Shown piece by piece: positions 1-64,000 of a stretch of 64,000 bases of DNA (its first letter is position 1; each line of letters opens with the position of its first letter). Source of the stretch: Mechercharimyces sp. CAU 1602 (lineage in GTDB: Bacteria > Bacillota > Bacilli > Thermoactinomycetales > JANTPT01); assembly GCF_024753565.1 (NCBI RefSeq), contig NZ_JANTPT010000001.1, positions 434,001 through 498,000 on the forward strand, in the 5' to 3' direction. Position numbers and translations under genes: made by a program. The notes below the pieces were generated by a model. It was not told the origin of the DNA and made no database searches. It saw nothing but the letters and a program-made list of their open reading frames with translations.

Positions 1-2
1 AT

Positions 3-965
3 TATTTGCGTGGGAGATGCTATCGATTAAACGGGCAGTGGGACAAAGCAAAAAGAGAGCTACTTAATGCGGTGCGTCTGTCGAAAAACGACCCTCTCGA
101 AAACATTGAAGCGTGCGCTTATAATTTGTTAAGTGCCCTCTCTTTTTATCAAAACAACCTAGAAGAAGCGATATTTTATACAGAGCGCGGTCTTTCTGTT
201 TTTCAACAAGAAGGGGAACGAGACTATATTTTAGATATGTTACTTGTGAATAAACTGGCCTATTTGGAGAAACTGAATCGACTAGGGGAAGCTTTTGCTT
301 TACTAAATGAAGTATGGGCACGGAAAGAGACGATTAAACGCCCAGAATTGTTGCTCCATCTGTATCATTTAAAAGTAAATTTATTGCGTAAGACTGACCA
401 CTATAATGAAGCGATCGAAGTGGGACTAGAGGGAGTAAAGCGTGCGCAGCTAGTTAAAGAGTACAACCGGCATGTGGATCTTTGGGATGCGTTAGGAAGT
501 GTCTATTTGCGTACGGAAGATCTAGAAAATGCGGAGATCTGCTTTGAATCGGCAATGAGTTTTAGCGAAGCGGCACAAGGGCATTATTATTTTGTTTCTA
601 CTCTTACCAAATATGGTATCCTCTATATGCGTAAGGGAATGTGGCGAGCATCAGAAGAGAAATTGCAAGAAGCGATTGCTTTGGGCAAGGAGCTACATGC
701 CGACATTTACTTGATCGATGCATATGTTGTGATGGGCGATTTAAAGAATGCACAAGCTCAGTATGAAGATGCTTTGGTTCACTATCGGCATGCACTGGGC
801 ATATCGGATCGCATTGACTTGAAAAAGAAAAAGCATGCGGTGCTTCACCGCTTAACTTTATGCTTGCAACAAACGGATCAAGTGGAATTTAAAGAGCAGT
901 TGGCGAATATGTTTGAGTTAAAGAAAGAGTTAAAGGAGGATGAAGTGATTGACGAAATCATTTAA
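3..965 (+). CDS. TPR-repeat peptide-receptor regulator (RRNPP-like), 5' end outside window
   Basis: The frame is open to the left edge, so the N-terminus, expected to carry a helix-turn-helix, is missing. The visible ~320 residues are a string of TPR-like helical pairs. They align with the complete HTH-TPR protein at 6322-7554; shared stretches include LNRLGEA versus LNRVGEA and YGILYMRKGM versus AGILYIQKGM. In the NprR/PlcR/Rap group such TPR domains bind a short re-imported peptide. A secreted pro-peptide ORF starts inside the last codons, which supports that reading. The specific family member (NprR-, Rap- or PlcR-like) cannot be fixed without the N-terminus. Confidence 0.8.
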   Translation, partial: YLRGRCYRLNGQWDKAKRELLNAVRLSKNDPLENIEACAYNLLSALSFYQNNLEEAIFYTERGLSVFQQEGERDYILDMLLVNKLAYLEKLNRLGEAFALLNEVWARKETIKRPELLLHLYHLKVNLLRKTDHYNEAIEVGLEGVKRAQLVKEYNRHVDLWDALGSVYLRTEDLENAEICFESAMSFSEAAQGHYYFVSTLTKYGILYMRKGMWRASEEKLQEAIALGKELHADIYLIDAYVVMGDLKNAQAQYEDALVHYRHALGISDRIDLKKKKHAVLHRLTLCLQQTDQVEFKEQLANMFELKKELKEDEVIDEII

Positions 966-1083
966 ACTGCTCCTCGCCACAGTGATGATTACTGTTGCCC
1001 TCGTTTCTACTCAAGTTGGAATCGCACTCGACTCATCCACACCGAGTGAAGCACCGTTTAACATCTCCACTCCCAGCGAGTAG
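949..1083 (+). CDS. Phr/NprX-like secreted signalling pro-peptide, 44 aa
   Basis: This small ORF is in the +1 frame relative to the TPR gene and overlaps its last 17 bases. It starts with TTG, eight bases after a strong AAAGGAGGA (932-940) that lies inside the upstream coding sequence. The product has a Lys-containing n-region, a hydrophobic core of about 18 residues and a polar tail, LDSSTPSEAPFNISTPSE, as expected for an exported pro-peptide whose processed end is the signal. In Rap-Phr and NprR-NprX pairs the receptor gene is followed by, and often overlaps, such a peptide gene. The mature peptide cannot be read from the sequence; the C-terminal 5-8 residues or a segment of the tail are candidates. 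Confidence 0.72.
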   Translation: MTKSFKLLLATVMITVALVSTQVGIALDSSTPSEAPFNISTPSE

Positions 1084-1148
1084 CAAAGGAGTCGCGTTCC
1101 TTTCTATGGATCAATTATTCAGAAATATTAGATATTATCATTTTAAAG

Positions 1149-1182
1149 AGCATCTCTGGTATTGCATCAGGGATGCTTTTTG
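1149..1182 (+). terminator. Intrinsic terminator after the receptor/peptide pair
   Basis: AGCATCtCTG pairs with CAGgGATGCT across a short loop and is followed by a T run. It ends the TPR/pro-peptide transcript. Confidence 0.7.
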
Positions 1183-1246
1183 TGGATTAGATCATGGTGA
1201 AGCATGCGAGATAAAGGGGAGTTTACAAATGATGATGCTTAGTAAA

Positions 1247-1295
1247 ACACCCTTATTCTGCACTATTTGTGCGAGAATAAGGGTGTTTGTTTTTA
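1247..1295. terminator. Bidirectional terminator
   Basis: Long near-perfect hairpin with arms ACACCCTTATTCT..GCAC and GTGC..AGAATAAGGGTGT, followed by a T-rich stretch. It separates the plus-strand peptide locus from the convergent reductase/hydrolase gene, whose stop codon lies in the T run. Confidence 0.7.
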
Positions 1296-3098
1296 TAGAG
1301 GTAGCTTGCTCGTCATAATATCTGTGATTAAATTAGCTGTTTCCTGGGGATGAGTGATGGGGGCTGAATTGGAAAAAGGAAGATAGAGGTGTGCGGGTGT
1401 ATTAAGTTTTTCCGTTGGCACGTTTGAAACGATAGTCACCTTACTGCTAGGTGGTAGTTGTAGTGGGAATCGTTCTTTTTGATACTGTAGTTCGTGTAGC
1501 ATATCACGCGTAGTGTGACGAATGCGTGGAGAATGAAGATCGGCTACGAGATGAGCGAGAAAGGGTACAGGAATGTCGGTAGCTTGTGAGAAGAAACCTG
1601 TTGAGACGAGAAATTCTGCCAAGTGCTCCTCTTCATGAGGCAGTGTAGAGAAATTAACGGTCTGCTCTTCTTCTATATCCAGTTGCGGATGAATGTGAAT
1701 AAGCTGTTGAATGGAATCGGGTATATGTTGATTGGCATGGGTGGCGATGATACTACCAAGTGAGTGTCCGATGAGAGTAACAGGTTCATTGATGTTTTGA
1801 ATCATCTCAACGACAGCAGTAATAGTTCCTGCGATAGGACTGGATTGATGGTGATAGGGTGAGCGCCCGAATCCTGGAAGGTCGGGAGCGATAATGGGAT
1901 GGGTTGTCGAAAGTTGATCTATCAGGGGCAGCCAAGAGTCGGCTCCACCCCATAAGCCGTGCAGTAGTATTATGGGGCTTCCAGTTCCTCGATGAGAGGC
2001 TTCCAGTGTGGCTAGATTTCCTCGACGCCCTCGTATCACAGTGGTGGGAATAGGAGTGTGATGAGAGAGACGATAATCGACATCGGCGATAATATGAGGA
2101 AGAATACTTTCTACAGTAAGAGGTTCTTCATAAACTTTTTGAACAGAGGTGCGTGGGCGATCGTCAGAAATAATAAAGCTAAGCGTCTCTTTAGGAAAGC
2201 CAACTGAAGAAGCTTGTGAGGGCCAATCTTGCCTTAATTGTGAGACAGAGACCTTAAGTTGCGGGGTGTCTTTTCTTAATTCGTGAAACATCTGGAGAAA
2301 TAGCTGTTCGATATCAGGGGTGCTCTCCTTTTCAGCGAGTAGATAGTAGGTTTCACTTATAGGGTGTGGTTGATTGACCAATTTCACGATGAGTTGAGCC
2401 AGATCGCTCTTACTTACAAGCGGGAGCCACTCCCCTTGTTGACTTGGAATGGCTTTCACCAGATCATTACGAATCAGATGGATAAATAGTCCGAGTGCAC
2501 TTAGTTGTTCATTCTCTCCAGTACGGCGATCCCCGATCACGGTAGAAGGGTTGATGACGGACAAGGGAATGTTTAATGCTCGCGCTCGTTGACGGATAAG
2601 CAAGTCAGCGGCAAATTTCATTTGTTCATATGGCCCTTCTTCAGGAAACCGAGAAGAAAGGCTGTATGGATCACTTGTTAGGTCTATGTTTTGTTCGTTA
2701 AATGGGCTCTTATATCCTACGACATGTAAAAAGTGAGCAAAGGGTTTCTGCTTTATGATCTCTTCGCATAGGTTCATCAATTGATTGGCTGCATCGAGAA
2801 ATACTTGTTTAGCTGTATCTTTGTCAATCGTAATATCCATCGGCCCCGCAGTATGAATGATGGAATCACTTTTCAATACTAGTTGTTTGTCGCACTCGCT
2901 TAATCCGAATTCTGGTAGTGTTAAGTCGCCGATAATAGGTTGAACGTTATGATGCGTAAGCTGAAGTTCATGCTGTAGTCGGATATACTTTTCCTCAGTC
3001 CGTATAAGAACCATAATAGTATGGTCTGTTTGCAGGAGCTGTTTTAATACTTCCTTTCCGATAAAGCCTGTAGGACCTGTCAAGAGAATGGTTGACAT
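1293..3098 (-). CDS. Fusion of NAD(P)-dependent SDR-type reductase and alpha/beta hydrolase
   Basis: About 601 aa. The N-terminal half is an extended SDR/NAD-binding domain: TGPTGFIG nucleotide loop near residue 6 and a YEQMK motif fitting the catalytic YxxxK. The C-terminal half is an alpha/beta hydrolase with LLHGLWGG (oxyanion region), DLPGFGRS and the nucleophile elbow GHSLGS; a late His in THPQ may complete the triad. The ATG at 3098 was chosen because AAAGGAGAG lies just upstream; an earlier in-frame codon has no such site. The gene follows a TetR gene on the same strand, and related operator-like palindromes precede both genes. The substrate is unknown; a lipid or acyl-ester role is only an inference. 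Confidence 0.8.
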   Translation of the reverse strand: MSTILLTGPTGFIGKEVLKQLLQTDHTIMVLIRTEEKYIRLQHELQLTHHNVQPIIGDLTLPEFGLSECDKQLVLKSDSIIHTAGPMDITIDKDTAKQVFLDAANQLMNLCEEIIKQKPFAHFLHVVGYKSPFNEQNIDLTSDPYSLSSRFPEEGPYEQMKFAADLLIRQRARALNIPLSVINPSTVIGDRRTGENEQLSALGLFIHLIRNDLVKAIPSQQGEWLPLVSKSDLAQLIVKLVNQPHPISETYYLLAEKESTPDIEQLFLQMFHELRKDTPQLKVSVSQLRQDWPSQASSVGFPKETLSFIISDDRPRTSVQKVYEEPLTVESILPHIIADVDYRLSHHTPIPTTVIRGRRGNLATLEASHRGTGSPIILLHGLWGGADSWLPLIDQLSTTHPIIAPDLPGFGRSPYHHQSSPIAGTITAVVEMIQNINEPVTLIGHSLGSIIATHANQHIPDSIQQLIHIHPQLDIEEEQTVNFSTLPHEEEHLAEFLVSTGFFSQATDIPVPFLAHLVADLHSPRIRHTTRDMLHELQYQKERFPLQLPPSSKVTIVSNVPTEKLNTPAHLYLPFSNSAPITHPQETANLITDIMTSKLPL

Positions 3099-3131
3099 AT
3101 GATAACTCTCCTTTGTAATCACCTATAAATT

Positions 3132-3147
3132 AGTACTATAAAGTACT
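3132..3147. promoter_or_regulatory. Putative TetR operator before the SDR-hydrolase gene
   Basis: AGTACTATAAAGTACT, a palindrome with perfect 6-bp arms, lies about 35 bp upstream of the start codon. A near copy precedes the TetR gene. Confidence 0.55.
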
Positions 3148-3165
3148 AGAAGGGGGTAAAAAAAT

Positions 3166-3750
3166 TTAGAAGAGATGAGGGATCATGCTGCTATAATCCT
3201 CCATATAACGAGCTTCAGAAGTGACTTCTGTCATGATTAACGCTCCTTCTAATGAAGCAAGGATAAAGCGAGCTGTCTGATCAGGGTGTAGCTCTTTTTT
3301 GATCTCTTTTTTCTTTTGTCCTTTATGGATCAATTCCGTTATTACGGGAAGCAGATCCACAAAAAATTGCTTGACAACTGCTTGAATCATTGGGGATTGC
3401 TCAGATGCTTGTAAGTGGAGTGCAATAAAAGGGCAGCCTCCTTTGCTGTGGTGGGGAGTACAGTTCTCTTGTGAGATAAGTGTAGGCAAGGAGCTAAGCT
3501 TTACTACTGAAGACAATGTTTCATCTGCTAGGATTGTCTCCATCGTCTCCATAAACTGTCCAATGCGCCATTGCAATACTCCAAGAGCGAGTTCTTCTTT
3601 TGTTTTAAAGTGATAATAGATATTGGACTTCGCAACATTGCTCACTTTCACCACTTCATCCATCGTAGTAAGGTGATAGCCATGTTGCCAAAATAAATCG
3701 GCAGCGACCTGAGTAACGTGTTCACGATTTGTTTTTCTTTTCGTCGACAT
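3166..3750 (-). CDS. TetR/AcrR-family transcriptional regulator
   Basis: 194 aa. The N-terminal HTH is typical of the family (TTMDEVVKVSNVAKSNIYYHFKTKEEL, residues about 28-52). The ligand-binding domain is divergent and contains HHSKGGCPF, a feature seen in the YxaF/LmrA-like subgroup. It is transcribed ahead of the SDR-hydrolase fusion gene and probably represses both itself and that gene through the paired AGTACT-type palindromes. The inducer is unknown. Confidence 0.88.
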   Translation of the reverse strand: MSTKRKTNREHVTQVAADLFWQHGYHLTTMDEVVKVSNVAKSNIYYHFKTKEELALGVLQWRIGQFMETMETILADETLSSVVKLSSLPTLISQENCTPHHSKGGCPFIALHLQASEQSPMIQAVVKQFFVDLLPVITELIHKGQKKKEIKKELHPDQTARFILASLEGALIMTEVTSEARYMEDYSSMIPHLF

Positions 3751-3753
3751 AGT

Positions 3754-3769
3754 AGAACTATACAGTACT
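3754..3769. promoter_or_regulatory. Putative TetR operator before the TetR gene
   Basis: AGAACTATACAGTACT, a 16-bp imperfect palindrome matching the site at 3132-3147, immediately upstream of the TetR start codon. Its position suits autorepression. Confidence 0.55.
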
Positions 3770-3848
3770 AATCAGAAGGATGTCAAGCCAGTATTGAGAA
3801 AACTGCAAATACCCATTGCCAAACAGGGGTTCATTCGCTAAAATAAAG

Positions 3849-4049
3849 CTATCTGAACTTAAGGAGGTGAAGGGGCTTGTATATCAACACGTTGGAACAG
3901 TGTATGACATGGCTGGTCGTGGAAGCTATTTCCATAACCCATGGTTTTGTTAACCACGGGACACGTCTGTCCATTTTTAACTGTTCAAACCGATATACAA
4001 GTATCCCTTCATCACTCGGTATATAGGGTAAAAGTATGAGTTGTGCCAT
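3849..4049 (-). CDS. Small hypothetical protein, 66 aa
   Basis: The ORF can be read from ATG at 4049, preceded by AAGGGAG at good spacing; a longer in-frame version lacks a site. The product begins MAQLILLPYIPSDEGILVY and has no recognised domain, signal peptide or membrane segment. It lies alone between the TetR gene and the divergent ABC-F gene. It could be a real small protein or a chance ORF; the ribosome binding site is the main support. Confidence 0.35.
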   Translation of the reverse strand: MAQLILLPYIPSDEGILVYRFEQLKMDRRVPWLTKPWVMEIASTTSHVIHCSNVLIYKPLHLLKFR

Positions 4050-4213
4050 GATAAGCGCTCCCTTGTTAATATTGTTATGTGGGAAGAGAGCGGAGACGTT
4101 TCGGTCTGTCACAAATGCCAAGACGATGGTTTCTCATTCTTTGTAGCCCTTTTTTACACTATGGCTGATGTGCCATGGTAAGTGTTAACCAGTGATATAA
4201 ATAATGACGCGTA

Positions 4214-4262
4214 GCCGCGGACAAGGGACTTGTATGCCAAGACCTAGTTCGCGGCTTTTTTT
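4214..4262 (+). terminator. Leader attenuator in front of the ABC-F gene
   Basis: GCCGCGGAC pairs over nine bases (one G-U) with GTTCGCGGC and is followed by seven T residues, only 20 bases before the ABC-F start. An inner helix (CTTG with CAAG) sits in the loop. A strong intrinsic terminator placed directly upstream of a resistance ATPase matches the ribosome-mediated attenuation seen for ABC-F genes such as vmlR. Short upstream reading frames exist (for example GTG at 4182 ending in TAG at the stem), but none has a clear ribosome binding site. Confidence 0.65.
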
Positions 4263-4281
4263 ATATGGGAGGAAAATGAAA

Positions 4282-5913
4282 ATGATGATTTGTGGGATGA
4301 ATAGTGTAGGAAAGATGTATGGTGGAAGTTGGGTTTTTCAAGGGTTAAGTGCTGAAGTGAAAAGTGGTGAGAGGATTGGCTTGGTTGGCGTAAATGGATG
4401 TGGGAAAACCACATTGCTCAAAAGTATCGCCGGAGTAGAGCAGGTGGATGAAGGTACGATTTCTATACAGAAAGGGGCGAGGATAGGCTATCTAGCTCAA
4501 GTCCCAGAGAGGGGAGAAGAGCTTACAGTTTATGAGGTACTACAGCGACCGTTTCGCTCTCTTTTACAGATAGAGGAAGGCATTCAAGAAGTGACCGCAG
4601 AGATGGGGCGATTAGGAGACGGTGATCCGGATCAATTAGAGCGTTTAATGGGTAAATATGAACGGCTACAGCATCGGTTTGAAGAAGATGGGGGCTATCA
4701 AATCGAGGCGCAGGTAGCGCAAGTAGCGAATGGATTAGGTTTGACGCCATTATTAGAACAAACTTATCATCGCTTGAGCGGTGGTGAGAAGACGAAGGTG
4801 GGATTAGCTACGGTCTTACTATCTCGTCCACAGCTTCTCTTATTGGATGAGCCGACCAACCATCTCGACTTGCATGCGATTGAATGGTTGGAAGGATATA
4901 TTGCTCAGTTTACAGGGGCAGTGGTCATTGTGTCACATGATCGCTATTTTCTTGACCGTACAGTAACGCAGATATGGGATATGGAGGATGGCGAACTGAT
5001 TACGTATAGAGGGAATTACTCTACCTTTGTAAAAGCGAAGGAGGAGTTCCTGTATAACCAGTTTGCTGCATATGTAGAGCAAGAGAAAAAGATCAAGAAG
5101 ATGAAAGAAACGATCAAGCGCCTCAAGGAATGGGCAAATCGTGCGAATCCTCCCAATGCGGGCATGCACCGCCGCGCTAAAAGTATGGAGAAGGCGCTTG
5201 AGCGGATGGTGAAGTTGAATCGTCCTGTACGAGACCGGAAGAAGATGGGATTAGCATTTGGTAAAGAGGAGCGAAGTGGAAAGGAAGTCTTTATTTTAGA
5301 TGAGGTGGGGAAGCAGTTTGGCGAACGGACTCTCTTTTATGATGTGAATTTGCGCGTGCAATTCCAAGAGCGGATCGCGCTGGTAGGTGAAAATGGAGCG
5401 GGTAAATCGACACTTCTCAAGATGATATTAGGTGAAGTGGGACCAGATGTAGGTGAAGTTCGTGTGGGTAGTCGGGTAAAGATGGGTTACCTATCGCAAC
5501 TGGGTTTGGAGGGTTACGATCATGAGACGGTGCTTTCAGCCTTTCGTGATCAGGTGCCGGTAGATGAAGGAAAAGCGAGACAGTTGTTGGCACAGTTCCT
5601 CTTTCATGGTTATGCTGTCTTTCGCCGCGTAAAAGAGTTGAGCGGTGGGGAACGGATGCGTTTACGATTGGCCCAGCTGATGCACCAAGAGGTGAACACC
5701 TTGGTACTGGACGAGCCGACCAACCACCTGGATATCGATTCGCGTGAGGTGCTAGAGGAGGCACTGACTGAGTTTCCCGGTACCATCTTTGCCATTTCGC
5801 ATGACCGTTACTTTATCAATAAGCTATTTGCTAAAGTGTACTGGTTAGAAGAAGGGACGTGCACGCGCTTTGAAGGCAACTATGATGATGCGAAGCAAAA
5901 GCGAGCGGAGTAG
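4282..5913 (+). CDS. ABC-F family ATPase, antibiotic-resistance ribosome-protection type
   Basis: About 543 aa with two tandem ATPase domains and no membrane segments. First Walker A is GVNGCGKTT and second GENGAGKST; signatures are LSGGEKTKV and LSGGERMRL; both Walker B motifs read LLDEPTNHLD or VLDEPTNHLD. A basic interdomain linker (KKIKKMKETIKRLKEW onward) fits the P-site tRNA-interaction motif. ABC-F proteins bind the ribosomal E site and can displace antibiotics or relieve stalls. The ATG at 4282 has the best spacing from GGGAGG (4267-4272); the frame stays open further upstream through the attenuator. The leader terminator suggests drug-inducible expression. The drug class is not predictable here. 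Confidence 0.85.
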   Translation: MMICGMNSVGKMYGGSWVFQGLSAEVKSGERIGLVGVNGCGKTTLLKSIAGVEQVDEGTISIQKGARIGYLAQVPERGEELTVYEVLQRPFRSLLQIEEGIQEVTAEMGRLGDGDPDQLERLMGKYERLQHRFEEDGGYQIEAQVAQVANGLGLTPLLEQTYHRLSGGEKTKVGLATVLLSRPQLLLLDEPTNHLDLHAIEWLEGYIAQFTGAVVIVSHDRYFLDRTVTQIWDMEDGELITYRGNYSTFVKAKEEFLYNQFAAYVEQEKKIKKMKETIKRLKEWANRANPPNAGMHRRAKSMEKALERMVKLNRPVRDRKKMGLAFGKEERSGKEVFILDEVGKQFGERTLFYDVNLRVQFQERIALVGENGAGKSTLLKMILGEVGPDVGEVRVGSRVKMGYLSQLGLEGYDHETVLSAFRDQVPVDEGKARQLLAQFLFHGYAVFRRVKELSGGERMRLRLAQLMHQEVNTLVLDEPTNHLDIDSREVLEEALTEFPGTIFAISHDRYFINKLFAKVYWLEEGTCTRFEGNYDDAKQKRAE

Positions 5914-6321
5914 TTGCATCCCTCTATAGATAAATGAGACGCATGGTGGAGTTGAACTAGGTAGTTTCTGCTATATTCAGGACCGGGCTCTTATCTATGT
6001 TTGCTTAGTGCAAAGAACTCTATAAGTAAGTCGGTCCTTTATTGGATTCTTGGAGAGGTAGAAATTTAGTGTTTTCACTATTACGTGTAATCAACAGGCT
6101 GGATAAAAAGTAGGCATTTGGCATGATTCTCGGAAGAAATCTTGTAGTGCAGAAGGATTAATGGATAACGATAAACAACCACTTTGCGTAAAGATAAACG
6201 AATAGGGTAAGATTAACTATAGGAAATTTTCAAAAAGTCTATCATTATAGTTTTCAAATTGACCTCAATATCATATAATCAGTCGTGATGGGATTATTAT
6301 GAAAGTGGGGAGTGATGAGAA
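5914..6321 (+). other. Intergenic region, no gene seen
   Basis: About 400 bases without a supported ORF. A possible -10 (TATAAT, 6274-6279) lies upstream of the HTH-TPR gene, with a poor -35 (TTTTCA) at the right distance. No clear terminator for the ABC-F gene was found. Confidence 0.4.
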
Positions 6322-7554
6322 GTGGAACAAGTGCTCGAGCAGTTGGAAAGAAAAGAAATCGGGGAACTAATTAGGAGTATTCGTAAGAGTAGTGGTTTAA
6401 CACTCGAAAATCTGGCTGATACTAACATCTCACCAGCTACGATCAGTAATATCGAACGGGGTGTTCCTCAGGTTCTTTATGGTAAGATACGATATCTTTT
6501 GAGCAAATTAGATATTAGTGATCATCAACTCCCTGAATTGCTTGCCAACCTAAAAGAATCACACACTAAACAATATGATCTAATTATGGCTGCTGAGAGC
6601 CTCTCCGATTTTCGTAACCTTGAAGAAGCAAAGGAAATGCTGAGACGAGCAGAAGTTAATAATACAAGTGATCCTCTTTATTCGCTCAAGAGTTTTGTAT
6701 TAGGAAAAATCAGTCTCGAAGAGCGTCAATGGAAGTTAGCAGAGGTGAATTTCAATGAAGCAATTCATGCCTGTAATAATCCTAAAAGTAATATTATTTC
6801 AGGGAGCTTGGCGAACCTGGGATATGTGGCATTTCACCAAAATGATTTATTTAAAGCACTGGATCGGACAAATGAAGGGTTGAGGACATTTGTTGAAGGT
6901 GGGGAGAGGGAGCATATTCGCTACTTTCTCATTCAAAATAAAGCGATATTTCTCGATAAGCTAAATCGTGTTGGGGAGGCTATTGTAACTCTTGACGAGA
7001 TGGTGGAAGAGATTCATCTCATTCAAAATCCCATTGTCATAACCCATCTTTATCACACTCGGGCTAGCCTCAGTTTAAAGACCAAACATTATGAAGCTGC
7101 GAAGCAATTCGCTTTAAAAGGTGCGCATACTGCCCACCAAAATCTTCTTCCTAAGCATGCATCGATGTGCTTCTCTCTACTTGCTGAAATCCATATTAAA
7201 CTTGAAGAATTGGATGATGCGGAACGTTATATCCACCTCGCTCGACACATTCAAAAAGGGTCGGATGATCAGAGATTATCTACACACACATATACCCAAG
7301 CTGGTATTCTATACATTCAAAAAGGGATGAATGAAAAGGCAAATAACTATTTAGATCTGGCTATTGAAAATGGAAAAAAATATGGTGATCATTTTCGATT
7401 AGAGTCGGCATATCTTGCAAAAGGCGATGTCTCAAAAAATATGGGATATACCAATGAAGCCATTTCTTATTATAAGAAGGGCTTAGCACTTGCCAGTACA
7501 AATCAAAATATTGAACAGGAGCAACAAGCTTTGTTGCGCCTTGCTCTTATTTAA
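6322..7554 (+). CDS. HTH-TPR peptide-receptor transcription regulator (NprR/RRNPP-like)
   Basis: 410 aa, full length. Residues about 13-46 form an XRE-type helix-turn-helix (IRSIRKSSGLTLENLA, then SPATISNIERG). The remainder is TPR-like helical repeats. It starts at GTG with GGGGA ten bases upstream. This is the architecture of NprR, PlcR and related regulators, which bind a re-imported peptide in the TPR domain and switch DNA binding. A signal-peptide ORF overlaps its 3' end in the +1 frame, as for the paralogue at the left edge. Target genes are unknown. Confidence 0.85.
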   Translation: MEQVLEQLERKEIGELIRSIRKSSGLTLENLADTNISPATISNIERGVPQVLYGKIRYLLSKLDISDHQLPELLANLKESHTKQYDLIMAAESLSDFRNLEEAKEMLRRAEVNNTSDPLYSLKSFVLGKISLEERQWKLAEVNFNEAIHACNNPKSNIISGSLANLGYVAFHQNDLFKALDRTNEGLRTFVEGGEREHIRYFLIQNKAIFLDKLNRVGEAIVTLDEMVEEIHLIQNPIVITHLYHTRASLSLKTKHYEAAKQFALKGAHTAHQNLLPKHASMCFSLLAEIHIKLEELDDAERYIHLARHIQKGSDDQRLSTHTYTQAGILYIQKGMNEKANNYLDLAIENGKKYGDHFRLESAYLAKGDVSKNMGYTNEAISYYKKGLALASTNQNIEQEQQALLRLALI

Positions 7555-7663
7555 GTGTATTAGTCTTACTATAACACTTGTTTTTGCGCTTGCCATTGTT
7601 TCTGTATCCGGTGTTGTAAATGTTAAGCCGGATATTTATTACTCGGATCCGGAACATGTTTAA
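7541..7663 (+). CDS. Second Phr/NprX-like signalling pro-peptide, about 40 aa
   Basis: This ORF is in the +1 frame and overlaps the HTH-TPR stop codon. It encodes a short positive n-region, a hydrophobic stretch (TITLVFALAIVSVSGVV) and a polar tail VNVKPDIYYSDPEHV, the layout of exported pro-peptides. The start is uncertain. TTG at 7541 gives 40 aa but lacks a well-spaced ribosome binding site (AGGAG is 19 bases away). TTG at 7511 gives 50 aa with a more basic N-terminus. The match in position and frame to the first receptor/peptide pair is the strongest support. A terminator follows directly. Confidence 0.6.
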   Translation: MLLFKCISLTITLVFALAIVSVSGVVNVKPDIYYSDPEHV

Positions 7664-7674
7664 ATTAATCAGAT

Positions 7675-7710
7675 GAACCGATCGCTCAACTTGAGAGATC
7701 GGTTTTTTCT
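7675..7710 (+). terminator. Intrinsic terminator after the second receptor/peptide pair
   Basis: ACCGATC and CTCAA pair with TTGAG and GATCGGT, followed by six T residues. Confidence 0.8.
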
Positions 7711-7718
7711 CGTCCCTC

Positions 7719-7748
7719 TTGTCAACAAATCCTCTCATATATTATAAT
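7719..7748 (+). promoter_or_regulatory. Sigma-A promoter of the TetR-SMR operon
   Basis: TTGTCA (7719-7724), an 18-base spacer and TATAAT (7743-7748). The operator lies just downstream at the expected transcription start. Confidence 0.65.
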
Positions 7749-7761
7749 AGGAGGATGAAAA

Positions 7762-7775
7762 CGAACGGTCGTTAG
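7762..7775. promoter_or_regulatory. Putative TetR operator 1
   Basis: CGAACGGTCGTTAG, with near-perfect AACG/CGTT arms, placed over the likely start of transcription. A sister copy lies before the first SMR gene. Confidence 0.65.
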
Positions 7776-7792
7776 GTAGGTGGTGCGAACAG

Positions 7793-8398
7793 ATGACTGC
7801 AAACGTGATAAAAGAAGTGTCGAAGCCGTTATTTGCACAGCATGGATACGAGGGAACTTCGCTTTCTAAAATTGCAGACGGCGTAGGGATTAAGAAATCT
7901 TCGATCTATGCACATTTTGAAAATAAAGAAGCATTATTTCTAGAAGTTCTTCAGGATTGTGTAAACCAAGACTTGTACTCTTTAAATCAATTTGTGCGGG
8001 AGACGAAACAGGAACGTACAGAGTCACGACTATATCAATTATTAAACGCAACGTGTCAGCAGTATCGCGATGAGACGGAGCAACTATTTTGGGCACGAGC
8101 GGTATTTTTTCCGCCATTGGAGTTAAAAGAGAAGATTCACCAACAAGTGACCACATATGATCATACCTTTTTTGCGATTGTGCGGGAGTTGATTCAAGAA
8201 GGAATAGATGCCCGCGAAGTGAAGGAAGGTAATGTGGCTGAGATGACACTTGCTTACTGTAGTATTCTCGATGGCTTGATGGTAGAGGTGCGATATTCAA
8301 CCCCGGCAGAAATTCAGCACCGTATTGATGCGATCTGGAACATTTTCTGGTCAGGAATTCAGTGTGAGCAGCAAAGCGAACGGGAAAATGAGGCGTAA
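7793..8398 (+). CDS. TetR/AcrR-family regulator of the SMR efflux pair
   Basis: 201 aa. The HTH is clear (TSLSKIADGVGIKKSSIYAHFENKEALF, residues about 22-49), followed by a TetR C-terminal ligand domain. The ATG at 7793 follows AGGTGG. It is upstream of, and likely co-transcribed with, two SMR transporter genes. CGAACGNTCGTTAG palindromes precede both this gene and the first SMR gene, implying autorepression and a second control point inside the operon. Confidence 0.9.
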   Translation: MTANVIKEVSKPLFAQHGYEGTSLSKIADGVGIKKSSIYAHFENKEALFLEVLQDCVNQDLYSLNQFVRETKQERTESRLYQLLNATCQQYRDETEQLFWARAVFFPPLELKEKIHQQVTTYDHTFFAIVRELIQEGIDAREVKEGNVAEMTLAYCSILDGLMVEVRYSTPAEIQHRIDAIWNIFWSGIQCEQQSERENEA

Positions 8399-8431
8399 GA
8401 AGCGCTAGCTTCATTTTTGGTTAATTACAAA

Positions 8432-8445
8432 CGAACGATCGTTAG
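8432..8445. promoter_or_regulatory. Putative TetR operator 2
   Basis: CGAACGATCGTTAG, matching the site at 7762-7775, abuts the ribosome binding site of the first SMR gene. It implies a separate promoter or a roadblock there. Confidence 0.6.
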
Positions 8446-8458
8446 GGAGGCGAGACGG

Positions 8459-8812
8459 ATGAAGATGAACCTACAAACGAAAGCATGGTTGTATGTATTA
8501 AGTGGTGGTCTGTTAGAGGTGGGTTGGGCAGTTGGCTTGAAGTACTCGACGCATTGGTATCAAGCAGGAGTGACGTTGCTCCTGATCGTATTAAGTTTCC
8601 TATTTATGTCCCGCGCAGTGAAAGTATTGCCGATCGGCACTGTATATGCTGTGTTTACGGGGTTAGGAGCATTCTTCATGGTGATGGTGGGCATCTTTTT
8701 TCTCGATGAACCGGCGTCATGGAAGCGCCTCTTTTTTTCTTTCCTATTAATTAGCGGGATAATTGGTTTGAAGATGTCAACAAGTACGGAGCGTGACGAA
8801 GTTACAGCTTAA
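8459..8812 (+). CDS. SMR-family transporter subunit, Gdx/SugE-like
   Basis: 117 aa with four membrane helices. The first helix contains GGLLEVGWAVGLKYS, with the membrane-embedded Glu and the tryptophan pattern of the guanidinium-exporter (Gdx/SugE, YkkC/YkkD) branch rather than of EmrE. A second conserved block is LPIGTVYAVFTGLGA. The ATG at 8459 has GGGAGG eight bases upstream; an extended N-terminus in the same frame would run through the operator. A second SMR gene follows 47 bases later, so the two probably form a heterodimeric exporter in the cytoplasmic membrane. Confidence 0.88.
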   Translation: MKMNLQTKAWLYVLSGGLLEVGWAVGLKYSTHWYQAGVTLLLIVLSFLFMSRAVKVLPIGTVYAVFTGLGAFFMVMVGIFFLDEPASWKRLFFSFLLISGIIGLKMSTSTERDEVTA

Positions 8813-8859
8813 ACATTATTGTATGAATGATCAATAGTGATGGGTGAGGAGGGAGTCGC

Positions 8860-9180
8860 ATGGTATGGTTCGTATTGCTTATGGCGGGACTGATGGAGGT
8901 AATCTCGGTTACGTTACTAAAGTTGTCGGATGGATTGAAGAAAAAAGGGATGGCGCTGTTGTTTGCGTTAGCGATGCTGATGAGCTTTATACTGCTCTCA
9001 TGGGCTCTACAAACCTTACCTTTGGGAACGGCATATGCGGTTTGGACGGGGATTGGAGCGGCAGGCAGTATACTTGTAGGAATGCTCTTCTTTCATGAGT
9101 CCCGTGATGGATGGCGCCTTTTTTTCTTGTCCATAGTGATCATTGGTGTGATGGGATTAAAATTGACAACAAGTAGCTAA
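8860..9180 (+). CDS. SMR-family transporter subunit, second of pair
   Basis: 106 aa with four predicted membrane helices: MAGLMEVISVTLLKLSDG (membrane Glu retained) and LPLGTAYAVWTGIGAAGSI, the latter nearly identical to the SugE/Gdx block. GAGGAGGGA precedes the ATG. The first subunit has W and G around the Glu where this one has I and S, the kind of asymmetry seen in paired SMR proteins such as YkkCD or EbrAB. Expression is presumably controlled by the TetR gene upstream. Confidence 0.88.
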   Translation: MVWFVLLMAGLMEVISVTLLKLSDGLKKKGMALLFALAMLMSFILLSWALQTLPLGTAYAVWTGIGAAGSILVGMLFFHESRDGWRLFFLSIVIIGVMGLKLTTSS

Positions 9181-9215
9181 GGTAGATTTAGAATAACGTT
9201 ACAGTGATGCACTGT

Positions 9216-9247
9216 AAAAAGAGCCCAGTCAAACTGAGCTCTTTTTA
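9216..9247. terminator. Terminator of the SMR operon
   Basis: AAAAAGAGC and CAGT pair with ACTG and GCTCTTTTT. It can serve both the SMR operon and the convergent nitroreductase gene. Confidence 0.8.
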
Positions 9248-9272
9248 TTTTGTGTTTGTGTTATGGAAATAA

Positions 9273-9944
9273 TCATACCCATAAAGTAATATCTGCTAAC
9301 GGTTGTCTCGTTTTGGCACGAGGTTCCTGTGCACGGTATCCAAAGGTAACCATGGTAGAGATGCTAAATTGCTCCCCTGCAATAATGCCTTCGCTACGGA
9401 GGATTTCTTCTGCTTGTTCTTTGTCAAAGCCTTCAATCGGGCAGGAGTCGATACCGATTTGTGCGGCTGCGGTCATCATGTTGCCAAGGGCAATGTACGT
9501 TTGTTTACTTGACCAGTCGGATAAGGCACGCTCACTTTCCAGTAAACGAAAATCACATTCTTGAAATTTCTTTAGTGCCTCATACTTCCATTGCATCACA
9601 TCAGAGGGTAGCTGCTGTATTTCTTTATTCATATAGGAAATGTAAGAAGAGTTATAGTGCATATCTTCTGCATTTCTAGACAAGATCACCATCACATGGC
9701 TAGCTGTTGGCAGTGAGCGTTGACCGCCCCATGTGATAGGCAATAATTTATTTCGCAGTTCTTCACTTTGAATAACAACAAACTTCCAGGGCTCAAAGCC
9801 AAACGAGCTTGGGGAGAGACGACCCGTTTCTAACAAGAAGGTAAAGTCTTCTGGAGAAATTTTTTTCTGCGGGTCAAACTCCTTACAAGCATGTCGAAAG
9901 TGGTATGCATCTATGATTTGCTTCTTTTTCGTTTCTTTATCCAT
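9273..9944 (-). CDS. NAD(P)H-dependent nitroreductase-family flavoprotein
   Basis: 223 aa, typical for the FMN-binding nitroreductase family (NfsB/YfkO-like). Visible features are RHACKEFDP near the N-terminus (FMN phosphate contact region), LSPSSFGFEPWKFVVI and the C-terminal G-Y-R segment before a basic end. It probably reduces quinones or nitro compounds with NAD(P)H in the cytoplasm. It is divergent from an HxlR-family regulator, the usual arrangement for quinone- or aldehyde-responsive reductase genes in Bacillales. Confidence 0.85.
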   Translation of the reverse strand: MDKETKKKQIIDAYHFRHACKEFDPQKKISPEDFTFLLETGRLSPSSFGFEPWKFVVIQSEELRNKLLPITWGGQRSLPTASHVMVILSRNAEDMHYNSSYISYMNKEIQQLPSDVMQWKYEALKKFQECDFRLLESERALSDWSSKQTYIALGNMMTAAAQIGIDSCPIEGFDKEQAEEILRSEGIIAGEQFSISTMVTFGYRAQEPRAKTRQPLADITLWV

Positions 9945-10055
9945 GGTGAAATCCTACTCCTTAAGTGTATTTTAGGGATATTTTGTGGTAAATAAACTTT
10001 ACTTTATACATTATAAAAAATATAATACAAAGTGGATAGTACGCACATTTTTGTT

Positions 10056-10081
10056 GTATAGTATACTTTTTTATACTTAGA
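10056..10081. promoter_or_regulatory. Possible HxlR operator in the divergent intergenic region
   Basis: GTATAGTATAC (10056-10066) is an 11-bp palindrome, followed by a second TATACTTAG half. It lies between the nitroreductase and HxlR genes, just before the regulator's ribosome binding site. The assignment rests on symmetry and position only. Confidence 0.4.
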
Positions 10082-10091
10082 GGTGTTTCTC

Positions 10092-10466
10092 GTGGTAATT
10101 ACTAATAGAGATAATTGGGAAGTGAATGGATTTTCTTGTCCAGTGGAAGTGACGATCAATGTGATCGGTGGCAAATGGAAGAGCATTATTTTGTATCACT
10201 TGCTGAAAGAGACGAGGAGGTTTAATGAACTTCGTCGTTTAATTCCAGGGATTACACAGCGTATGCTTACGTTGCAATTGCGAGAATTGGAACGAGACGG
10301 GATTATTGATCGCAAAGTATATAAGCAGGTACCACCCAAAGTAGAATACTCCATTACCCGGTTTGGATACACTCTGGCACCCATTATTCAGCAAATGATG
10401 GAGTGGGGGAGAGAGCATTCCACCACACTGTTACAAGCGCGTAAAGAAAAAGAGGAAGAAAAGTGA
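10092..10466 (+). CDS. HxlR-family winged-helix regulator
   Basis: About 124 aa. The family core is visible: [19 protein letters not shown], then [27 protein letters not shown] and the wing [10 protein letters not shown] single Cys lies shortly before the DNA-binding domain, where YodB/CatR/HypR-type members carry their redox-sensing thiol. GTG at 10092 is preferred over GTG at 10083 because GAGGTG lies at better spacing. It probably controls the divergent nitroreductase gene. Confidence 0.85.
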
Positions 10467-10640
10467 ACCGGACGAGAGGGTAACGATGATTATTCGTTAG
10501 TAGCGTAAATGATATAGGGGAGTATGCACCCATGGTAAGTTTTTTATATATGGAAGTATGATTAGTAGGAATTTATGTTTATGGAGGAGAAAGTATAGAA
10601 GATAACGAATCCTGTTATTGGAACAAAGGGGAAAAGGCGG

Positions 10641-13079
10641 ATGAGACGACCGCTCGTTATCTTAGCAGTAGGACAGATATTGGGTATTGTAGGGGCTACT
10701 TACTTGCCGGCACCCCTCATTTTGGGATTAAGCGGGTTAGGTACAGTGTTGGTATGGGGAGGATGGCTGTATTATAATGATCGCCAGTTGTTCATGCTGG
10801 CGCTTTTTCTCGTTTCTTGGACTTTCGGAGCTGTTCATTATATTTGGCTGGATGGACGTAATAACTCTGAGCTGACGCAGGTTTTGGGTTTAAATTCGGC
10901 GCCGACAAGTAGTAAGGAGCAAACCTATCAAGTGTTGATTTCCGGGGAAATAGGTTCGCCGCCGCTGGTGGATGGGGATCAAGTTCGCTTCCGTTTAGTG
11001 GTAGAGGAGCTATCCCAACAAGGAGAACCTGTGCTAGCGATCCAGAATGAAGAAGTGATGGTGTGGGTGCGTTTGCAAGGACAAGAGGAGCAAGAGAAAG
11101 TGTTAGCGTGGAAGCGTGGTTGGAAGGTACAGATGCCACTAGAGCTAAGTCTTCCGTTAGCGGCGACTAATCCAGGTGCGTTTGATTATAAACAATATTT
11201 ATATCGTCAGCATATCCATTGGATGGGCTCGCATGAGGGGTTAGATGGGATACAGTTAGCGGAAAAGGAAAGTGGACAGTGGCTACAAGCATGGTTTGAT
11301 GAGCAACGGTCACGGTTTAGTGCCCGCATCGAGTCACTATTTCCTGAACAGATAGCAGGTCTAGTAAAGGGAATGCTGTTAGGACTACGTACGGAAGTGC
11401 CATATGAAATTGAAGAGGACTTTAAACGGTTGGGATTGGTACATATTCTGGCTATATCTGGACTCCATGTGGGGGTGCTGGTTGCCTGTATCTATTCGAG
11501 CTTAAAATGGATAGGGATGATAAGAGAGGTTGCGGCAGGAGTAACACTCATGTTACTTCCTGTTTATGTGTTGTTGACGGGCGCTGGTATTCCCGTGGTG
11601 CGCGCCGCCATTATGGCAGGGATGATGCTCGTAGCAGTGATATTTCGTAAGTACACCGATTCCCTTTCTTTTTTAGCACTGGCATCTCTATGTATTCTGT
11701 TATGTAATCCGTATGCTCTTTTCACAGCAGGTTACCAACTCTCCTTTGTGCTTACGTGGGCCTTAGTTGTAGGCGTGTCCCCTTTACGTCGCTTGCTACT
11801 CGCTCCAAAATGGATATCAGCAGTGATGGCGGTTACGATCATTGCACAACTAGCCTCTTTTCCCTTAGCTATTCTGCACTTTCACCAATATTCGCTCCTG
11901 TCTGCTGTGAGTAATTTCTTGCTTGTGCCTATTATCAGTTTGATCGTTATTCCAGGTGCTTTCCTATCACTTCTGCTCTCCGCCTTTCCTCTAGGTGAGG
12001 TGTTTGCTTTTTTACCTAGTTGGATTGTTTCGACGGTCTTAACCTACCTACTCGCACTGACAGAAGTTATTTCCCAATGGCGTTTCCTACACTGGTCATG
12101 GCGTCCTCCCTCTTTATGGTGGATTTCGCTTTATGGATTGATATGTGTCTTAGTTTTTCTAGTTGAAACCAGTGTAATGAAGAGTCGCTGGCGCGCACGG
12201 ATCGTTAGTTATTCCCTTTTTTTACTCGTGTGTGGTTATGCTGTCCATCCATGGGGAACAGAATCTCTACGAGTTACGTTTCTTGATGTGGGGCAAGGAG
12301 ATGCGATTGTGATTGAAACTCCGGTGGGGTATACGATGCTGATTGATGGAGGAGGGGTGTTGCCTTTTCAGAAAGAGAAGTGGCAAGAGCGACGGAGACC
12401 GCAAGACCCTGGACAAAGTGTAGTTGTTCCTTATCTAACTTATCGTGGTGTACGCCAACTTGATCTTATTGTGCTCACCCATGGAGATCAAGATCATATG
12501 GGCGGTGTTTTTGCTGTGATGGATCGTTTTCCAGTTAAACACGTTCTCTATGGTGGCGGACTGGATGAATCGCCGGAAGGGATTACCTTGCTTCATCAAT
12601 TACATGAGCAGGGAAGTCGTGTGGAAATGGCTACAGACGGGCAAAGTCAAGAGGTGGAAGAGGGAATAACGTGGACGATTCTTCATCCGTCGGCTACAGA
12701 GGGGATAGAACAGAAAGGAAGAAACGATGCTTCTGTAGTACTGTATCTGCAAGCATATGGGTATCAGTTGCTCTTTACAGGTGATATTGAAGCAGAGGGG
12801 GAAGAAGAGATCGTGACAAAGTGGGAATTGACGGCTGTTGACGTGTTAAAAGTGGCGCATCATGGGAGCCGAACTTCATCGACATCCTTGTTTATGAAGA
12901 GAGTGAAACCACAGGTGGCGATTATTTCAGCAGGACGAAAGAATCGTTACGGTCACCCTGCACCAGAAGTGGTAGAAAGAATTGAAACAGAAGGGAGCAC
13001 CCTTTTTCGTACGGATGAACACGGTGCGATTACCATACTTATATCAGAGCAAGGCATGTTAATTGAAACGATGAGGTAG
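10641..13079 (+). CDS. comEC: DNA-internalisation competence protein ComEC/Rec2
   Basis: 812 aa polytopic membrane protein. N-terminal membrane segments flank an extracellular OB-like region. The Competence domain includes LAISGLHVGVL and GAGIPVVRAAIMA. The C-terminal metallo-beta-lactamase-like domain begins at VTFLDVGQGDAIVIE and contains LTHGDQDHMGG with the metal-binding residues, then VAHHGSRTSS. It forms the channel for single-stranded DNA uptake, and the C-terminal domain may degrade the non-transforming strand. comEA and comEB are not next to it here, unlike in B. subtilis; an HxlR gene precedes it instead. Confidence 0.95.
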   Translation: MRRPLVILAVGQILGIVGATYLPAPLILGLSGLGTVLVWGGWLYYNDRQLFMLALFLVSWTFGAVHYIWLDGRNNSELTQVLGLNSAPTSSKEQTYQVLISGEIGSPPLVDGDQVRFRLVVEELSQQGEPVLAIQNEEVMVWVRLQGQEEQEKVLAWKRGWKVQMPLELSLPLAATNPGAFDYKQYLYRQHIHWMGSHEGLDGIQLAEKESGQWLQAWFDEQRSRFSARIESLFPEQIAGLVKGMLLGLRTEVPYEIEEDFKRLGLVHILAISGLHVGVLVACIYSSLKWIGMIREVAAGVTLMLLPVYVLLTGAGIPVVRAAIMAGMMLVAVIFRKYTDSLSFLALASLCILLCNPYALFTAGYQLSFVLTWALVVGVSPLRRLLLAPKWISAVMAVTIIAQLASFPLAILHFHQYSLLSAVSNFLLVPIISLIVIPGAFLSLLLSAFPLGEVFAFLPSWIVSTVLTYLLALTEVISQWRFLHWSWRPPSLWWISLYGLICVLVFLVETSVMKSRWRARIVSYSLFLLVCGYAVHPWGTESLRVTFLDVGQGDAIVIETPVGYTMLIDGGGVLPFQKEKWQERRRPQDPGQSVVVPYLTYRGVRQLDLIVLTHGDQDHMGGVFAVMDRFPVKHVLYGGGLDESPEGITLLHQLHEQGSRVEMATDGQSQEVEEGITWTILHPSATEGIEQKGRNDASVVLYLQAYGYQLLFTGDIEAEGEEEIVTKWELTAVDVLKVAHHGSRTSSTSLFMKRVKPQVAIISAGRKNRYGHPAPEVVERIETEGSTLFRTDEHGAITILISEQGMLIETMR

Positions 13080-13212
13080 GTGGTAAGTAAGAATGATAAA
13101 ATGATAGAGAGGGGCTAAAGAAGATCAACATGATCCATTAAAAGCTAGTGAGGTTATGGAGATATAATCCCTACAGATAACATCATTTTAGCCAAATGAG
13201 AAAAAGTGGACG

Positions 13213-13238
13213 CAACTTTATACAATGATCTTACGTCT
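13213..13238 (+). promoter_or_regulatory. Candidate autoregulated ECF-type promoter
   Basis: CAACTTT carries the AAC core at 13214-13216, followed by a 17-base gap and CGTC (13234-13237). This is the AAC...CGTC pattern used by Bacillus ECF sigma factors. It sits directly upstream of the ECF sigma gene, as expected for self-activation. Confidence 0.55.
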
Positions 13239-13260
13239 AAAAAGATAGGAGGGATGGCTA

Positions 13261-13809
13261 GTGGAGGAGGTGAATCGGGTAGAACGGGCACAAGGGGATC
13301 GAGCGGCACTGATTCAATTATTGCGCGATCTGGAAACCCCCTTGTATCAAACAGCTTTTTATTTGATGGGGAATGAACATGATGCTAGGGATGCGACGCA
13401 AGAAGCACTATTACGTATCTATAAAAACATTCATACTTTCAAAGGTGAATCCAAGCTGGAAACCTGGGCCCAACGTATCGTGTCTAATATCTGTATGGAT
13501 ACTTTTCGCCGTCGTAAAAAGAGTGTACCTCTCTTAGAGGAAGTAGAGCCTGTTGATGCTCGAGCCTGGATGGAGATGGAACGAACGGACGTCACACAAG
13601 ATTTGCAAGCTGCCATCAATCGGTTACCTGATCCGCAAAGGGTTATTGTCGTTCTGCGGCATGTGCAAGATTATAGCTATCAAGAAATTGCAAATACCTT
13701 GGATCTTCCATTAAATACAGTGAAGTCGCATTTGTTCCGAGCACGCAATCAGTTAAAAGAGTGGCTTTCCAATTATAATGAGGGAGGTGGAAAGCATGAA
13801 GTGCGATAA
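13261..13809 (+). CDS. ECF-type RNA polymerase sigma factor (sigma-70 family)
   Basis: 182 aa. Region 2 contains NEHDARDATQEALLRIYKN and the GESKLETWAQRIVSN segment. Region 4 contains LPDPQRVIVVLRHVQDYSYQEIANTLDLPLNTVKSHLFRARNQLK, a full helix-turn-helix that recognises the -35. GTG at 13261 follows GGAGGG by seven bases. It overlaps the downstream anti-sigma gene by 14 bases, implying translational coupling. The SigW/SigM-like resemblance is general; the regulon and signal are unknown. Confidence 0.9.
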   Translation: MEEVNRVERAQGDRAALIQLLRDLETPLYQTAFYLMGNEHDARDATQEALLRIYKNIHTFKGESKLETWAQRIVSNICMDTFRRRKKSVPLLEEVEPVDARAWMEMERTDVTQDLQAAINRLPDPQRVIVVLRHVQDYSYQEIANTLDLPLNTVKSHLFRARNQLKEWLSNYNEGGGKHEVR

Positions 13810-14563
13810 GGCAAGAGATGCGCTCCAGCTCCGCCTGGATGGAATGTTATTGGCACAAGAAGACGCAGAATTGCAGTCACATTTGGCACATTGTCCTTCT
13901 TGTCGCAACGAGGATGAAAAACTAAAAAATCTAGCAGAAGCTTTTTCTACACTGCCACCTGTGCAACTCACTCATAGTATAGTAGATCAGTTGATTCCTC
14001 AGTTAGAGGACGAAGGGCAGCATATCGAAAAGACGAGCCAGCAGAAGCCATCTTTTTTTGTTAGACAGAAAAAGTGGTGGATTAGTGGAGGTGTGGCCGC
14101 GATGTTTCTCTTTAGCTTTTTCTTCTGGCAGGGTGAGGGTGGTGCCCCTGAAAACGCGAGTATAGAGGAATCACAGTCGGATATCTCTATGTTTCAGGAA
14201 AATGGGGGGCAGTCGGAAGATGACCCAGCTGTGAGTGGATTTTCAGATGAGGAGAAAAAAGAGAACAACGGTGGAGAAGAATCAAAAGGTACGGCTACAC
14301 AGGAAGAAGTACAGATTATTTATTCTCCCGATCGCCAGTATAGGGCAGTCGTCGGTGCACGTGCGTTGCAGGTGTTGACGGAGGAGGGAGACGTATACTT
14401 TCAATCCTCAAAGTGGGGAATCAATCAACAGGCGAAGGTAAACTGGGAGACAACAGCAGAATTAACGATACAAATTTATCCGCGTGTAGATGATATCTCA
14501 CAGATGCAACCAATAGAGACACGAGTGGTTAATATTGAGGAAAAAACAGAAAAAGTGGAGTAA
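13796..14563 (+). CDS. Membrane-anchored zinc-finger anti-sigma factor
   Basis: About 255 aa. The N-terminal cytoplasmic part has an anti-sigma zinc-binding domain (Cys3, then HLAHCPSC near residue 33). One membrane helix follows (WWISGGVAAMFLFSFFFW, about 97-116), then an acidic linker and a small extracytoplasmic domain. This layout holds the ECF sigma at the membrane until a signal releases it. The ATG at 13796 was chosen from GGGAGGTGG just upstream; a longer in-frame start would overlap more of the sigma gene. The pair is an insertion between comEC and holA. Confidence 0.85.
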   Translation: MKCDKARDALQLRLDGMLLAQEDAELQSHLAHCPSCRNEDEKLKNLAEAFSTLPPVQLTHSIVDQLIPQLEDEGQHIEKTSQQKPSFFVRQKKWWISGGVAAMFLFSFFFWQGEGGAPENASIEESQSDISMFQENGGQSEDDPAVSGFSDEEKKENNGGEESKGTATQEEVQIIYSPDRQYRAVVGARALQVLTEEGDVYFQSSKWGINQQAKVNWETTAELTIQIYPRVDDISQMQPIETRVVNIEEKTEKVE

Positions 14564-14568
14564 TAAGA

Positions 14569-14605
14569 GTGCCCTACCTGAAACTGAGGTGGGGTAGTGC
14601 TTTTT
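14569..14605 (+). terminator. Terminator of the sigma/anti-sigma operon
   Basis: About ten base pairs, with CTACCT opposite AGGTGGGGTAG, and a T run after GTGC. Confidence 0.65.
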
Positions 14606-14664
14606 GCATGCAAGGGATACAATAGTTTTGACGGAAATAGATGAAGTGAGAGGGTGAACTGGAC

Positions 14665-15690
14665 GTGTCGCAAAGATTGAAGCAATCTATACAGCGAGGG
14701 AAGATCGCACCGGTTTATCTTTTCTATGGAAGTGAGCCTTTTTTGATTGAAGAAGCGTGTCGCGTCCTGAAGGAAGGAGCCTTACCAGAAGAAGAACCAG
14801 CCTTTCATCTAGTGGAGCGAGATCTGGAAGAAGAGAGCATCCAAGTGTTGATTCAAGAAGCTCAGACTCCATCGTTTTTTGGAGGGCGTCGGGTGATTAT
14901 CGGTCGGAATGCACGTTTCTTAACTACCTCAAACAAAAAAGCAAAGGTTGAGCATGATATAGAAATATTGCATGAATATATTCAACATCCCTTTATAGAT
15001 AATGTAGTGGTGCTCACCGTGCCTGTAGATAAATTAGATCAGCGTAAAAAAGTAGTAAAGTCATTGTTAAAAGAGGCGGATGTACATCCATTTCCTCCAT
15101 TGGAAGGGCGGGAGCTCTTACAGTGGGTGGAGCAACGCTTACAGTTGAGAGGTAAGCGGGCTACGATGGATACACTGAAACGGTTAGTAACCTGGGCTGG
15201 AAAAGACCTCTTACTTTTAGATAATGAATGTGAAAAGCTGAGCACCTATGCAGGGGTAGAAGAGGAGATTACGGCGGGGATGGTGCAGGAGCTCGTGCCT
15301 CGTACGCTGGAAGAAGATATTTTTAAATTGGTAAATAGTGTAGGGAATCGTAGAGGGAAAGAGGCATTATCCATTCTTGATGATCTATTGCTTAATCGCG
15401 AAGAACCTCTGCGCATCTTGGTGCTTTTGACTAAGCAGATTCGTTTAATAATGCAGGTGAAGGTATTAGCAGTTCATGGATTGACAGATAAAGAGATTGC
15501 TACACAACTAAGTGCGCACCCTTATCCAGTTAAATTGGCGCGTAAACAAGGGGAATCCTTTACAGTGGAAGCATTGCAAGTTCTGTTGCAACAAGCGATA
15601 GAAACCGATGTAGCTATTAAATCAGGTCGCCTTGAAAAAAGTTTTGCCTTACAGCGACTGATCTTATGTGATATGTATCCTGCTAGATAA
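14665..15690 (+). CDS. holA: DNA polymerase III delta subunit
   Basis: 341 aa, the usual length. It begins with APVYLFYGSEPFLIEEA, the degenerate nucleotide-loop region of the clamp-loader delta subunit, and ends in the C-terminal collar domain. Delta opens the beta sliding clamp during loading. It starts at GTG. Its place after comEC and before rpsT matches B. subtilis yqeN. Confidence 0.92.
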   Translation: MSQRLKQSIQRGKIAPVYLFYGSEPFLIEEACRVLKEGALPEEEPAFHLVERDLEEESIQVLIQEAQTPSFFGGRRVIIGRNARFLTTSNKKAKVEHDIEILHEYIQHPFIDNVVVLTVPVDKLDQRKKVVKSLLKEADVHPFPPLEGRELLQWVEQRLQLRGKRATMDTLKRLVTWAGKDLLLLDNECEKLSTYAGVEEEITAGMVQELVPRTLEEDIFKLVNSVGNRRGKEALSILDDLLLNREEPLRILVLLTKQIRLIMQVKVLAVHGLTDKEIATQLSAHPYPVKLARKQGESFTVEALQVLLQQAIETDVAIKSGRLEKSFALQRLILCDMYPAR

Positions 15691-15691
15691 G

Positions 15692-15725
15692 AAAAAGCCG
15701 CTTATGTGTTAGAAGCGGCTTTTTC
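15692..15725. terminator. Bidirectional terminator holA/ccdC
   Basis: AAAAAGCCGCTT pairs with AAGCGGCTTTTT; the genes converge on it. Confidence 0.85.
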
Positions 15726-16211
15726 CGCTAGTTGAAGCTGCCTTCGTACTTGGACAAATTGAATATACATCGCCATGCGCCATGGAAGGAGCATGCCAAA
15801 AGCAAGGAGAAAAAAGACGGAGCCGGTCTGTGCGATGGAGATATGTGCTTCTACATAACTATGAAGTGCCATCCGGATGATAAGCAGTGCGAGGAGAATG
15901 ACTACAAATGCTTTGGAACGGGCAAGGTAGATATCGCCCTCGCGAATCTCTATATTGGAAGTGCGAATGAGTGGATAGGCGAAAAAAATCATCCCGGTGG
16001 TAAAAGAGATCAATGCCCATGAGAGAGGGATGTGTGTAAAGGGAAAGAGAAACATAAAAAAGCCCGTGCTCATTCCCAAGGGAGGAAGCAGAATCTTTTT
16101 TGCGCTTATCGGTTTTTTTGCAGATCTAAGTCGAACGACAGCCGCCGCACCTGCCATCATAATGGCAACAATTGTAGCTACATAAGGTAGATAGGGATGT
16201 AACGCGATCAC
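15702..16211 (-). CDS. CcdC-family membrane protein
   Basis: 169 aa with about five hydrophobic segments. It matches the CcdC (DUF1453) family by length, helix spacing, the GMSTGFFMFLFPF segment and the IREGDIYLARSKAF loop between helices. In B. subtilis ccdC lies near ccdA but is not essential for cytochrome c maturation, so the function remains unclear. It starts at GTG with GGAGTG upstream. It stands alone here between holA and trpS. Confidence 0.7.
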   Translation of the reverse strand: MIALHPYLPYVATIVAIMMAGAAAVVRLRSAKKPISAKKILLPPLGMSTGFFMFLFPFTHIPLSWALISFTTGMIFFAYPLIRTSNIEIREGDIYLARSKAFVVILLALLIIRMALHSYVEAHISIAQTGSVFFLLAFGMLLPWRMAMYIQFVQVRRQLQLAEKAASNT

Positions 16212-16286
16212 TGTGGTTCACTCCGTTCGTAAAATACATACGTCTTTCCCCCATTCTAACACAATCCCTAGTGTAAGCGAACGAGC

Positions 16287-16315
16287 TTGCATCCAAGTGA
16301 CAAGCATTGTATGAT
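16287..16315 (+). promoter_or_regulatory. Promoter of the trpS T-box transcript
   Basis: TTGCAT (16287-16292), a 17-base spacer and TATGAT (16310-16315). Confidence 0.6.
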
Positions 16316-16321
16316 GGTAAT

Positions 16322-16590
16322 ACTAATCGGGCAAACGAGACATAACTGACATGCGCAGAAGAAGAAGAGTAGCACGATACGGACTGTTCAGAGAGTTGGC
16401 GGTAGGTGCAAGCCAATCAGTCGGTTGTGTGAATGGGCTTTGGAGCTGTTGCCGCTATAGTTACGGATAATAACTGTAGAAGTAACCGGTACTAACCGTT
16501 ATTTAGTAAAGCGCATCAGGATACTGATGAAGCAGGGTGGTACCGCGGGTAATCTCGTCCCTTCTCTTATGGAGGGGCGGGATTTTTTCG
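16322..16590 (+). ncRNA. T-box riboswitch, tryptophan-specific
   Basis: The leader contains an AGTA-type element (AGAGTAGCA), a stem-I region (GGTGCAAGCC) and GAATGGGCTTTGGAG. There TGG at 16434-16436 is the likely specifier codon for tRNA-Trp. The T-box core GGGTGGTACCGCG is at 16535-16547. The terminator helix follows (CTCGTCCC with GGGGCGGGA, then six T). Uncharged tRNA-Trp would stabilise the antiterminator and allow trpS transcription. Confidence 0.9.
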
Positions 16591-16624
16591 TGTCAGTGAC
16601 AAACATAAAGGAGGAAGTAGTCAG

Positions 16625-17617
16625 ATGAAACGAATTTTTTCGGGTAGTCAACCGACCGGGAATTTACATCTAGGAAATTACCTTGGAGCGATTAAGCAAT
16701 ATATTAAATACCAGGAAGAGGGGGATGGATTTTTCTGCGTGGTAGATTTGCATGCGCTTACCCTTCCGCAAGATCCTGAGGCGCTGCGAAAAAAAACGAT
16801 GGAACTGGCGACACTTTATGTGGCGGCAGGGCTTGATCCAAATAAAGCAACTCTTTTTATTCAGTCGCATGTGCCTGCACATGCAGAAGGTGCATGGTTA
16901 TTGCAATGCATCGCACGTATGGGTGAACTTAACCGGATGGTGCAATTCAAAGAGAAAGGAAAAGGAGAGGAGACGGCTGGAGTGGGGCTTTTCACCTATC
17001 CTATTTTACAAGCGGCAGACATCTTATTGTACGATGCGGATATTGTTCCTGTGGGCGAGGATCAGAAGCAGCACATCGAATTGACACGCGATCTAGCGGA
17101 GCGCTTTAATCATCGTTTCGGTGAGGTGTTAAAAGTGCCTGTACCGATGATTCCCGAGCAGGGAGCGCGCATCATGGGTTTAGATAACCCTGAAAAGAAG
17201 ATGAGCAAAAGTGCGGAAAGCGCAAGCAATTATATAACCTTATTGGAAGATCCGAAATCGATCATGAAAAAGTTGAAGCGTGCGGTGACGGACTCAGAGA
17301 ACGTGGTTCGTTATGATCGTGAGCAAAAGCCAGGAGTCAGCAATCTCCTTGAGATTCACAGTTTGCTGTCTGGAGAGTCGATTTCTGCTTTAGAAGAAAA
17401 ATATAGCGATGCAGGCTATGGGAAGTTGAAGATTGAAACAGCAGAAGTGATTATTGATCATCTTACACCTGTTCGTGAGCGTTATAAAAAATTAGTAGAG
17501 ACGGGGGAGATCGAAGAGATCTTGATAACAGGTGCCAAAAGAGCGCAAGAGGTAACAGGAGGAGTGTTAGAGCGGATGCGTTCTGCGATGGGCTTAGTCT
17601 CACCTTATCGGAAATAG
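16625..17617 (+). CDS. trpS: Tryptophanyl-tRNA synthetase
   Basis: 330 aa class I aminoacyl-tRNA synthetase. The HIGH-type signature is PTGNLHLGNYLGA near the N-terminus and the KMSKS motif is KKMSKS near residue 195. It also shows GEDQKQHIELTRDLAERFN, typical of TrpRS. It charges tRNA-Trp in the cytoplasm. AGGAGG precedes the ATG. Expression is governed by the T-box leader. Confidence 0.97.
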   Translation: MKRIFSGSQPTGNLHLGNYLGAIKQYIKYQEEGDGFFCVVDLHALTLPQDPEALRKKTMELATLYVAAGLDPNKATLFIQSHVPAHAEGAWLLQCIARMGELNRMVQFKEKGKGEETAGVGLFTYPILQAADILLYDADIVPVGEDQKQHIELTRDLAERFNHRFGEVLKVPVPMIPEQGARIMGLDNPEKKMSKSAESASNYITLLEDPKSIMKKLKRAVTDSENVVRYDREQKPGVSNLLEIHSLLSGESISALEEKYSDAGYGKLKIETAEVIIDHLTPVRERYKKLVETGEIEEILITGAKRAQEVTGGVLERMRSAMGLVSPYRK

Positions 17618-17618
17618 T

Positions 17619-17652
17619 AAAAGAGGCGGACGAAAAATGTCCGCCTCTTTTA
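17619..17652 (+). terminator. trpS terminator
   Basis: AAAAGAGGCGGAC pairs with GTCCGCCTCTTTT. Confidence 0.85.
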
Positions 17653-17789
17653 AATGCTCCAGTGTAAGGTTAAGAATAGCGCATCCAAACAATGATTTAT
17701 AAGTAAAGTCTGAATAATCATTTGATTACATATACGTGAGCAAGGTAGTGACATATAATGAAGTGAAGAACGAAAGGGGAGTGAAAAAG

Positions 17790-18764
17790 ATGAAGGCAGT
17801 TTATTGTGATCGGTATGGACCTCCTGCGGTTTTAGAGCTGAAAGAGGTTCAAAAACCGACACCAGAAGGAAAGGAGGTACTAATTCGCATTTATGCTACG
17901 GCTGTCTCCTCGGGGGATACACGCATTCGGAGCGGTTTACGTGCGCGCCTTCCACTGTGGCCGTTTTCGAAGTTGGCAATTGGGTGGAGGAGACCGAAAA
18001 ATCCGATTCTGGGGATGTGTTTCGCAGGTGAAGTGGAAGCGATTGGAGAGAACGTGACGCGGTTTCGTGTTGGTGATCAAGTATATGGTTCATGTGGGAA
18101 AACGTATGCAGAATATATTCAAGTGTCAGAGGAGCGTGCTATTGCACGTAAACCTGCTAATCTTTCATATGCTGAGGTAGCAGGCATTCCCTTTGGGGCG
18201 ATTTCAGCGCTTCATTTCTTAAAAAATCAAGGGAAAATTAGTGAGGGACAGCAGGTGTTAATCTATGGAGCCTCAGGGAGTGTCGGTACATATGCGATTC
18301 AATTGGCGAAGTATTTTGGTGCGGAAGTGACAGCGGTATGTAGTGGTGCCAATGCGGAACTGGTAAAGTCCTTGGAGGCAGATCACGTTTGGGACTACAC
18401 CTGTGATGATATTACTCTGACGGACCGTACATACGATATCATTTTTGATACGGTGGGCAAAACAACGTACTCTTCTTATAAAGCATTATTAAAAGAGAAT
18501 GGACGCTATCTCCTCGCTGTCTTTGATTTCCCCCAAGTAGCATTGATGCTGTGGACATCGCTTATGGGAAAGAAAAAAGTGATGGGCGGAATAGCAGACA
18601 GCAAGGTGGAACATCTCGATTTTCTGCGAGATTTGATGGAGTCAGAGAAGTTAAAGCCTGTTATCGATCGACACTACCAATTAGAAGAGATTGTGGAGGC
18701 ACATCAATACGTCGATTTGGGCCATAAGAAAGGCGATGTGATTATTGATGTGGTGCAATCATAA
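17790..18764 (+). CDS. NAD(P)-dependent MDR-family reductase/dehydrogenase
   Basis: 324 aa medium-chain dehydrogenase/reductase, quinone-reductase branch. An N-terminal GroES-like domain begins MKAVYCDRYGPPAVLEL, followed by a Rossmann domain with VLIYGASGSVGTYAIQLAK. The catalytic-zinc ligands of true alcohol dehydrogenases are not evident, so a zinc-independent oxidoreductase is likely. ATG at 17790 is chosen for the AAAGGGGAG site; upstream in-frame codons have none. It is monocistronic between two terminators, and the substrate is unknown. Confidence 0.82.
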   Translation: MKAVYCDRYGPPAVLELKEVQKPTPEGKEVLIRIYATAVSSGDTRIRSGLRARLPLWPFSKLAIGWRRPKNPILGMCFAGEVEAIGENVTRFRVGDQVYGSCGKTYAEYIQVSEERAIARKPANLSYAEVAGIPFGAISALHFLKNQGKISEGQQVLIYGASGSVGTYAIQLAKYFGAEVTAVCSGANAELVKSLEADHVWDYTCDDITLTDRTYDIIFDTVGKTTYSSYKALLKENGRYLLAVFDFPQVALMLWTSLMGKKKVMGGIADSKVEHLDFLRDLMESEKLKPVIDRHYQLEEIVEAHQYVDLGHKKGDVIIDVVQS

Positions 18765-18774
18765 CGTCCCAACT

Positions 18775-18803
18775 AAAAAAGCGACCCGTGCGGGTCGTTT
18801 TTT
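18775..18803. terminator. Bidirectional terminator between the MDR reductase gene and rpsT
   Basis: AAAAAAGCGACCCG pairs with CGGGTCGTTTTTT around a two-base loop. Confidence 0.85.
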
Positions 18804-18807
18804 AGTT

Positions 18808-19068
18808 TTAGAGGCTGTTAAGTTTTTGCGTTAAGCGGGACTTTTGGCGAGCAGCTGTATTTTTGTGCAACAAGCCTTTGGTCACCCCTTTGTCCAATTT
18901 GCGAAGTGCATCTTGTAGCAAAGGTTGTGCTTGCTCTTTATCTTGCTTTTCAACGGCAACCAAGAACTTCTTCACGGAAGTGCGCAGAGCCGACTTTTGC
19001 ATAGCACGGTGTTCGCGACGTTTTTCGTTGATTTTAGTCCGTTTGATGGCAGATTTAATGTTTGGCAT
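18808..19068 (-). CDS. rpsT: 30S ribosomal protein S20
   Basis: 86 aa, basic. It begins [18 protein letters not shown] and ends [15 protein letters not shown], as in bS20. It binds 16S rRNA early in 30S assembly. AGGAGG precedes the ATG. Its orientation opposite to holA and gpr is the same as in B. subtilis. Confidence 0.97.
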
Positions 19069-19242
19069 TAGGTTTCACCTCCTAAGAAGCAAAAAACTTC
19101 TTCAATCCGATCGATTTCCTAATCGAACAACACCCTGCATTCTACCATGTGAACGAAGAAAACGCAAGATGGGAATAAAATTGAGGGCATATTGGAAAAA
19201 ATGGGGAGGAAGGTGTAAGTAGTAGGGACTGGGGGTTTCAAC

Positions 19243-20358
19243 ATGGCAAAGGAAGAACAGATGCAAGGAGCTTTAAGTAACTTGGAGGATTATTCGATCC
19301 GTACCGATCTCGCCCGTGAAGCACATGATATGGCTTCACAAAGAGAGTCTGATGAAAGTGGAATACAAGGGATTGAAAATGAAGAATATGAACAGGACGG
19401 TATTATTACGAGTTGGATTCGCATTGAAGAAGGGAATGCAGCTGATCGATTGGGAAAAATGCCAGGCACATATCTAACTTTGGAGGTTCCTGGCTTGCGT
19501 AGTAAGGATTCAAATCTGCAAAAACGGGTGACGGCTCATTTTGCTCAAACCTTTGCTCAATTCTTGACGGAGTGCCAGATCGCGCCGAATGCTTCTTGTT
19601 TGGTCGTAGGGTTAGGGAATCGCAATGTGACGGCAGATGCGTTAGGTCCCTTTGTGGTGAAACACTTAATGGTAACCCGTCATCTGTTTGAATTGATGCC
19701 GGAGCAAGTGGAGCAGGGTTATCGTCCGGTCAGTGCAATCGCCCCCGGTGTATTGGGAACGACAGGCGTGGAGACAAGTGAAATTATTCATGGATTGGTA
19801 GAAAAGTGTAAACCTGACTTCATCGTTGCGATTGATGCACTTGCCTCTCGTGCTCTCAGCCGAGTGTATACAACAATTCAAATTGCAGATACAGGGATAA
19901 ATCCTGGTTCGGGTGTGGGAAACAAACGAAAGGGCTTAACGAAGGAGACGTTGGGTATACCTGTGATCGCTATTGGTATTCCAACAGTGGTAGATGCGGT
20001 TACTATTACTCATGATACGATCGACTTCATTCTGGCACATCTACAGCGACAAGTATCTAACGAGAAGCCGACTAATCCCCTTGATCCATTAAATCGTGCC
20101 ACAGTGCGTGAACTACAAGGAATGACAGTGGATGAGACGACACGCAATAACTACTTGGGTCTAATGGGAGGGTTAGAAGAGAATGAGAAGCGTGCACTCA
20201 TTCATGAAGTACTAAGTCCGTTAGGTCAAAACTTGATTGTTACACCGAAAGAAGTAGATGATTTTATCGGTGATATGGCACAACTGATCGCAAGCGGTCT
20301 TAATTGTGCTTTGCATGAAGCTGTCACGATGGATAATGTAGCCGCTCATTCTCACTAA
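19243..20358 (+). CDS. gpr: Germination protease, SASP-specific
   Basis: 371 aa, matching the GPR zymogen. It contains [15 protein letters not shown] near the pro-sequence cleavage region and the core [16 protein letters not shown], followed by [10 protein letters not shown] and [16 protein letters not shown] degrades alpha/beta-type small acid-soluble spore proteins during germination. One such substrate is encoded at 57298-57492 with the cleavage-type EIAAEFGV motif. Expression is normally forespore-specific; no convincing sigma-F or sigma-G promoter was found by eye here. Confidence 0.95.
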
Positions 20359-20443
20359 AACCTTTAGCTGATCGGTTCTACTCTATCTTTCATTTACATA
20401 GGCTCTTTTTAAGAGATATGAAAGAGAAAGAGGGGAATGAACC

Positions 20444-21607
20444 ATGAGTAGTGGGAGCCGAGGTAGTCGCTTTACTGAAGTAAATTTGGCCAAGCCTCGG
20501 GCAAGACAAATCATGGTAATCATCATACTGGCAATGGTATGTGTCTTGATGATAAGCGGCTTAGTAGCGATGGCAGAAGCAGAGCGAAGCGTTACAGGGA
20601 TCCACTTGGGTAGGGTGACGTCTCAGTTGTCCGTGCAATCGCTGATGATGGTAATGGGAAGAGAAGTTCCATACCTAGGAATAACAGAAGAGGCAGCGCA
20701 GCAGGAAGGGATATTTTCACAGGTAATTTTTGAACTGATTACTAGTGTGAATCCAGAAGATCCACGCACTTTTTTGGGAGGAGAGCTTCCTGGCTTTGCC
20801 CTGTTCGATACAGAAATTGTGGTGGCAGGAGAAGGGGTGGATTACACGTCGGTTCCGATGGAATCTGCGCCACCTGCAGCTGTGGAGGAGAAGTTGGCAA
20901 CAAGCGATACGGGGGAAACGGCGAAGGCGAGCAATGAGCAAAAAAAGACAGACAAGCCTGTTGTTACTGGCAAAAAGCGGGTGTTTATATACCATACACA
21001 TTATAGCGAATCGTACCTGCCGCAACTGAAGACGAAGAAAAAACCGAATGAAGCGTACGACGCGAAGACCAATATAACGATGGTGGGTAAACGGTTTGCC
21101 AAGGAGCTAGCCGAATTGGGAATCGGAGCAGAAGTATCGGATACGCAATATAAAGTAGGTTGGAATCAGCTTTATGGAGCCTCACGCGAATCTGTTGTAC
21201 AAGCGATGAAAAGCGAAGATGATTTACAGTATTTTATCGACATTCATCGTGACTCTCAGCGCCGAGATAAAACCACGATAAAAATTAAAGAGAAGTCATA
21301 TGCTCGTATAGCATTTGTGATTGGAACAGCACATAAGAATTGGCAGAAAAATGAAGCGTTTGCCCTGCAGTTACACAAGAAATTGGACGAACTCTATCCG
21401 GGATTATCTAAAGGAGTCTTTCGCAAGAGTCGCGCTATGGGCAACGGCGAGTACAATCAATCCCTCTCTGCTAAAGCCGTATTGGTTGAAGTGGGCGGTG
21501 TAGACAATACGATGGAAGAGGCGTATCGAACCTCGGAGGCATTAGCCAATGTGTTGGCTGAAATTCATTTTGAAGCGACGCCAGTAGATGCAAAACCTAG
21601 TGATTGA
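20444..21607 (+). CDS. spoIIP: Stage II sporulation protein P
   Basis: 387 aa. One N-terminal membrane anchor (VIIILAMVCVLMISGLVAMA, about 27-46) and a C-terminal peptidoglycan hydrolase domain with IYHTHYSESYLP, where the His and Glu are zinc or catalytic residues, then DIHRDSQRRDK. SpoIIP is an amidase/endopeptidase that works with SpoIID and SpoIIM to drive engulfment. Its position after gpr is conserved. Confidence 0.95.
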   Translation: MSSGSRGSRFTEVNLAKPRARQIMVIIILAMVCVLMISGLVAMAEAERSVTGIHLGRVTSQLSVQSLMMVMGREVPYLGITEEAAQQEGIFSQVIFELITSVNPEDPRTFLGGELPGFALFDTEIVVAGEGVDYTSVPMESAPPAAVEEKLATSDTGETAKASNEQKKTDKPVVTGKKRVFIYHTHYSESYLPQLKTKKKPNEAYDAKTNITMVGKRFAKELAELGIGAEVSDTQYKVGWNQLYGASRESVVQAMKSEDDLQYFIDIHRDSQRRDKTTIKIKEKSYARIAFVIGTAHKNWQKNEAFALQLHKKLDELYPGLSKGVFRKSRAMGNGEYNQSLSAKAVLVEVGGVDNTMEEAYRTSEALANVLAEIHFEATPVDAKPSD

Positions 21608-21622
21608 GGAGATGACAAGAAG

Positions 21623-22054
21623 ATGAAATATACTGGACAAGTAACCTTGCTCCTGCTCGTACTCCTCTTTGGCATATTTCTAGGAATAGATACGGCAGAA
21701 GATAGCATTCAGGAGATGCAGGGGCAGGAGGGCGCTTCGCAAGCATTGGAGATTCGTCCTGAAGATGGATGGGTAGAGATAGAGGTTTTGGGCGAAGAGT
21801 TTACGACAGAGTATCCAGTGGACAAGATTAACATTCGAGCGGTCGAAACATTGAAACAGGAAGCAAGCGAGGCGACGATTGGTCCCTCTTCCAATCAATT
21901 GGCAATATGGGGAAATCAAGTGGGGACAGGTTTAGAAGAAGGGGCTCGTACCACGCTGGTCAAGATCCTCTCTATTTTTAAAAAAGAGAATCAACAAGAA
22001 GAGGAGCCAGCGGAGTATCAACCTGTTTCTCCTTTTGAACCAGGAGAACGGTAA
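21623..22054 (+). CDS. yqxA: YqxA-like protein (DUF3679)
   Basis: 143 aa. It begins with one hydrophobic segment (VTLLLLVLLFGIFLGI) and then an acidic extracytoplasmic region. Its size, its membrane anchor and its place directly behind spoIIP (15 bases apart) match B. subtilis YqxA. The function is unknown; co-expression with spoIIP suggests a sporulation-time membrane protein. Confidence 0.75.
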   Translation: MKYTGQVTLLLLVLLFGIFLGIDTAEDSIQEMQGQEGASQALEIRPEDGWVEIEVLGEEFTTEYPVDKINIRAVETLKQEASEATIGPSSNQLAIWGNQVGTGLEEGARTTLVKILSIFKKENQQEEEPAEYQPVSPFEPGER

Positions 22055-22067
22055 AAGAAAATCTGAG

Positions 22068-22110
22068 GAGGAGCGACGTCTATTTTCCTTGACATCGTTC
22101 CTCTTTCTTA
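22068..22110 (+). terminator. Terminator of spoIIP-yqxA
   Basis: GAGGAGCGACGTC pairs with GACATCGTTCCTC (one mismatch), then TTTCTT. The 3' arm contains the -35 of the next promoter. Confidence 0.65.
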
Positions 22111-22117
22111 TTATGGT
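22089..22117 (+). promoter_or_regulatory. Promoter of the Rrf2-OYE operon
   Basis: TTGACA (22089-22094), a 17-base spacer and TATGGT (22112-22117). Confidence 0.6.
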
Positions 22118-22122
22118 TATTG

Positions 22123-22139
22123 TAGATAATCTTTATCTA
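22123..22139. promoter_or_regulatory. Putative Rrf2 operator
   Basis: TAGATAATCTTTATCTA, a perfect 6+5+6 inverted repeat at the expected transcription start, just before the Rrf2 gene. Confidence 0.6.
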
Positions 22140-22171
22140 TATTTGTGTTGATTGGATCGATGATGATGCGA

Positions 22172-22651
22172 ATGAAATCGGGTATGGAACATGCTATGTA
22201 TACGTTAGCACTTCTTGCTAAAATTCCGAGTAGAACAAGTTTAAGTGCAGAAGCTCTTAGTACGAGGCTGTCTGTTTCCACATCTTATTTTAAAAAGGGG
22301 ATGAGACAGCTCGTAACTGCAGATTTAGTTCGTTCTACACCAGGGGTAGGTGGCGGGTTTTCGCTTGCACGTCCTGCTTCTCAAATTACGATGCTAGAAG
22401 TGTATCAAGCGGTTGAGGGGAAGGGATCCCTTTATCGAGCAGAGGGTGTGAAGGATCGCTTTTTTTCATGTGAATCGATGGCAGACGGGAGCGATTGTAC
22501 TTTTGCCAGGTTGATGGCACGAGCAGAAGCTGCATGGGTTCAGGTATTGGAAGAAGAGACGTTAGCAAAGATGGTAACGGAGATGGAAACAAATTGTTCA
22601 CCACAGCAGTTGCGCGACTTGGAGAGATGGATACAGACACAGATAAAATAG
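22172..22651 (+). CDS. Rrf2-family transcriptional regulator
   Basis: About 159 aa. The winged HTH is recognisable: LSAEALSTRLSVSTSYFKKGMRQLVTADLV and PGVGGGFSLARP. Only two Cys residues are seen (CESMADGSDC), so it does not show the three-Cys Fe-S pattern of IscR/NsrR and resembles the YwnA-like branch. The start is uncertain: MKSGMEHAMY at 22172 aligns best with family N-termini, but no clear ribosome binding site is present. It is 14 bases ahead of an old-yellow-enzyme gene. Confidence 0.8.
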   Translation: MKSGMEHAMYTLALLAKIPSRTSLSAEALSTRLSVSTSYFKKGMRQLVTADLVRSTPGVGGGFSLARPASQITMLEVYQAVEGKGSLYRAEGVKDRFFSCESMADGSDCTFARLMARAEAAWVQVLEEETLAKMVTEMETNCSPQQLRDLERWIQTQIK

Positions 22652-22665
22652 AGGGAGAATGAAAA

Positions 22666-23730
22666 ATGGAAACCAAAAACAAAGTAATCAAATTAGCTGA
22701 ACCTGTGCAGATAGGGGCATGGCAATTACAGAGTCGGACTGCGATGGCACCGATGACACGTTGTTTTGCTGATGATGACACGGGAGTTGTTGGGGAAGAT
22801 ATCGTGCAATATTATCGCAAGCGAGCAGCAGATGGGATTGGACTGATCATTACAGAGGGAACACTAGTAAGTCCTCGTGGTAAAGGGAATCCAGGGATTC
22901 CTGGACTTTACACGCAGGAGCAAACGAATTCGTGGAAGCGGGTTACAGATGCGGTACATGAAGAAGGAGGCACAATTATCGCACAGTTATGGCATGTTGG
23001 GCGTGCCTCGCATCGGGACTTATTAGAGGGGATGTTACCACAATCTGCTTCCGCTATTGGTATAGACGGAAAAGTAAGTCGTTTTGGTAAGCCATATGAT
23101 GTTCCCGAAGAGATGAGTAAAGAAGAGATTGATAACGTGATTGCACAGTACGCACAAGCGGCTAGAAACGCTTTGGAAGCCGGTTTTGACGGTGTTGAAA
23201 TTCATGGAGCGCATGGGTATTTGATTGATCAGTTTAATAGTGATATTTCCAACACACGCACGGATGAGTACGGAGGAGATCTTGCTAATCGTCTTACCTT
23301 TATGAAGAGGGTATTGCGCGCTGTCATAGATGTTGTAGGTACAGAGCGCACATTGATTCGCTTCTCTGCACTGAAAATAGACCAGTTGGATTATATGTGG
23401 GAAGACCCTGAGACAGCAATTCGCACCTTTATTGAGGCTTTTCATGAAGTGGGCGTGACGATGATTCATCCCTCAACGATGGACTATACACAAGTTATAG
23501 CAGATGGAAAAACCTTGCATGAACTCGTGCGTAAACATTGGAAGGGAACCGTTATAGGAGTAGGTGGGTTGGATCCTCTTACAGCAGAAGATGGATTGCG
23601 TGCAGGAACTATGGATGTGGCTGCATTTGGGCGTCCTCTGATAGCCAATCCTGACTATCTCCAGCGTATAAAAAACGGTAAAGACCTGGTAGAATACGAT
23701 GCAAAGCAGCATTTGACTACGTTAATATAA
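22666..23730 (+). CDS. NADH:flavin oxidoreductase, old yellow enzyme family
   Basis: 354 aa TIM-barrel flavoprotein. Conserved elements are SRTAMAPMTRCFAD at the N-terminus, AQLWHVGRAS, GFDGVEIHGAHGYLIDQF (substrate-binding His pair), TDEYGGDLANR and a C-terminal FMN-binding segment AAFGRPLIANPD. It probably reduces activated alkenes or quinones using NAD(P)H. It is co-transcribed with the Rrf2 regulator, so an electrophile or redox signal is a reasonable guess. Confidence 0.9.
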   Translation: METKNKVIKLAEPVQIGAWQLQSRTAMAPMTRCFADDDTGVVGEDIVQYYRKRAADGIGLIITEGTLVSPRGKGNPGIPGLYTQEQTNSWKRVTDAVHEEGGTIIAQLWHVGRASHRDLLEGMLPQSASAIGIDGKVSRFGKPYDVPEEMSKEEIDNVIAQYAQAARNALEAGFDGVEIHGAHGYLIDQFNSDISNTRTDEYGGDLANRLTFMKRVLRAVIDVVGTERTLIRFSALKIDQLDYMWEDPETAIRTFIEAFHEVGVTMIHPSTMDYTQVIADGKTLHELVRKHWKGTVIGVGGLDPLTAEDGLRAGTMDVAAFGRPLIANPDYLQRIKNGKDLVEYDAKQHLTTLI

Positions 23731-23749
23731 AGGAAATGATAAAACCGCC

Positions 23750-23790
23750 CAAAAGAAGAACCTGGTATACCACCGGGTTCTTCTTTTGGA
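23750..23790 (+). terminator. Terminator of the Rrf2-OYE operon
   Basis: AAAAGAAGAACC pairs with GGTTCTTCTTTT, with an inner helix. Confidence 0.8.
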
Positions 23791-23877
23791 TATGCTCCCT
23801 TTTTCATAATGGCTGGTTAAGAAGGACGAGAATAGGAAGTGGACAATGGTTCATCTATTGTTTACTTGTATCTCGTT

Positions 23878-26022
23878 TTACGTACTCGTCTCGCCCCCAT
23901 TGCTGACACCCCTTGGTCCCCGCGGTCCGCGTGGACCTCTTCTTCCCCGGGGTCCACGTGCACCATCAGCTCCTGTAGGTCCTGTCGCTCCGGTGGGTCC
24001 GGTTGCCCCTGTCGCTCCGGTGGGCCCAGTTATCCCTTCAGAAGGTTCCGGTCCCACTTTCAACACGAAGGCATCTTGCCCACCTGCTAAAGCATTTTGA
24101 AAGGCGAGGGAGGTGGTGGGGAAGTCACTTGATGTAGTAAAGCCGGTCAGATATGCATCATCTTCGTCATCAACAGTGATTGCGGCCCCGTTTTCTTCTC
24201 CTACTCCCCCTAGATAGGAGGAGTAGGAGATCCCTTGTCCCGAATAACTTACTTGTGTGACAAATGCAGCGGGAATCCCGCCTATGCTATCTTGAAACGC
24301 ATCAGAGGTGACAGGGAAGTTCGTAGATAAAGTTTGTCCTGTTACCCAGGCTTCTCCGAAGGAGTCAACGGCTATGCCGTTACCAATATCGGTGTCGCCA
24401 CCTCCGAGGAAGGTGGAGTAGGTTAGTGCAGTCCCACCCTTATTAAATTTAGTGACGAAGGCATCTCCGGGGGGTGTACCTGGGAATACCACCAGTGTTT
24501 GTTGGAACGCATTGATGGTGATAGGAAAGTCGGTTGAAGCAGTTTGTCCAGTGACATAAGCATTATTTGCACCGTCGAGATCGATTGCTTGACCTTCCTC
24601 AGCCTCACTCCCTCCTAAATACGAAGAATAGATGGGGGTGCTGCCTGCAGCATTTAATTTAGCGACAAACGCATCGCTAGGTCCGTTGAGCATCCCCTGA
24701 AAGGCTCCGGTAGAAGTAGGAAAATTAGTAGAAGTCGTTTGTCCAGTAATATATGCTTGACCGGACAGATCGAGGGCAATTCCGTTTCCTGATTCTAGTC
24801 CTGCTCCCCCGAAATAGGTAGAATAGAGGAGCGAGCTACCAGTGGCATTAAATTTTGTGACTATTGCATCCGTTGAACCTTTGAGTACTGTTTGGAAAGC
24901 TCCGGAGGTGATGGGAAAGGAAGTAGAGCTGGTTGAACCGACGATATAGGCAAGTGTGCTTGCGTCCACATCAATTCCGAGGCCGAGTGTTTCGCCAAGG
25001 GAACCAACTCCAGCTCCACCTAAATAGGAAGAGTAGAGAAGGGAGGATCCTGTTGGGTTTAATTTGGTGATGAACGCATTAATTGTACCTAGCAGCATGG
25101 TTTGAAAAGCTCCACTTGTGATGGGGAAATTAGTAGAAGAGGTGGAACCTACTACATAAGCGTTATTGCTTATATCGACAGCCACATCTGCAGCGTCTTC
25201 CAATCCTCCCCCCGGGGCAGGTGTTCCTCCGAGGTAGGTAGAGTAGATCAGGGATGTGCCCGCCGGATTTAACTTTGTTACATAGGCATTGGGGGACCCG
25301 GAGATAGTAGTCTGAAACGAACCAGAGGTGATAGGGAAGTTGGTGGATGAAGTTTGCCCGACAATATAGGCATTGCCAGTGGTATCGGTTGTAATACCGT
25401 TCCCGATATCGGAAGAGCTTCCCCCGAGAAAAGTGGAATAGAAGACGACGGGATCAATGATAAGAGGAGAGGAAACGTCGTAGGCGTCTACTCTAAAGCC
25501 GATGGAGTGATCGGAATGAAGCTGGAAGGAAGAAGGGACTGTGATCCTTTTTCCCTCGGTTACTTGATAGCTGAATGGCGCTTGTTCGTGAAAGATCCCG
25601 CTTGCTGTGCAGATGCTTAAGTCTCCCTCCTCATCGAGAAGAAGATGAGTGTTTCCTCTGTAGGTAAATGCAATATCATCTACGCATGCACCAGGATGAA
25701 CAACGATATCATATTTGAAGTAGCCCTCTTGTCCTGAGAACAGGAGATCAATTCCCTGCCACACTTCTTTATATATCACAGCGTTATAAGCGCTGGTGTT
25801 TTCAGTTAAGGAGTGAATATGTTGGCCTTGAGGTCGGGCAGGTCTACTATCTTTGAAAATAAAGTGCAGACATGTATTTCCTCGATGCGCATAGCGAACT
25901 TCCCCGGGAAGAAAGGTTGCTGTGAGGTTTTTATCCTTTCCGATAAAGCAGGAAGGGTGTTTTGTTCCCATGCTTACCTTGTGAAAGAGAAGTGGACAAT
26001 CTAAAAGTACCTTATGTTTCAA
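23878..26022 (-). CDS. Seven-repeat SBBP beta-propeller protein with collagen-like tail (paralogue A)
   Basis: 714 aa. Residues 1 to about 190 form an N-terminal domain with WQGIDLLFSG, KYDIVVHPGA and PLIIDPVVFY, of the type that normally precedes SBBP repeats. Seven repeats of 44-50 residues follow, each with a YLGG-type opening, a NAYVTG-type strand and a STNFP-x-TSGAFQ-like end. Residues about 663-707 are 15 Gly-X-Y triplets, first Thr/Pro/Ala-rich and then ARGPRGRRGPRGPRGPRG. No signal peptide or membrane segment is seen. TTG start with GGAGGGAG upstream. A spore-surface role is inferred from the collagen tail and the sigma-K-type promoter. Confidence 0.85.
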   Translation of the reverse strand: MKHKVLLDCPLLFHKVSMGTKHPSCFIGKDKNLTATFLPGEVRYAHRGNTCLHFIFKDSRPARPQGQHIHSLTENTSAYNAVIYKEVWQGIDLLFSGQEGYFKYDIVVHPGACVDDIAFTYRGNTHLLLDEEGDLSICTASGIFHEQAPFSYQVTEGKRITVPSSFQLHSDHSIGFRVDAYDVSSPLIIDPVVFYSTFLGGSSSDIGNGITTDTTGNAYIVGQTSSTNFPITSGSFQTTISGSPNAYVTKLNPAGTSLIYSTYLGGTPAPGGGLEDAADVAVDISNNAYVVGSTSSTNFPITSGAFQTMLLGTINAFITKLNPTGSSLLYSSYLGGAGVGSLGETLGLGIDVDASTLAYIVGSTSSTSFPITSGAFQTVLKGSTDAIVTKFNATGSSLLYSTYFGGAGLESGNGIALDLSGQAYITGQTTSTNFPTSTGAFQGMLNGPSDAFVAKLNAAGSTPIYSSYLGGSEAEEGQAIDLDGANNAYVTGQTASTDFPITINAFQQTLVVFPGTPPGDAFVTKFNKGGTALTYSTFLGGGDTDIGNGIAVDSFGEAWVTGQTLSTNFPVTSDAFQDSIGGIPAAFVTQVSYSGQGISYSSYLGGVGEENGAAITVDDEDDAYLTGFTTSSDFPTTSLAFQNALAGGQDAFVLKVGPEPSEGITGPTGATGATGPTGATGPTGADGARGPRGRRGPRGPRGPRGVSNGGETST

Positions 26023-26050
26023 TGAACTCCCTCCATGAACGCAATTTTCA

Positions 26051-26079
26051 TACAGTATGGAATCACAGTGACTTTGGTG
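26051..26079 (-). promoter_or_regulatory. Sigma-K-type promoter before paralogue A
   Basis: On the minus strand, CACC, a 16-base spacer and CATACTGTA match the sigma-K pattern mACm-N16/17-CATAnnnTA exactly. It lies about 30 bases upstream of the start codon, between paralogues A and B. Confidence 0.55.
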
Positions 26080-26133
26080 ACATGGTCAGCGTTTATACGC
26101 GATGGTTTTCATTTCTGTTTTGAACAAATGGAA

Positions 26134-28242
26134 TCAGGTGGACAGCTCCCCGTTTCCGCTTCCACGGATTCCCCGCGGTCCCCGAGGACCTCGTCTTCCT
26201 CTCGGCCCGCGTGCACCATCAGCACCATCTGGTCCACTTGGCCCAGTTGCGCCAGTTGGACCCAGTGCGCCCGTAGCACCAGTTGCTCCTGTAACGATAA
26301 ACCTTCCCACTTTTGCGACAAAAGCATCTTGAGAGCCTGCTATACGGGGTTGAAAGGCTTGGAAGGTGGTAGGTAAATCCGCAGAAATTGTTTCACCGAT
26401 AATGTACACATTGCCAAAAGAGTCGACAGCAACATCCACCCCACTGTCAGCGGATGTGCCGCCTAGATAGGAAGAAAAGCAGATACCATCCCCAGAAAAG
26501 CTCATTTGAGTGAGAAAAGCATCATTTCCTAGCCCTATTAAACTATCTTGAAAGGCATCGGAAGTGGTAGGAAAGTCTATTGAGTCAGTGAAACCAGTTA
26601 CCCATGCTTTTCCGAATGAATCAACAGCAATCCCACACCCACCGTCTTGAAGGCTCCCCCCGAGATAGGTAGAATAGAGGAGTTCACTTCCTGTATTGTT
26701 TACTTTACTGACAAAGGCACTTGATAGTGTTGCACTAGTTTGAAAAGCATTCGCAGTTACAGGGAAGCTGGTGGAGGAGATCGTTTCCCCGGTGACATAA
26801 GCATTTTCGGCTATATCTACAGCGATAGATAACCCTTCTTCTGAACTTGCCCCGCCTAAGTAGGTAGAGTAGAGAAGAGAAGAGCCGGCTTCGTTTAGTT
26901 TAGAAACAAAAGCGTCTGCCGGACCTCGCCGAGTGAGCTGAAAGGCACTAGCGCTGGTGGGAAAATTGGTCGAAGTCGTTTGGCCGGTCACGTAAGCTTG
27001 ATTGGAGGCATCTACAGCGATTCCATTTCCGCTTTCATCTTCACTACCTCCGAGAAAAGTGGAGTAGACGAGAGCAGAGCCGAAGGGATTTAGTTTGGTG
27101 ATAAAGGCGTCGCTTGTTCCACGAAGAATGGTTTGAAAGGCGCCGCTCGTTATGGGATAGCTGGACGTGTCGGTAGTGCCTACGATATATGCTTGGTTGC
27201 TGCCATCAAGAGCGATATCCTCTCCGGTACTGCTACTACCGGTGCTTCCTCCGAGAAAGGTAGAGTAGAGAAGCGAAGACCCACTTGCATTTATTTTACT
27301 GACAAAGGCATTGAAAGTTCCTCCAGTAGTGATGGTTTGAAAAGCAGCTGAGGTGATGGGGAAGTTGGTGGAGATAGTAAATCCGGTGATATAAGCGTTA
27401 TTCTCGCTATCGACAGCGATGCCGTTTCCTTCATCAGTCATACTTCCCCCAAGAAAGGTGGAGTAAAGAAGGGAAGTGCCAGCAGGGTTAATTTTGCTTA
27501 TGAAAGCATCGGATTCCCCATTTTTCAGGGTTTGAAATGCCCCGCTGGTAACAGGGAAATCGGTTGCACTGGTCGTACCAGTAACGTAGGCATTACCTAA
27601 ACTATCTGTGATAATCCCTCCGCCTAAGTTTTGACCACTCGCCCCTCCGAGGTAGGAAACATAAAAGACAATTGGATCAATGATGAGAGGGTGCTTTTGA
27701 CTATATTCACCGACATCAAATTGGACCTGATTATTTGAGGTGAGTCGAAAAGAGGTGGGAATGTAGTATGGCTGACCGTCAATCCATTGATAGCTGACGG
27801 GTTTCTTCTCTTTCCATACCCCGTGCAGGCTGCAGATGCATAAGTCTCCGTTCGCACACAGATCAAGTTCATTTTCGCTGTTATAGACAAATGAAATCTG
27901 TTTAGTGGAGGCGCCGGGCTGGATGATAAGATCATATTTACAGTAGTGTTCATCTGAATAAAAGATGAGGTCAATTCCTTGCCAGAGGTTGGAGTAGACC
28001 ACTTGACGGTAAAGAAGAGGGGCGTCTAAGTGGTTTGTGACTATTAAGGGCTTTTCCCCTCGGATGGTCGCAGTCGCATTTGTCTGTTGAAAGTGAAGTG
28101 ACACCTGATCTCTTCCTCGATGGGAATAGCGGATATGATCGGGATACAAGTTGTAACGTATACCTGCATGTTCCCCATGAAAACCCTCTTGGTTTGTATA
28201 CTGGATAAAAGCAGGGTAATTATCTGTTGATCGTACCTTCAT
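26134..28242 (-). CDS. Seven-repeat SBBP beta-propeller protein with collagen-like tail (paralogue B)
   Basis: 702 aa. Same design as its neighbours: N-terminal domain with WQGIDLIFYSDEHYCKYDL and a HPLIIDPIVFY boundary, seven SBBP repeats, then 15 Gly-X-Y triplets (about 652-696) with ARGPRGRRGPRGPRG and the end NGELST. ATG at 28242 has GGGAGGG six to seven bases upstream. The frame stays open upstream through a region overlapping paralogue C, which is not the gene start. No signal peptide. It lies 76 bases after paralogue C, with a 15-bp hairpin in its leader. Confidence 0.85.
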   Translation of the reverse strand: MKVRSTDNYPAFIQYTNQEGFHGEHAGIRYNLYPDHIRYSHRGRDQVSLHFQQTNATATIRGEKPLIVTNHLDAPLLYRQVVYSNLWQGIDLIFYSDEHYCKYDLIIQPGASTKQISFVYNSENELDLCANGDLCICSLHGVWKEKKPVSYQWIDGQPYYIPTSFRLTSNNQVQFDVGEYSQKHPLIIDPIVFYVSYLGGASGQNLGGGIITDSLGNAYVTGTTSATDFPVTSGAFQTLKNGESDAFISKINPAGTSLLYSTFLGGSMTDEGNGIAVDSENNAYITGFTISTNFPITSAAFQTITTGGTFNAFVSKINASGSSLLYSTFLGGSTGSSSTGEDIALDGSNQAYIVGTTDTSSYPITSGAFQTILRGTSDAFITKLNPFGSALVYSTFLGGSEDESGNGIAVDASNQAYVTGQTTSTNFPTSASAFQLTRRGPADAFVSKLNEAGSSLLYSTYLGGASSEEGLSIAVDIAENAYVTGETISSTSFPVTANAFQTSATLSSAFVSKVNNTGSELLYSTYLGGSLQDGGCGIAVDSFGKAWVTGFTDSIDFPTTSDAFQDSLIGLGNDAFLTQMSFSGDGICFSSYLGGTSADSGVDVAVDSFGNVYIIGETISADLPTTFQAFQPRIAGSQDAFVAKVGRFIVTGATGATGALGPTGATGPSGPDGADGARGPRGRRGPRGPRGIRGSGNGELST

Positions 28243-28267
28243 GTTTAACCCTCCCTGATTAGATAGT

Positions 28268-28305
28268 AAGAATCTTATCACTATACTTAGAGTGACAAGA
28301 TTCTT
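28268..28305 (-). other. Hairpin in the leader of paralogue B
   Basis: Arms AAGAATCTTxTCACT and AGTGAxAAGATTCTT form a long stem without a T run, between the stop of C and the ribosome binding site of B. It could be a weak terminator, an mRNA-stabilising element or a processing site. CATATAATA (minus strand, 28309-28317) just upstream fits a sigma-K -10, but no -35 lies at the right distance. Confidence 0.45.
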
Positions 28306-28318
28306 CATTATTATATGA

Positions 28319-30430
28319 CTATAAAGAGAGTTCTCCTCCACCTCCCTGCACCCCACGGGGGCCCCGTGGTCCGCGCGGGCCTCGTCTTCCACGTGGACCA
28401 CGAGCGCCACTGTCGCCGGTCGCTCCTGTTGGTCCCGTCGCTCCGGATGGACCAGTCGGACCGGTTGCGCCGACAGCGGTAAGTGGACCTATCTTTGCAA
28501 CAAAGGCATCGGTGCTTGATGCACCTGATGAGGTTTGAAAAGCTTGGGAAGTAGTAGGGAAGTTATTAGACATGGTATCTCCAGTAAAGTAGGCAATGTT
28601 TTGGGAGTCGACGGCGGCATCTTGCCCTTGATCCGGAGCAGAACCACCTAGATAGGAAGAGAAACAGATTCCTTGACCGGAGTAGCTCATCTGTGTGATA
28701 AAGACATCGAATGCTCCAGCGTTACTATCTTGGAACGCATCGGAGGTAAGCGGGAAATCAACGGACAAGGTCACTCCTGTTACCCAGGCTTTGCCGAAGG
28801 AATCGACAGCAATTCCAAACCCTTGATCAATACTGCTTCCTCCAAGATAAGTGGAATAGATGGGGGCAGTGCCGGTCGCATTCAGCTTGGTAACAAAGGC
28901 ATCGATTGAACTTCCGATCGTTTGAAAGGCGTTGTTAGTGACAGGAAAGCTGGTGAAGGAGGAGGTTTGTCCTGTCACATAAGCATTGCCAGCCTCGTCT
29001 AGATCAATACCGGCACCACTTTCAACTGTTGCTCCCCCAAGATAGGTGGAATAGAGAAGAGAGCTACCGGTGGCATTAAACTTGGTGATAAAGGCATCCG
29101 ATGATCCCCTTAACGTAAGTTGAAAGGCGCCGGAGGTGGTGGGGAAATTAGTCGATTCAGTCTCCCCGCAGATATACGCTTGGTTACTGGCATCCAATGC
29201 GATGCCGTTGCCCTGATCTGTGTCACTTCCCCCTAAGAGGGTGGAATAGATAAGTGCAGACCCGGCGGCATTGAGTTGGGTGACGAACGCGTCCGCTGTC
29301 CCTCCCCCAAAGAGGGTTTGAAACGCTCCCGTAGTAGTGGGATAACTTCCTGTGTTTGTATCTCCGGAAATATAAGCTTGATTACTAGCATCCACAGCGA
29401 TGCCCTTACCACCGCTGAAGGTATCGGCGGCACCTCCGATCAGGGTAGAGTAGAGGAGAGAAGAGCCCGTAGGGTTTAATTTGCTGACAAAGGCATTGAC
29501 CGTTAGGCTTGATGGAGAGAGAGTTTGAAACGCCCCCGACGTAACGGGGAAGTTGGTGGACATAGTGTTGCCTGTGATATAGGCATTATTCGAAGCGTCG
29601 ATAGCGATCGCGAAGCCTTCATCAATGTTGAACCCACCAAGATAAGTGGAATAGAGGAGAGAGCTGCCGGCGGCATTAAACTTGCTGACAAAAGCGAGTA
29701 TGCCCTGACGCATGGTTTGAAAGGCACCCGACGTGACAGGGAAATTAGTGGACTCAGTGACTCCTGTCACAAACGCATTGCCGCTCGAATCTACGGTAAT
29801 GCCTCTACCTTCATCGAGGTCACTCCCACCAAGATAGGTGACGTAAAAAACGACGGGATCGATGAGGAGAGGAAGAGAAGGGTCATACTCCCCGACGGTA
29901 AAGCCGAAGGAGTGAGCGGACAGAAGCTGAAAGGAGGTGGGGATGTTGTACTTTTGCCCGTCAATCCATTGGAAGCTGATCGGTTTTTGTTCATACCAGA
30001 TGCCGTGGGGGGTATAGAGATGGAGATCCCCTTGTTCGGTCAGGGTAAGATCGTCTCCGCCCTCATAGGTGAACTGAATCTGTCCGATATTGGCACCAGG
30101 CTGTACAAGCAAGTCATATTTGCTGTGCGTTTGGTTTCCATAAAAGATGAGATCAATGCCGGGCCATACAGTGGAATAGACAACCCTCTCATAGGAAGGC
30201 ATTGTTTCGGAGGGGAGAAGTTGTGGGCGGAGATCGGTACGTGCCCCCTGGAAATGAAGACTCAGGGGAGGCAGGTTATCTAGGTGATAACGTATTTCCT
30301 GTGGGTAAAAGGTAGGGCGGATGCTTGGTCGATCTGTTGGACGTTGTTGTGTAGCAAGGGGGTTTCTGAGCGCTTTCGTCTCTTCAGACAAACGGTGAGC
30401 ATCGTACAGAGGTTGTTGCCATGACATCAT
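28319..30430 (-). CDS. Seven-repeat SBBP beta-propeller protein with collagen-like tail (paralogue C)
   Basis: 703 aa. The N-terminal domain contains WPGIDLIFYGNQTHSKYDL and LPLLIDPVVFY. Seven repeats follow; repeat 6 (GFGIAVDSFGKAWVTG) is nearly identical to repeat 6 of B, so the genes arose by whole-gene duplication. The tail has 15 triplets (about 654-698) with the same arginine-rich run and the end GGELSL. Start ATG 30430 has AAGGAGAG six bases upstream. It is the first of the three in transcription order; no convincing promoter was found upstream. Confidence 0.85.
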   Translation of the reverse strand: MMSWQQPLYDAHRLSEETKALRNPLATQQRPTDRPSIRPTFYPQEIRYHLDNLPPLSLHFQGARTDLRPQLLPSETMPSYERVVYSTVWPGIDLIFYGNQTHSKYDLLVQPGANIGQIQFTYEGGDDLTLTEQGDLHLYTPHGIWYEQKPISFQWIDGQKYNIPTSFQLLSAHSFGFTVGEYDPSLPLLIDPVVFYVTYLGGSDLDEGRGITVDSSGNAFVTGVTESTNFPVTSGAFQTMRQGILAFVSKFNAAGSSLLYSTYLGGFNIDEGFAIAIDASNNAYITGNTMSTNFPVTSGAFQTLSPSSLTVNAFVSKLNPTGSSLLYSTLIGGAADTFSGGKGIAVDASNQAYISGDTNTGSYPTTTGAFQTLFGGGTADAFVTQLNAAGSALIYSTLLGGSDTDQGNGIALDASNQAYICGETESTNFPTTSGAFQLTLRGSSDAFITKFNATGSSLLYSTYLGGATVESGAGIDLDEAGNAYVTGQTSSFTSFPVTNNAFQTIGSSIDAFVTKLNATGTAPIYSTYLGGSSIDQGFGIAVDSFGKAWVTGVTLSVDFPLTSDAFQDSNAGAFDVFITQMSYSGQGICFSSYLGGSAPDQGQDAAVDSQNIAYFTGDTMSNNFPTTSQAFQTSSGASSTDAFVAKIGPLTAVGATGPTGPSGATGPTGATGDSGARGPRGRRGPRGPRGPRGVQGGGGELSL

Positions 30431-30804
30431 GAATCTCTCCTTATACATGTATGGTTGTTGTTAGCTCTGTAGGTAGCGCGTACGACTAAGGTGGTTAGCG
30501 AAAGAATATTTCGATCACCTCGTCAGTAAGCCCAATAATATAGGGATGAAAGATATAATTTTATTTTTAAGTGATGTGTTTTTCTGCATTTTATGTATTT
30601 TTGTTGGGGGAGGTGACATATATAAGGGGGTGGGACGCTTCAGAGTGGAATGGGAAGTAGAAAAAAGCCGAAAGAGAGGCTGGGGAATTAGGTAAGGAGA
30701 TGATGACTCCCTACCTATGGGCACGATGTCTGATGCCTGGAAATTGATTTAAAAAGAGGATGGAAAACGTATGACGAGTAGTTGAATCGTGAGAGCGAAT
30801 ATAA
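30431..30804 (-). other. Intergenic region upstream of paralogue C
   Basis: About 370 bases with no supported ORF. It should contain the promoter of paralogue C and the end of the DUF4489-like transcript. ATATT-like and TATATT elements are present, but no sigma-E, sigma-K or sigma-A pair could be matched confidently. Confidence 0.35.
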
Positions 30805-31128
30805 TTATGTACTTGTGGTGAAGGTAGACACAGCTGTGATGGCGTTATTAAATACATCATAACTATTCCTTGCTGTTATATTTACGTCAAATAACTCGAT
30901 CGAGTAAATAATATAAGATCTATTTCTTTCCTTCAGGGGTTTTGACGTGTCACAAAACCCCATAACGACAGGTTCTACAATTTGAATATTACCTGGAAGA
31001 GCTGTGGGAGTGACGGTGTTTTCCCGTAATAATATCCATTGCTGAAGTGTTGTCGATCTACCTGAACGAGAAAGTGTTTTTACCAATCTAAAAGATAACT
31101 GAATAAAGGAGTGACTACTGTTCCTCAT
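30805..31128 (-). CDS. Short DUF4489-like protein lacking the N-terminal half
   Basis: 107 aa. It resembles the C-terminal part of its upstream neighbour: SFIQLSFRLVKTLSRSG and SYIIYSIELFDVNIT align with FGFSLIFNLVRSKADTS and LLYTFELAEVQLVNT, and both share an FCD motif. The Cys-containing N-terminal part is absent. AAGGAGGG precedes the ATG at good spacing, so it appears to be translated rather than a dead fragment. It is 20 bases downstream of its relative in the same orientation. The function is unknown. Confidence 0.6.
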   Translation of the reverse strand: MRNSSHSFIQLSFRLVKTLSRSGRSTTLQQWILLRENTVTPTALPGNIQIVEPVVMGFCDTSKPLKERNRSYIIYSIELFDVNITARNSYDVFNNAITAVSTFTTST

Positions 31129-31148
31129 CCTATCCCTCCTTGATGGAT

Positions 31149-31628
31149 TTATTTAATCTCTGAAGAAATGAGTGTGGAAAAGTCCACGTCTGAAATCGTA
31201 TATGATGTATTAACTAGTTGAACCTCAGCCAACTCAAATGTGTAAAGGAGCGACGTTCCATCAGATGGCGAAGGACGATCGCAAAACTGATAATTGTTTG
31301 GTTGATCAGAAGAAAAACTTAAAGGAACAGGTGCTGACACCATGGTTTGGAGTACAAAAGTATTTAATACGATGGATTGACTCGTATCTGCCTTTGATCG
31401 TACGAGGTTAAATATGAGTGAAAAACCAAAGTTAAGCCCACTTTGCTCGATACGTACTATTTGCGATAAGTCTACTTTAACTATCGGATTTTTAATATCT
31501 GCTACATTCACTGGAACTTGGGCTAACACGATCGGAGGATCGGTTTTCATTAATCCATTCGGAAGGTCTGGGAAGAATGTTTGCCCACACTTCATATAGA
31601 GTGATCCTATTTTTTTATTTGATGACAT
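31149..31628 (-). CDS. DUF4489-like protein
   Basis: 159 aa. The pattern MKCGQTFFPD, then PPIVLAQVPVNVADIKNPIVKVDLSQIV and FCDRPSPSDG recalls DUF4489 proteins known mainly from Clostridia, whose function is unknown. No signal peptide. ATG at 31628 has AGGTGG upstream. Its nearness to three collagen-like genes on the same strand makes a shared spore-surface or extracellular role possible. The family match is from memory of the motif pattern and should be confirmed by a profile search. Confidence 0.55.
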   Translation of the reverse strand: MSSNKKIGSLYMKCGQTFFPDLPNGLMKTDPPIVLAQVPVNVADIKNPIVKVDLSQIVRIEQSGLNFGFSLIFNLVRSKADTSQSIVLNTFVLQTMVSAPVPLSFSSDQPNNYQFCDRPSPSDGTSLLYTFELAEVQLVNTSYTISDVDFSTLISSEIK

Positions 31629-31862
31629 GAAACCACCTGCCTTTACCCAGAGCTTATGCATTACATTGTAACGTATCGTCCATACTTCCGTGTGGGGTTA
31701 TTCTTTCTTCACAATATGGGAGGGCAGGTGTAAGGGATACAAAAAAATAAGGTTGCCGAGCATCATTTATGCAGATGAAAGAGAAAAATTGAAGCGATAG
31801 CAAGGGACTGCTATAATAGGTGGGAGTCTTTGTTCGTTGTTTTGTGCAGGAGGGAAAAGCAC

Positions 31863-33683
31863 ATGAGTCATAAGAATCAGCAGTCGAACATCCGCAATTT
31901 TTCGATCATCGCTCATATTGATCACGGAAAATCGACATTGGCTGACCGTATATTAGAATTTACTGGTGCACTGTCGGATCGCGAAATGACAAACCAGTAT
32001 CTTGATACGATGGATTTGGAAAAGGAACGTGGAATTACGATTAAGTTGCAGTCAGTGCGCCTGAACTATAAGGCGAAAGATGGAGAAGAGTATATTTTAA
32101 ATTTGATTGATACACCGGGGCACGTCGATTTTGCCTATGAGGTTTCCCGTAGTTTGGCTGCCTGTGAAGGTGCATTATTAGTAGTAGATGCGGCACAGGG
32201 CGTAGAAGCGCAGACAATGGCTAATGTATACTTAGCGTTAGAAAATGATTTAGAGATTTTACCTGTGATTAATAAGATTGATTTGCCGAGTGCAGAGCCA
32301 GAACGGGTGAAAGAAGAGGTTGAGGATCTGGTGGGATTAGATGCTTCTGATGCCGTGCTTGCTTCGGCGAAGGCAGGGATTGGGATTGAAGAGATTTTGG
32401 AGCAAGTGGTAGAACGTGTTCCTGCTCCTACAGGTGATCCTGATGCTCCTTTAAAAGCACTTATCTTTGATTCGATTTATGATGCCTATCGCGGTGTGAT
32501 TACGTACATCCGAGTTGTGGAAGGAAAGATTCGCAAAGGGATGACCATCAAAATGATGGCGACCGGCAAATCATTTGAAGTAACAGAGTTAGGTGTGCTT
32601 ACACCGCTTCCGGTGGAGAAAAAAGAGCTTGCTGTAGGGGATGTAGGTTTTGTCGTTGCCGCTATTAAAAATGTGAAGGATACACGCGTAGGGGATACGA
32701 TCACTAGTGCGGAACGTCCTGCGGCAGAGCCTTTGCCTGGTTATCGTCGTACAAACCCAATGGTGTTTTGTGGTTTGTACCCAGTGGATAGCTCTGACTA
32801 TGAAGACTTGCGGGAAGCCTTAGAACGATTGGAGCTAAACGATGCTTCCTTACGGTATGAACCTGAAACCTCAGGTGCACTTGGCTTTGGTTTCCGTTGT
32901 GGTTTCTTAGGATTATTGCATATGGAAATTATCCAAGAGCGGATTGAAAGGGAGTATAATATTCCGCTTATCACCACCGCCCCCAGCGTAATTTATCATG
33001 TAAATAAGACAGACGGTGAAAAAATACAAATTGAGAATCCTAGTTATATGCCACCACAACAGCTGATCGACTCCGTGGAAGAACCGTATGTACGGGCTAG
33101 TATCATGACCCCTAATGATTATGTAGGGACTGTGATGGAGCTGTGTCAAAGCCGGCGTGGTGATTATAAGGATATGAAGTATTTGGATGAGAACCGTGTT
33201 AATATTGTGTATGATCTCCCTCTTTCGGAAATCGTGTTTGATTTCTTCGATCAGTTAAAATCAGGGACCAAAGGGTATGCTTCTTTTGACTATGAACTGG
33301 TCGGATACCAGAAATCTAGTCTAGTAAAGATGGACATCCTATTGAATGGGGAGATAGTCGATGCCCTTTCCTTTATTGTTCACCGTGACAAAGCGTATTA
33401 TCGTGGACGTCAATTGGTAGAACGCCTTAGAGAACTGATACCTCGTCAGCAGTTTGAAGTGCCAGTACAAGCTGCGATTGGGCAAAAAGTGGTTGCGCGC
33501 GAAACCATTCGTGCTTTGCGGAAAAATGTTTTGGCAAAGTGCTATGGCGGAGATATTTCACGAAAACGAAAACTGTTGGAGAAGCAAAAAGAGGGGAAGC
33601 GGCGGATGAAAAACGTCGGTAACGTTGAAGTTCCACAAGAAGCTTTTATGGCAGTCTTACGCATGGATGATGAAAAGAAATAA
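31863..33683 (+). CDS. lepA: Elongation factor 4 (LepA), back-translocating GTPase
   Basis: 606 aa. The GTPase domain contains [10 protein letters not shown], a switch region with [21 protein letters not shown] and NKIDL. The LepA-specific C-terminal domain follows, with [22 protein letters not shown]. It acts on translating or initiating ribosomes. ATG at 31863 has AGGAGGG eight bases upstream; upstream in-frame codons lack one. The position before hemW and hrcA is conserved. Confidence 0.97.
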
Positions 33684-33706
33684 AGATGCACCATTAAAGC
33701 AAACCC

Positions 33707-33741
33707 ATCCGCAAGCGGTTTTCCTGCTTGCGGATTTTTAC
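33707..33741 (+). terminator. lepA terminator
   Basis: ATCCGCAAGC pairs with GCTTGCGGAT, followed by TTTTT. Confidence 0.85.
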
Positions 33742-33797
33742 ATCAGGATACTACATGCGCCTTACAAGATGGAATACTGTGAAAGGAGGAGAGCGAT

Positions 33798-34973
33798 ATG
33801 GTGACCATTACGACCCCAACACCGAAAGCGATCTATGTTCATATTCCGTTCTGCACCAATAAATGTCACTACTGCGACTTTACCGCCTATGTGGTGAAAG
33901 GGCAACCTGTTGATGCTTATCTCGACGCGCTGGAACGGGAAATGATTGTTACAACAGAGCAACTGCCGCCTGCTCAAATCGAGACCATTTTTATCGGTGG
34001 AGGCACCCCTACCATTTTGGAACCAGAGCAGATGGAGCGACTATTAGCTAACTTAAAGAAGTATTTTCCTCAGTGGGCCTCTACTATTGAAGTAACAGTG
34101 GAAGCAAACCCGGGTACCACTGGTCCCGAACTTCTCGCAGCTATGTATGAGGGCGGCGTAAATCGCCTCAGTATGGGAGTACAAACTTTTCGCCCCGAAC
34201 TGTTGCGTGCGATTGGGCGAATCCATAGTGTGGACGATGTTTATCGTAGCGTCCAACAAGCTCGTAAGGCTGGGTTTAGCAATCTTTCACTCGACCTCAT
34301 GTTTGGGCTTCCCAAGCAGACCAAAGCAGATATGGAACATACTTTACGTGAAGCTGTCGCTCTTGAGCCCGAACATTTCTCTGTCTACAGCTTGAAAGTA
34401 GAAGAAGGGACTCCCTTTGATCAGTGGCAGCGGGAAGGCAGACTACAGCTTCCACATGAGGAAGAGGAGTTGGCGATGTATCAGGTAGCACGCTCCTATC
34501 TGCAAGCACATGGATATCCACAATATGAAGTGAGCAACTTTGCCCAAGTAGGTAGAAAAAGCGAGCATAACCTGGTTTATTGGCGTAATCAACCGTTTTA
34601 TGGATTGGGTGCAGGCGCACACGGGTATACAGATGGGGTCCGCCACAGTAATGTGCGTACCATTCAAGGATATATTGATGCAAGTGTTGGTACACATCGT
34701 CCGCGGGCAGATGAACATGAAGTGACGCGAGAAGAGGCGATGGAAAATCAACTTATTCTCGGTTTGCGTTTAGCAGAAGGTGTGAGTAAATATCAGTTTG
34801 AACGCAAGTTCTCCTGCTCTATGGAAGATGTTTTTGGGGAGATCATTCACGCATGGATCCAATCGGGGCATTTGCAATGGGAGCAAGAGCATCTCAAATT
34901 AACCGAACAGGGGTTACTTTTTGGTAACGATGTGTTTGCCGCTTTTTTAGGTGAAGCAATAATCACGAATTGA
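33798..34973 (+). CDS. hemW: Radical SAM haem chaperone HemW (YqeR-type)
   Basis: 391 aa. The radical-SAM cluster motif is CTNKCHYCDF (CX3CX2C) near residue 16, with FIGGGTPTIL binding SAM and a HemN-like C-terminal domain. It lacks the extra N-terminal Cys region of true HemN coproporphyrinogen dehydrogenases, so HemW, which delivers haem, is the better name. GGAGG precedes the ATG. Its stop codon overlaps the -35 of the hrcA promoter. Confidence 0.92.
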   Translation: MVTITTPTPKAIYVHIPFCTNKCHYCDFTAYVVKGQPVDAYLDALEREMIVTTEQLPPAQIETIFIGGGTPTILEPEQMERLLANLKKYFPQWASTIEVTVEANPGTTGPELLAAMYEGGVNRLSMGVQTFRPELLRAIGRIHSVDDVYRSVQQARKAGFSNLSLDLMFGLPKQTKADMEHTLREAVALEPEHFSVYSLKVEEGTPFDQWQREGRLQLPHEEEELAMYQVARSYLQAHGYPQYEVSNFAQVGRKSEHNLVYWRNQPFYGLGAGAHGYTDGVRHSNVRTIQGYIDASVGTHRPRADEHEVTREEAMENQLILGLRLAEGVSKYQFERKFSCSMEDVFGEIIHAWIQSGHLQWEQEHLKLTEQGLLFGNDVFAAFLGEAIITN

Positions 34974-34998
34974 CAATTGACAACGGGTTTGGTACCTT
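34970..34998 (+). promoter_or_regulatory. Heat-shock operon promoter
   Basis: TTGACA at 34970-34975 with TACCTT 17 bases later (34993-34998). A second TTGACA occurs at 34977, but its -10 would be poor. The CIRCE element begins about 12 bases after the -10. Confidence 0.6.
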
Positions 34999-35009
34999 AA
35001 AAGAAAGGA

Positions 35010-35036
35010 TTAGCACTCGACACCATTGAGTGCTAA
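35010..35036. promoter_or_regulatory. CIRCE operator (HrcA binding site)
   Basis: TTAGCACTC, nine bases, GAGTGCTAA: the perfect consensus inverted repeat, upstream of hrcA. HrcA bound here represses the whole operon until heat stress occupies GroEL. Confidence 0.97.
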
Positions 35037-35057
35037 CAAGAGAAGGAGGTGGCGCAG

Positions 35058-36092
35058 ATGCTAACGGAGCGACAAGAAATCATCTTGCAAGCGATTGTGG
35101 ATCATTATATTTCCACAGCTGAACCAGTAGGCTCACGTACTGTTTCCAAAGCTGAGGGCATTGGCTATAGTGCGGCAACCATCCGCAATGAGATGGCGGA
35201 TCTGGAAAGCCTGGGATTTCTCGAGCAACCGCACACATCTGCTGGCCGCATTCCTACACATGTGGGCTATCGCTACTATGTCGACCACTTGATGGAACCA
35301 GAAACACCATCGCGCGAAGAGATGTTTTTCTTACGTGAGTTGTTTGCCATCGAGATGGGGGAGATGGAGCAAGTGATCCAGGAAACTGCCAGTATTCTTT
35401 CGAGCATCACTAATTATGTGACGATTATACTGGGACCACAGATCGTGGAACATAAGCTGAAGCATTTACAACTGATTCCGCTTTCTGATAAGACCGCGGT
35501 AATCATTATTGTGACCAATACAGGGCATGTGGATAAACGGAATATTTCGATTCCAGTAGGGGTATCGATCTCCTTAATCGAACAGATGGTGAACTTCCTC
35601 AACCAACATTTGCACGGAGTTCCTCTTCATCGCTTAAAAGAGACCGTGTATAAAAAGTTAACAGTAGAATTATCGCGTCATATAGAAGAGTATCAATCGG
35701 TGCTCTCGTTGATGAATCATGTACTAGCTACGGATACTAGAGATCGCATGTATTACAGCGGTACAACCAATATGTTAAACCAGCCAGAATTTCAGGATTT
35801 AAACAAGGTGAAAAGTTTTCTTAATCTGTTTGAGCATCAGGAACATCAATCCCTAGTGATGCATCTTCACCCTTTAGCGGAACAAGGCATTCAAGTAAAG
35901 ATCGGGCAAGAGAATGTCATTGCCGAGCTGGATCAATGTAGCCTTATTACGGCATCATATCAGCTCCATGGTCGTGTGCTCGGAACGATTAGTGTGCTGG
36001 GGCCAACACGGATGGATTATCAGAAAGTCGTAGGATATATCGATATTTTATCAAAAAGCTTTTCCGATCATTTGCGATTGCTGTATAAATAA
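35058..36092 (+). CDS. hrcA: Heat-inducible transcription repressor
   Basis: 344 aa. The winged HTH at the N-terminus contains AEPVGSRTVSKAEGIGYSAATIRNEMADLE, followed by GYLEQPH-type and SAGRIPT motifs and an HrcA GAF-like domain. ATG at 35058 is chosen because GGAGG lies eight bases upstream; GTG at 35049 overlaps that site. It represses its own operon through CIRCE. Confidence 0.95.
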   Translation: MLTERQEIILQAIVDHYISTAEPVGSRTVSKAEGIGYSAATIRNEMADLESLGFLEQPHTSAGRIPTHVGYRYYVDHLMEPETPSREEMFFLRELFAIEMGEMEQVIQETASILSSITNYVTIILGPQIVEHKLKHLQLIPLSDKTAVIIIVTNTGHVDKRNISIPVGVSISLIEQMVNFLNQHLHGVPLHRLKETVYKKLTVELSRHIEEYQSVLSLMNHVLATDTRDRMYYSGTTNMLNQPEFQDLNKVKSFLNLFEHQEHQSLVMHLHPLAEQGIQVKIGQENVIAELDQCSLITASYQLHGRVLGTISVLGPTRMDYQKVVGYIDILSKSFSDHLRLLYK

Positions 36093-36105
36093 GGGGGAGT
36101 TGGCG

Positions 36106-36130
36106 CGAGGGGGATAAATCGATCCCCTCG
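36106..36130 (+). other. Hairpin between hrcA and grpE
   Basis: CGAGGGGGAT can pair with ATCCCCTCG-type sequence across a short loop, without a T run. Such stems in dnaK operons often mark mRNA processing or stability differences; here that is an inference. Confidence 0.4.
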
Positions 36131-36229
36131 TCCCCTTCCTTATGTCCAAAATAAGCATCGTAAGAGATGTTCCCATATGGGGGTAGAGGAAGAAAAGAGT
36201 ATTGGCGTAGAATAGGAGGTGAACTTGTG

Positions 36230-36790
36230 ATGGAAGAGGCAAATCAACGAAAACAGTCGACTGGGAACAGCGAGGCGGAAACAGAGCCCGTACATACGCT
36301 AGAGCAAGAGACGGGCACAGATTCAGAGGGATCGCAGGTGAGCATGGAGCAAGAGCGGGACGAATGGAAGCAGAAGGCAGAGGAGCATCAGGAGCAGTAC
36401 TTACGTGCTCGAGCTGATCTGGAAAACTTTCGTCGCCGTGTGCGCAAAGAGCAGACAGAAGCAGCTAAGTATGCGGTTTCCCCATTGGCAGAGTCCCTAT
36501 TGCCCGTAGTGGACAATCTGGAGCGAGCATTGATGGCAGGCCCCCAAGATGGAGATTCATTTTACCAAGGGGTAGATATGGTCTACCGTCAACTTCTGCA
36601 GGTATTGAAGGAAAGTGGTGTGGAAGCGATTGACGTGGTAGGGAAGCCTTTTGATCCGCATGAACACAATGCGGTGATGAAAGTGGCGAGTGAGGAGCAC
36701 GATTCGGGAATCGTCTTGGAAGAGCTACAACGGGGCTATCGCTTGAAAGAGCGAGTTCTTCGCCCAGCTATGGTCAAAGTAAGCGAATAA
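36230..36790 (+). CDS. grpE: DnaK nucleotide-exchange factor GrpE
   Basis: 186 aa. An acidic N-terminal tail precedes a long coiled-coil helix and the beta-domain (PVVDNLERAL, VEAIDVVGKPFDPHEHNAVM, VLRPAMVKVS). It releases ADP from DnaK. AGGAGGTG precedes; GTG at 36227 is an equally possible start giving one extra residue. The longer upstream frame is not supported. Confidence 0.95.
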   Translation: MEEANQRKQSTGNSEAETEPVHTLEQETGTDSEGSQVSMEQERDEWKQKAEEHQEQYLRARADLENFRRRVRKEQTEAAKYAVSPLAESLLPVVDNLERALMAGPQDGDSFYQGVDMVYRQLLQVLKESGVEAIDVVGKPFDPHEHNAVMKVASEEHDSGIVLEELQRGYRLKERVLRPAMVKVSE

Positions 36791-36826
36791 AAATTATATG
36801 AAAAGAGTTATTAGGAGGGTTACGTC

Positions 36827-38677
36827 ATGGGTAAAGTGATTGGAATTGACTTAGGAACAACGAACTCTTGTGTTGCATTTATGGAAGGCGGCGAAGCGGT
36901 AGTTATCCCTAATGCTGAAGGAGGTCGCACCACTCCTTCTGTTGTTGGTTTTTCTAAAACCGATGAGCGCCTTGTCGGAGAAGCAGCGAAGCGGCAAGCG
37001 ATTACCAACCCAGATAAAACAATTAGCTCGATCAAGCGACATATTGGTACAAATCATAAAGAATTGATTGATGGTAAAGAGTACACTCCACAAGAAATTT
37101 CGGCAATGATTCTACAAAAACTAAAAGCAGACGCTGAAGCATACCTAGGGGAGAGTGTAACGGAGGCAGTCATTACGGTACCTGCGTATTTTAACGATAG
37201 TCAACGTCAAGCAACCAAAGATGCTGGTCGGATCGCAGGACTTGATGTGAAACGTATCATCAACGAACCAACTGCCGCTGCATTAGCATACGGCTTGGAT
37301 AAAGATGAAGATCAAACCATTCTCGTATTTGACCTTGGAGGTGGAACGTTTGATGTGTCCGTAATGGACTTGGGTGATGGGTTCTTCCAAGTACAATCGA
37401 CCAGTGGTGACAACAAACTGGGTGGAGATGATTTCGACCAAGTGATCATTGACCATCTTGTACAAGAGTTTAAACGTGAGAATGGTATCGACCTCAGCAA
37501 AGATAAAATGGCGATCCAGCGCTTGAAAGATGCAGCAGAAAAAGCAAAGAAAGACTTATCAGGCGTATTGACCACCACTATTTCGCTCCCATTCTTAACA
37601 GCGGACGAAACAGGTCCGAAGCACTTGGAAGTAAGCCTCACTCGTGCGAAATTTGAAGAGATCTCCGCTGAGTTGGTAGAACGTACGATGGGACCAACCA
37701 AGCAAGCATTGCGTGATGCGGATATTGATCCGAGCGGAATTGATAAAGTTGTACTCGTTGGTGGTTCCACCCGTATTCCTGCAGTTCAAGATGCGATTAA
37801 GAAACTAACAGGCAAAGAACCGACTAAAGGTGTAAACCCAGACGAGGTAGTAGCGATGGGTGCAGCCATTCAAGGTGGAGTACTGGCAGGAGAAGTTAAC
37901 GATGTTGTTTTGGCAGACGTGACTCCGCTGTCGCTTGGAATTGAAACCTTGGGTGGTGTGTTTACCAAATTGATCGAGCGCAACACTACGATTCCAACAG
38001 AAGAATCACAGGTTTTCTCCACGGCAGCAGATAGCCAAACGGTAGTAGATATTCACGTTCTGCAAGGAGAGCGAGAAATGGCGGCCGGAAATAAAACCTT
38101 GGGTCGGTTCCAGCTACAAGATATTCCACCAGCGCCACGTGGGATTCCACAAATCGAAGTTACCTTTAAAATTGATAGCAACGGGATTGTAAATGTATCC
38201 GCTCAAGATAAAGCAACTGGGAAGAGCAAGGATATCACGATTCAATCGTCCAGTGGCTTGAGTGATGAAGAGATTGATCGCATGGTAAAAGAAGCAGAAG
38301 AACATGCGGAAGAAGATATGAAGAAAAAAGAAGAGGTAGAGATTCGTAATACAGCTGATCAAATGATCTTTACTACCGAAAAAACTTTGAAAGACCTCGA
38401 AGAACAAGTGGAACAGGCAGAGGTTGATCAAGCAAATGAGAAGAAAGAAAAACTGAAAACCGCACTGGAAGGTACGGATCTGGAAGCGATTAAGCAGGCA
38501 TCCGAAGAATTGCAAGAAGTGGTGCAGCAGCTTTCCGTCAAGTTGTATGAGAAAGCAGCCAAAGCTGCAGAAGCTGAAGGGCAAACAGGTGAAGGTAGTG
38601 AAGGGAAAGAGAAGAAAGAAACTGTAGTGGATGCCGACTACGAAATGGTAGATGAGGACGAGAAGAAAGAAGGTTAA
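36827..38677 (+). CDS. dnaK: Hsp70 chaperone DnaK
   Basis: 616 aa. The ATPase domain contains [23 protein letters not shown] and a [11 protein letters not shown] motif. The substrate domain and helical lid follow, with the acidic end [12 protein letters not shown]. It folds and protects proteins with DnaJ and GrpE in the cytoplasm. It is the third gene of the CIRCE-controlled operon. AGGAGG precedes the ATG. Confidence 0.98.
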
Positions 38678-38687
38678 TCCTTCAAGA

Positions 38688-38721
38688 AGTCAAAGAAAGG
38701 CGTCATGCCTTTCTTTGACTT
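38688..38721 (+). terminator. Hairpin between dnaK and dnaJ
   Basis: AGTCAAAGAAAGGC pairs perfectly with GCCTTTCTTTGACT, but the following T run is poor. It may reduce read-through into dnaJ or stabilise the dnaK mRNA. Confidence 0.55.
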
Positions 38722-38766
38722 GCTCGTTTTCTGCTGATGGGAAAGGAATAAGGAGGTGAAGCGCTG

Positions 38767-39888
38767 GTGAGTCAGAAAGATTTGTATGAAGTTCTTGGTG
38801 TGAGCAGTGATGCGTCCAAAGAAGAGATTCGAAAGGCGTATCGAAAATTAGCTCGCAAATACCATCCAGATGTGAATTCGGATGAAGGTGCAGAAGATAA
38901 ATTTAAAGAGCTGACGAAAGCATATGAAGTATTATCCGATGAGCAGAAGCGCTCCAATTATGACCGCTTTGGGACAGCAGACCCTACGGGGGCTGGCGCA
39001 GGTGGTTTTGGTGCAGGAGGGCAAGATTTTGGCTTTGGTGATATTTTTGATATGTTTTTCGGTGGGGGCGGTCGCCGTGGCAACCCCAATGGACCTCGAC
39101 GTGGGGCTGATTTAGAGTACCGGATGGCTGTTGAGTTTAAAGATGCTGTCTTTGGTAAAAAAATAGATGTTCCGCTAGAGCGTACCGAATCGTGTGACCA
39201 GTGCCACGGAAGTGGAGCGAAACCAGGGACAAACCCTGAAACATGTTCTACCTGTAAAGGGACAGGTGAAGCGGAAACGATTCAAAACACACCGTTTGGA
39301 CGGATTGTCAACCGGAGGATCTGTCATCAGTGTGGGGGGACAGGGAAGTATATCCCTGAGAAGTGTACACAGTGTCATGGTTCGGGAGAACAAAAACGAA
39401 AGAAAAAAATTCAGATCAAGATCCCAGCAGGGGTACAAGATGGTGCCCAGCTACGTGTAAGTGGAGAAGGCGAACCGGGGAAAAAGGGTGGTCCGGCAGG
39501 GGATTTGTACATTACGTTGCGTGTGAAAACGCATGAGTATTTCTCACGCGAAGGCGATGATATTGTCTGCGAACTGCCAATCACCTTTATTCAAGCGGCA
39601 TTGGGAGATGAGGTAGTCGTTCCTACATTAAAAGGACGCGCTAACTTGAAAGTGCCAGCTGGAACACAGACTGGTACTGAATTCCGCTTACGCGGGAAGG
39701 GCGTTCCTCATTTGCACGGTACGGGTGAAGGGGATCAACGGGTAAAAATTCGGGTCGTAACCCCGACCAAGTTGAGTGAAGAGCAAAAAGAAGCTTTACG
39801 CGAATTTAGTCGTGTGAGCGGGGACTATATTCATGAGCAACATGATAGTTTTTTTGATAAAATGAAGAAAGCATTTCGACATGATTAA
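38767..39888 (+). CDS. dnaJ: Hsp40 co-chaperone DnaJ
   Basis: 373 aa, full type I architecture. J domain with HPD (residues 33-35), a Gly/Phe-rich region, four CxxCxGxG zinc motifs ([32 protein letters not shown]) and the C-terminal substrate domain. It stimulates DnaK ATPase activity. GGAGGTG precedes the GTG start. Confidence 0.97.
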
Positions 39889-39913
39889 AACGGGCGCTTC
39901 GGCCCGTTTTTCC
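39887..39913 (+). terminator. Terminator after dnaJ
   Basis: AAAACGGGC and GCCCGTTTTT around a short loop, overlapping the dnaJ stop. Some read-through into prmA is likely because prmA follows within 25 bases. Confidence 0.75.
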
Positions 39914-39937
39914 TTATGATTAGGAGGAATTTTGGCA

Positions 39938-40891
39938 GTGGATTGGATGGAGTATACGATTGAAACGAGCGCAGAAGCGTTGGAAGCAACCAGTGCCCTT
40001 TTTATGACTTGTGGGGCTGGTGGGGTAGAGGTAGTAGATCCTGAAGTTTTAGAGCGCGATGGTATTGGACCATATGGAGAGATTTATGATCTTTCGCCTG
40101 CTGACTATCCGCGTGCAGGGATCTGGATAAAGGGGTATTTTCCTGTTACCGATGAGGACAGTAAGGTAGAAGAACAGTTGCGTGCGGGAATGAAGCGAAT
40201 TGGTGCGTCAGGTTTAGATGTAGGTACAGCACGGTTGGTGGTAGCGCGTGTATCGGAAGATGAGTGGGCAGATGCGTGGAAAAAGTATTATCGCACCTTT
40301 CAAGTAAGCGATAGGATCACAGTTCGACCACTGTGGGAAGAGTATCAGCCGGTTTCTGCAGATGAGATTATCATCTCACTCGATCCGGGTATGTCATTTG
40401 GAACGGGGAGTCACCCTACCACGGCCATGTGTTTACGCTTATTGGAGAAGTACCTACAGTCAGATGAGAATGTGATCGACGTGGGTTGCGGCAGTGGGAT
40501 ATTAAGCATTGCGGCGGCAAAGTTAGGTGCTACTCATGTGCTCGCTCTCGATTTAGATGATGTGGCTGTTCATCACACGAAAAATAATGTGATTGAAAAT
40601 GATGTAGATGCACAAGTCGAAGTGCGGCAAGGGGATTTGCTGACGGGAGTGTCTGAGCAAGCTCACCTTGTCATTTCTAATATTTTGGCGGAAGTGATTG
40701 TTTACCTGGCACCTGACATTCCGGAGGCGTTGTTACCAGGAGGGACTTGGATCGCTTCTGGTATTATCGCAGATAAGGAGACGATAGTAGTAACAGCGAT
40801 GAAGGGGGCGGGCTTAACTGTATTGGAAACGATTCGCCAAGGGGACTGGGTAGCCATTGCCGCAAAAAAAATGATAAGATACGAGGAGTAG
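39938..40891 (+). CDS. prmA: Ribosomal protein L11 methyltransferase
   Basis: About 317 aa. An N-terminal substrate-recognition domain is followed by a class I SAM methyltransferase domain with DPGMSFGTGSHPTT and VIDVGCGSGILSIAAAKLGA. GTG at 39938 has AGGAGGA at better spacing than TTG at 39932. It trimethylates L11. Six bases separate it from rsmE, so the two are co-transcribed. Confidence 0.95.
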   Translation: MDWMEYTIETSAEALEATSALFMTCGAGGVEVVDPEVLERDGIGPYGEIYDLSPADYPRAGIWIKGYFPVTDEDSKVEEQLRAGMKRIGASGLDVGTARLVVARVSEDEWADAWKKYYRTFQVSDRITVRPLWEEYQPVSADEIIISLDPGMSFGTGSHPTTAMCLRLLEKYLQSDENVIDVGCGSGILSIAAAKLGATHVLALDLDDVAVHHTKNNVIENDVDAQVEVRQGDLLTGVSEQAHLVISNILAEVIVYLAPDIPEALLPGGTWIASGIIADKETIVVTAMKGAGLTVLETIRQGDWVAIAAKKMIRYEE

Positions 40892-40897
40892 AAAGTT

Positions 40898-41635
40898 ATG
40901 CAACGCTACTTTATTGAAGCGGACTCGATCAAGGGTAATCGCATCATCATCACAGGTGATGATGTACATCATATACGAACCGTATTGCGCAGTAATCCCG
41001 GTGAAAAGGTTCTCTGTTGTGACAGTAGAGGGACGGATTACATCGTACATCTGGAGAAGTTTCACGCCGATGCGATTGAGGGTCGCATCGAGACCTCTAC
41101 ACCATCGCTGAGTGAGGCACCTATTCACATTACCATCGCACAATCTTTACCCAAAGGGGATAAGATGGATTATGTAGTGCAGAAAGGGACAGAATTGGGT
41201 GCAAGTGCATTTTTACCTTTTATGTCACAGCGAACGGTCGTTAAACTAAATGATAAAAAAGCAGAAAAGCGTGTGGAACGATGGCAACGCATAGCCAAAG
41301 AGGCAGCAGAACAATCTCACCGCGGGAAGATCCCTATCGTTCACGGGCCGATACCGTGGAAGCAATTGTTACATGATCAGGCTAGCTTTGATCATGTATG
41401 GATTGCTTATGAGAAGGGTGGAGAAGCTCTCACAGCGGCTGGTCGAGATATAGAGCACGGCGATCGCCTCCTGATCATTATTGGGCCAGAGGGCGGATTT
41501 ACGGATGAGGAAGTGAGTGAAGCAGAAGAGGCTGGCATGACCCGAGTTTCGTTGGGACCGCGTATCTTGCGGACTGAAACTGCTGGGCTGGCAGTCCTTG
41601 CTTGTTTGATGGTGATAAATGGAGAAGTGGGGTGA
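40898..41635 (+). CDS. rsmE: 16S rRNA (uracil-1498-N3)-methyltransferase
   Basis: 245 aa SPOUT-family enzyme. An N-terminal PUA-like domain precedes the knot with LIIIGPEGGFTDEEV and LGPRILRTETAGLAVLA, the SAM-binding signature. The GAGGAG before the ATG overlaps the end of prmA. It modifies U1498 in the decoding centre. The stop overlaps the mtaB GTG. Confidence 0.95.
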   Translation: MQRYFIEADSIKGNRIIITGDDVHHIRTVLRSNPGEKVLCCDSRGTDYIVHLEKFHADAIEGRIETSTPSLSEAPIHITIAQSLPKGDKMDYVVQKGTELGASAFLPFMSQRTVVKLNDKKAEKRVERWQRIAKEAAEQSHRGKIPIVHGPIPWKQLLHDQASFDHVWIAYEKGGEALTAAGRDIEHGDRLLIIIGPEGGFTDEEVSEAEEAGMTRVSLGPRILRTETAGLAVLACLMVINGEVG

Positions 41636-42972
41636 ATCATGTGAAAGTGGGTTTTCACACGTTAGGATGTAAAGTGAATTCATATGAAACAGAAGCGATT
41701 TGGCAACTGTTTCAAGGAGCAGGATATGAAAAAGTAGATTTTGAGAATGAAGCAGATGTGTATGTGATCAATACGTGCACAGTGACGAATACGGGTGATA
41801 AGAAGAGTCGCCAAGTGATTCGCCGGGCCGTGCGTAAAAACCCAGATGCGGTAATTGCAGTGACCGGATGTTATGCACAAACCTCATCTAATGAAGTAGC
41901 TCAAATCCCTGGAGTAGATATCGTAGTTGGAACGCAGGGGAGAGAGAAGATCGTTGAATATGTAGAGAAATTTCAACAAGAGCGTACACCCATCAACGCA
42001 GTAGGTAACATTATGAAAGCACGTGAGTTTGAAGATCTAGATGTTCCTTCATTTTCAGAACGTACCCGTGCGTATTTGAAGATCCAAGAAGGGTGTAACA
42101 ACTTTTGTACCTTCTGCATCATTCCGTGGTCGCGTGGGTTACTTCGTAGTCGGAAAGTGGAAAGTGTATTAACCCAAGCGCGTCAGTTGGTGGCCGCAGG
42201 GTACAAAGAAGTCGTATTAACCGGGATTCATACGGCTGGTTATGGCGAAGACATGGATGATTATTCCTTTGCTGATCTCTTGTGGGAGTTGGATAAAGTG
42301 GAAGGTTTGGGGCGTATCCGCATCAGCTCTATTGAAGCGAGTCAGATCAGCGATGATGTGATTGATGTGCTTAATCGCTCAGAAAAAATGTGTCGTCATC
42401 TGCATATCCCACTGCAAGCAGGCGATGATACAGTCTTAAAGCGCATGCGCCGCAAGTATACGGTGGCGGAATATAAAGAGAAGATTGACTATGTACGCAA
42501 AGCCATGCCTCAATTTGCTCTTACCTCCGATGTGATCGTTGGGTTCCCTGGGGAGACAGAAGCGCAATTTGCCAATACGTATCGTTTGATTGAAGAGTTG
42601 CAGTTTGCAGAGCTTCATGTGTTTCCATACTCGATGCGGACAGGCACTCCAGCGGCACGTATGCCTGACCAAATTCCAGGGGAAGTGAAACAAGAAAGAG
42701 TGCAGCAATTGATCGAGCTATCGACACGACTCTCTCATGAATATGCTGAGCAATTTATTGGTGAAGTCTTAGAAGTGATCCCAGAAAAGCCGGAAGGTAA
42801 CGGTACTTACGTCGGTTATTCCGATAATTATTTGCAAGTGGTGTTTCCTTGTACGGAAGAAATGGTAGGTAAGGTTTGCCGTGTGCGCATTGACACTGTT
42901 TCTGGCAAGACGTGTCATGGTACCTTTGTACGTGTAGTAGATGATGCTTCACGTTCAGCTGTTGCGGGATAA
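41632..42972 (+). CDS. mtaB: tRNA ct6A/t6A37 methylthiotransferase MtaB
   Basis: 446 aa. UPF0004 domain (FHTLGCKVNSYE), radical-SAM motif GCNNFCTFC (CX3CX2C) and a C-terminal TRAM domain. It converts t6A to ms2t6A at position 37 of ANN-decoding tRNAs. GTG at 41632 overlaps the rsmE stop (GTGA), giving translational coupling; GTG at 41641 is an alternative. It is the last gene of the heat-shock-led operon. Confidence 0.95.
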   Translation: MNHVKVGFHTLGCKVNSYETEAIWQLFQGAGYEKVDFENEADVYVINTCTVTNTGDKKSRQVIRRAVRKNPDAVIAVTGCYAQTSSNEVAQIPGVDIVVGTQGREKIVEYVEKFQQERTPINAVGNIMKAREFEDLDVPSFSERTRAYLKIQEGCNNFCTFCIIPWSRGLLRSRKVESVLTQARQLVAAGYKEVVLTGIHTAGYGEDMDDYSFADLLWELDKVEGLGRIRISSIEASQISDDVIDVLNRSEKMCRHLHIPLQAGDDTVLKRMRRKYTVAEYKEKIDYVRKAMPQFALTSDVIVGFPGETEAQFANTYRLIEELQFAELHVFPYSMRTGTPAARMPDQIPGEVKQERVQQLIELSTRLSHEYAEQFIGEVLEVIPEKPEGNGTYVGYSDNYLQVVFPCTEEMVGKVCRVRIDTVSGKTCHGTFVRVVDDASRSAVAG

Positions 42973-42989
42973 CGAATCCTCTCCTCCAG

Positions 42990-43022
42990 CCTTTTATCCA
43001 TTTGGATAAGAGGCTGTTCTCT
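42990..43022 (+). terminator. mtaB terminator
   Basis: AGCCTTTTATCC pairs with GGATAAGAGGCT, with a T-rich tail. Confidence 0.65.
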
Positions 43023-43086
43023 TGCGTGGCATTAGGCGATAATGCTACGATGGCAAGAGCATTTGGAATAAAGGGGATGATGGGGT

Positions 43087-43515
43087 GTGGAAGAAATAGC
43101 TGCAGGTGGTGTTGTTTTTCACCGTCAAGGATGTGAAATTGAAGTTCTTCTTATCCTCGATCGGTATGGACGCTGGACTTTACCAAAAGGAAAACAAGAA
43201 CCTGGTGAGACTGTAGAAGAGACTGCGCTACGCGAGATTAAGGAAGAGACGGGTGTTCGAGGTCGGATCCTCTCAGTATTAGAAAAGGTTCATTATATCT
43301 ACTATGACCGCGTACGTGGTAAAATCGACAAGAGTGTAACCTATTATTTGGTGGAAGCAGTAAGTACAGATGTAACTGCACAAGTAGAGGAGATTGATGC
43401 GGCAAAGTGGTTTCCACTCGCTGAGGCAGCAGAGCTTCATCGTACGAAGGGGTATGATAATAATCAATCCGTAGTAAAAGAAGCTTTACAACTATTGGAA
43501 GGGGATGAATCCTAA
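43087..43515 (+). CDS. Nudix hydrolase
   Basis: 142 aa. The Nudix box [22 protein letters not shown] matches GX5EX7REUXEEXGU exactly, with WTLPKGK just before it as in MutT/Ap4A-hydrolase-type members. It hydrolyses a nucleoside-diphosphate derivative, and the exact substrate is not predictable. GTG start. Its stop overlaps the deoC start (TAATG), so it shares an operon with nucleoside catabolism. Confidence 0.88.
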
Positions 43516-44186
43516 TGGATCAGAAAAACTTGGCCGCTCTTATCGACCATACCTTATTAAAACCGGAGGCAACAGTTGGGCAGATTGATGAGCTATGTGC
43601 TGAAGCGAAGCAACATCAGTTTGCGTCTGTTTGTGTAAACCCTATATGGGTAAAACGGTGTGCTGAGCATTTAAAAGGAAGTGGAGTTAAGGTATGTACA
43701 GTGATTGGTTTTCCTTTGGGTGCAACGACTCCGGAGGTAAAAGCATTTGAGACAAGACAGGCGATCGAGCATGGAGCCACCGAAGTGGACATGGTAATGA
43801 ATATAGGTGCTTTTAAATCCGGAGATCTTGATTTAGTAAAGATGGACATGAAAGCGGTAGTCGAGGCAGCGGGGGATTGTGTTGTTAAGGTTATATTGGA
43901 AACGGGCTTTTTATCAGATGAGGAAGTAGAAATAGCGTCCCGGAAAGCAAAAGAAGCGGGTGCTCACTTTGTTAAAACTTCGACTGGCTTCGGGCCGGGA
44001 GGTGCAACAGTTGATCACATCCGTCTAATGCGTCGCATCGTAGGTGATCAGATGGGTGTAAAGGCATCAGGCGGTGTACGTGATCGTGAGACCGTGCACA
44101 AGATGGTGGCTGCAGGTGCAACCCGTATTGGAGCTAGTTCTGGTGTGGCTATTGTAGCAGGTGAGGCAGGGACAAGCGACTATTAA
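43515..44186 (+). CDS. deoC: Deoxyribose-phosphate aldolase
   Basis: 223 aa TIM barrel. It begins [16 protein letters not shown]. The Schiff-base lysine lies in [15 protein letters not shown], with a second active-site region in VKASGGVRD. It cleaves 2-deoxyribose-5-phosphate to glyceraldehyde-3-phosphate and acetaldehyde, linking deoxynucleoside salvage to glycolysis; cdd (63473) belongs to the same broad pathway. It is translationally coupled to the Nudix gene. Confidence 0.97.
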
Positions 44187-44198
44187 TGTCCGCTTGTC

Positions 44199-45167
44199 TT
44201 ATTTTTTTTGCCCCAAATTAGTAGAAATGCGCCAGCTTTCTGTCTGTTCAGGAAGAATGGTGGTAATAAGACGAGCAAAAGGCGTAGCAAAAGGAAGAAC
44301 GATTAGGGAGCATAAAACGTTGTAGATTGTTTGAAAATGGGCAATTTGAGAGGCTGGTTCCAGTTGGAGTTGGGTGGTATAAGCGGCAAACCAATCAATG
44401 AGAGGGGCGAAGAGAATTGCTCCTCCTACATTGAGAATAAGATGAGCGACCGCTACTTGTTGGGCAGGCCGAATAGTACCAATCGCAGCGATTAATCCGG
44501 TGATACACGTTCCAATGTTACTCCCCAAAATGATGGCTAATGCGAAGGGAAGAGGTATAAGCCCCGTAGCAAAGAAGCCCATCGTCATGGCGATGGAGGC
44601 ACTACTACTTTGGATGATGGCGGTAAGCAAGGTACCGACAAGAATGCCACTCCAGACAGGACTATGATTATCAAATAGCATCCAATCTACTAATCCGCGT
44701 TCTTTCAATGGTTCAGCTATCCATTGGATTGCTTCCATACCGAGAAAAATACAGCCGAATCCTGCCATGGAAAGTCCTATGTTTGCCCATACTTTATTGG
44801 GGAACAAGCGCATACTGGCTCCAAAAAGAATTAGTGGAAGAGCGAAGTCCTCGATGTTAAGCGTTAAAATCTCTGTTGTTAAGGTAGTGCCGATGTTGGT
44901 TCCCAAAATGACGCCAATGGATTGTGGAAACGTTAAGAAACCAGAGTGAACAAAGCCGATCGTAAGTACGGTAACCATACTACTACTTTGAAGAACAGCG
45001 GTAGAAAGAGTGCCTGTAATAAATCCATGTACAGGTGTGCGTGTAAAAGTGCGGATGACGCGTCGCATATGATCGCCCGCCAGTTCTTGCAATCCCATGC
45101 GAATTAACTGCATACCAAATAAGAAGATGGTTAAGCCTGTCGCTAAGGGAATTAAAATTTCTTTCAT
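44199..45167 (-). CDS. yqeW: Na/Pi-cotransporter-family membrane protein (YqeW-like)
   Basis: 322 aa with eight or more hydrophobic segments. The family QSSS repeats are present twice (TAVLQSSSMVTVL and TAIIQSSSASIAM), as are GTNIGTT and GSNIGTC. It lacks a PhoU domain. B. subtilis yqeW lies between mtaB and rpsU; here the gene is in the same neighbourhood but on the opposite strand. Phosphate or another anion is the likely substrate. ATG at 45167 has GGGGTG upstream. Confidence 0.88.
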   Translation of the reverse strand: MKEILIPLATGLTIFLFGMQLIRMGLQELAGDHMRRVIRTFTRTPVHGFITGTLSTAVLQSSSMVTVLTIGFVHSGFLTFPQSIGVILGTNIGTTLTTEILTLNIEDFALPLILFGASMRLFPNKVWANIGLSMAGFGCIFLGMEAIQWIAEPLKERGLVDWMLFDNHSPVWSGILVGTLLTAIIQSSSASIAMTMGFFATGLIPLPFALAIILGSNIGTCITGLIAAIGTIRPAQQVAVAHLILNVGGAILFAPLIDWFAAYTTQLQLEPASQIAHFQTIYNVLCSLIVLPFATPFARLITTILPEQTESWRISTNLGQKK

Positions 45168-45234
45168 CCTTGACACCCCGCTTTTCATTTATATATATGG
45201 GCGGAGCAGGACAGGCATGACGAGCTTAGAAAAT

Positions 45235-45264
45235 AAAAAAGCCCCTTATTTCCTCAGGGGCTTC
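45235..45264 (-). terminator. Terminator of the Pro-rich protein gene
   Basis: On the minus strand, AAGCCCCTGAGG pairs with AAGGGGCTT-type sequence, followed by a T run. Confidence 0.75.
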
Positions 45265-45269
45265 TGTTC

Positions 45270-45953
45270 TTAGTCCCTCTTTCTGGAACGTGGAACATAT
45301 GGGGGAGCATCAAAGTCTGACTCGTCTTCTTGTGCTGGTGCAGCTTGACGATGAGGTGGAGGCGCTCCCCATGGTAAGCCTCCCATGGGAGGACGGGGAC
45401 GTTCTTCTCTTTGTGGTTGGGCTCGTTGCTGGTCAGGTTCGGGTGAACCGAAGAATACCCACGGAGGAATATCTTGTTCTCCACGTTCGTCTCCATCTGG
45501 ATGTGGATGGTTGCGTCGGGCTTGTGGTGGGGGTCCCATCGGTGGACCATCTAAGAATGGATCTGGTCTACGACGACGCTGAGGGCGTGCTCTTTCTCGC
45601 CGTGAATCCCGACTTTCCCCACGTGCATCTTGTTGCCCATGTTCAGATCCGTCGTCTCGTCCATGGTGTGGATGTGGGGCAATAGCAGGTCGAAAACGAC
45701 CGTCGGGACGAGGTGGACCTTGGGGTGGACCATCTTCTCGCCGTGGAGGGTGCATTTGATGAGGACTGGGGAATCCTTCAGGCGGGAAATGCCCGGGACG
45801 AGGATGTGTAGTGGGATGAGGTGGAGAGTCGTGGATATCCTGTGCTTGTTGGCTATTCCCTTCAGCCTGTGCTTGTTCAAGCTCCTCTTTAATAATACGG
45901 CGGATCAATTTGCGTAATTGTGCTTCCATTTTTTTAGGCGGTACATTGGACAA
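45270..45953 (-). CDS. Pro/Arg/His-rich low-complexity protein, probable spore-layer protein
   Basis: 227 aa. A short helical N-terminus (LRKLIRRIIKEELEQAQ, about 13-29) is followed by about 190 residues dominated by Pro, Arg, Gly, Gln, Asp and His with no folded domain. It has no signal peptide. TTG at 45953 follows AAAGGAGGT by eight bases. The upstream promoter resembles sigma-K sites, so mother-cell expression and assembly into the coat or outer layer is likely. Other ORFs on the same strand are frame shadows produced by the skewed composition. No named homologue is recognised. Confidence 0.65.
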   Translation of the reverse strand: MSNVPPKKMEAQLRKLIRRIIKEELEQAQAEGNSQQAQDIHDSPPHPTTHPRPGHFPPEGFPSPHQMHPPRREDGPPQGPPRPDGRFRPAIAPHPHHGRDDGSEHGQQDARGESRDSRRERARPQRRRRPDPFLDGPPMGPPPQARRNHPHPDGDERGEQDIPPWVFFGSPEPDQQRAQPQREERPRPPMGGLPWGAPPPHRQAAPAQEDESDFDAPPYVPRSRKRD

Positions 45954-45994
45954 AGAATAGACCTCCTTTGCAAAATGATGCTAACATCACACTT

Positions 45995-46023
45995 CATTGT
46001 ATGCAGGGCAGAAGGATGAGGTG
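45995..46023 (-). promoter_or_regulatory. Sigma-K-like promoter before the Pro-rich gene
   Basis: On the minus strand, CACC, a 16-base spacer and CATACAATG fit mACm-N16-CATAnnnTA with one mismatch in the -10. CATACAAT alone also fits a sigma-E -10, so either mother-cell sigma factor is possible. Confidence 0.5.
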
Positions 46024-46232
46024 AAATGATGGAAAAGATAGCGAACCTGTACAGTGATGAAGGTGGAAAGTAAGGGATGCTTGCTGTTCGTTGGAAAGAG
46101 TTCTTTATATCATTAATATGTGCCGATATTCATTGTTTGCATTACTTAGAAGAAAATAGATCACCGTGTTTATCCCCTTCGCTTTCCATCTCCTGATATA
46201 ATGGAAAGCGAACGGGTTGTGGGGGAGGACAT

Positions 46233-47102
46233 ATGGAAAATAAAATAAAACCTACAATCTCACGTCGTCAATTTCTAAAGAAGGGCGGGAGATGGGGGAT
46301 AGGCGCCGCCATTGGGATGGGCTCGCTTAGTAGTTACGGATTGTGGCTGGAACCACACTGGGTAGAATGGATAAAGATAACGATTTCTCTGCCACGGTTA
46401 CCTGGAGCGTTTGTGGGAAAGAAACTTCTTCACTTTTCTGATCTACACTTTGGTACGACAGTGAAAGAGAAGCAATTAGCACAGTTAGTAGCTGACATTA
46501 ATGAAGAAAAACCAGATCTCGTCTGCTTTACAGGAGATCTATATGACAAACGATCTGCGATGGCTGCAACAGGAAGAGCTGTCAGCGCTGAACTTGATCG
46601 AATAGATGCACCTCTTGGTAAATATAGCATATTAGGTAATCATGATTATTCAGATGGATTGCCCGCTGTTGGTGTGTTAGAGGAGGCAGGATTTGAAGTA
46701 TTGCTGAATCGGCATGTTAAGGTTACACATAAGGAGAAAGACTTGTATATGGTGGGGTTGGAAGATCTCATGCTGGGTGACCCACAGTTACTTCAAGCGC
46801 TAGCAGGGATTCCTGCGGGGGCATGTTCCATCCTCCTGATGCACGAGCCAGATTTTATCGATGCAGTGGATGCTACTCAAGTGGACTTGCAATTATCGGG
46901 TCATAGTCATGGAGGGCAAATTCGTCTTCCATTAGTGGGACCATTGCTTACTCCTCCTTACGGGGGGAAGTATCCAGAAGGGTTGGCTAGAGGTGAGAAG
47001 TCAGGGGTACAGGTATATACAAGCCGCGGTGTGGGGACAACGATTTTACCTGTGCGATTGTTTTGTCGTCCACAAGTAACGGTGATTACATTACAGCAGT
47101 AA
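46233..47102 (+). CDS. Tat-exported metallophosphoesterase (YkuE/YaeI-like)
   Basis: 289 aa. The N-terminus has a twin-arginine signal: SRRQFLKKGG followed by GIGAAIGMGSLSSYGLWL. The calcineurin-like phosphoesterase motifs are all present: FSDLHFG, TGDLYD, LGNHDY and SGHSHGGQ. Homologues act on phosphodiester or UDP-linked lipids at the cell surface, and YkuE is a Tat substrate in B. subtilis. Monocistronic or paired with the next gene, 43 bases on. Confidence 0.9.
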   Translation: MENKIKPTISRRQFLKKGGRWGIGAAIGMGSLSSYGLWLEPHWVEWIKITISLPRLPGAFVGKKLLHFSDLHFGTTVKEKQLAQLVADINEEKPDLVCFTGDLYDKRSAMAATGRAVSAELDRIDAPLGKYSILGNHDYSDGLPAVGVLEEAGFEVLLNRHVKVTHKEKDLYMVGLEDLMLGDPQLLQALAGIPAGACSILLMHEPDFIDAVDATQVDLQLSGHSHGGQIRLPLVGPLLTPPYGGKYPEGLARGEKSGVQVYTSRGVGTTILPVRLFCRPQVTVITLQQ

Positions 47103-47145
47103 TAGCACGGAGCAATAACATGAAATAAAAGGGTTGAGGGAGAAT

Positions 47146-47730
47146 ATGAAACGTATCTGTATCTTTGCAGGCTCCAACGTAGGAACGAGGCAGGAGTATC
47201 AGGAAGCAGCTGTTCAGTTAAGTAAAGAATTAGTAGAATATGAGATGGATGTTGTGTTTGGTGGCTCTAGTATTGGATTGATGGGGGTGATGGCGAACAC
47301 CATTCTGGATAATGGCGGGAAAGTGGTCGGTGTAATTCCCAAAAATTTGTTTCGTGGAGAAATGGTTCATACACAGCTTACACAACTCTTTCAAGTGAAA
47401 ACCATGCACGAACGAAAGGCAAAGATGGGGGAGCTATCTGATGCTTTTATTGCGCTACCAGGTGGATTTGGTACTTTGGAAGAAATCTTCGAAGTGGTGA
47501 GCTGGGGACAACTTGGCATACACCAAAAACCAATTGGTCTTTATAATGTGGCTGGTTATTATGATCCCTTACTCCAGCTGGTTGAGCGTGGGATTGAAGA
47601 TGAATTTATACCTGAGGAGCATCGAGATTTACTCATCTGTGAGAGCGATCCAGCCCGCCTAATCGAAAAAATTAAGTCTTCTCAACCCCCAGGGGAAACA
47701 GATAAATGGAAAGAGATTCCTTCATCATGA
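47146..47730 (+). CDS. LOG-family Rossmann protein (TIGR00730), putative nucleotide 5'-monophosphate phosphoribohydrolase
   Basis: 194 aa. It begins RICIFAGSNVGTR and contains VFGGSSIGLMGVMAN and the signature ALPGGFGTLEEIFE with the catalytic Glu. LOG proteins cleave cytokinin- or purine-type nucleoside monophosphates to base and ribose-5-phosphate. ATG at 47146 follows GAGGGAG. In B. subtilis the comparable protein is YvdD. Confidence 0.88.
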   Translation: MKRICIFAGSNVGTRQEYQEAAVQLSKELVEYEMDVVFGGSSIGLMGVMANTILDNGGKVVGVIPKNLFRGEMVHTQLTQLFQVKTMHERKAKMGELSDAFIALPGGFGTLEEIFEVVSWGQLGIHQKPIGLYNVAGYYDPLLQLVERGIEDEFIPEEHRDLLICESDPARLIEKIKSSQPPGETDKWKEIPSS

Positions 47731-47751
47731 AAGGAGTTAAGGCGAGGTAGT

Positions 47752-47787
47752 CCAGGACAGGAGTCTCCGCTTCTGTCCTGGTTTTTC
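47752..47787 (+). terminator. Terminator after the LOG-family gene
   Basis: CCAGGACAG pairs with CTGTCCTGG, followed by TTTTT. Confidence 0.8.
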
Positions 47788-47893
47788 TTATTCAGACTAC
47801 ATGAAGTGGATATATTCATTGCCGGCTTACATAAGAATAAGGTAGCTAATTTCGAATGTTGATCCTAGCTTTTTAAAGGAGGCGTAGTCGGAA

Positions 47894-49342
47894 ATGTCAT
47901 CTTTTGAATCGTCACGTTCTCAACCTCAAGTGTGGAATTTTATGTCGGAACCCGATCTTCACCCTATGAGAGTAACTGTCAATGTGAACAAACCTGGAAC
48001 GGCCCCTGGATTCATATTTGTGGGTCCCGGACAACGTGCTGGTAACGTAATGCAAGGAGCTTTAATTATGGATCAGCTTGGAAATCCCGTCTGGTTTCGT
48101 CCTCTCGAGGGTGGTCTTACAAATACAGATTTTCGTGTGCAAACATATAAAGGGAAACCTGTTTTAACCATGTGGCAAGGTGAGTTGGAGTCTTTCTTAC
48201 TAGGGCTACCTGCTCCAGGAGCATTTTTTCTCATATTTAATCAGAATTATCAGGTTATAAAGAGGTTAAAAGCTAGAAAAGGGTTTATTTCTGATGTGCA
48301 TGAGTTTACGATTACCAAACGCAATACGGCACTATTCATTGGTATCAAAAAAGTACCAGCTGATCTAACCCCATTTGGCGGACCAAAACAGGGTGTTATT
48401 ATAAACGATGCAATCCAAGAGGTTGATTTAAAAACAGGGAAACTCCTTTTCATGTGGGAGGCGCTTACACATGTTAGCCCTACTGAATCCATGCTCCCAG
48501 CATCATCAGCAGCGGAAGAAGACAATATTTGGGATCCATATCATACCAATTCGTTGCAAGAAGGTCCAGATGATACCCTGCTCGTGAGCATGAGGAATAT
48601 GTGGACAATTTTCTGTATTGATAAAAAAACAGGAAATATTTTATGGCGATTGGGTGGGAAGAGGAGTGATTTTACGTTTGGACCTAACGCTACTTTCTCA
48701 TGGCAACATAACGCTCGCCTTTTACCAGGGAATAGGATTAGTTTGTTTGATAACTCATGTTGTGCATCTCCTACTACACTACCCGAAGGGGTGACGCATG
48801 GTCTGATTCTCAAGCTTGATCTAAAAAGGATGCGGGCCAATGTAGATCGCACGTATTTTCATGCTCCCCCACTAATTTCCACCGTGGCAGGCAATGTTCA
48901 AAATTTGGAAAATGGAAATAAATTTATTGGTTGGGGAGCAGAGTCCTATCTCTCCGAATACAGAGGGAATGGGAATACACCTGCAAACCCTAAAGAAAAT
49001 TTCATCTATGATATGAAGTTTCCTGATCGGATTGGTTCGTATAGAGCCTTTAAAAATAAATGGGTCGGTCTCCCTTTGAACCCACCGAGCATTGCAGTTG
49101 ATCTTTTTGGTAATGCTGCTGTTGTGTATGCGTCATGGAATGGTTCAACAGAGACTGTTGCCTGGCGAGTCCTAGCTGGTATGACACCTCAGACCGTGAG
49201 TGTGGTGCGAAAGAGTGCTTCACGTAAGGGGTTTGAGACTGCCATCGTAGTGGAGTCGGGGGGACCCTATTTCCAAGTGAAAGCGTTAGACTCATCGTCA
49301 AAGGTTATTGGGACATCAGGGGTTGTGAGGGCTGTAGAGTAA
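47894..49342 (+). CDS. Arylsulfotransferase (ASST)-like protein without signal peptide
   Basis: 482 aa. It fits the arylsulfotransferase fold: an N-terminal beta domain (residues about 20-60) followed by propeller-like repeats with DVHEFTITKRNTALF, WDPYHTNSLQEGPDDTLLVSMRNM and ILWRLGG, and a catalytic-type His segment FSWQHNARLLP. Known ASSTs are exported, but no signal peptide or lipobox is seen here. The function may be structural or a modified transferase. GGAGG precedes the ATG. A weak sigma-E-like pair (ATATATT, 13 bases, CATAAGAAT, 47810-47838) lies upstream. Confidence 0.7.
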   Translation: MSSFESSRSQPQVWNFMSEPDLHPMRVTVNVNKPGTAPGFIFVGPGQRAGNVMQGALIMDQLGNPVWFRPLEGGLTNTDFRVQTYKGKPVLTMWQGELESFLLGLPAPGAFFLIFNQNYQVIKRLKARKGFISDVHEFTITKRNTALFIGIKKVPADLTPFGGPKQGVIINDAIQEVDLKTGKLLFMWEALTHVSPTESMLPASSAAEEDNIWDPYHTNSLQEGPDDTLLVSMRNMWTIFCIDKKTGNILWRLGGKRSDFTFGPNATFSWQHNARLLPGNRISLFDNSCCASPTTLPEGVTHGLILKLDLKRMRANVDRTYFHAPPLISTVAGNVQNLENGNKFIGWGAESYLSEYRGNGNTPANPKENFIYDMKFPDRIGSYRAFKNKWVGLPLNPPSIAVDLFGNAAVVYASWNGSTETVAWRVLAGMTPQTVSVVRKSASRKGFETAIVVESGGPYFQVKALDSSSKVIGTSGVVRAVE

Positions 49343-49394
49343 TGCTCCCATTTTAGTACGGTACTTAAATCTAATAGAGTAAGACGTTGAAGTA

Positions 49395-49439
49395 AACGAG
49401 CCACTCTTCCTTTAGCTAAAGGAAGAGTGGCTCGTTTTT
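49395..49439. terminator. Bidirectional terminator between the ASST-like gene and catalase
   Basis: AACGAGCCACTCTTCCTTTAG pairs fully with its complement and is flanked by T and A runs. Confidence 0.9.
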
Positions 49440-50894
49440 CTATACATACTGTTTGATATCTACACCGAGCGCGTGTGCCAGGCGTTCACCGTAGTCTTTG
49501 TCTGCACGATAAAAGTTGCAGATGGCGAGCATCACTGTCTGCTCGTGAACTTGCTTTAAGTCATTTACCATATTTTTAATCAAGTTTTCTTTCTCTTCCT
49601 CGCTAAAGGAGCGGTAGCGTTCGCCAGCTTGCTCAAAATCAAGGGTTTTGTAGATCTTGTGTCGACCAGCATTTCCTTCGAGCGGGGTTTCTGATTCTAG
49701 ATACTCAGGGTGTTCGATTGGACGGTCACTATAACGGTTAGGTTCATAATTGATTGGTGAGAGATCCGTCTTGGTCTGCATCAGCCCATCCACTTGATAA
49801 TTATTTACCTTTGCATAAGGACAGTTAATAGGTAATTGCAAGTAGTTTGCCCCTAGACGATGGCGTTGAGTATCAGGATAGGAGAAGAGTCTTCCCTGCA
49901 AAAGTTTATCTTCAGAAGGCTCAATTCCAGGTACTGTCGCGTTAGGAGAGAATGCGGACTGTTCTACTTCAGCAAAGAAGTTTTGTGGATTTCGGTTAAG
50001 TGTCATTCGTCCTACCAGCTGCCATGGGAACTGGTCTTCTGGCCACATTTTGGTGGCATCGAGCGGATCGAAGTCGAAGGAGTCCATCTCTTCTGGGCGC
50101 ATGATTTGTACATGTAGATCCCATTCGGGGTAGTTTCCCTGTTCGATATGATTAAACAGATCGCGAGTAGCATGGTTGAAGTCTTCTCCTTGAACCTGTG
50201 GGAGTTCTTCTGCAGACAGATTGCGTACACCAGAAAGTGGTTTCCAGAAATACTTAATATAGAAAACCTCGCCGTCAGCATTGACCCACTTGAAGGCATG
50301 AACACTATGTCCTTCCATTTGGCGATAGTTAGCAGGGGTACCGTAATCGGAGAGTAACCAGGTCATCATGTGGGTTGATTCAGGCGTACGCATCATAAAG
50401 TCCCAGTAGCGATCAGGGTCTTGGATATTGGTATCAGGCGCTGGTTTGAGCGAGTGTACCATGTCTGGAAACTTGAGTGCGTCACGGATGAAAAAGACGG
50501 GGAGGTGGTTACCGACAATATCGTAATTGCCTTCCTCTGTATAAAATTTAACGGAAAATCCACGTGGATCTCGTGCTGTCTCCGGCGATCCTTTGGAGTG
50601 AATAACGGTAGAGAAGCGAACAAAGACAGGGGTCTCTTTCCCTTCTTCTTGAAGAAAAGCTGCTTTTGTATATTTTTTCATATCATTAAATACTTTAAAA
50701 GTTCCGTGTGCTCCGGCTCCTCGTGCGTGTACTACTCGTTCCGGAATACGCTCGCGATCAAAGTGAGCAATTTTTTCAATCAGATGTGCATCTTCTAGTA
50801 ATGTTGGACCTCTTAATCCTGCCGTACGTGAGTTTTGGTTGTCACCTACAGGACGTCCTTGGTTGGTTGTTAACTTATGATGGTTCTCATTCAT
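49440..50894 (-). CDS. katA: Haem catalase, vegetative KatA type
   Basis: 484 aa small-subunit catalase. The distal region has [12 protein letters not shown] (catalytic His) and FSTVIHSKGSPETARDPRGF (catalytic Asn follows in IVGNHLPVFF). The proximal haem ligand Tyr is in SYPDTQRHRLG. It converts hydrogen peroxide to water and oxygen. ATG at 50894 has AGGAGGG nine bases upstream. A perfect PerR box overlaps its promoter, so peroxide induction is expected. Confidence 0.95.
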   Translation of the reverse strand: MNENHHKLTTNQGRPVGDNQNSRTAGLRGPTLLEDAHLIEKIAHFDRERIPERVVHARGAGAHGTFKVFNDMKKYTKAAFLQEEGKETPVFVRFSTVIHSKGSPETARDPRGFSVKFYTEEGNYDIVGNHLPVFFIRDALKFPDMVHSLKPAPDTNIQDPDRYWDFMMRTPESTHMMTWLLSDYGTPANYRQMEGHSVHAFKWVNADGEVFYIKYFWKPLSGVRNLSAEELPQVQGEDFNHATRDLFNHIEQGNYPEWDLHVQIMRPEEMDSFDFDPLDATKMWPEDQFPWQLVGRMTLNRNPQNFFAEVEQSAFSPNATVPGIEPSEDKLLQGRLFSYPDTQRHRLGANYLQLPINCPYAKVNNYQVDGLMQTKTDLSPINYEPNRYSDRPIEHPEYLESETPLEGNAGRHKIYKTLDFEQAGERYRSFSEEEKENLIKNMVNDLKQVHEQTVMLAICNFYRADKDYGERLAHALGVDIKQYV

Positions 50895-50925
50895 GAGAGT
50901 AGCCCTCCTGATAATCAATCTTTGT

Positions 50926-50940
50926 TTATAATAATTATAA
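50926..50940. promoter_or_regulatory. PerR box before katA
   Basis: TTATAATAATTATAA is an exact match to the PerR consensus TTATAATnATTATAA. It overlaps the -10 of the katA promoter. Confidence 0.9.
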
Positions 50941-50967
50941 TTTAATATGGATTATCGATAGTGTCAA
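50939..50967 (-). promoter_or_regulatory. katA promoter
   Basis: On the minus strand TTGACA (50967-50962), a 17-base spacer and TAAATT (50944-50939). Confidence 0.6.
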
Positions 50968-51200
50968 GGGTCTTTTTTATATAGAGTTTTGTTTTTAGCT
51001 GGGACGGTTAGACCATGGCTCTTTCATGCTTTCTTCTTTTCCCTTGGTCATACTGATTCGAAACATAGAGACAGATTTTTTACTTATCTCTTTTCCATAT
51101 ATATAGCTGAGTATAAAATTGATCTTTTAAAACCAAGTTATGGTTGTATGGTGTTGTTTCTTAATCTTATAGTTGATTTGAGGATAGGAGGATGTAATGA

Positions 51201-52835
51201 ATGGATAAAGAAGCAGGTAAGAAGGATATGCATCCACTAAAGAGCAAACCGAATGATGGAGAAGGAGGACCACTGGATCAGCGTTTGGGCTCCAATGAAT
51301 CAAAGGAGACATTGACCAATCGTCAAGGTCACCCTGTTTCCTACAATCAAAACTTACGCACGGTAAGTAATCGCGGTCCTGCTACTTTGGAGAATTACAA
51401 TTTCATTGAGAAGATATCCCATTTTGATCGTGAACGTGTTCCAGAGCGGGTTGTCCATGCACGCGGAGCAGGTGCACATGGTATTTTTGAAGCGTATGGA
51501 AAGGTGGGGGATGAGCCAGTCTCCAAATATACACGTGCCAAGTTGTTTCAGGAAAAGGGGAAGATCACTCCTGTTTTCGTACGCTTTTCCTCTGTTATAC
51601 ATGGGGGGCATTCCCCTGAAACTTTGCGTGATCCACGTGGGTTTGCGACTAAATTTTATACAGAAGATGGAAATTGGGATCTAGTGGGTAACAACCTAAA
51701 GGTATTTTTCATTCGCGATGCGATGAAATTCCCTGATTTGGTACATGCATTTAAGCCTGACCCTGTAACCAATAGGCAAGACAACGAGCGTCTTATGGAC
51801 TTTCTTTCCAATACCCCAGAGGCGATGCATATGGCTACATTTCTGTTTTCTCCTTGGGGGATTCCTGCTAATTATCGTATGATGCAAGGATCAGGTGTAA
51901 ATACGTACAAGTGGGTGAATAAAGAGGGAGAGGCGGTTCTTGTTAAGTACCATTGGGAGCCATTACAAGGGATCAAAAACTTATCTCAAGAAGAGGCTAA
52001 CCAGGTTCAAAGCATGAACTTTAATCATGCAACACAAGACTTGTACGAGGCGATTGAGCGTGGAGATTATCCGGAATGGGAGTTATGCGTGCAGATCATG
52101 AGTGATGATGAACATCCTGAATTAGACTTTGATCCACTCGATGATACGAAGTTGTGGCCGCCGGAACAGTTTCCTTTTCTCCCAGTCGGGAAGATGACGC
52201 TAAATAAAAACCCTGATAACTATTTTGCAGAAGTGGAACAAGTGGCTTTTGGCACGGGGGTATTGGTAGATGGACTAGAGTTTTCTGACGATAAGATGCT
52301 GCAAGGGCGTACCTTTTCTTACTCGGATACGCAGCGTTACCGTGTCGGACCCAACTATACTCAGCTACCGGTCAATCGACCTAAAAAGCATGTTTCGACC
52401 AACTTACGTGATGGACAGATGACTTACTATGTGGATCAAGGTCCAGATCAAAATCCACATGTGAACTATGAACCTTCTTCGTTAAACAAGTTAAAAGAGG
52501 CACCACCTGCGGGTAAAGAGTATACCCCGATGATTTCCGGTCAGCTTGTTAGGGAACCGATTGATCGACAAAATAACTTTAAGCAAGCAGGTGAAACATA
52601 CCGAGCTTTCGATCAGTGGGAAAAAGATGAGCTCATCTCCAATATGGTGGATAAGCTGTGTGAATGTCGTCAGGAGATCCGCGACAAGATGATTGGGATG
52701 ATAAAACAGTGTGATGAAGAATACGGTAAGCGTGTAGAAGAGGGTGTGCAGGCGGCAGGTTCAATGCATATGTCCCACGATGAGCAAGCTGTAAAAGAGG
52801 CAGTGGAAACAGGGCACTCTACTGACGGATATTAG
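51201..52835 (+). CDS. Second haem catalase, KatX-like
   Basis: 544 aa, about 60 longer than the first catalase. A 50-residue hydrophilic N-terminal extension precedes [32 protein letters not shown] and [10 protein letters not shown]. The haem Tyr lies in [14 protein letters not shown]. An extra C-terminal segment carries MHMSHDEQ. Length and extension resemble B. subtilis KatX, the spore and general-stress catalase. GGAGGATG precedes the ATG. No PerR box precedes this gene on its own strand; the intergenic region is shared with katA. Confidence 0.9.
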
Positions 52836-52848
52836 TATGAAGCCATAC

Positions 52849-52885
52849 AAAAAGTGCACTCTGGATGGAGGAGTGCACTTTTTGT
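52849..52885 (+). terminator. Terminator of the second catalase gene
   Basis: AAAAAGTGCACTC pairs with GAGTGCACTTTTT. Confidence 0.85.
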
Positions 52886-52988
52886 GTGGGCAAAAGTATT
52901 CGGTTTGGATTGGAGTAGTGAGTGCTCTCCTTTACGCATGTGAGAATCTTTTGATATGATCATAGTATACATACATGGAGGTGATCGA

Positions 52989-53333
52989 GTGTCTGACTGT
53001 ATTTTTTGCGGTATCGTAGCTGGTAGTATTCCGTCCAAGCAAGTATATGAAGATGAGGAAATGATCGCTTTTCACGATTTGTACCCAGCAGCGCCGGTGC
53101 ATGTGCTTATTATTCCTAAGAAACATATTCCATCCATGTTAGCTGTGACTGAGGAAGATTATGTATTGATGGGTCGTATGACAAAGGTAATCCAGTCGTT
53201 AGCGCAGGAGCTGGGGATTGCGGAGTCAGGATTTCGTGTGGTAAACAATTGTGGTGAAGAAGGTGGGCAAACGGTAGGTCATCTTCATTATCACATACTA
53301 GGAGGCCGTTCTTTAGGTTGGCCACCCGGCTAA
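52989..53333 (+). CDS. HIT-family nucleotide-binding hydrolase (HinT-like)
   Basis: 114 aa. It begins SDCIFCGIVAGSIPS (zinc-type Cys pair) and ends with the His-triad GHLHYHILGGR. HinT-like proteins hydrolyse nucleoside phosphoramidates, with uncertain physiology. GTG at 52989 has GGAGGTG upstream and aligns with the family N-terminus; the frame is open further upstream. Confidence 0.92.
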   Translation: MSDCIFCGIVAGSIPSKQVYEDEEMIAFHDLYPAAPVHVLIIPKKHIPSMLAVTEEDYVLMGRMTKVIQSLAQELGIAESGFRVVNNCGEEGGQTVGHLHYHILGGRSLGWPPG

Positions 53334-53348
53334 TCGCCCAGAACTCTT

Positions 53349-53377
53349 TGACACACTGAAATACGGCATGTATAATA
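53349..53377 (+). promoter_or_regulatory. Strong sigma-A promoter of rpsU
   Basis: TTGACA (53349-53354), a 17-base spacer and TATAAT (53372-53377): both hexamers match consensus exactly. Confidence 0.85.
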
Positions 53378-53383
53378 AACATG

Positions 53384-53589
53384 TTATGGCTTCATCCATA
53401 AATGAATGTCATGGAACCTACGCTCCTGCATAGGATGCAGTGAGCATAGAAATAGCACGTCTTGGGATGGGTTGGATATCCAAGCAGTCTTGTCTGGGTC
53501 ACATCTGACCTACTGATAGGCTCCCCAAGGGTGTGGCCACTCCGATAAAGCGAAGTGGTTTCAGTTGGCCCGTGGAGGGAGGGAGAAGC
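53384..53589 (+). ncRNA. Long structured 5' leader of rpsU, candidate regulatory RNA
   Basis: About 200 untranslated bases separate the promoter from the rpsU start. Helices that can be drawn: GCTC-CTGCAT with ATGCAG-GAGC (53422-53445), CTTGG with CCAAG (53461-53484), GGTC with GACC (53497-53510), CCACT with AGTGG (53537-53558) inside GGCC with GGCC (53535-53570). CTCCCC (53521-53526) could mask the GGAGGGAGGG ribosome binding site. No known family is recognised. Autogenous control by S21 is a guess. Confidence 0.5.
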
Positions 53590-53775
53590 ATGCCGGAGAT
53601 TCAAGTACGTAAAAACGAATCATTGGACAGTGCATTACGCCGTTTTAAGCGCTCTTGTGCCAAATCGGGGGTAATGTCCGAAGTGAAGAAACGTAAACAC
53701 TACGAAAAGCCAAGTGTGAAGCGTAAAAAGAAATCAGAAGCCGCACGTAAAAATAATAAAAAACGTGCTCGCTAA
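53590..53775 (+). CDS. rpsU: 30S ribosomal protein S21
   Basis: 61 aa, strongly basic. It begins [20 protein letters not shown] and ends in Lys/Arg repeats, as in bS21. It binds near the anti-Shine-Dalgarno region of 16S rRNA. ATG at 53590 follows GGAGGGAGG; an upstream in-frame extension overlaps the structured leader and is not expected. Confidence 0.97.
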
Positions 53776-53849
53776 GCGAGTGATCTTCTTTAAGCGAAGC
53801 GACGTTCACTAGAAAGTGAGCGGTGGCCTTTCAAGGAGGCATATCTTAC

Positions 53850-54293
53850 GTGAGCATGATGCAGCAATTGCAAGACGAGATGAAGATTGCTCTCAAAGAG
53901 AAAGATAAACCAAAACTAAATGTGATTCGCCGGTTGCGTTCGGCGATGAAAAACCAAGAGATTGAACAAAAGCAACCATTAACAGCAGAAGAAGAGCTGG
54001 ATGTGGTCGTCCGTGAGCTGAAGCAGGTGAAAGATTCGCTCTTTGAGTTTGAGAAAGCGGGTCGTGCAGACCTTGTAGAAGCCATGCATGCGGAAGTAAG
54101 CATCCTCACTGATTATCTCCCACAAGCATTGACAGAAGAAGAGCTACTGCAACAAGTGGATCTAGCGGTTCAGGAAGTTGGTGCTTCATCTAAAGCGGAT
54201 ATGGGGAAAGTGATGGGGATTTTACTTCCGCGTGTCAAAGGTCGGGCAGATGCAAAAAAGGTTAGTCAATTGGTACAGCAACGATTAAGTTAA
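53850..54293 (+). CDS. yqeY: YqeY, GatB/YqeY-domain protein
   Basis: 147 aa. It begins with a helical LQDEMKIALKEKDKPKLNVIRRLRSAMKN region and ends in the GatB/YqeY tail domain with SKADMGKVMGILLPRVKGRADAK. The family shares the tRNA-binding tail of the GatB amidotransferase, but the cellular role is unknown. GTG at 53850 has AAGGAGG ten bases upstream. The order rpsU-yqeY is conserved. Confidence 0.93.
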   Translation: MSMMQQLQDEMKIALKEKDKPKLNVIRRLRSAMKNQEIEQKQPLTAEEELDVVVRELKQVKDSLFEFEKAGRADLVEAMHAEVSILTDYLPQALTEEELLQQVDLAVQEVGASSKADMGKVMGILLPRVKGRADAKKVSQLVQQRLS

Positions 54294-54320
54294 AACAGCG
54301 TGCTTTCACGCTGTTTTTTT
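54292..54320 (+). terminator. rpsU-yqeY terminator
   Basis: AACAGCGTG pairs with CACGCTGTT, followed by a run of T. Confidence 0.9.
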
Positions 54321-54389
54321 AAAATGTCAAAGTTCGAACTCTTTTAAACTGAATGGCGCTCGTTGTTTAGATGAGGGAAGGAGAAGGAT

Positions 54390-55736
54390 ATGAGAAGAGT
54401 CCGTCTGCTTTTCTATGTAGGGATGATGATGCTCTCACTCATTTTACCGCTATTTCAGAGTGGAGCTGAGGCGAAGACATCGCAAGCAAGTGTTTATGTA
54501 ATTCCGGTGGAAGAAACGATTGAGCAAGGATTATCACAGTTTTTGACGCGAGCGTTTAGTGAGGCAGCGGAAGCTGATGCAGAGGCGATCGTGTTGGAAA
54601 TGGATACATTGGGCGGAAGTGTGGATGCCGCTTTGGAAATCGGGAAAACGATTCGAAATTCTGATATCCCCGTCACAGTGTACATAAAAGGAGAGGCGAT
54701 CTCTGCGGGTGCTTATATCGCCTTAAATACCGATAAGATCATGATGCAGCCCGGCAGTGCGATAGGAGCGGCCGAGCCGAAAACCATTACAGGTGAACCG
54801 GCGGATGCGAAGACCACTTCTTTCTGGTCTTCAAATATGCGTGCTGCCGCAGAACAAGGTGGAAGAAATCCAGATATTGCTCGTGGCATGGTGGAGCGGG
54901 ATATAGAAATAGAAGGAGTAAAGAAAAAAGGCGAGATCCTTAGTCTTTCAGCAAAGCAGGCGGTAGATCTCGGGATGGCGGATCGCATAGTGGAAAGTCA
55001 AGATGAAGTGATTCGCGCACTCGGACTGGGTTCAGCGGACGTGATTTCGGTAACGCTTAGCCCAAGCGAACAACTTGCACGCTGGGTTACGAGCCCCTTC
55101 GTGTTCCCACTTCTCTTCTTGATTGGAATAGCTGGGCTTGCGATGGAATTGTTTTCTCCTGGATTTGGCTTGCCTGGATCTATTGGTCTGTCTGCGTTTG
55201 CTCTCTACTTCTTTGGGCACTATATCGCAGGATTTGCTGGTTGGGAATCAGTCGCTCTTTTTGTGGTCGGATTAGCTTTAATGGTGATCGAGCTGTTTGT
55301 ACCCGGATTTGCTGTGTTTGGCATTCTAGGTATTGTTGCGCTCATCGGTTCGATTGCACTGGCGGCATACGATGTCACTTATGGGTTGGCAGTTTTTCTG
55401 CTCTCCCTTGTAGTGGTTCTGATAGGGATGGTGATTGCGGTGAAGTTTTTTGGGAAACGTGGAGTATGGAAAGGTTTTGTACTTAAGGACGAACAAAAAA
55501 ATGAAGCCGGTTATATAAGTAATCAGGGTAAAAACGAATTACTAGGTAAAAGGGGTACCACGATGACGCAACTTCGTCCATCCGGGTGGGCGATGATCGA
55601 AGGTGAGCGTTTCGATGTAATGAGCGAGGGTGGATTTATCCCCAATGGGGTAAAAATAAAAGTGGTTCACGTTTCAGGGGCGAGTGTTTTTGTAAGGCAA
55701 CTGCAGGAAGAAGATGAAATTGTGGAGAAAGGATAG
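54390..55736 (+). CDS. yqeZ: NfeD-family membrane protein with ClpP-class protease domain (YqeZ)
   Basis: 448 aa. A signal peptide (residues 1 to about 28, ending AEA) leads into a ClpP/SppA-like serine-protease domain with ETDTLGGS-type MDTLGGSVDAA and the nucleophile Ser in ISAGAYIA. Four or more membrane helices follow (about 230-345), then a soluble NfeD OB-fold domain. Such long NfeD proteins partner with flotillins in membrane microdomains. floA follows 55 bases later, as in B. subtilis. Confidence 0.92.
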   Translation: MRRVRLLFYVGMMMLSLILPLFQSGAEAKTSQASVYVIPVEETIEQGLSQFLTRAFSEAAEADAEAIVLEMDTLGGSVDAALEIGKTIRNSDIPVTVYIKGEAISAGAYIALNTDKIMMQPGSAIGAAEPKTITGEPADAKTTSFWSSNMRAAAEQGGRNPDIARGMVERDIEIEGVKKKGEILSLSAKQAVDLGMADRIVESQDEVIRALGLGSADVISVTLSPSEQLARWVTSPFVFPLLFLIGIAGLAMELFSPGFGLPGSIGLSAFALYFFGHYIAGFAGWESVALFVVGLALMVIELFVPGFAVFGILGIVALIGSIALAAYDVTYGLAVFLLSLVVVLIGMVIAVKFFGKRGVWKGFVLKDEQKNEAGYISNQGKNELLGKRGTTMTQLRPSGWAMIEGERFDVMSEGGFIPNGVKIKVVHVSGASVFVRQLQEEDEIVEKG

Positions 55737-55791
55737 TATAGTTTAGGTAGAGTTTTATTATCTTTCTAGTACCGAAAGGAGAAAATTATTA

Positions 55792-56769
55792 ATGGAAATT
55801 CCTTTTTTGATTTTAGTGGTGCTCGCGATTATCGCGATCTCTATCTTGTTTACCTTTGTTCCTATTATGCTCTGGGTCTCGGCGTGGGCATCTGGTGTTT
55901 ATGTTGGGCTTACGACCTTGATTGGGATGCGTTTACGCCGCATTGTTCCTTCACGTATTGTTAATCCGCTAATTAAAGCACGTAAAGCAGGGTTAGACGT
56001 TGTGATTGATCAACTGGAGACACACTATTTAGCAGGTGGGAACGTTAACCGTGTGGTCGACGCGTTAATTGCGGCCCAGCGGGCAGAGATCGACCTCGTC
56101 TTTGAACGTGCGGCTGCCATCGACCTCGCAGGGCGTGATGTGTTGGAAGCAGTGCAAATGAGTGTAAACCCTAAGGTGATTGAAACTCCTGTTGTTTCAG
56201 CGGTAGCGAAAGACGGGATTGAAGTTAAAGCGATTGCTCGAGTGACAGTACGTGCCAATATTGAACGTTTAGTCGGTGGTGCAGGTGAAGAGACCATTAT
56301 CGCTCGTGTGGGAGAAGGAATCGTTACGACGAACGGTTCAGCTGATAGTCATAAGCAGGTATTAGAAAATCCTGATTTAATTTCGAATACAGTTTTGGAG
56401 AAAGGGTTAGATGCGGGAACAGCGTTTGAAATCCTCTCCATCGATATTGCGGATGTAGACGTAGGTAAAAATATTGGTGCTACGCTGCAGATTGATCAGG
56501 CGGAAGCGGATAAAAATATTGCTCAGGCTAAAGCAGAAGAACGACGGGCGATGGCTGTTGCTAAAGAGCAAGAGATGCGCGCTCGGGTAGAAGAGATGCG
56601 TGCTAAAGTGGTAGAAGCAGAAGCACGCGTTCCAGAGGCATTAGCGGAAGCGTTGCGTCAAGGAAACTTGGGTGTGATGGATTATTATAACCTGCAAAAT
56701 ATTTCTGCTGATACTGATATGAGAAAGTCGATTGGTCATACTGAAGGCGATGATGGTGACGAGTCGTGA
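55792..56769 (+). CDS. floA: Flotillin-like protein FloA (YqfA)
   Basis: 325 aa. An N-terminal membrane hairpin ([25 protein letters not shown]) is followed by an SPFH domain and a C-terminal coiled coil rich in EA repeats ([36 protein letters not shown]). It scaffolds membrane microdomains and affects fluidity and signalling. AAAGGAG precedes the ATG. The stop overlaps the next gene's GTG. Confidence 0.96.
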
Positions 56770-57197
56770 CTCTGGCCGATGGCATAGATTCCATTATTGA
56801 GTTGCTGTTTGGCACTCCGTTGGGCCCGCTTTTGCTAGGTGGAATCATCTGGTTTGTGACGAAAGTTTCTTCATCTATGAAGGAGAGCCTTGATGAAAGC
56901 GTGGATAAGGCAAAACGTGTGATGGATACAGAAAGAAAAGAACTAAAACAGACATGGTCAGACTTGGAAATAGATGATTTAAAAGCAGAAGCCCTAAAGC
57001 GATTAGAACAGAGAGATGAAGGTTCTTCGTTGTTACAGTCGACTCCAGTCTCTTCTACCCACCAGTCTCAGATGAGGAAACAAACCTCAACGGCGGTTAG
57101 GTCAAAGAAAAAAAGCGAGTGGGCGCGAGCAGTGGTATTAAAAGAAGTATTAGATGAACCACGTGCAAAGCGACCATGGCGACCTCACTCTCGTTAG
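56766..57197 (+). CDS. YqfB-like single-pass membrane protein
   Basis: 143 aa. One membrane segment near the N-terminus ([20 protein letters not shown], about 15-34) is followed by a charged helical region and a basic tail. Its GTG overlaps the floA stop (GTGA), so it is translationally coupled to the flotillin. It occupies the B. subtilis yqfB position but is longer, and sequence identity cannot be judged by eye. Likely a small partner of the NfeD-flotillin pair. Confidence 0.65.
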
Positions 57198-57242
57198 GAG
57201 ATCCTTAGAAAGTTTGGTAGTTGTACTTGGTAATAGTTATCG

Positions 57243-57273
57243 TGGATCTACACCTGCCTCACACCCCATACTA
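57243..57273 (+). promoter_or_regulatory. Sigma-G-type promoter of the SASP gene
   Basis: TGGATC (57243-57248; consensus TGAATA), an 18-base spacer and CATACTA (57267-57273), an exact sigma-G -10. Confidence 0.65.
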
Positions 57274-57297
57274 GGTGTAAAGAGGAGGTGAAAGGCG

Positions 57298-57492
57298 ATG
57301 GCAGCATCACGAAGTCGTAGCAGTAACCGCTTGCTCGTCCCTGGATCTGCAATGGCACTACAACAGTATAAAGAAGAGATTGCCGCAGAATTTGGTGTAC
57401 AGCCAGGTCCTGATGAATCAGCTCGCGCCAATGGTTCGATAGGTGGAGAGATTACCAAGCGCTTGATTCGACAAGCAGAATCACAAAAGTAA
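57298..57492 (+). CDS. Alpha/beta-type small acid-soluble spore protein
   Basis: 64 aa. The two conserved blocks are [20 protein letters not shown] with FGV, and [20 protein letters not shown]. These proteins saturate forespore DNA and protect it from UV and heat. EIAAEFGV contains the Glu-Ile bond recognised by GPR, encoded at 19243. GAGGAGGTG precedes the ATG. It sits inside the floA-yqfC interval, where B. subtilis has no SASP gene. Confidence 0.95.
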
Positions 57493-57512
57493 ACATAAAG
57501 ATTAGGAAGAAG

Positions 57513-57545
57513 AGGGGTAGGAGCAGCAGCTCAGACCCCTTTTTG
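57513..57545 (+). terminator. SASP gene terminator
   Basis: AGGGGT and GAGC pair with GCTC and ACCCCT, then TTTTTG. Confidence 0.85.
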
Positions 57546-57568
57546 TTGTGCTCCAGTAGGAGGGTGAT

Positions 57569-57597
57569 TCATAAACAGTGGTGCCTGCGCATATGGT
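57569..57597 (+). promoter_or_regulatory. Candidate sigma-E promoter of yqfCD
   Basis: TCATAAA (57569-57575), a 14-base spacer and CATATGGT (57590-57597). This is a partial match to the mother-cell sigma-E pattern; yqfD is sigma-E controlled in B. subtilis. Confidence 0.45.
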
Positions 57598-57621
57598 GGT
57601 AGGGAGATGGAGGGCTCGGAC

Positions 57622-57900
57622 ATGCGCGGAATGAGTAAAAAAGTACGTAAGATGACGGCAGAGTGGCTCGACATTCCAGCAGATGTATTAACGGATGTTC
57701 CGCGGATCGTCATGCTGGGAAATCGTCAGTTGCAAATTGAAAACTATCTCAGTGTGGAAAGTTTTTGTGATCAAGAGCTAGTCTTAAAGCTTGGCAAGGG
57801 GAAGTTACATATACGTGGTGATCAGTTATGGATTCGCAAAATCTACACCGAAGAAGTGGTGATCGATGGGAAGATTGGAGCGATTACATTTTTAGAGTAA
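57622..57900 (+). CDS. yqfC: Sporulation protein YqfC
   Basis: 92 aa. It contains LDIPADVLTDVPRIVMLGNRQLQIENY, the YqfC/YabP-like beta pattern. B. subtilis YqfC has almost the same length. ATG at 57622 has GGAGGG seven bases upstream; ATG at 57607 would leave almost no leader from the predicted promoter. The precise role is unknown. It is followed by yqfD. Confidence 0.88.
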   Translation: MRGMSKKVRKMTAEWLDIPADVLTDVPRIVMLGNRQLQIENYLSVESFCDQELVLKLGKGKLHIRGDQLWIRKIYTEEVVIDGKIGAITFLE

Positions 57901-57915
57901 CAGGAGGAGATGAAA

Positions 57916-59112
57916 GTGGCCATTCCCATGGATGCTATTGTAATCATTGAGTGTCGCGGTCCTCATCTCACTTCTTTACTCAATCGAGCTCGACAACAAC
58001 AGATCACGTTAGAAAACATTCGTTGGATAGGGAATGAGCAGTTAGAGCTGAGTGTATCGGTGGCAGGTTTTTATCAGCTCCGCCCCCTCATTAAGTCTAC
58101 ACAGACGAAGATTAGAATAAAAAGCAAAAAGGGGCTACCGTTCCTTCTTTTTCGACTTCAACGGCGGAAGGGATATCTGATTGGAATTGTACTTTTCTTT
58201 TTCATACTATATGCTCTTAGCTCCTTCGTGTGGAAAGTAGAAATAGAAGGAAATGAAAAAGTGCCACGCAGTGAAATTTTACAAGTAGCACGGGAACAAG
58301 GTATATTTCCAGGGCAACTACAAGTTCGCATGCCTTCATCCGATGAGATTCAATATCAGCTAAAAGATCAACTCCCGAGTGTAACGTGGATAGGCTTTCG
58401 CATGGAAGGGACGCGTGCAATTATTACAGTGGTGGAGAAGGAAAGTGTCCGGGAACAAGAGAATGAAGAGAAAAGAGGCCCCGTACATCTAATAGCCAGA
58501 CGTGATGCTTACATTTACGAGATGAGGGTTAAAAGTGGGAGACCTGAAGTGGAAGTGCGTGATATGGTAAAAAAGGGTGAGCGATTGGTATCGGGGATAT
58601 ACGGGAATCCTGAAGATGATGCCATGCCACAAACCGTTGTGGGAGCAAGAGGAAAAGTGTGGGGCGAGGTATGGTATGAATCAGAAGTAACGGTACCGTT
58701 GGCACAAAAAAGAAAAGTATATACGGGCAAACGGGAAAAGGGATACTATCCTTATATCGGTTCCACCATGATTCAGATACCTTTTATTTCTAAAGTGCCG
58801 TATGAGAAGTACGAGACCATACAAAAGCTACAGACGTTGAGAGTGCAGAATGTGAGGATACCCATAGGTTGGGTAGAGGAAGAGCGTTTGGAGATGGAGT
58901 GGGTGAAACAAGAACTGACTGAGAAAGAAGCTCGACTTGTAGGGGTGGAGCAGGCACGTGCCGATGTAAGGGAACAAATTGGACAAGATGGTCGTATTTT
59001 AGAGCAAAAAGTTTTGCACCAACGCGTAGACAATGGTAAAGTTTATATGAAGATACACTTTGATGTCGTAGAAAATATTGCGACCCCAGAACCTATCTTG
59101 CAAGGGGAATGA
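57916..59112 (+). CDS. yqfD: Sporulation membrane protein YqfD (SpoIV-stage)
   Basis: About 398 aa. An N-terminal soluble domain precedes one membrane helix (YLIGIVLFFFILYALSSFVW, about 95-114) and a large extracytoplasmic region with WKVEIEGNEKVPRSEIL (POTRA-like). It is required for efficient sporulation, with an undefined mechanism. GTG at 57916 has AGGAGG eight bases upstream; ATG at 57910 is too close. The stop overlaps phoH (ATGA). Confidence 0.92.
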   Translation: MAIPMDAIVIIECRGPHLTSLLNRARQQQITLENIRWIGNEQLELSVSVAGFYQLRPLIKSTQTKIRIKSKKGLPFLLFRLQRRKGYLIGIVLFFFILYALSSFVWKVEIEGNEKVPRSEILQVAREQGIFPGQLQVRMPSSDEIQYQLKDQLPSVTWIGFRMEGTRAIITVVEKESVREQENEEKRGPVHLIARRDAYIYEMRVKSGRPEVEVRDMVKKGERLVSGIYGNPEDDAMPQTVVGARGKVWGEVWYESEVTVPLAQKRKVYTGKREKGYYPYIGSTMIQIPFISKVPYEKYETIQKLQTLRVQNVRIPIGWVEEERLEMEWVKQELTEKEARLVGVEQARADVREQIGQDGRILEQKVLHQRVDNGKVYMKIHFDVVENIATPEPILQGE

Positions 59113-60077
59113 GCCATTTGCAAGCACAAACAGAGACGAAAATAATACAACTGCAAAATGCCGAGGAAGCACTGACACTATTTGGACCACATGATCAGTT
59201 TTTAAAACAAATTGAAGAGATGACAGCAGCTAAGATTGTGACACGAGGAGCTGAGATCCGCTTGACGGGTCCGGCACTTGAAATCCAGGTACTTGAAGAC
59301 CTCTTTCGCGTTTTGCTTACCTTAATTCGTAAGGGAATCACTTTAACAGAGCGAGACATGGTGTATGCTTATCGTTTGGCAAGTGAGGGGCAAGCAGATC
59401 AGCTGTTGGAGCTGTTGGGTGAAGTGATCGGTACGACATACAAGGGGAAATCTGTACGTGTCAAGACGATGGGGCAACGTCGTTATGTGAGTGCCATTAA
59501 AAAATCTGACATCGTATTTGGCATTGGCCCTGCGGGTACGGGGAAAACATTTCTAGCTGTGGTAAAAGCAGTGTCTGCGTTGAAGGAAAACCATGTAAAG
59601 CGGATAGTTTTAACCCGCCCAGCGGTAGAAGCAGGGGAGAGCTTAGGTTTTCTTCCAGGTGATTTACAAGAAAAAGTAGATCCCTACTTGCGTCCCCTCT
59701 ATGATGGCTTATATCACATGCTCGGAACTGAGCAGGTAAGTAAACTGTTGGAACGTGGAGCAATCGAAATTGCGCCTTTGGCTTATATGCGTGGGCGCAC
59801 GTTAGAAGATTCTTTTGTCATCTTGGATGAAGCACAAAATACCACACCAGAGCAAATGAAGATGTTTCTTACCCGGCTCGGTTTTGGTTCCAAGATGGTT
59901 GTAACAGGTGATGTGACGCAAGTTGATTTACCTAAAGGCAAGCAATCCGGACTAAAAGAGGCAGAACGTGTATTGAACACCATTGAGGAAATCCCCTTTA
60001 TTTACTTAGCTCAAGAAGATGTGGTTCGCCACTCTTTGGTGCAAAAAGTAATCGATGCTTATGATCGTAAAAAATAA
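59109..60077 (+). CDS. phoH: PhoH-family ATPase
   Basis: 322 aa. Walker A is GPAGTGKTFLA (about 139-149), Walker B VILDEAQN, with sensor MVVTGDVTQVDLP. PhoH proteins resemble the helicase core and are linked to RNA metabolism; YbeY, encoded two genes later, is a known genetic partner. It is translationally coupled to yqfD. Confidence 0.95.
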   Translation: MSHLQAQTETKIIQLQNAEEALTLFGPHDQFLKQIEEMTAAKIVTRGAEIRLTGPALEIQVLEDLFRVLLTLIRKGITLTERDMVYAYRLASEGQADQLLELLGEVIGTTYKGKSVRVKTMGQRRYVSAIKKSDIVFGIGPAGTGKTFLAVVKAVSALKENHVKRIVLTRPAVEAGESLGFLPGDLQEKVDPYLRPLYDGLYHMLGTEQVSKLLERGAIEIAPLAYMRGRTLEDSFVILDEAQNTTPEQMKMFLTRLGFGSKMVVTGDVTQVDLPKGKQSGLKEAERVLNTIEEIPFIYLAQEDVVRHSLVQKVIDAYDRKK

Positions 60078-60116
60078 GTGGGAGGAAAAGGTGCCTCTTA
60101 AGGAGTCGGTTGAGGT

Positions 60117-62249
60117 ATGAATGGGAGAGAGAAGCAGGTTAATCTTAAATCGAAAAAACTTTTACTGCAAGCAGGCTGGCGCAATAGTCGCCGCCTGCGC
60201 TTTTTACTCTATTCCGTTTTTGCGATGATCACTTTTGGATTACTTGTAAATCATATCTTGCCAGAACAGTATGATTTAGAAAAAGGATCGGTTAGTAAAG
60301 AAACGATTACTTCGCCTGTAACCAAAGTGAATCAGTTAGAAACACAGTTAGAACGAGATCTCGCAGCGGAATCTGTGGAGAAGCAGTATCGAATAGATCA
60401 AGAGGTTACGCGTGCACAAGTGGATCGCATGCAAGCATTTTTTACAGAGATGAAAACGATTTTAGCAGATAAAAATGCAGACCAAGATAAGGATAAAAAT
60501 GATAAAAAAGAAGAGGAAAAAGAGAAGGCTTTAAAAGAGATTGATCCCGCTATGTCAGAAGCATTTTATCAGCGAGTGGCTAAATTAGAGCCTAGTCGAA
60601 TTTCCGACATTCAAGTCATAAGTTTGGAAATATTGGAGAGGATGCTAAAGCAAGGTGTGCGAGAATCGGAATTGGATTCTTCGCGTGCGCAGATTGATGA
60701 GATGCTGGTTACCTCCTCTTTAGAAAGCGATGCTCGCTCGATCGTAAGGGAGATTACACGCAACTTTCTAATCGCTAGTGAAGTGTATGACCAAGAAAGG
60801 ACTGAGGCACTGCGGGATGCGGCTCGTAATAGCGTAGATCCGATTATGATTAGAAAGGGAGAAGTGTTGGTATCAGCGGGGGATGTAATTACTGATTATC
60901 AATACGGATTATTAAAAGATCTGGGACTCTTACGTGAGTTTAGTAACCCTAAGCTATTCATCGGTTTGGCACTATTATTGGCCGTATTAGTCTTATTAAT
61001 CTATCTCTACTTGGTTCGCTTTCAGAAGGAGATAGGTCAAGATAATAGTAAGCTGATGATGTTACTAACGATTTTGCTCCTTACCTTCATAAGTATGAAA
61101 GTGGTCGCGCTGGGACAAAGCTTGGAATATAGTACGATTGGATATATTGCACCTGTTGCCTTGGGAACGATGCTGATCACATTATTGTTAGATATTCGAC
61201 TGGCACTTTGGTGTGGCATGTTGATATCTTTGCTCGCAAGCATATTTTTTAATGAAGGCAACTTCGTATTGTTTGATTATCGCTACGGGTTGGTGGCTCT
61301 TTTAAGCTCAACTGCAGCAGCGTTTGCCCTTACGGGGGCACGTAACCGAACATCGGTGATCAAAGGGGGATTAGTCGCTTCTTTGGTCAGTGTTATCCCC
61401 ATTTTGATTAATTACCTCTTTATTTCAGGTGAGGGGGATGGGTTATTACTTCTGCAATCGCTCGGGTTCGGAATTGTAGGAGGTTTATTTGCTGCTATTT
61501 TAACCATTGGCTTATTACCTATCTTGGAGACCGCATTTGATATTTTATCTCCGCTGAAACTATTGGAGTTAGCCAGTCCCAATCACCCCTTATTGCGGAA
61601 GCTATTAGTGCAAACACCTGGTACTTATCACCATTCCTTGATTGTGGGCAACCTTGCAGAGGCAGCAGCTGAGGCAATCGGTGCGGATGGATTGTTAGCA
61701 CGGGTGGGAGCCTATTATCATGATGTAGGGAAAACAAAACGCCCTCAGTTTTTTATTGAAAATCAAATGCATATTGAAAATCCGCATGATAAATTATCTC
61801 CTAATCTGAGTAAAAGTATTATTATTGCGCACCCGCGGGATGGGGTGGAAATGCTTTTACAGTACCGCATTCCCAAACCAATTCGCGATATTGCGGCACA
61901 GCATCACGGTACAACACTTGTAAAGTATTTTTACTTTAAGGCTAAAAAGCAGACAGATGGAGCACAAGTGTTGGAAGCAGATTATCGTTATCCAGGTCCG
62001 AAAGCTCAGTTTAAAGAAGCTGCGATAGTAGGGGTGGCAGATTGTGTGGAGGCAGCCGTTCGCTCCCTCGCCCGACCAACGCCTTCCAAAATAGAAGGGA
62101 TGGTACGAAGTATTATCCAGGATCGCTTGCAAGATGGACAGTTTGATGAGTGTGACCTGACATTGAAAGAATTGGATCTTATTGCGAGATCCATATGTGA
62201 AACGCTAAATGGGGTGTTCCATTCTCGCATTGAATATCCAGCTAGTTAA
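60117..62249 (+). CDS. pgpH: Cyclic-di-AMP phosphodiesterase, 7TM-HD family (PgpH/YqfF)
   Basis: 710 aa. A membrane segment near residue 40, a long extracytoplasmic 7TMR-HDED sensor domain, seven membrane helices (about 280-480) and a C-terminal HD domain with TYHHSLIVGNLAEAA, AYYHDVGKTKRP and AAQHHGTT. Family members hydrolyse c-di-AMP to pApA and so affect osmotic and wall homeostasis. A Lys/Asp/Glu-rich insertion (DKNADQDKDKNDKKEEEKEK) lies in the sensor domain. It starts at ATG 60117. Confidence 0.93.
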   Translation: MNGREKQVNLKSKKLLLQAGWRNSRRLRFLLYSVFAMITFGLLVNHILPEQYDLEKGSVSKETITSPVTKVNQLETQLERDLAAESVEKQYRIDQEVTRAQVDRMQAFFTEMKTILADKNADQDKDKNDKKEEEKEKALKEIDPAMSEAFYQRVAKLEPSRISDIQVISLEILERMLKQGVRESELDSSRAQIDEMLVTSSLESDARSIVREITRNFLIASEVYDQERTEALRDAARNSVDPIMIRKGEVLVSAGDVITDYQYGLLKDLGLLREFSNPKLFIGLALLLAVLVLLIYLYLVRFQKEIGQDNSKLMMLLTILLLTFISMKVVALGQSLEYSTIGYIAPVALGTMLITLLLDIRLALWCGMLISLLASIFFNEGNFVLFDYRYGLVALLSSTAAAFALTGARNRTSVIKGGLVASLVSVIPILINYLFISGEGDGLLLLQSLGFGIVGGLFAAILTIGLLPILETAFDILSPLKLLELASPNHPLLRKLLVQTPGTYHHSLIVGNLAEAAAEAIGADGLLARVGAYYHDVGKTKRPQFFIENQMHIENPHDKLSPNLSKSIIIAHPRDGVEMLLQYRIPKPIRDIAAQHHGTTLVKYFYFKAKKQTDGAQVLEADYRYPGPKAQFKEAAIVGVADCVEAAVRSLARPTPSKIEGMVRSIIQDRLQDGQFDECDLTLKELDLIARSICETLNGVFHSRIEYPAS

Positions 62250-62264
62250 AGGAGCGTAAGCAAC

Positions 62265-62735
62265 ATGACTCTCATCTTAGAAGTACAGGTTGAAACATCA
62301 TTATCAGAGAAAGAAAAAGAGGCGCTTTCTTGGGTTGAAACATGTGTTGAGGCTGCGGCCAAGGTAGAGGGACGACCCCAGGTTGAGGTGGCGATCACAT
62401 TGGTAGATGATGAAGCGATTCATCAACTTAACTTAGAATACCGAGGGGTTGATCGACCGACGGATGTATTATCTTTTCCTCAGTGGGAGCGGGAAGAATT
62501 AGCACAGATGACCGAGAGCGAAGAGCCGCTCTTGTTAGGGGATATTGTAATTTCCATTCCGCGCGCTCGAGAGCAAGCACATGAATATCAACATAGTTTT
62601 GAGCGCGAGATCGGTTTCTTAGCAGTGCATGGCTTTTTACACCTCTTAGGGTATGATCATATGACAGAAGAGGAAGAGCAAGTGATGTTTGCAAGGCAAG
62701 ACGCGATCCTAGCTGAGGTGAATTTGCAAAGATAA
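62265..62735 (+). CDS. ybeY: Endoribonuclease/rRNA maturation factor YbeY
   Basis: 156 aa. The zinc motif HGFLHLLGYDH (HX3HX5H) is complete, preceded by GVDRPTDVLSFPQ and GDIVISIPRA. It is involved in 16S rRNA 3' processing and ribosome quality control. GGAG precedes the ATG. It lies between the c-di-AMP phosphodiesterase gene and dgkA, as in other Bacillales. Confidence 0.96.
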   Translation: MTLILEVQVETSLSEKEKEALSWVETCVEAAAKVEGRPQVEVAITLVDDEAIHQLNLEYRGVDRPTDVLSFPQWEREELAQMTESEEPLLLGDIVISIPRAREQAHEYQHSFEREIGFLAVHGFLHLLGYDHMTEEEEQVMFARQDAILAEVNLQR

Positions 62736-62747
62736 GGTGGGCACTTT

Positions 62748-64000
<1,253 letters not shown>

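Follow-up and report, generated by a model that had tools for sequence, protein, structure and literature searches.

A probable receptor and signal-peptide gene pair in Mechercharimyces and its relatives, with peptides encoded as putative secreted precursors, leaderless micro-ORFs and receptor tails

The window analyzed here is a stretch of 64,000 nucleotides from Mechercharimyces sp. CAU 1602 (contig NZ_JANTPT010000001.1, positions 434,001 to 498,000 of the forward strand). It opens inside the gene of an HTH–TPR regulator, the end of which is overlapped by a mini-ORF. The features of this locus are as follows (window coordinates):

1 to 965, plus strand: 3′ part of the receptor gene, encoding an HTH–TPR regulator of 442 aa in full; the frame is open through the window start
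932 to 940, plus strand: Shine–Dalgarno (SD) sequence of the mini-ORF, AAAGGAGGA, seen in the sequence and present as the same element in homologues
949 to 1083, plus strand: putative pro-peptide gene with a TTG start, encoding 44 aa in the +1 frame relative to the receptor; the architecture is conserved
949 to 1026, plus strand: putative Sec signal sequence, MTKSFKLLLATVMITVALVSTQVGIA, assigned by charge, hydropathy and homologous N-termini of paralogues (L005, L006, L008, L009)
1036 to 1050, plus strand: internal STPSE copy, putative signal unit 1 (from the sequence and the tail consensus)
1066 to 1080, plus strand: C-terminal STPSE copy, putative signal unit 2 (same basis)
1144 to 1182, plus strand: 17-bp hairpin with a U-rich 3′ arm (fold z −2.9), with a terminator scan match at the same place

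The 5′ end of the receptor gene lies about 363 bases upstream of the window, and the complete gene corresponds to L004:1135-2463. The initial annotation had described an unlisted 44-codon ORF with a TTG start and an SD sequence eight bases upstream, lying in the +1 frame over the end of the TPR gene and encoding a signal-peptide-like N-terminus followed by an 18-residue polar tail. All of these features were recovered: the SD sequence is separated from the TTG codon by exactly 8 bases, the TPR gene stops at 965 and thus overlaps the mini-ORF by 17 bases, and the product read from the sequence, MTKSFKLLLATVMITVALVSTQVGIALDSSTPSEAPFNISTPSE (44 aa), carries K3, K6 and a hydrophobic core to about V19 by charge and hydropathy, with the 18 polar residues encoded by 1027-1080. 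The tail, LDSSTPSEAPFNISTPSE, additionally contains STPSE twice, a repeat absent from the initial annotation. A promoter-like element (TTGTAA-16-TATAAT) lies directly upstream of the regulator gene, and the hairpin after the mini-ORF is a probable terminator of the receptor–peptide operon; the pair thus resembles a single short operon. Beyond the terminator, a convergent ORF of 609 aa (1293-3122, minus strand) looks by eye like a Rossmann NAD(P)-binding part fused to an alpha/beta-hydrolase part.

With 442 aa, the receptor falls within the range of RRNPP(A) proteins (250–500 aa with TPR repeats), and the 44 aa encoded by the adjacent mini-ORF lie in the 10–100 aa span of their pro-peptides. 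Several TPR models exceed the Pfam cut-off, and matches to HTH_31, HTH_25 and HTH_3 in residues 10-68 are all below the Pfam cut-offs. Pfam and NCBIfam returned generic TPR and HTH models for the receptor only and no family match for the peptide, and searching genome contigs with the window receptor gave unrelated TPR matches only. Against PDB sequences, the receptor profile matched the regulator chains 4yv6 and 5w4m over positions 4-108, the HTH region (E about 1e-10); 4yv9, which has the same sequence as 4yv6, is named as Rgg in PMC9765709. The matches listed for this profile were mostly eukaryotic or designed TPRs, together with a few bacterial regulators matched in their HTH region. Neither the PDB sequence matches to the receptor on its own nor the best 60 of 207 profile matches included an NprR chain. 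The AlphaFold (AF2) model of the window receptor is all-helical, with an HTH and a TPR superhelix (mean pLDDT 93.4). When the 50 listed Foldseek matches in the PDB were ranked by the mean of both TM normalizations, RapJ-CSF (4gyo; 0.57/0.68) came first for the window receptor and NprR (5dbk; 0.58/0.74) for its relative L192; by E-value, generic TPR proteins rank above RRNPP receptors and dominate the listed matches. The models thus provide moderate evidence that the fold is close to that of Rap, NprR, PlcR and AimR.

The receptor belongs to an expanded family. The window genome holds 13 matches to the regulator, including six close paralogues besides the window gene, and relatives are present in 41 other genomes of the order. 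Single genomes carry as many as 30 receptors, and a sample of 19 genomes from outside the order yielded none at 1e-10. We compared 118 receptor genes with 316 ordinary genes from the same genomes. Under loose criteria (SD sequence, hydrophobic N-terminus and a mini-ORF start no more than 60 nt from the receptor stop), a mini-ORF was found at the 3′ end of 64/118 receptor genes and 12/316 controls. Under strict criteria (SD sequence, start near the gene's stop, hydrophobic N-terminus and K or R near the start), the counts were 50/118 and 1/316, and with an additional proline at −2 to −6 they became 49/118 and 0/316. The overlapping mini-ORFs share the same +1 relative frame in 56 of 57 cases. 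Mini-ORF starts concentrate at −13 and −16 nt from the receptor stop (43 cases), and the start codons are ATG (32), TTG (19) or GTG (13). The initial annotation had named loss of the frame, stops or a missing hydrophobic core in close homologues as evidence against its reading. The reading passes this test: of the six paralogues nearest to the window gene in its genome, four keep the mini-ORF in the same frame, and dozens of receptors from other genera carry a homologous one with the same frame, a hydrophobic core and a polar, proline-containing tail. The N-termini of the L005, L006, L008 and L009 products are recognizably homologous to that of the window (e.g., MKSFKLLL). A chance ORF at a gene end, for which speak the shortness of a 44-codon TTG ORF and the 12 controls passing the loose test, can be dismissed at the family level given the strict counts, the common frame and start position and the conserved tails.

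These tails share a characteristic end. Orthologous products are 56% identical over their last six residues, compared with 15% over the preceding ten (45 pairs). All 65 Sec-type tails have a proline within the last nine residues; it is followed by exactly three residues in 49 tails, preceded by E, D or N in 49 and followed by G or S in 41, which gives the consensus [E/D/N]-P-[G/S]-x-x-stop. The window tail departs from this majority in having TPSE, with no acid before the proline, and no close orthologue of the window mini-ORF was found among the genomes examined, where its genome alone represents its family. About a dozen precursors contain tandem copies of the tail, up to seven: NPGEY recurs in L017, L018 has two copies of GDPIHT, L041 and L043 have three to four of SEPGGL, L025 and L028 have six to seven TSAFPGP-type units, and the window precursor has two copies of STPSE. 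Repeated signal units have precedents in the Rap, NprR, PlcR and AimR systems (PMC9765709, PMC11343458). The pooled pN/pS of 0.56, over 12 pairs that are few and mostly distant, indicates moderate purifying selection; dN/dS of single pairs ranges from 0.14 to 0.76 where computable. Tail similarity also correlates with receptor identity, weakly but beyond permutation (Spearman 0.27; 2 of 1000 permutations as high). A tail that is conserved and repeated, joined to a spacer that is not, is the pattern expected of pheromone precursors.

A short hydrophobic segment with a tail would likewise fit a small membrane or secreted peptide of different function (a toxin, bacteriocin or membrane anchor) that is merely co-transcribed with the regulator. 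We regard this as improbable, as conservation is confined to the extreme tail, which is repeated in tandem like the signal units of pheromone precursors, and a sister clade described below keeps the tail motif without the hydrophobic part. The order-wide architecture, the shared frame and the conserved tails instead bear out the receptor and signal-peptide pair proposed in the initial annotation, and support its assignment to the RRNPP type. With a probability of roughly 85%, a short linear signal peptide is made from a precursor encoded at 949-1083, and the HTH–TPR protein of the overlapping gene serves as the cytoplasmic receptor of this peptide and as a transcription regulator. According to this signal-peptide reading, the pro-peptide would be exported via Sec, and proteolysis would free a C-terminal peptide of 5–7 residues around ISTPSE/SSTPSE, with the window precursor possibly yielding two signal units. 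The peptide would then be taken up by an oligopeptide permease and sit in the TPR groove of the DNA-binding receptor, which would alter DNA binding. The window genome encodes five full-length oligopeptide-binding proteins (SBP_bac_5) and a sixth match split in two pieces; such proteins are common.

Further members of the family occur in the same genome. A second, diverged receptor, L012, is present in the window (6322 to 7554, plus strand), overlapped by a putative pro-peptide gene (7541 to 7663, plus strand) whose product has the tail ...YYSDPEHV; its TTG start is uncertain, and its SD sequence is weak and distant. L006 and L010 (G000:C1:1223149-1225454, minus strand) are tandem receptors, the first without a peptide ORF and the second, which comes immediately after it, with one ending ...ELDPSFP.

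The initial annotation had drawn a parallel to both Rap-Phr and NprR-NprX. Because the window regulator carries an N-terminal HTH, the comparison with NprR-NprX, and with the Alo system of Paenibacillus, is preferred, and that with Rap-Phr in the strict sense is rejected. Rap proteins share the TPR fold (RapJ 4gyo being the best TM match among the 50 listed for the window receptor), the Sec pro-peptide and tandem Phr copies, of which up to 6 are reported (PMC11343458; PMC9765709), but they have no DNA-binding HTH, and Phr tails are unlike those of the family. The closest known systems appear to be NprR-NprX and Alo, with Alo the nearest in layout and number. NprR-NprX belongs to the Bacillus cereus group and uses the peptide SKPDIVG. 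It has the same combination of HTH and TPR, a downstream peptide gene and a proline-containing peptide, and NprR (5dbk) is the best TM match among the 50 listed for L192; however, the PDB sequence search gave no close relation to the family among the matches listed. In the sections of the AloR-AloP report considered here (PMC7425212), an HTH–TPR receptor is likewise followed by a short (30–50 aa) Sec-type pro-peptide gene, the search for pro-peptide genes also allowed overlap with the 3′ end of the receptor gene, a genome holds many pairs and the mature peptide is C-terminal. Alo differs in its bacterial family and in its signal (AloP13 SHGRGG, compared with [E/D/N]P[G/S]xx here), and those sections describe no leaderless or nested form, unlike what we find in the order studied here.

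Both of these forms follow the receptor phylogeny. In a tree of 190 receptors, built after cutting off the tails, one branch with an SH-aLRT support of 100 divides 103 receptors from 87. The larger side comprises 64 receptors with Sec-type peptides and 39 in which no peptide was detected under the criteria used. The smaller side comprises 39 receptors with an in-frame peptide, 32 with a leaderless one, 14 without a peptide and two of the Sec type, one of which is the long-branched L011 of the window genome. The receptor lineage therefore predicts the form of delivery, and the [DE]P core is common to both sides. On the Sec side, L068, L071, L082, L088 and L102 lack a mini-ORF, and their own C-termini (SDTPYRS, ITTPYRS, SDTPNQP or TDPEPDS) resemble signal tails, without a clear internal SD sequence.

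Leaderless micro-ORFs, which have a strong SD sequence and no hydrophobic segment, follow or overlap many of the receptors in family f5 of the order. They comprise 10–45 codons, lie at the receptor stop and mostly end in [DE]PPxx, as in MSRQVRLSDDPPGG (L080), MIKHHVNEPPDS (L099) and MKLRGHGEPPQA (L120). Two occur in a row in L117, and there are multi-copy forms such as MKRFESDPPKPSKVLESDPPKPLESDPPKNI in L182. Micro-ORFs with an SD sequence and the ending [DEN]Px1-5 were found at 53/191 receptors and 0/316 control genes, and some receptors initially scored as lacking a peptide turned out to belong to the leaderless or nested class.

In 39 receptors, the motif forms the receptor's own C-terminus. 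An in-frame SD sequence and start codon lie 8–36 codons before the stop in 32 of them, where 0.03 would be expected per gene. The sequence GGAGGTG is present in 23 of the 39 tails and nowhere in the remaining 50,760 nt of these genes; most of the other tails that escaped the search pattern carry G-rich variants such as GGGGGTGA. The SD sequence is retained in other reading frames in L033, L035, L163, L198, L205 and L219, and ATG, GTG and TTG interchange at the internal start position, which argues for a constraint on the nucleotides beyond a Gly-Gly linker alone. Several loci (L166, L186, L193, L198 and L202) also have a free copy downstream, and the in-frame L215 is sister to L222, where the corresponding peptide lies out of frame. 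AlphaFold models the linker of L192 with a pLDDT below 50, and the last ~8 residues, with the end AGDPPDL, rise to about 70, which would fit docking of the tail.

Two alternatives concern these peptides. The [DE]PP[DGE] motif of the leaderless class could be a ribosome-stalling motif that regulates translation and carries no signal. In its favor, such polyproline motifs are known to depend on EF-P; but the Sec-type tails of homologous receptors mostly contain a single proline, and in several loci (e.g., L120) the unit ends near a terminator-like hairpin with no regulated gene after it, which makes stalling very improbable. A stronger candidate, although still an unlikely one, is that the DPP tail of the in-frame class is a tethered ligand or structural tail with no free peptide, GGAGGTGA merely encoding a Gly-Gly-Glu/Asp linker. 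This would agree with translation of the motif as the receptor C-terminus, the frequency of GG[DE] there, the higher AF2 confidence of the last ~8 residues relative to the linker, and retention of the fusion throughout clades of 11/11 and 13/14 receptors. It accounts poorly for the SD sequences that persist in other frames, the exchange of start codons, the free downstream copies and the L215/L222 pair. Nested and leaderless peptides are more probably translated on their own than not, and the tail tethered to the receptor could work in cis.

We lean, with some reserve, towards a nested pheromone in the sister clade, encoded in frame within the gene of its receptor and giving both a tethered ligand and a free leaderless peptide, and towards the three forms being states of one receptor–ligand family. 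In this clade, which occurs in one family of the order, leaderless micro-ORFs would supply the same [DE]P ligand core with no signal sequence attached. In the most derived form, the micro-ORF would have come in frame with the receptor, yielding a receptor with a C-terminal peptide and a free peptide from the internal start.

A leaderless precedent exists in RopB-LCP, where a micro-ORF without a signal sequence or processing sites is paired with an RRNPPA receptor (PMC10518010). LCPs are, however, short peptides (8 aa for SIP) whose genes are transcribed divergently from ropB, whereas those described here are proline-rich, co-directional, frequently multi-copy, about 10–45 aa long and encoded at or within the 3′ end of the receptor gene. 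Membership in the LCP (RopB) clan is rejected, since the window peptide has a signal-like leader and the leaderless peptides of its relatives are co-directional and belong to other receptors. RRNPP_detector reported four BGC-linked candidate pairs in Thermoactinomycetaceae (PMC10075063), the family of Staphylospora marina, so Sec-type pairs there were partly anticipated; the main text of that paper gives no leaderless or nested form for the four candidates. Its default search is restricted to ATG starts and based on signal peptides, and would miss TTG, GTG and leaderless genes.

Relatives are also found on a plasmid and on virus-assigned contigs. The plasmid search returned a single one, on the Staphylospora marina plasmid NZ_CP034119.1 (L236; Thermoactinomycetaceae), where a mini-ORF at about 2826-2960 overlaps the end of the TPR gene and encodes a product with the tail SMSDPKCC; it has no listed feature in the plasmid gene table, which is itself incomplete. 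A search of virus contigs (IMG/VR) with the Sec-type alignment gave three virus-assigned relatives (L237, L238 and L239). These contigs hold both forms, Sec-type (...NSTEPGGR) and leaderless (MRFFGDEPLTP), and such pairs are reminiscent of phage communication systems.

The kind of receptor–peptide pair in the window is already known, and the novelty rests on the leaderless and nested forms of its relatives. In the main texts of the open-access literature, we found neither the leaderless [DE]PP class nor an in-frame pheromone within the gene of its receptor described, and a peptide written inside the regulator gene appears to be previously undescribed. Taken together, these results point to one peptide–receptor lineage with three modes of delivery: a secreted precursor, a leaderless micro-ORF and an in-frame receptor tail. 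Homologous proteins would make it testable how leaderless signals work and exit the cell, and how secreted and cell-autonomous signaling interconvert. The family also indicates a large set of small genes that annotation has likely missed.
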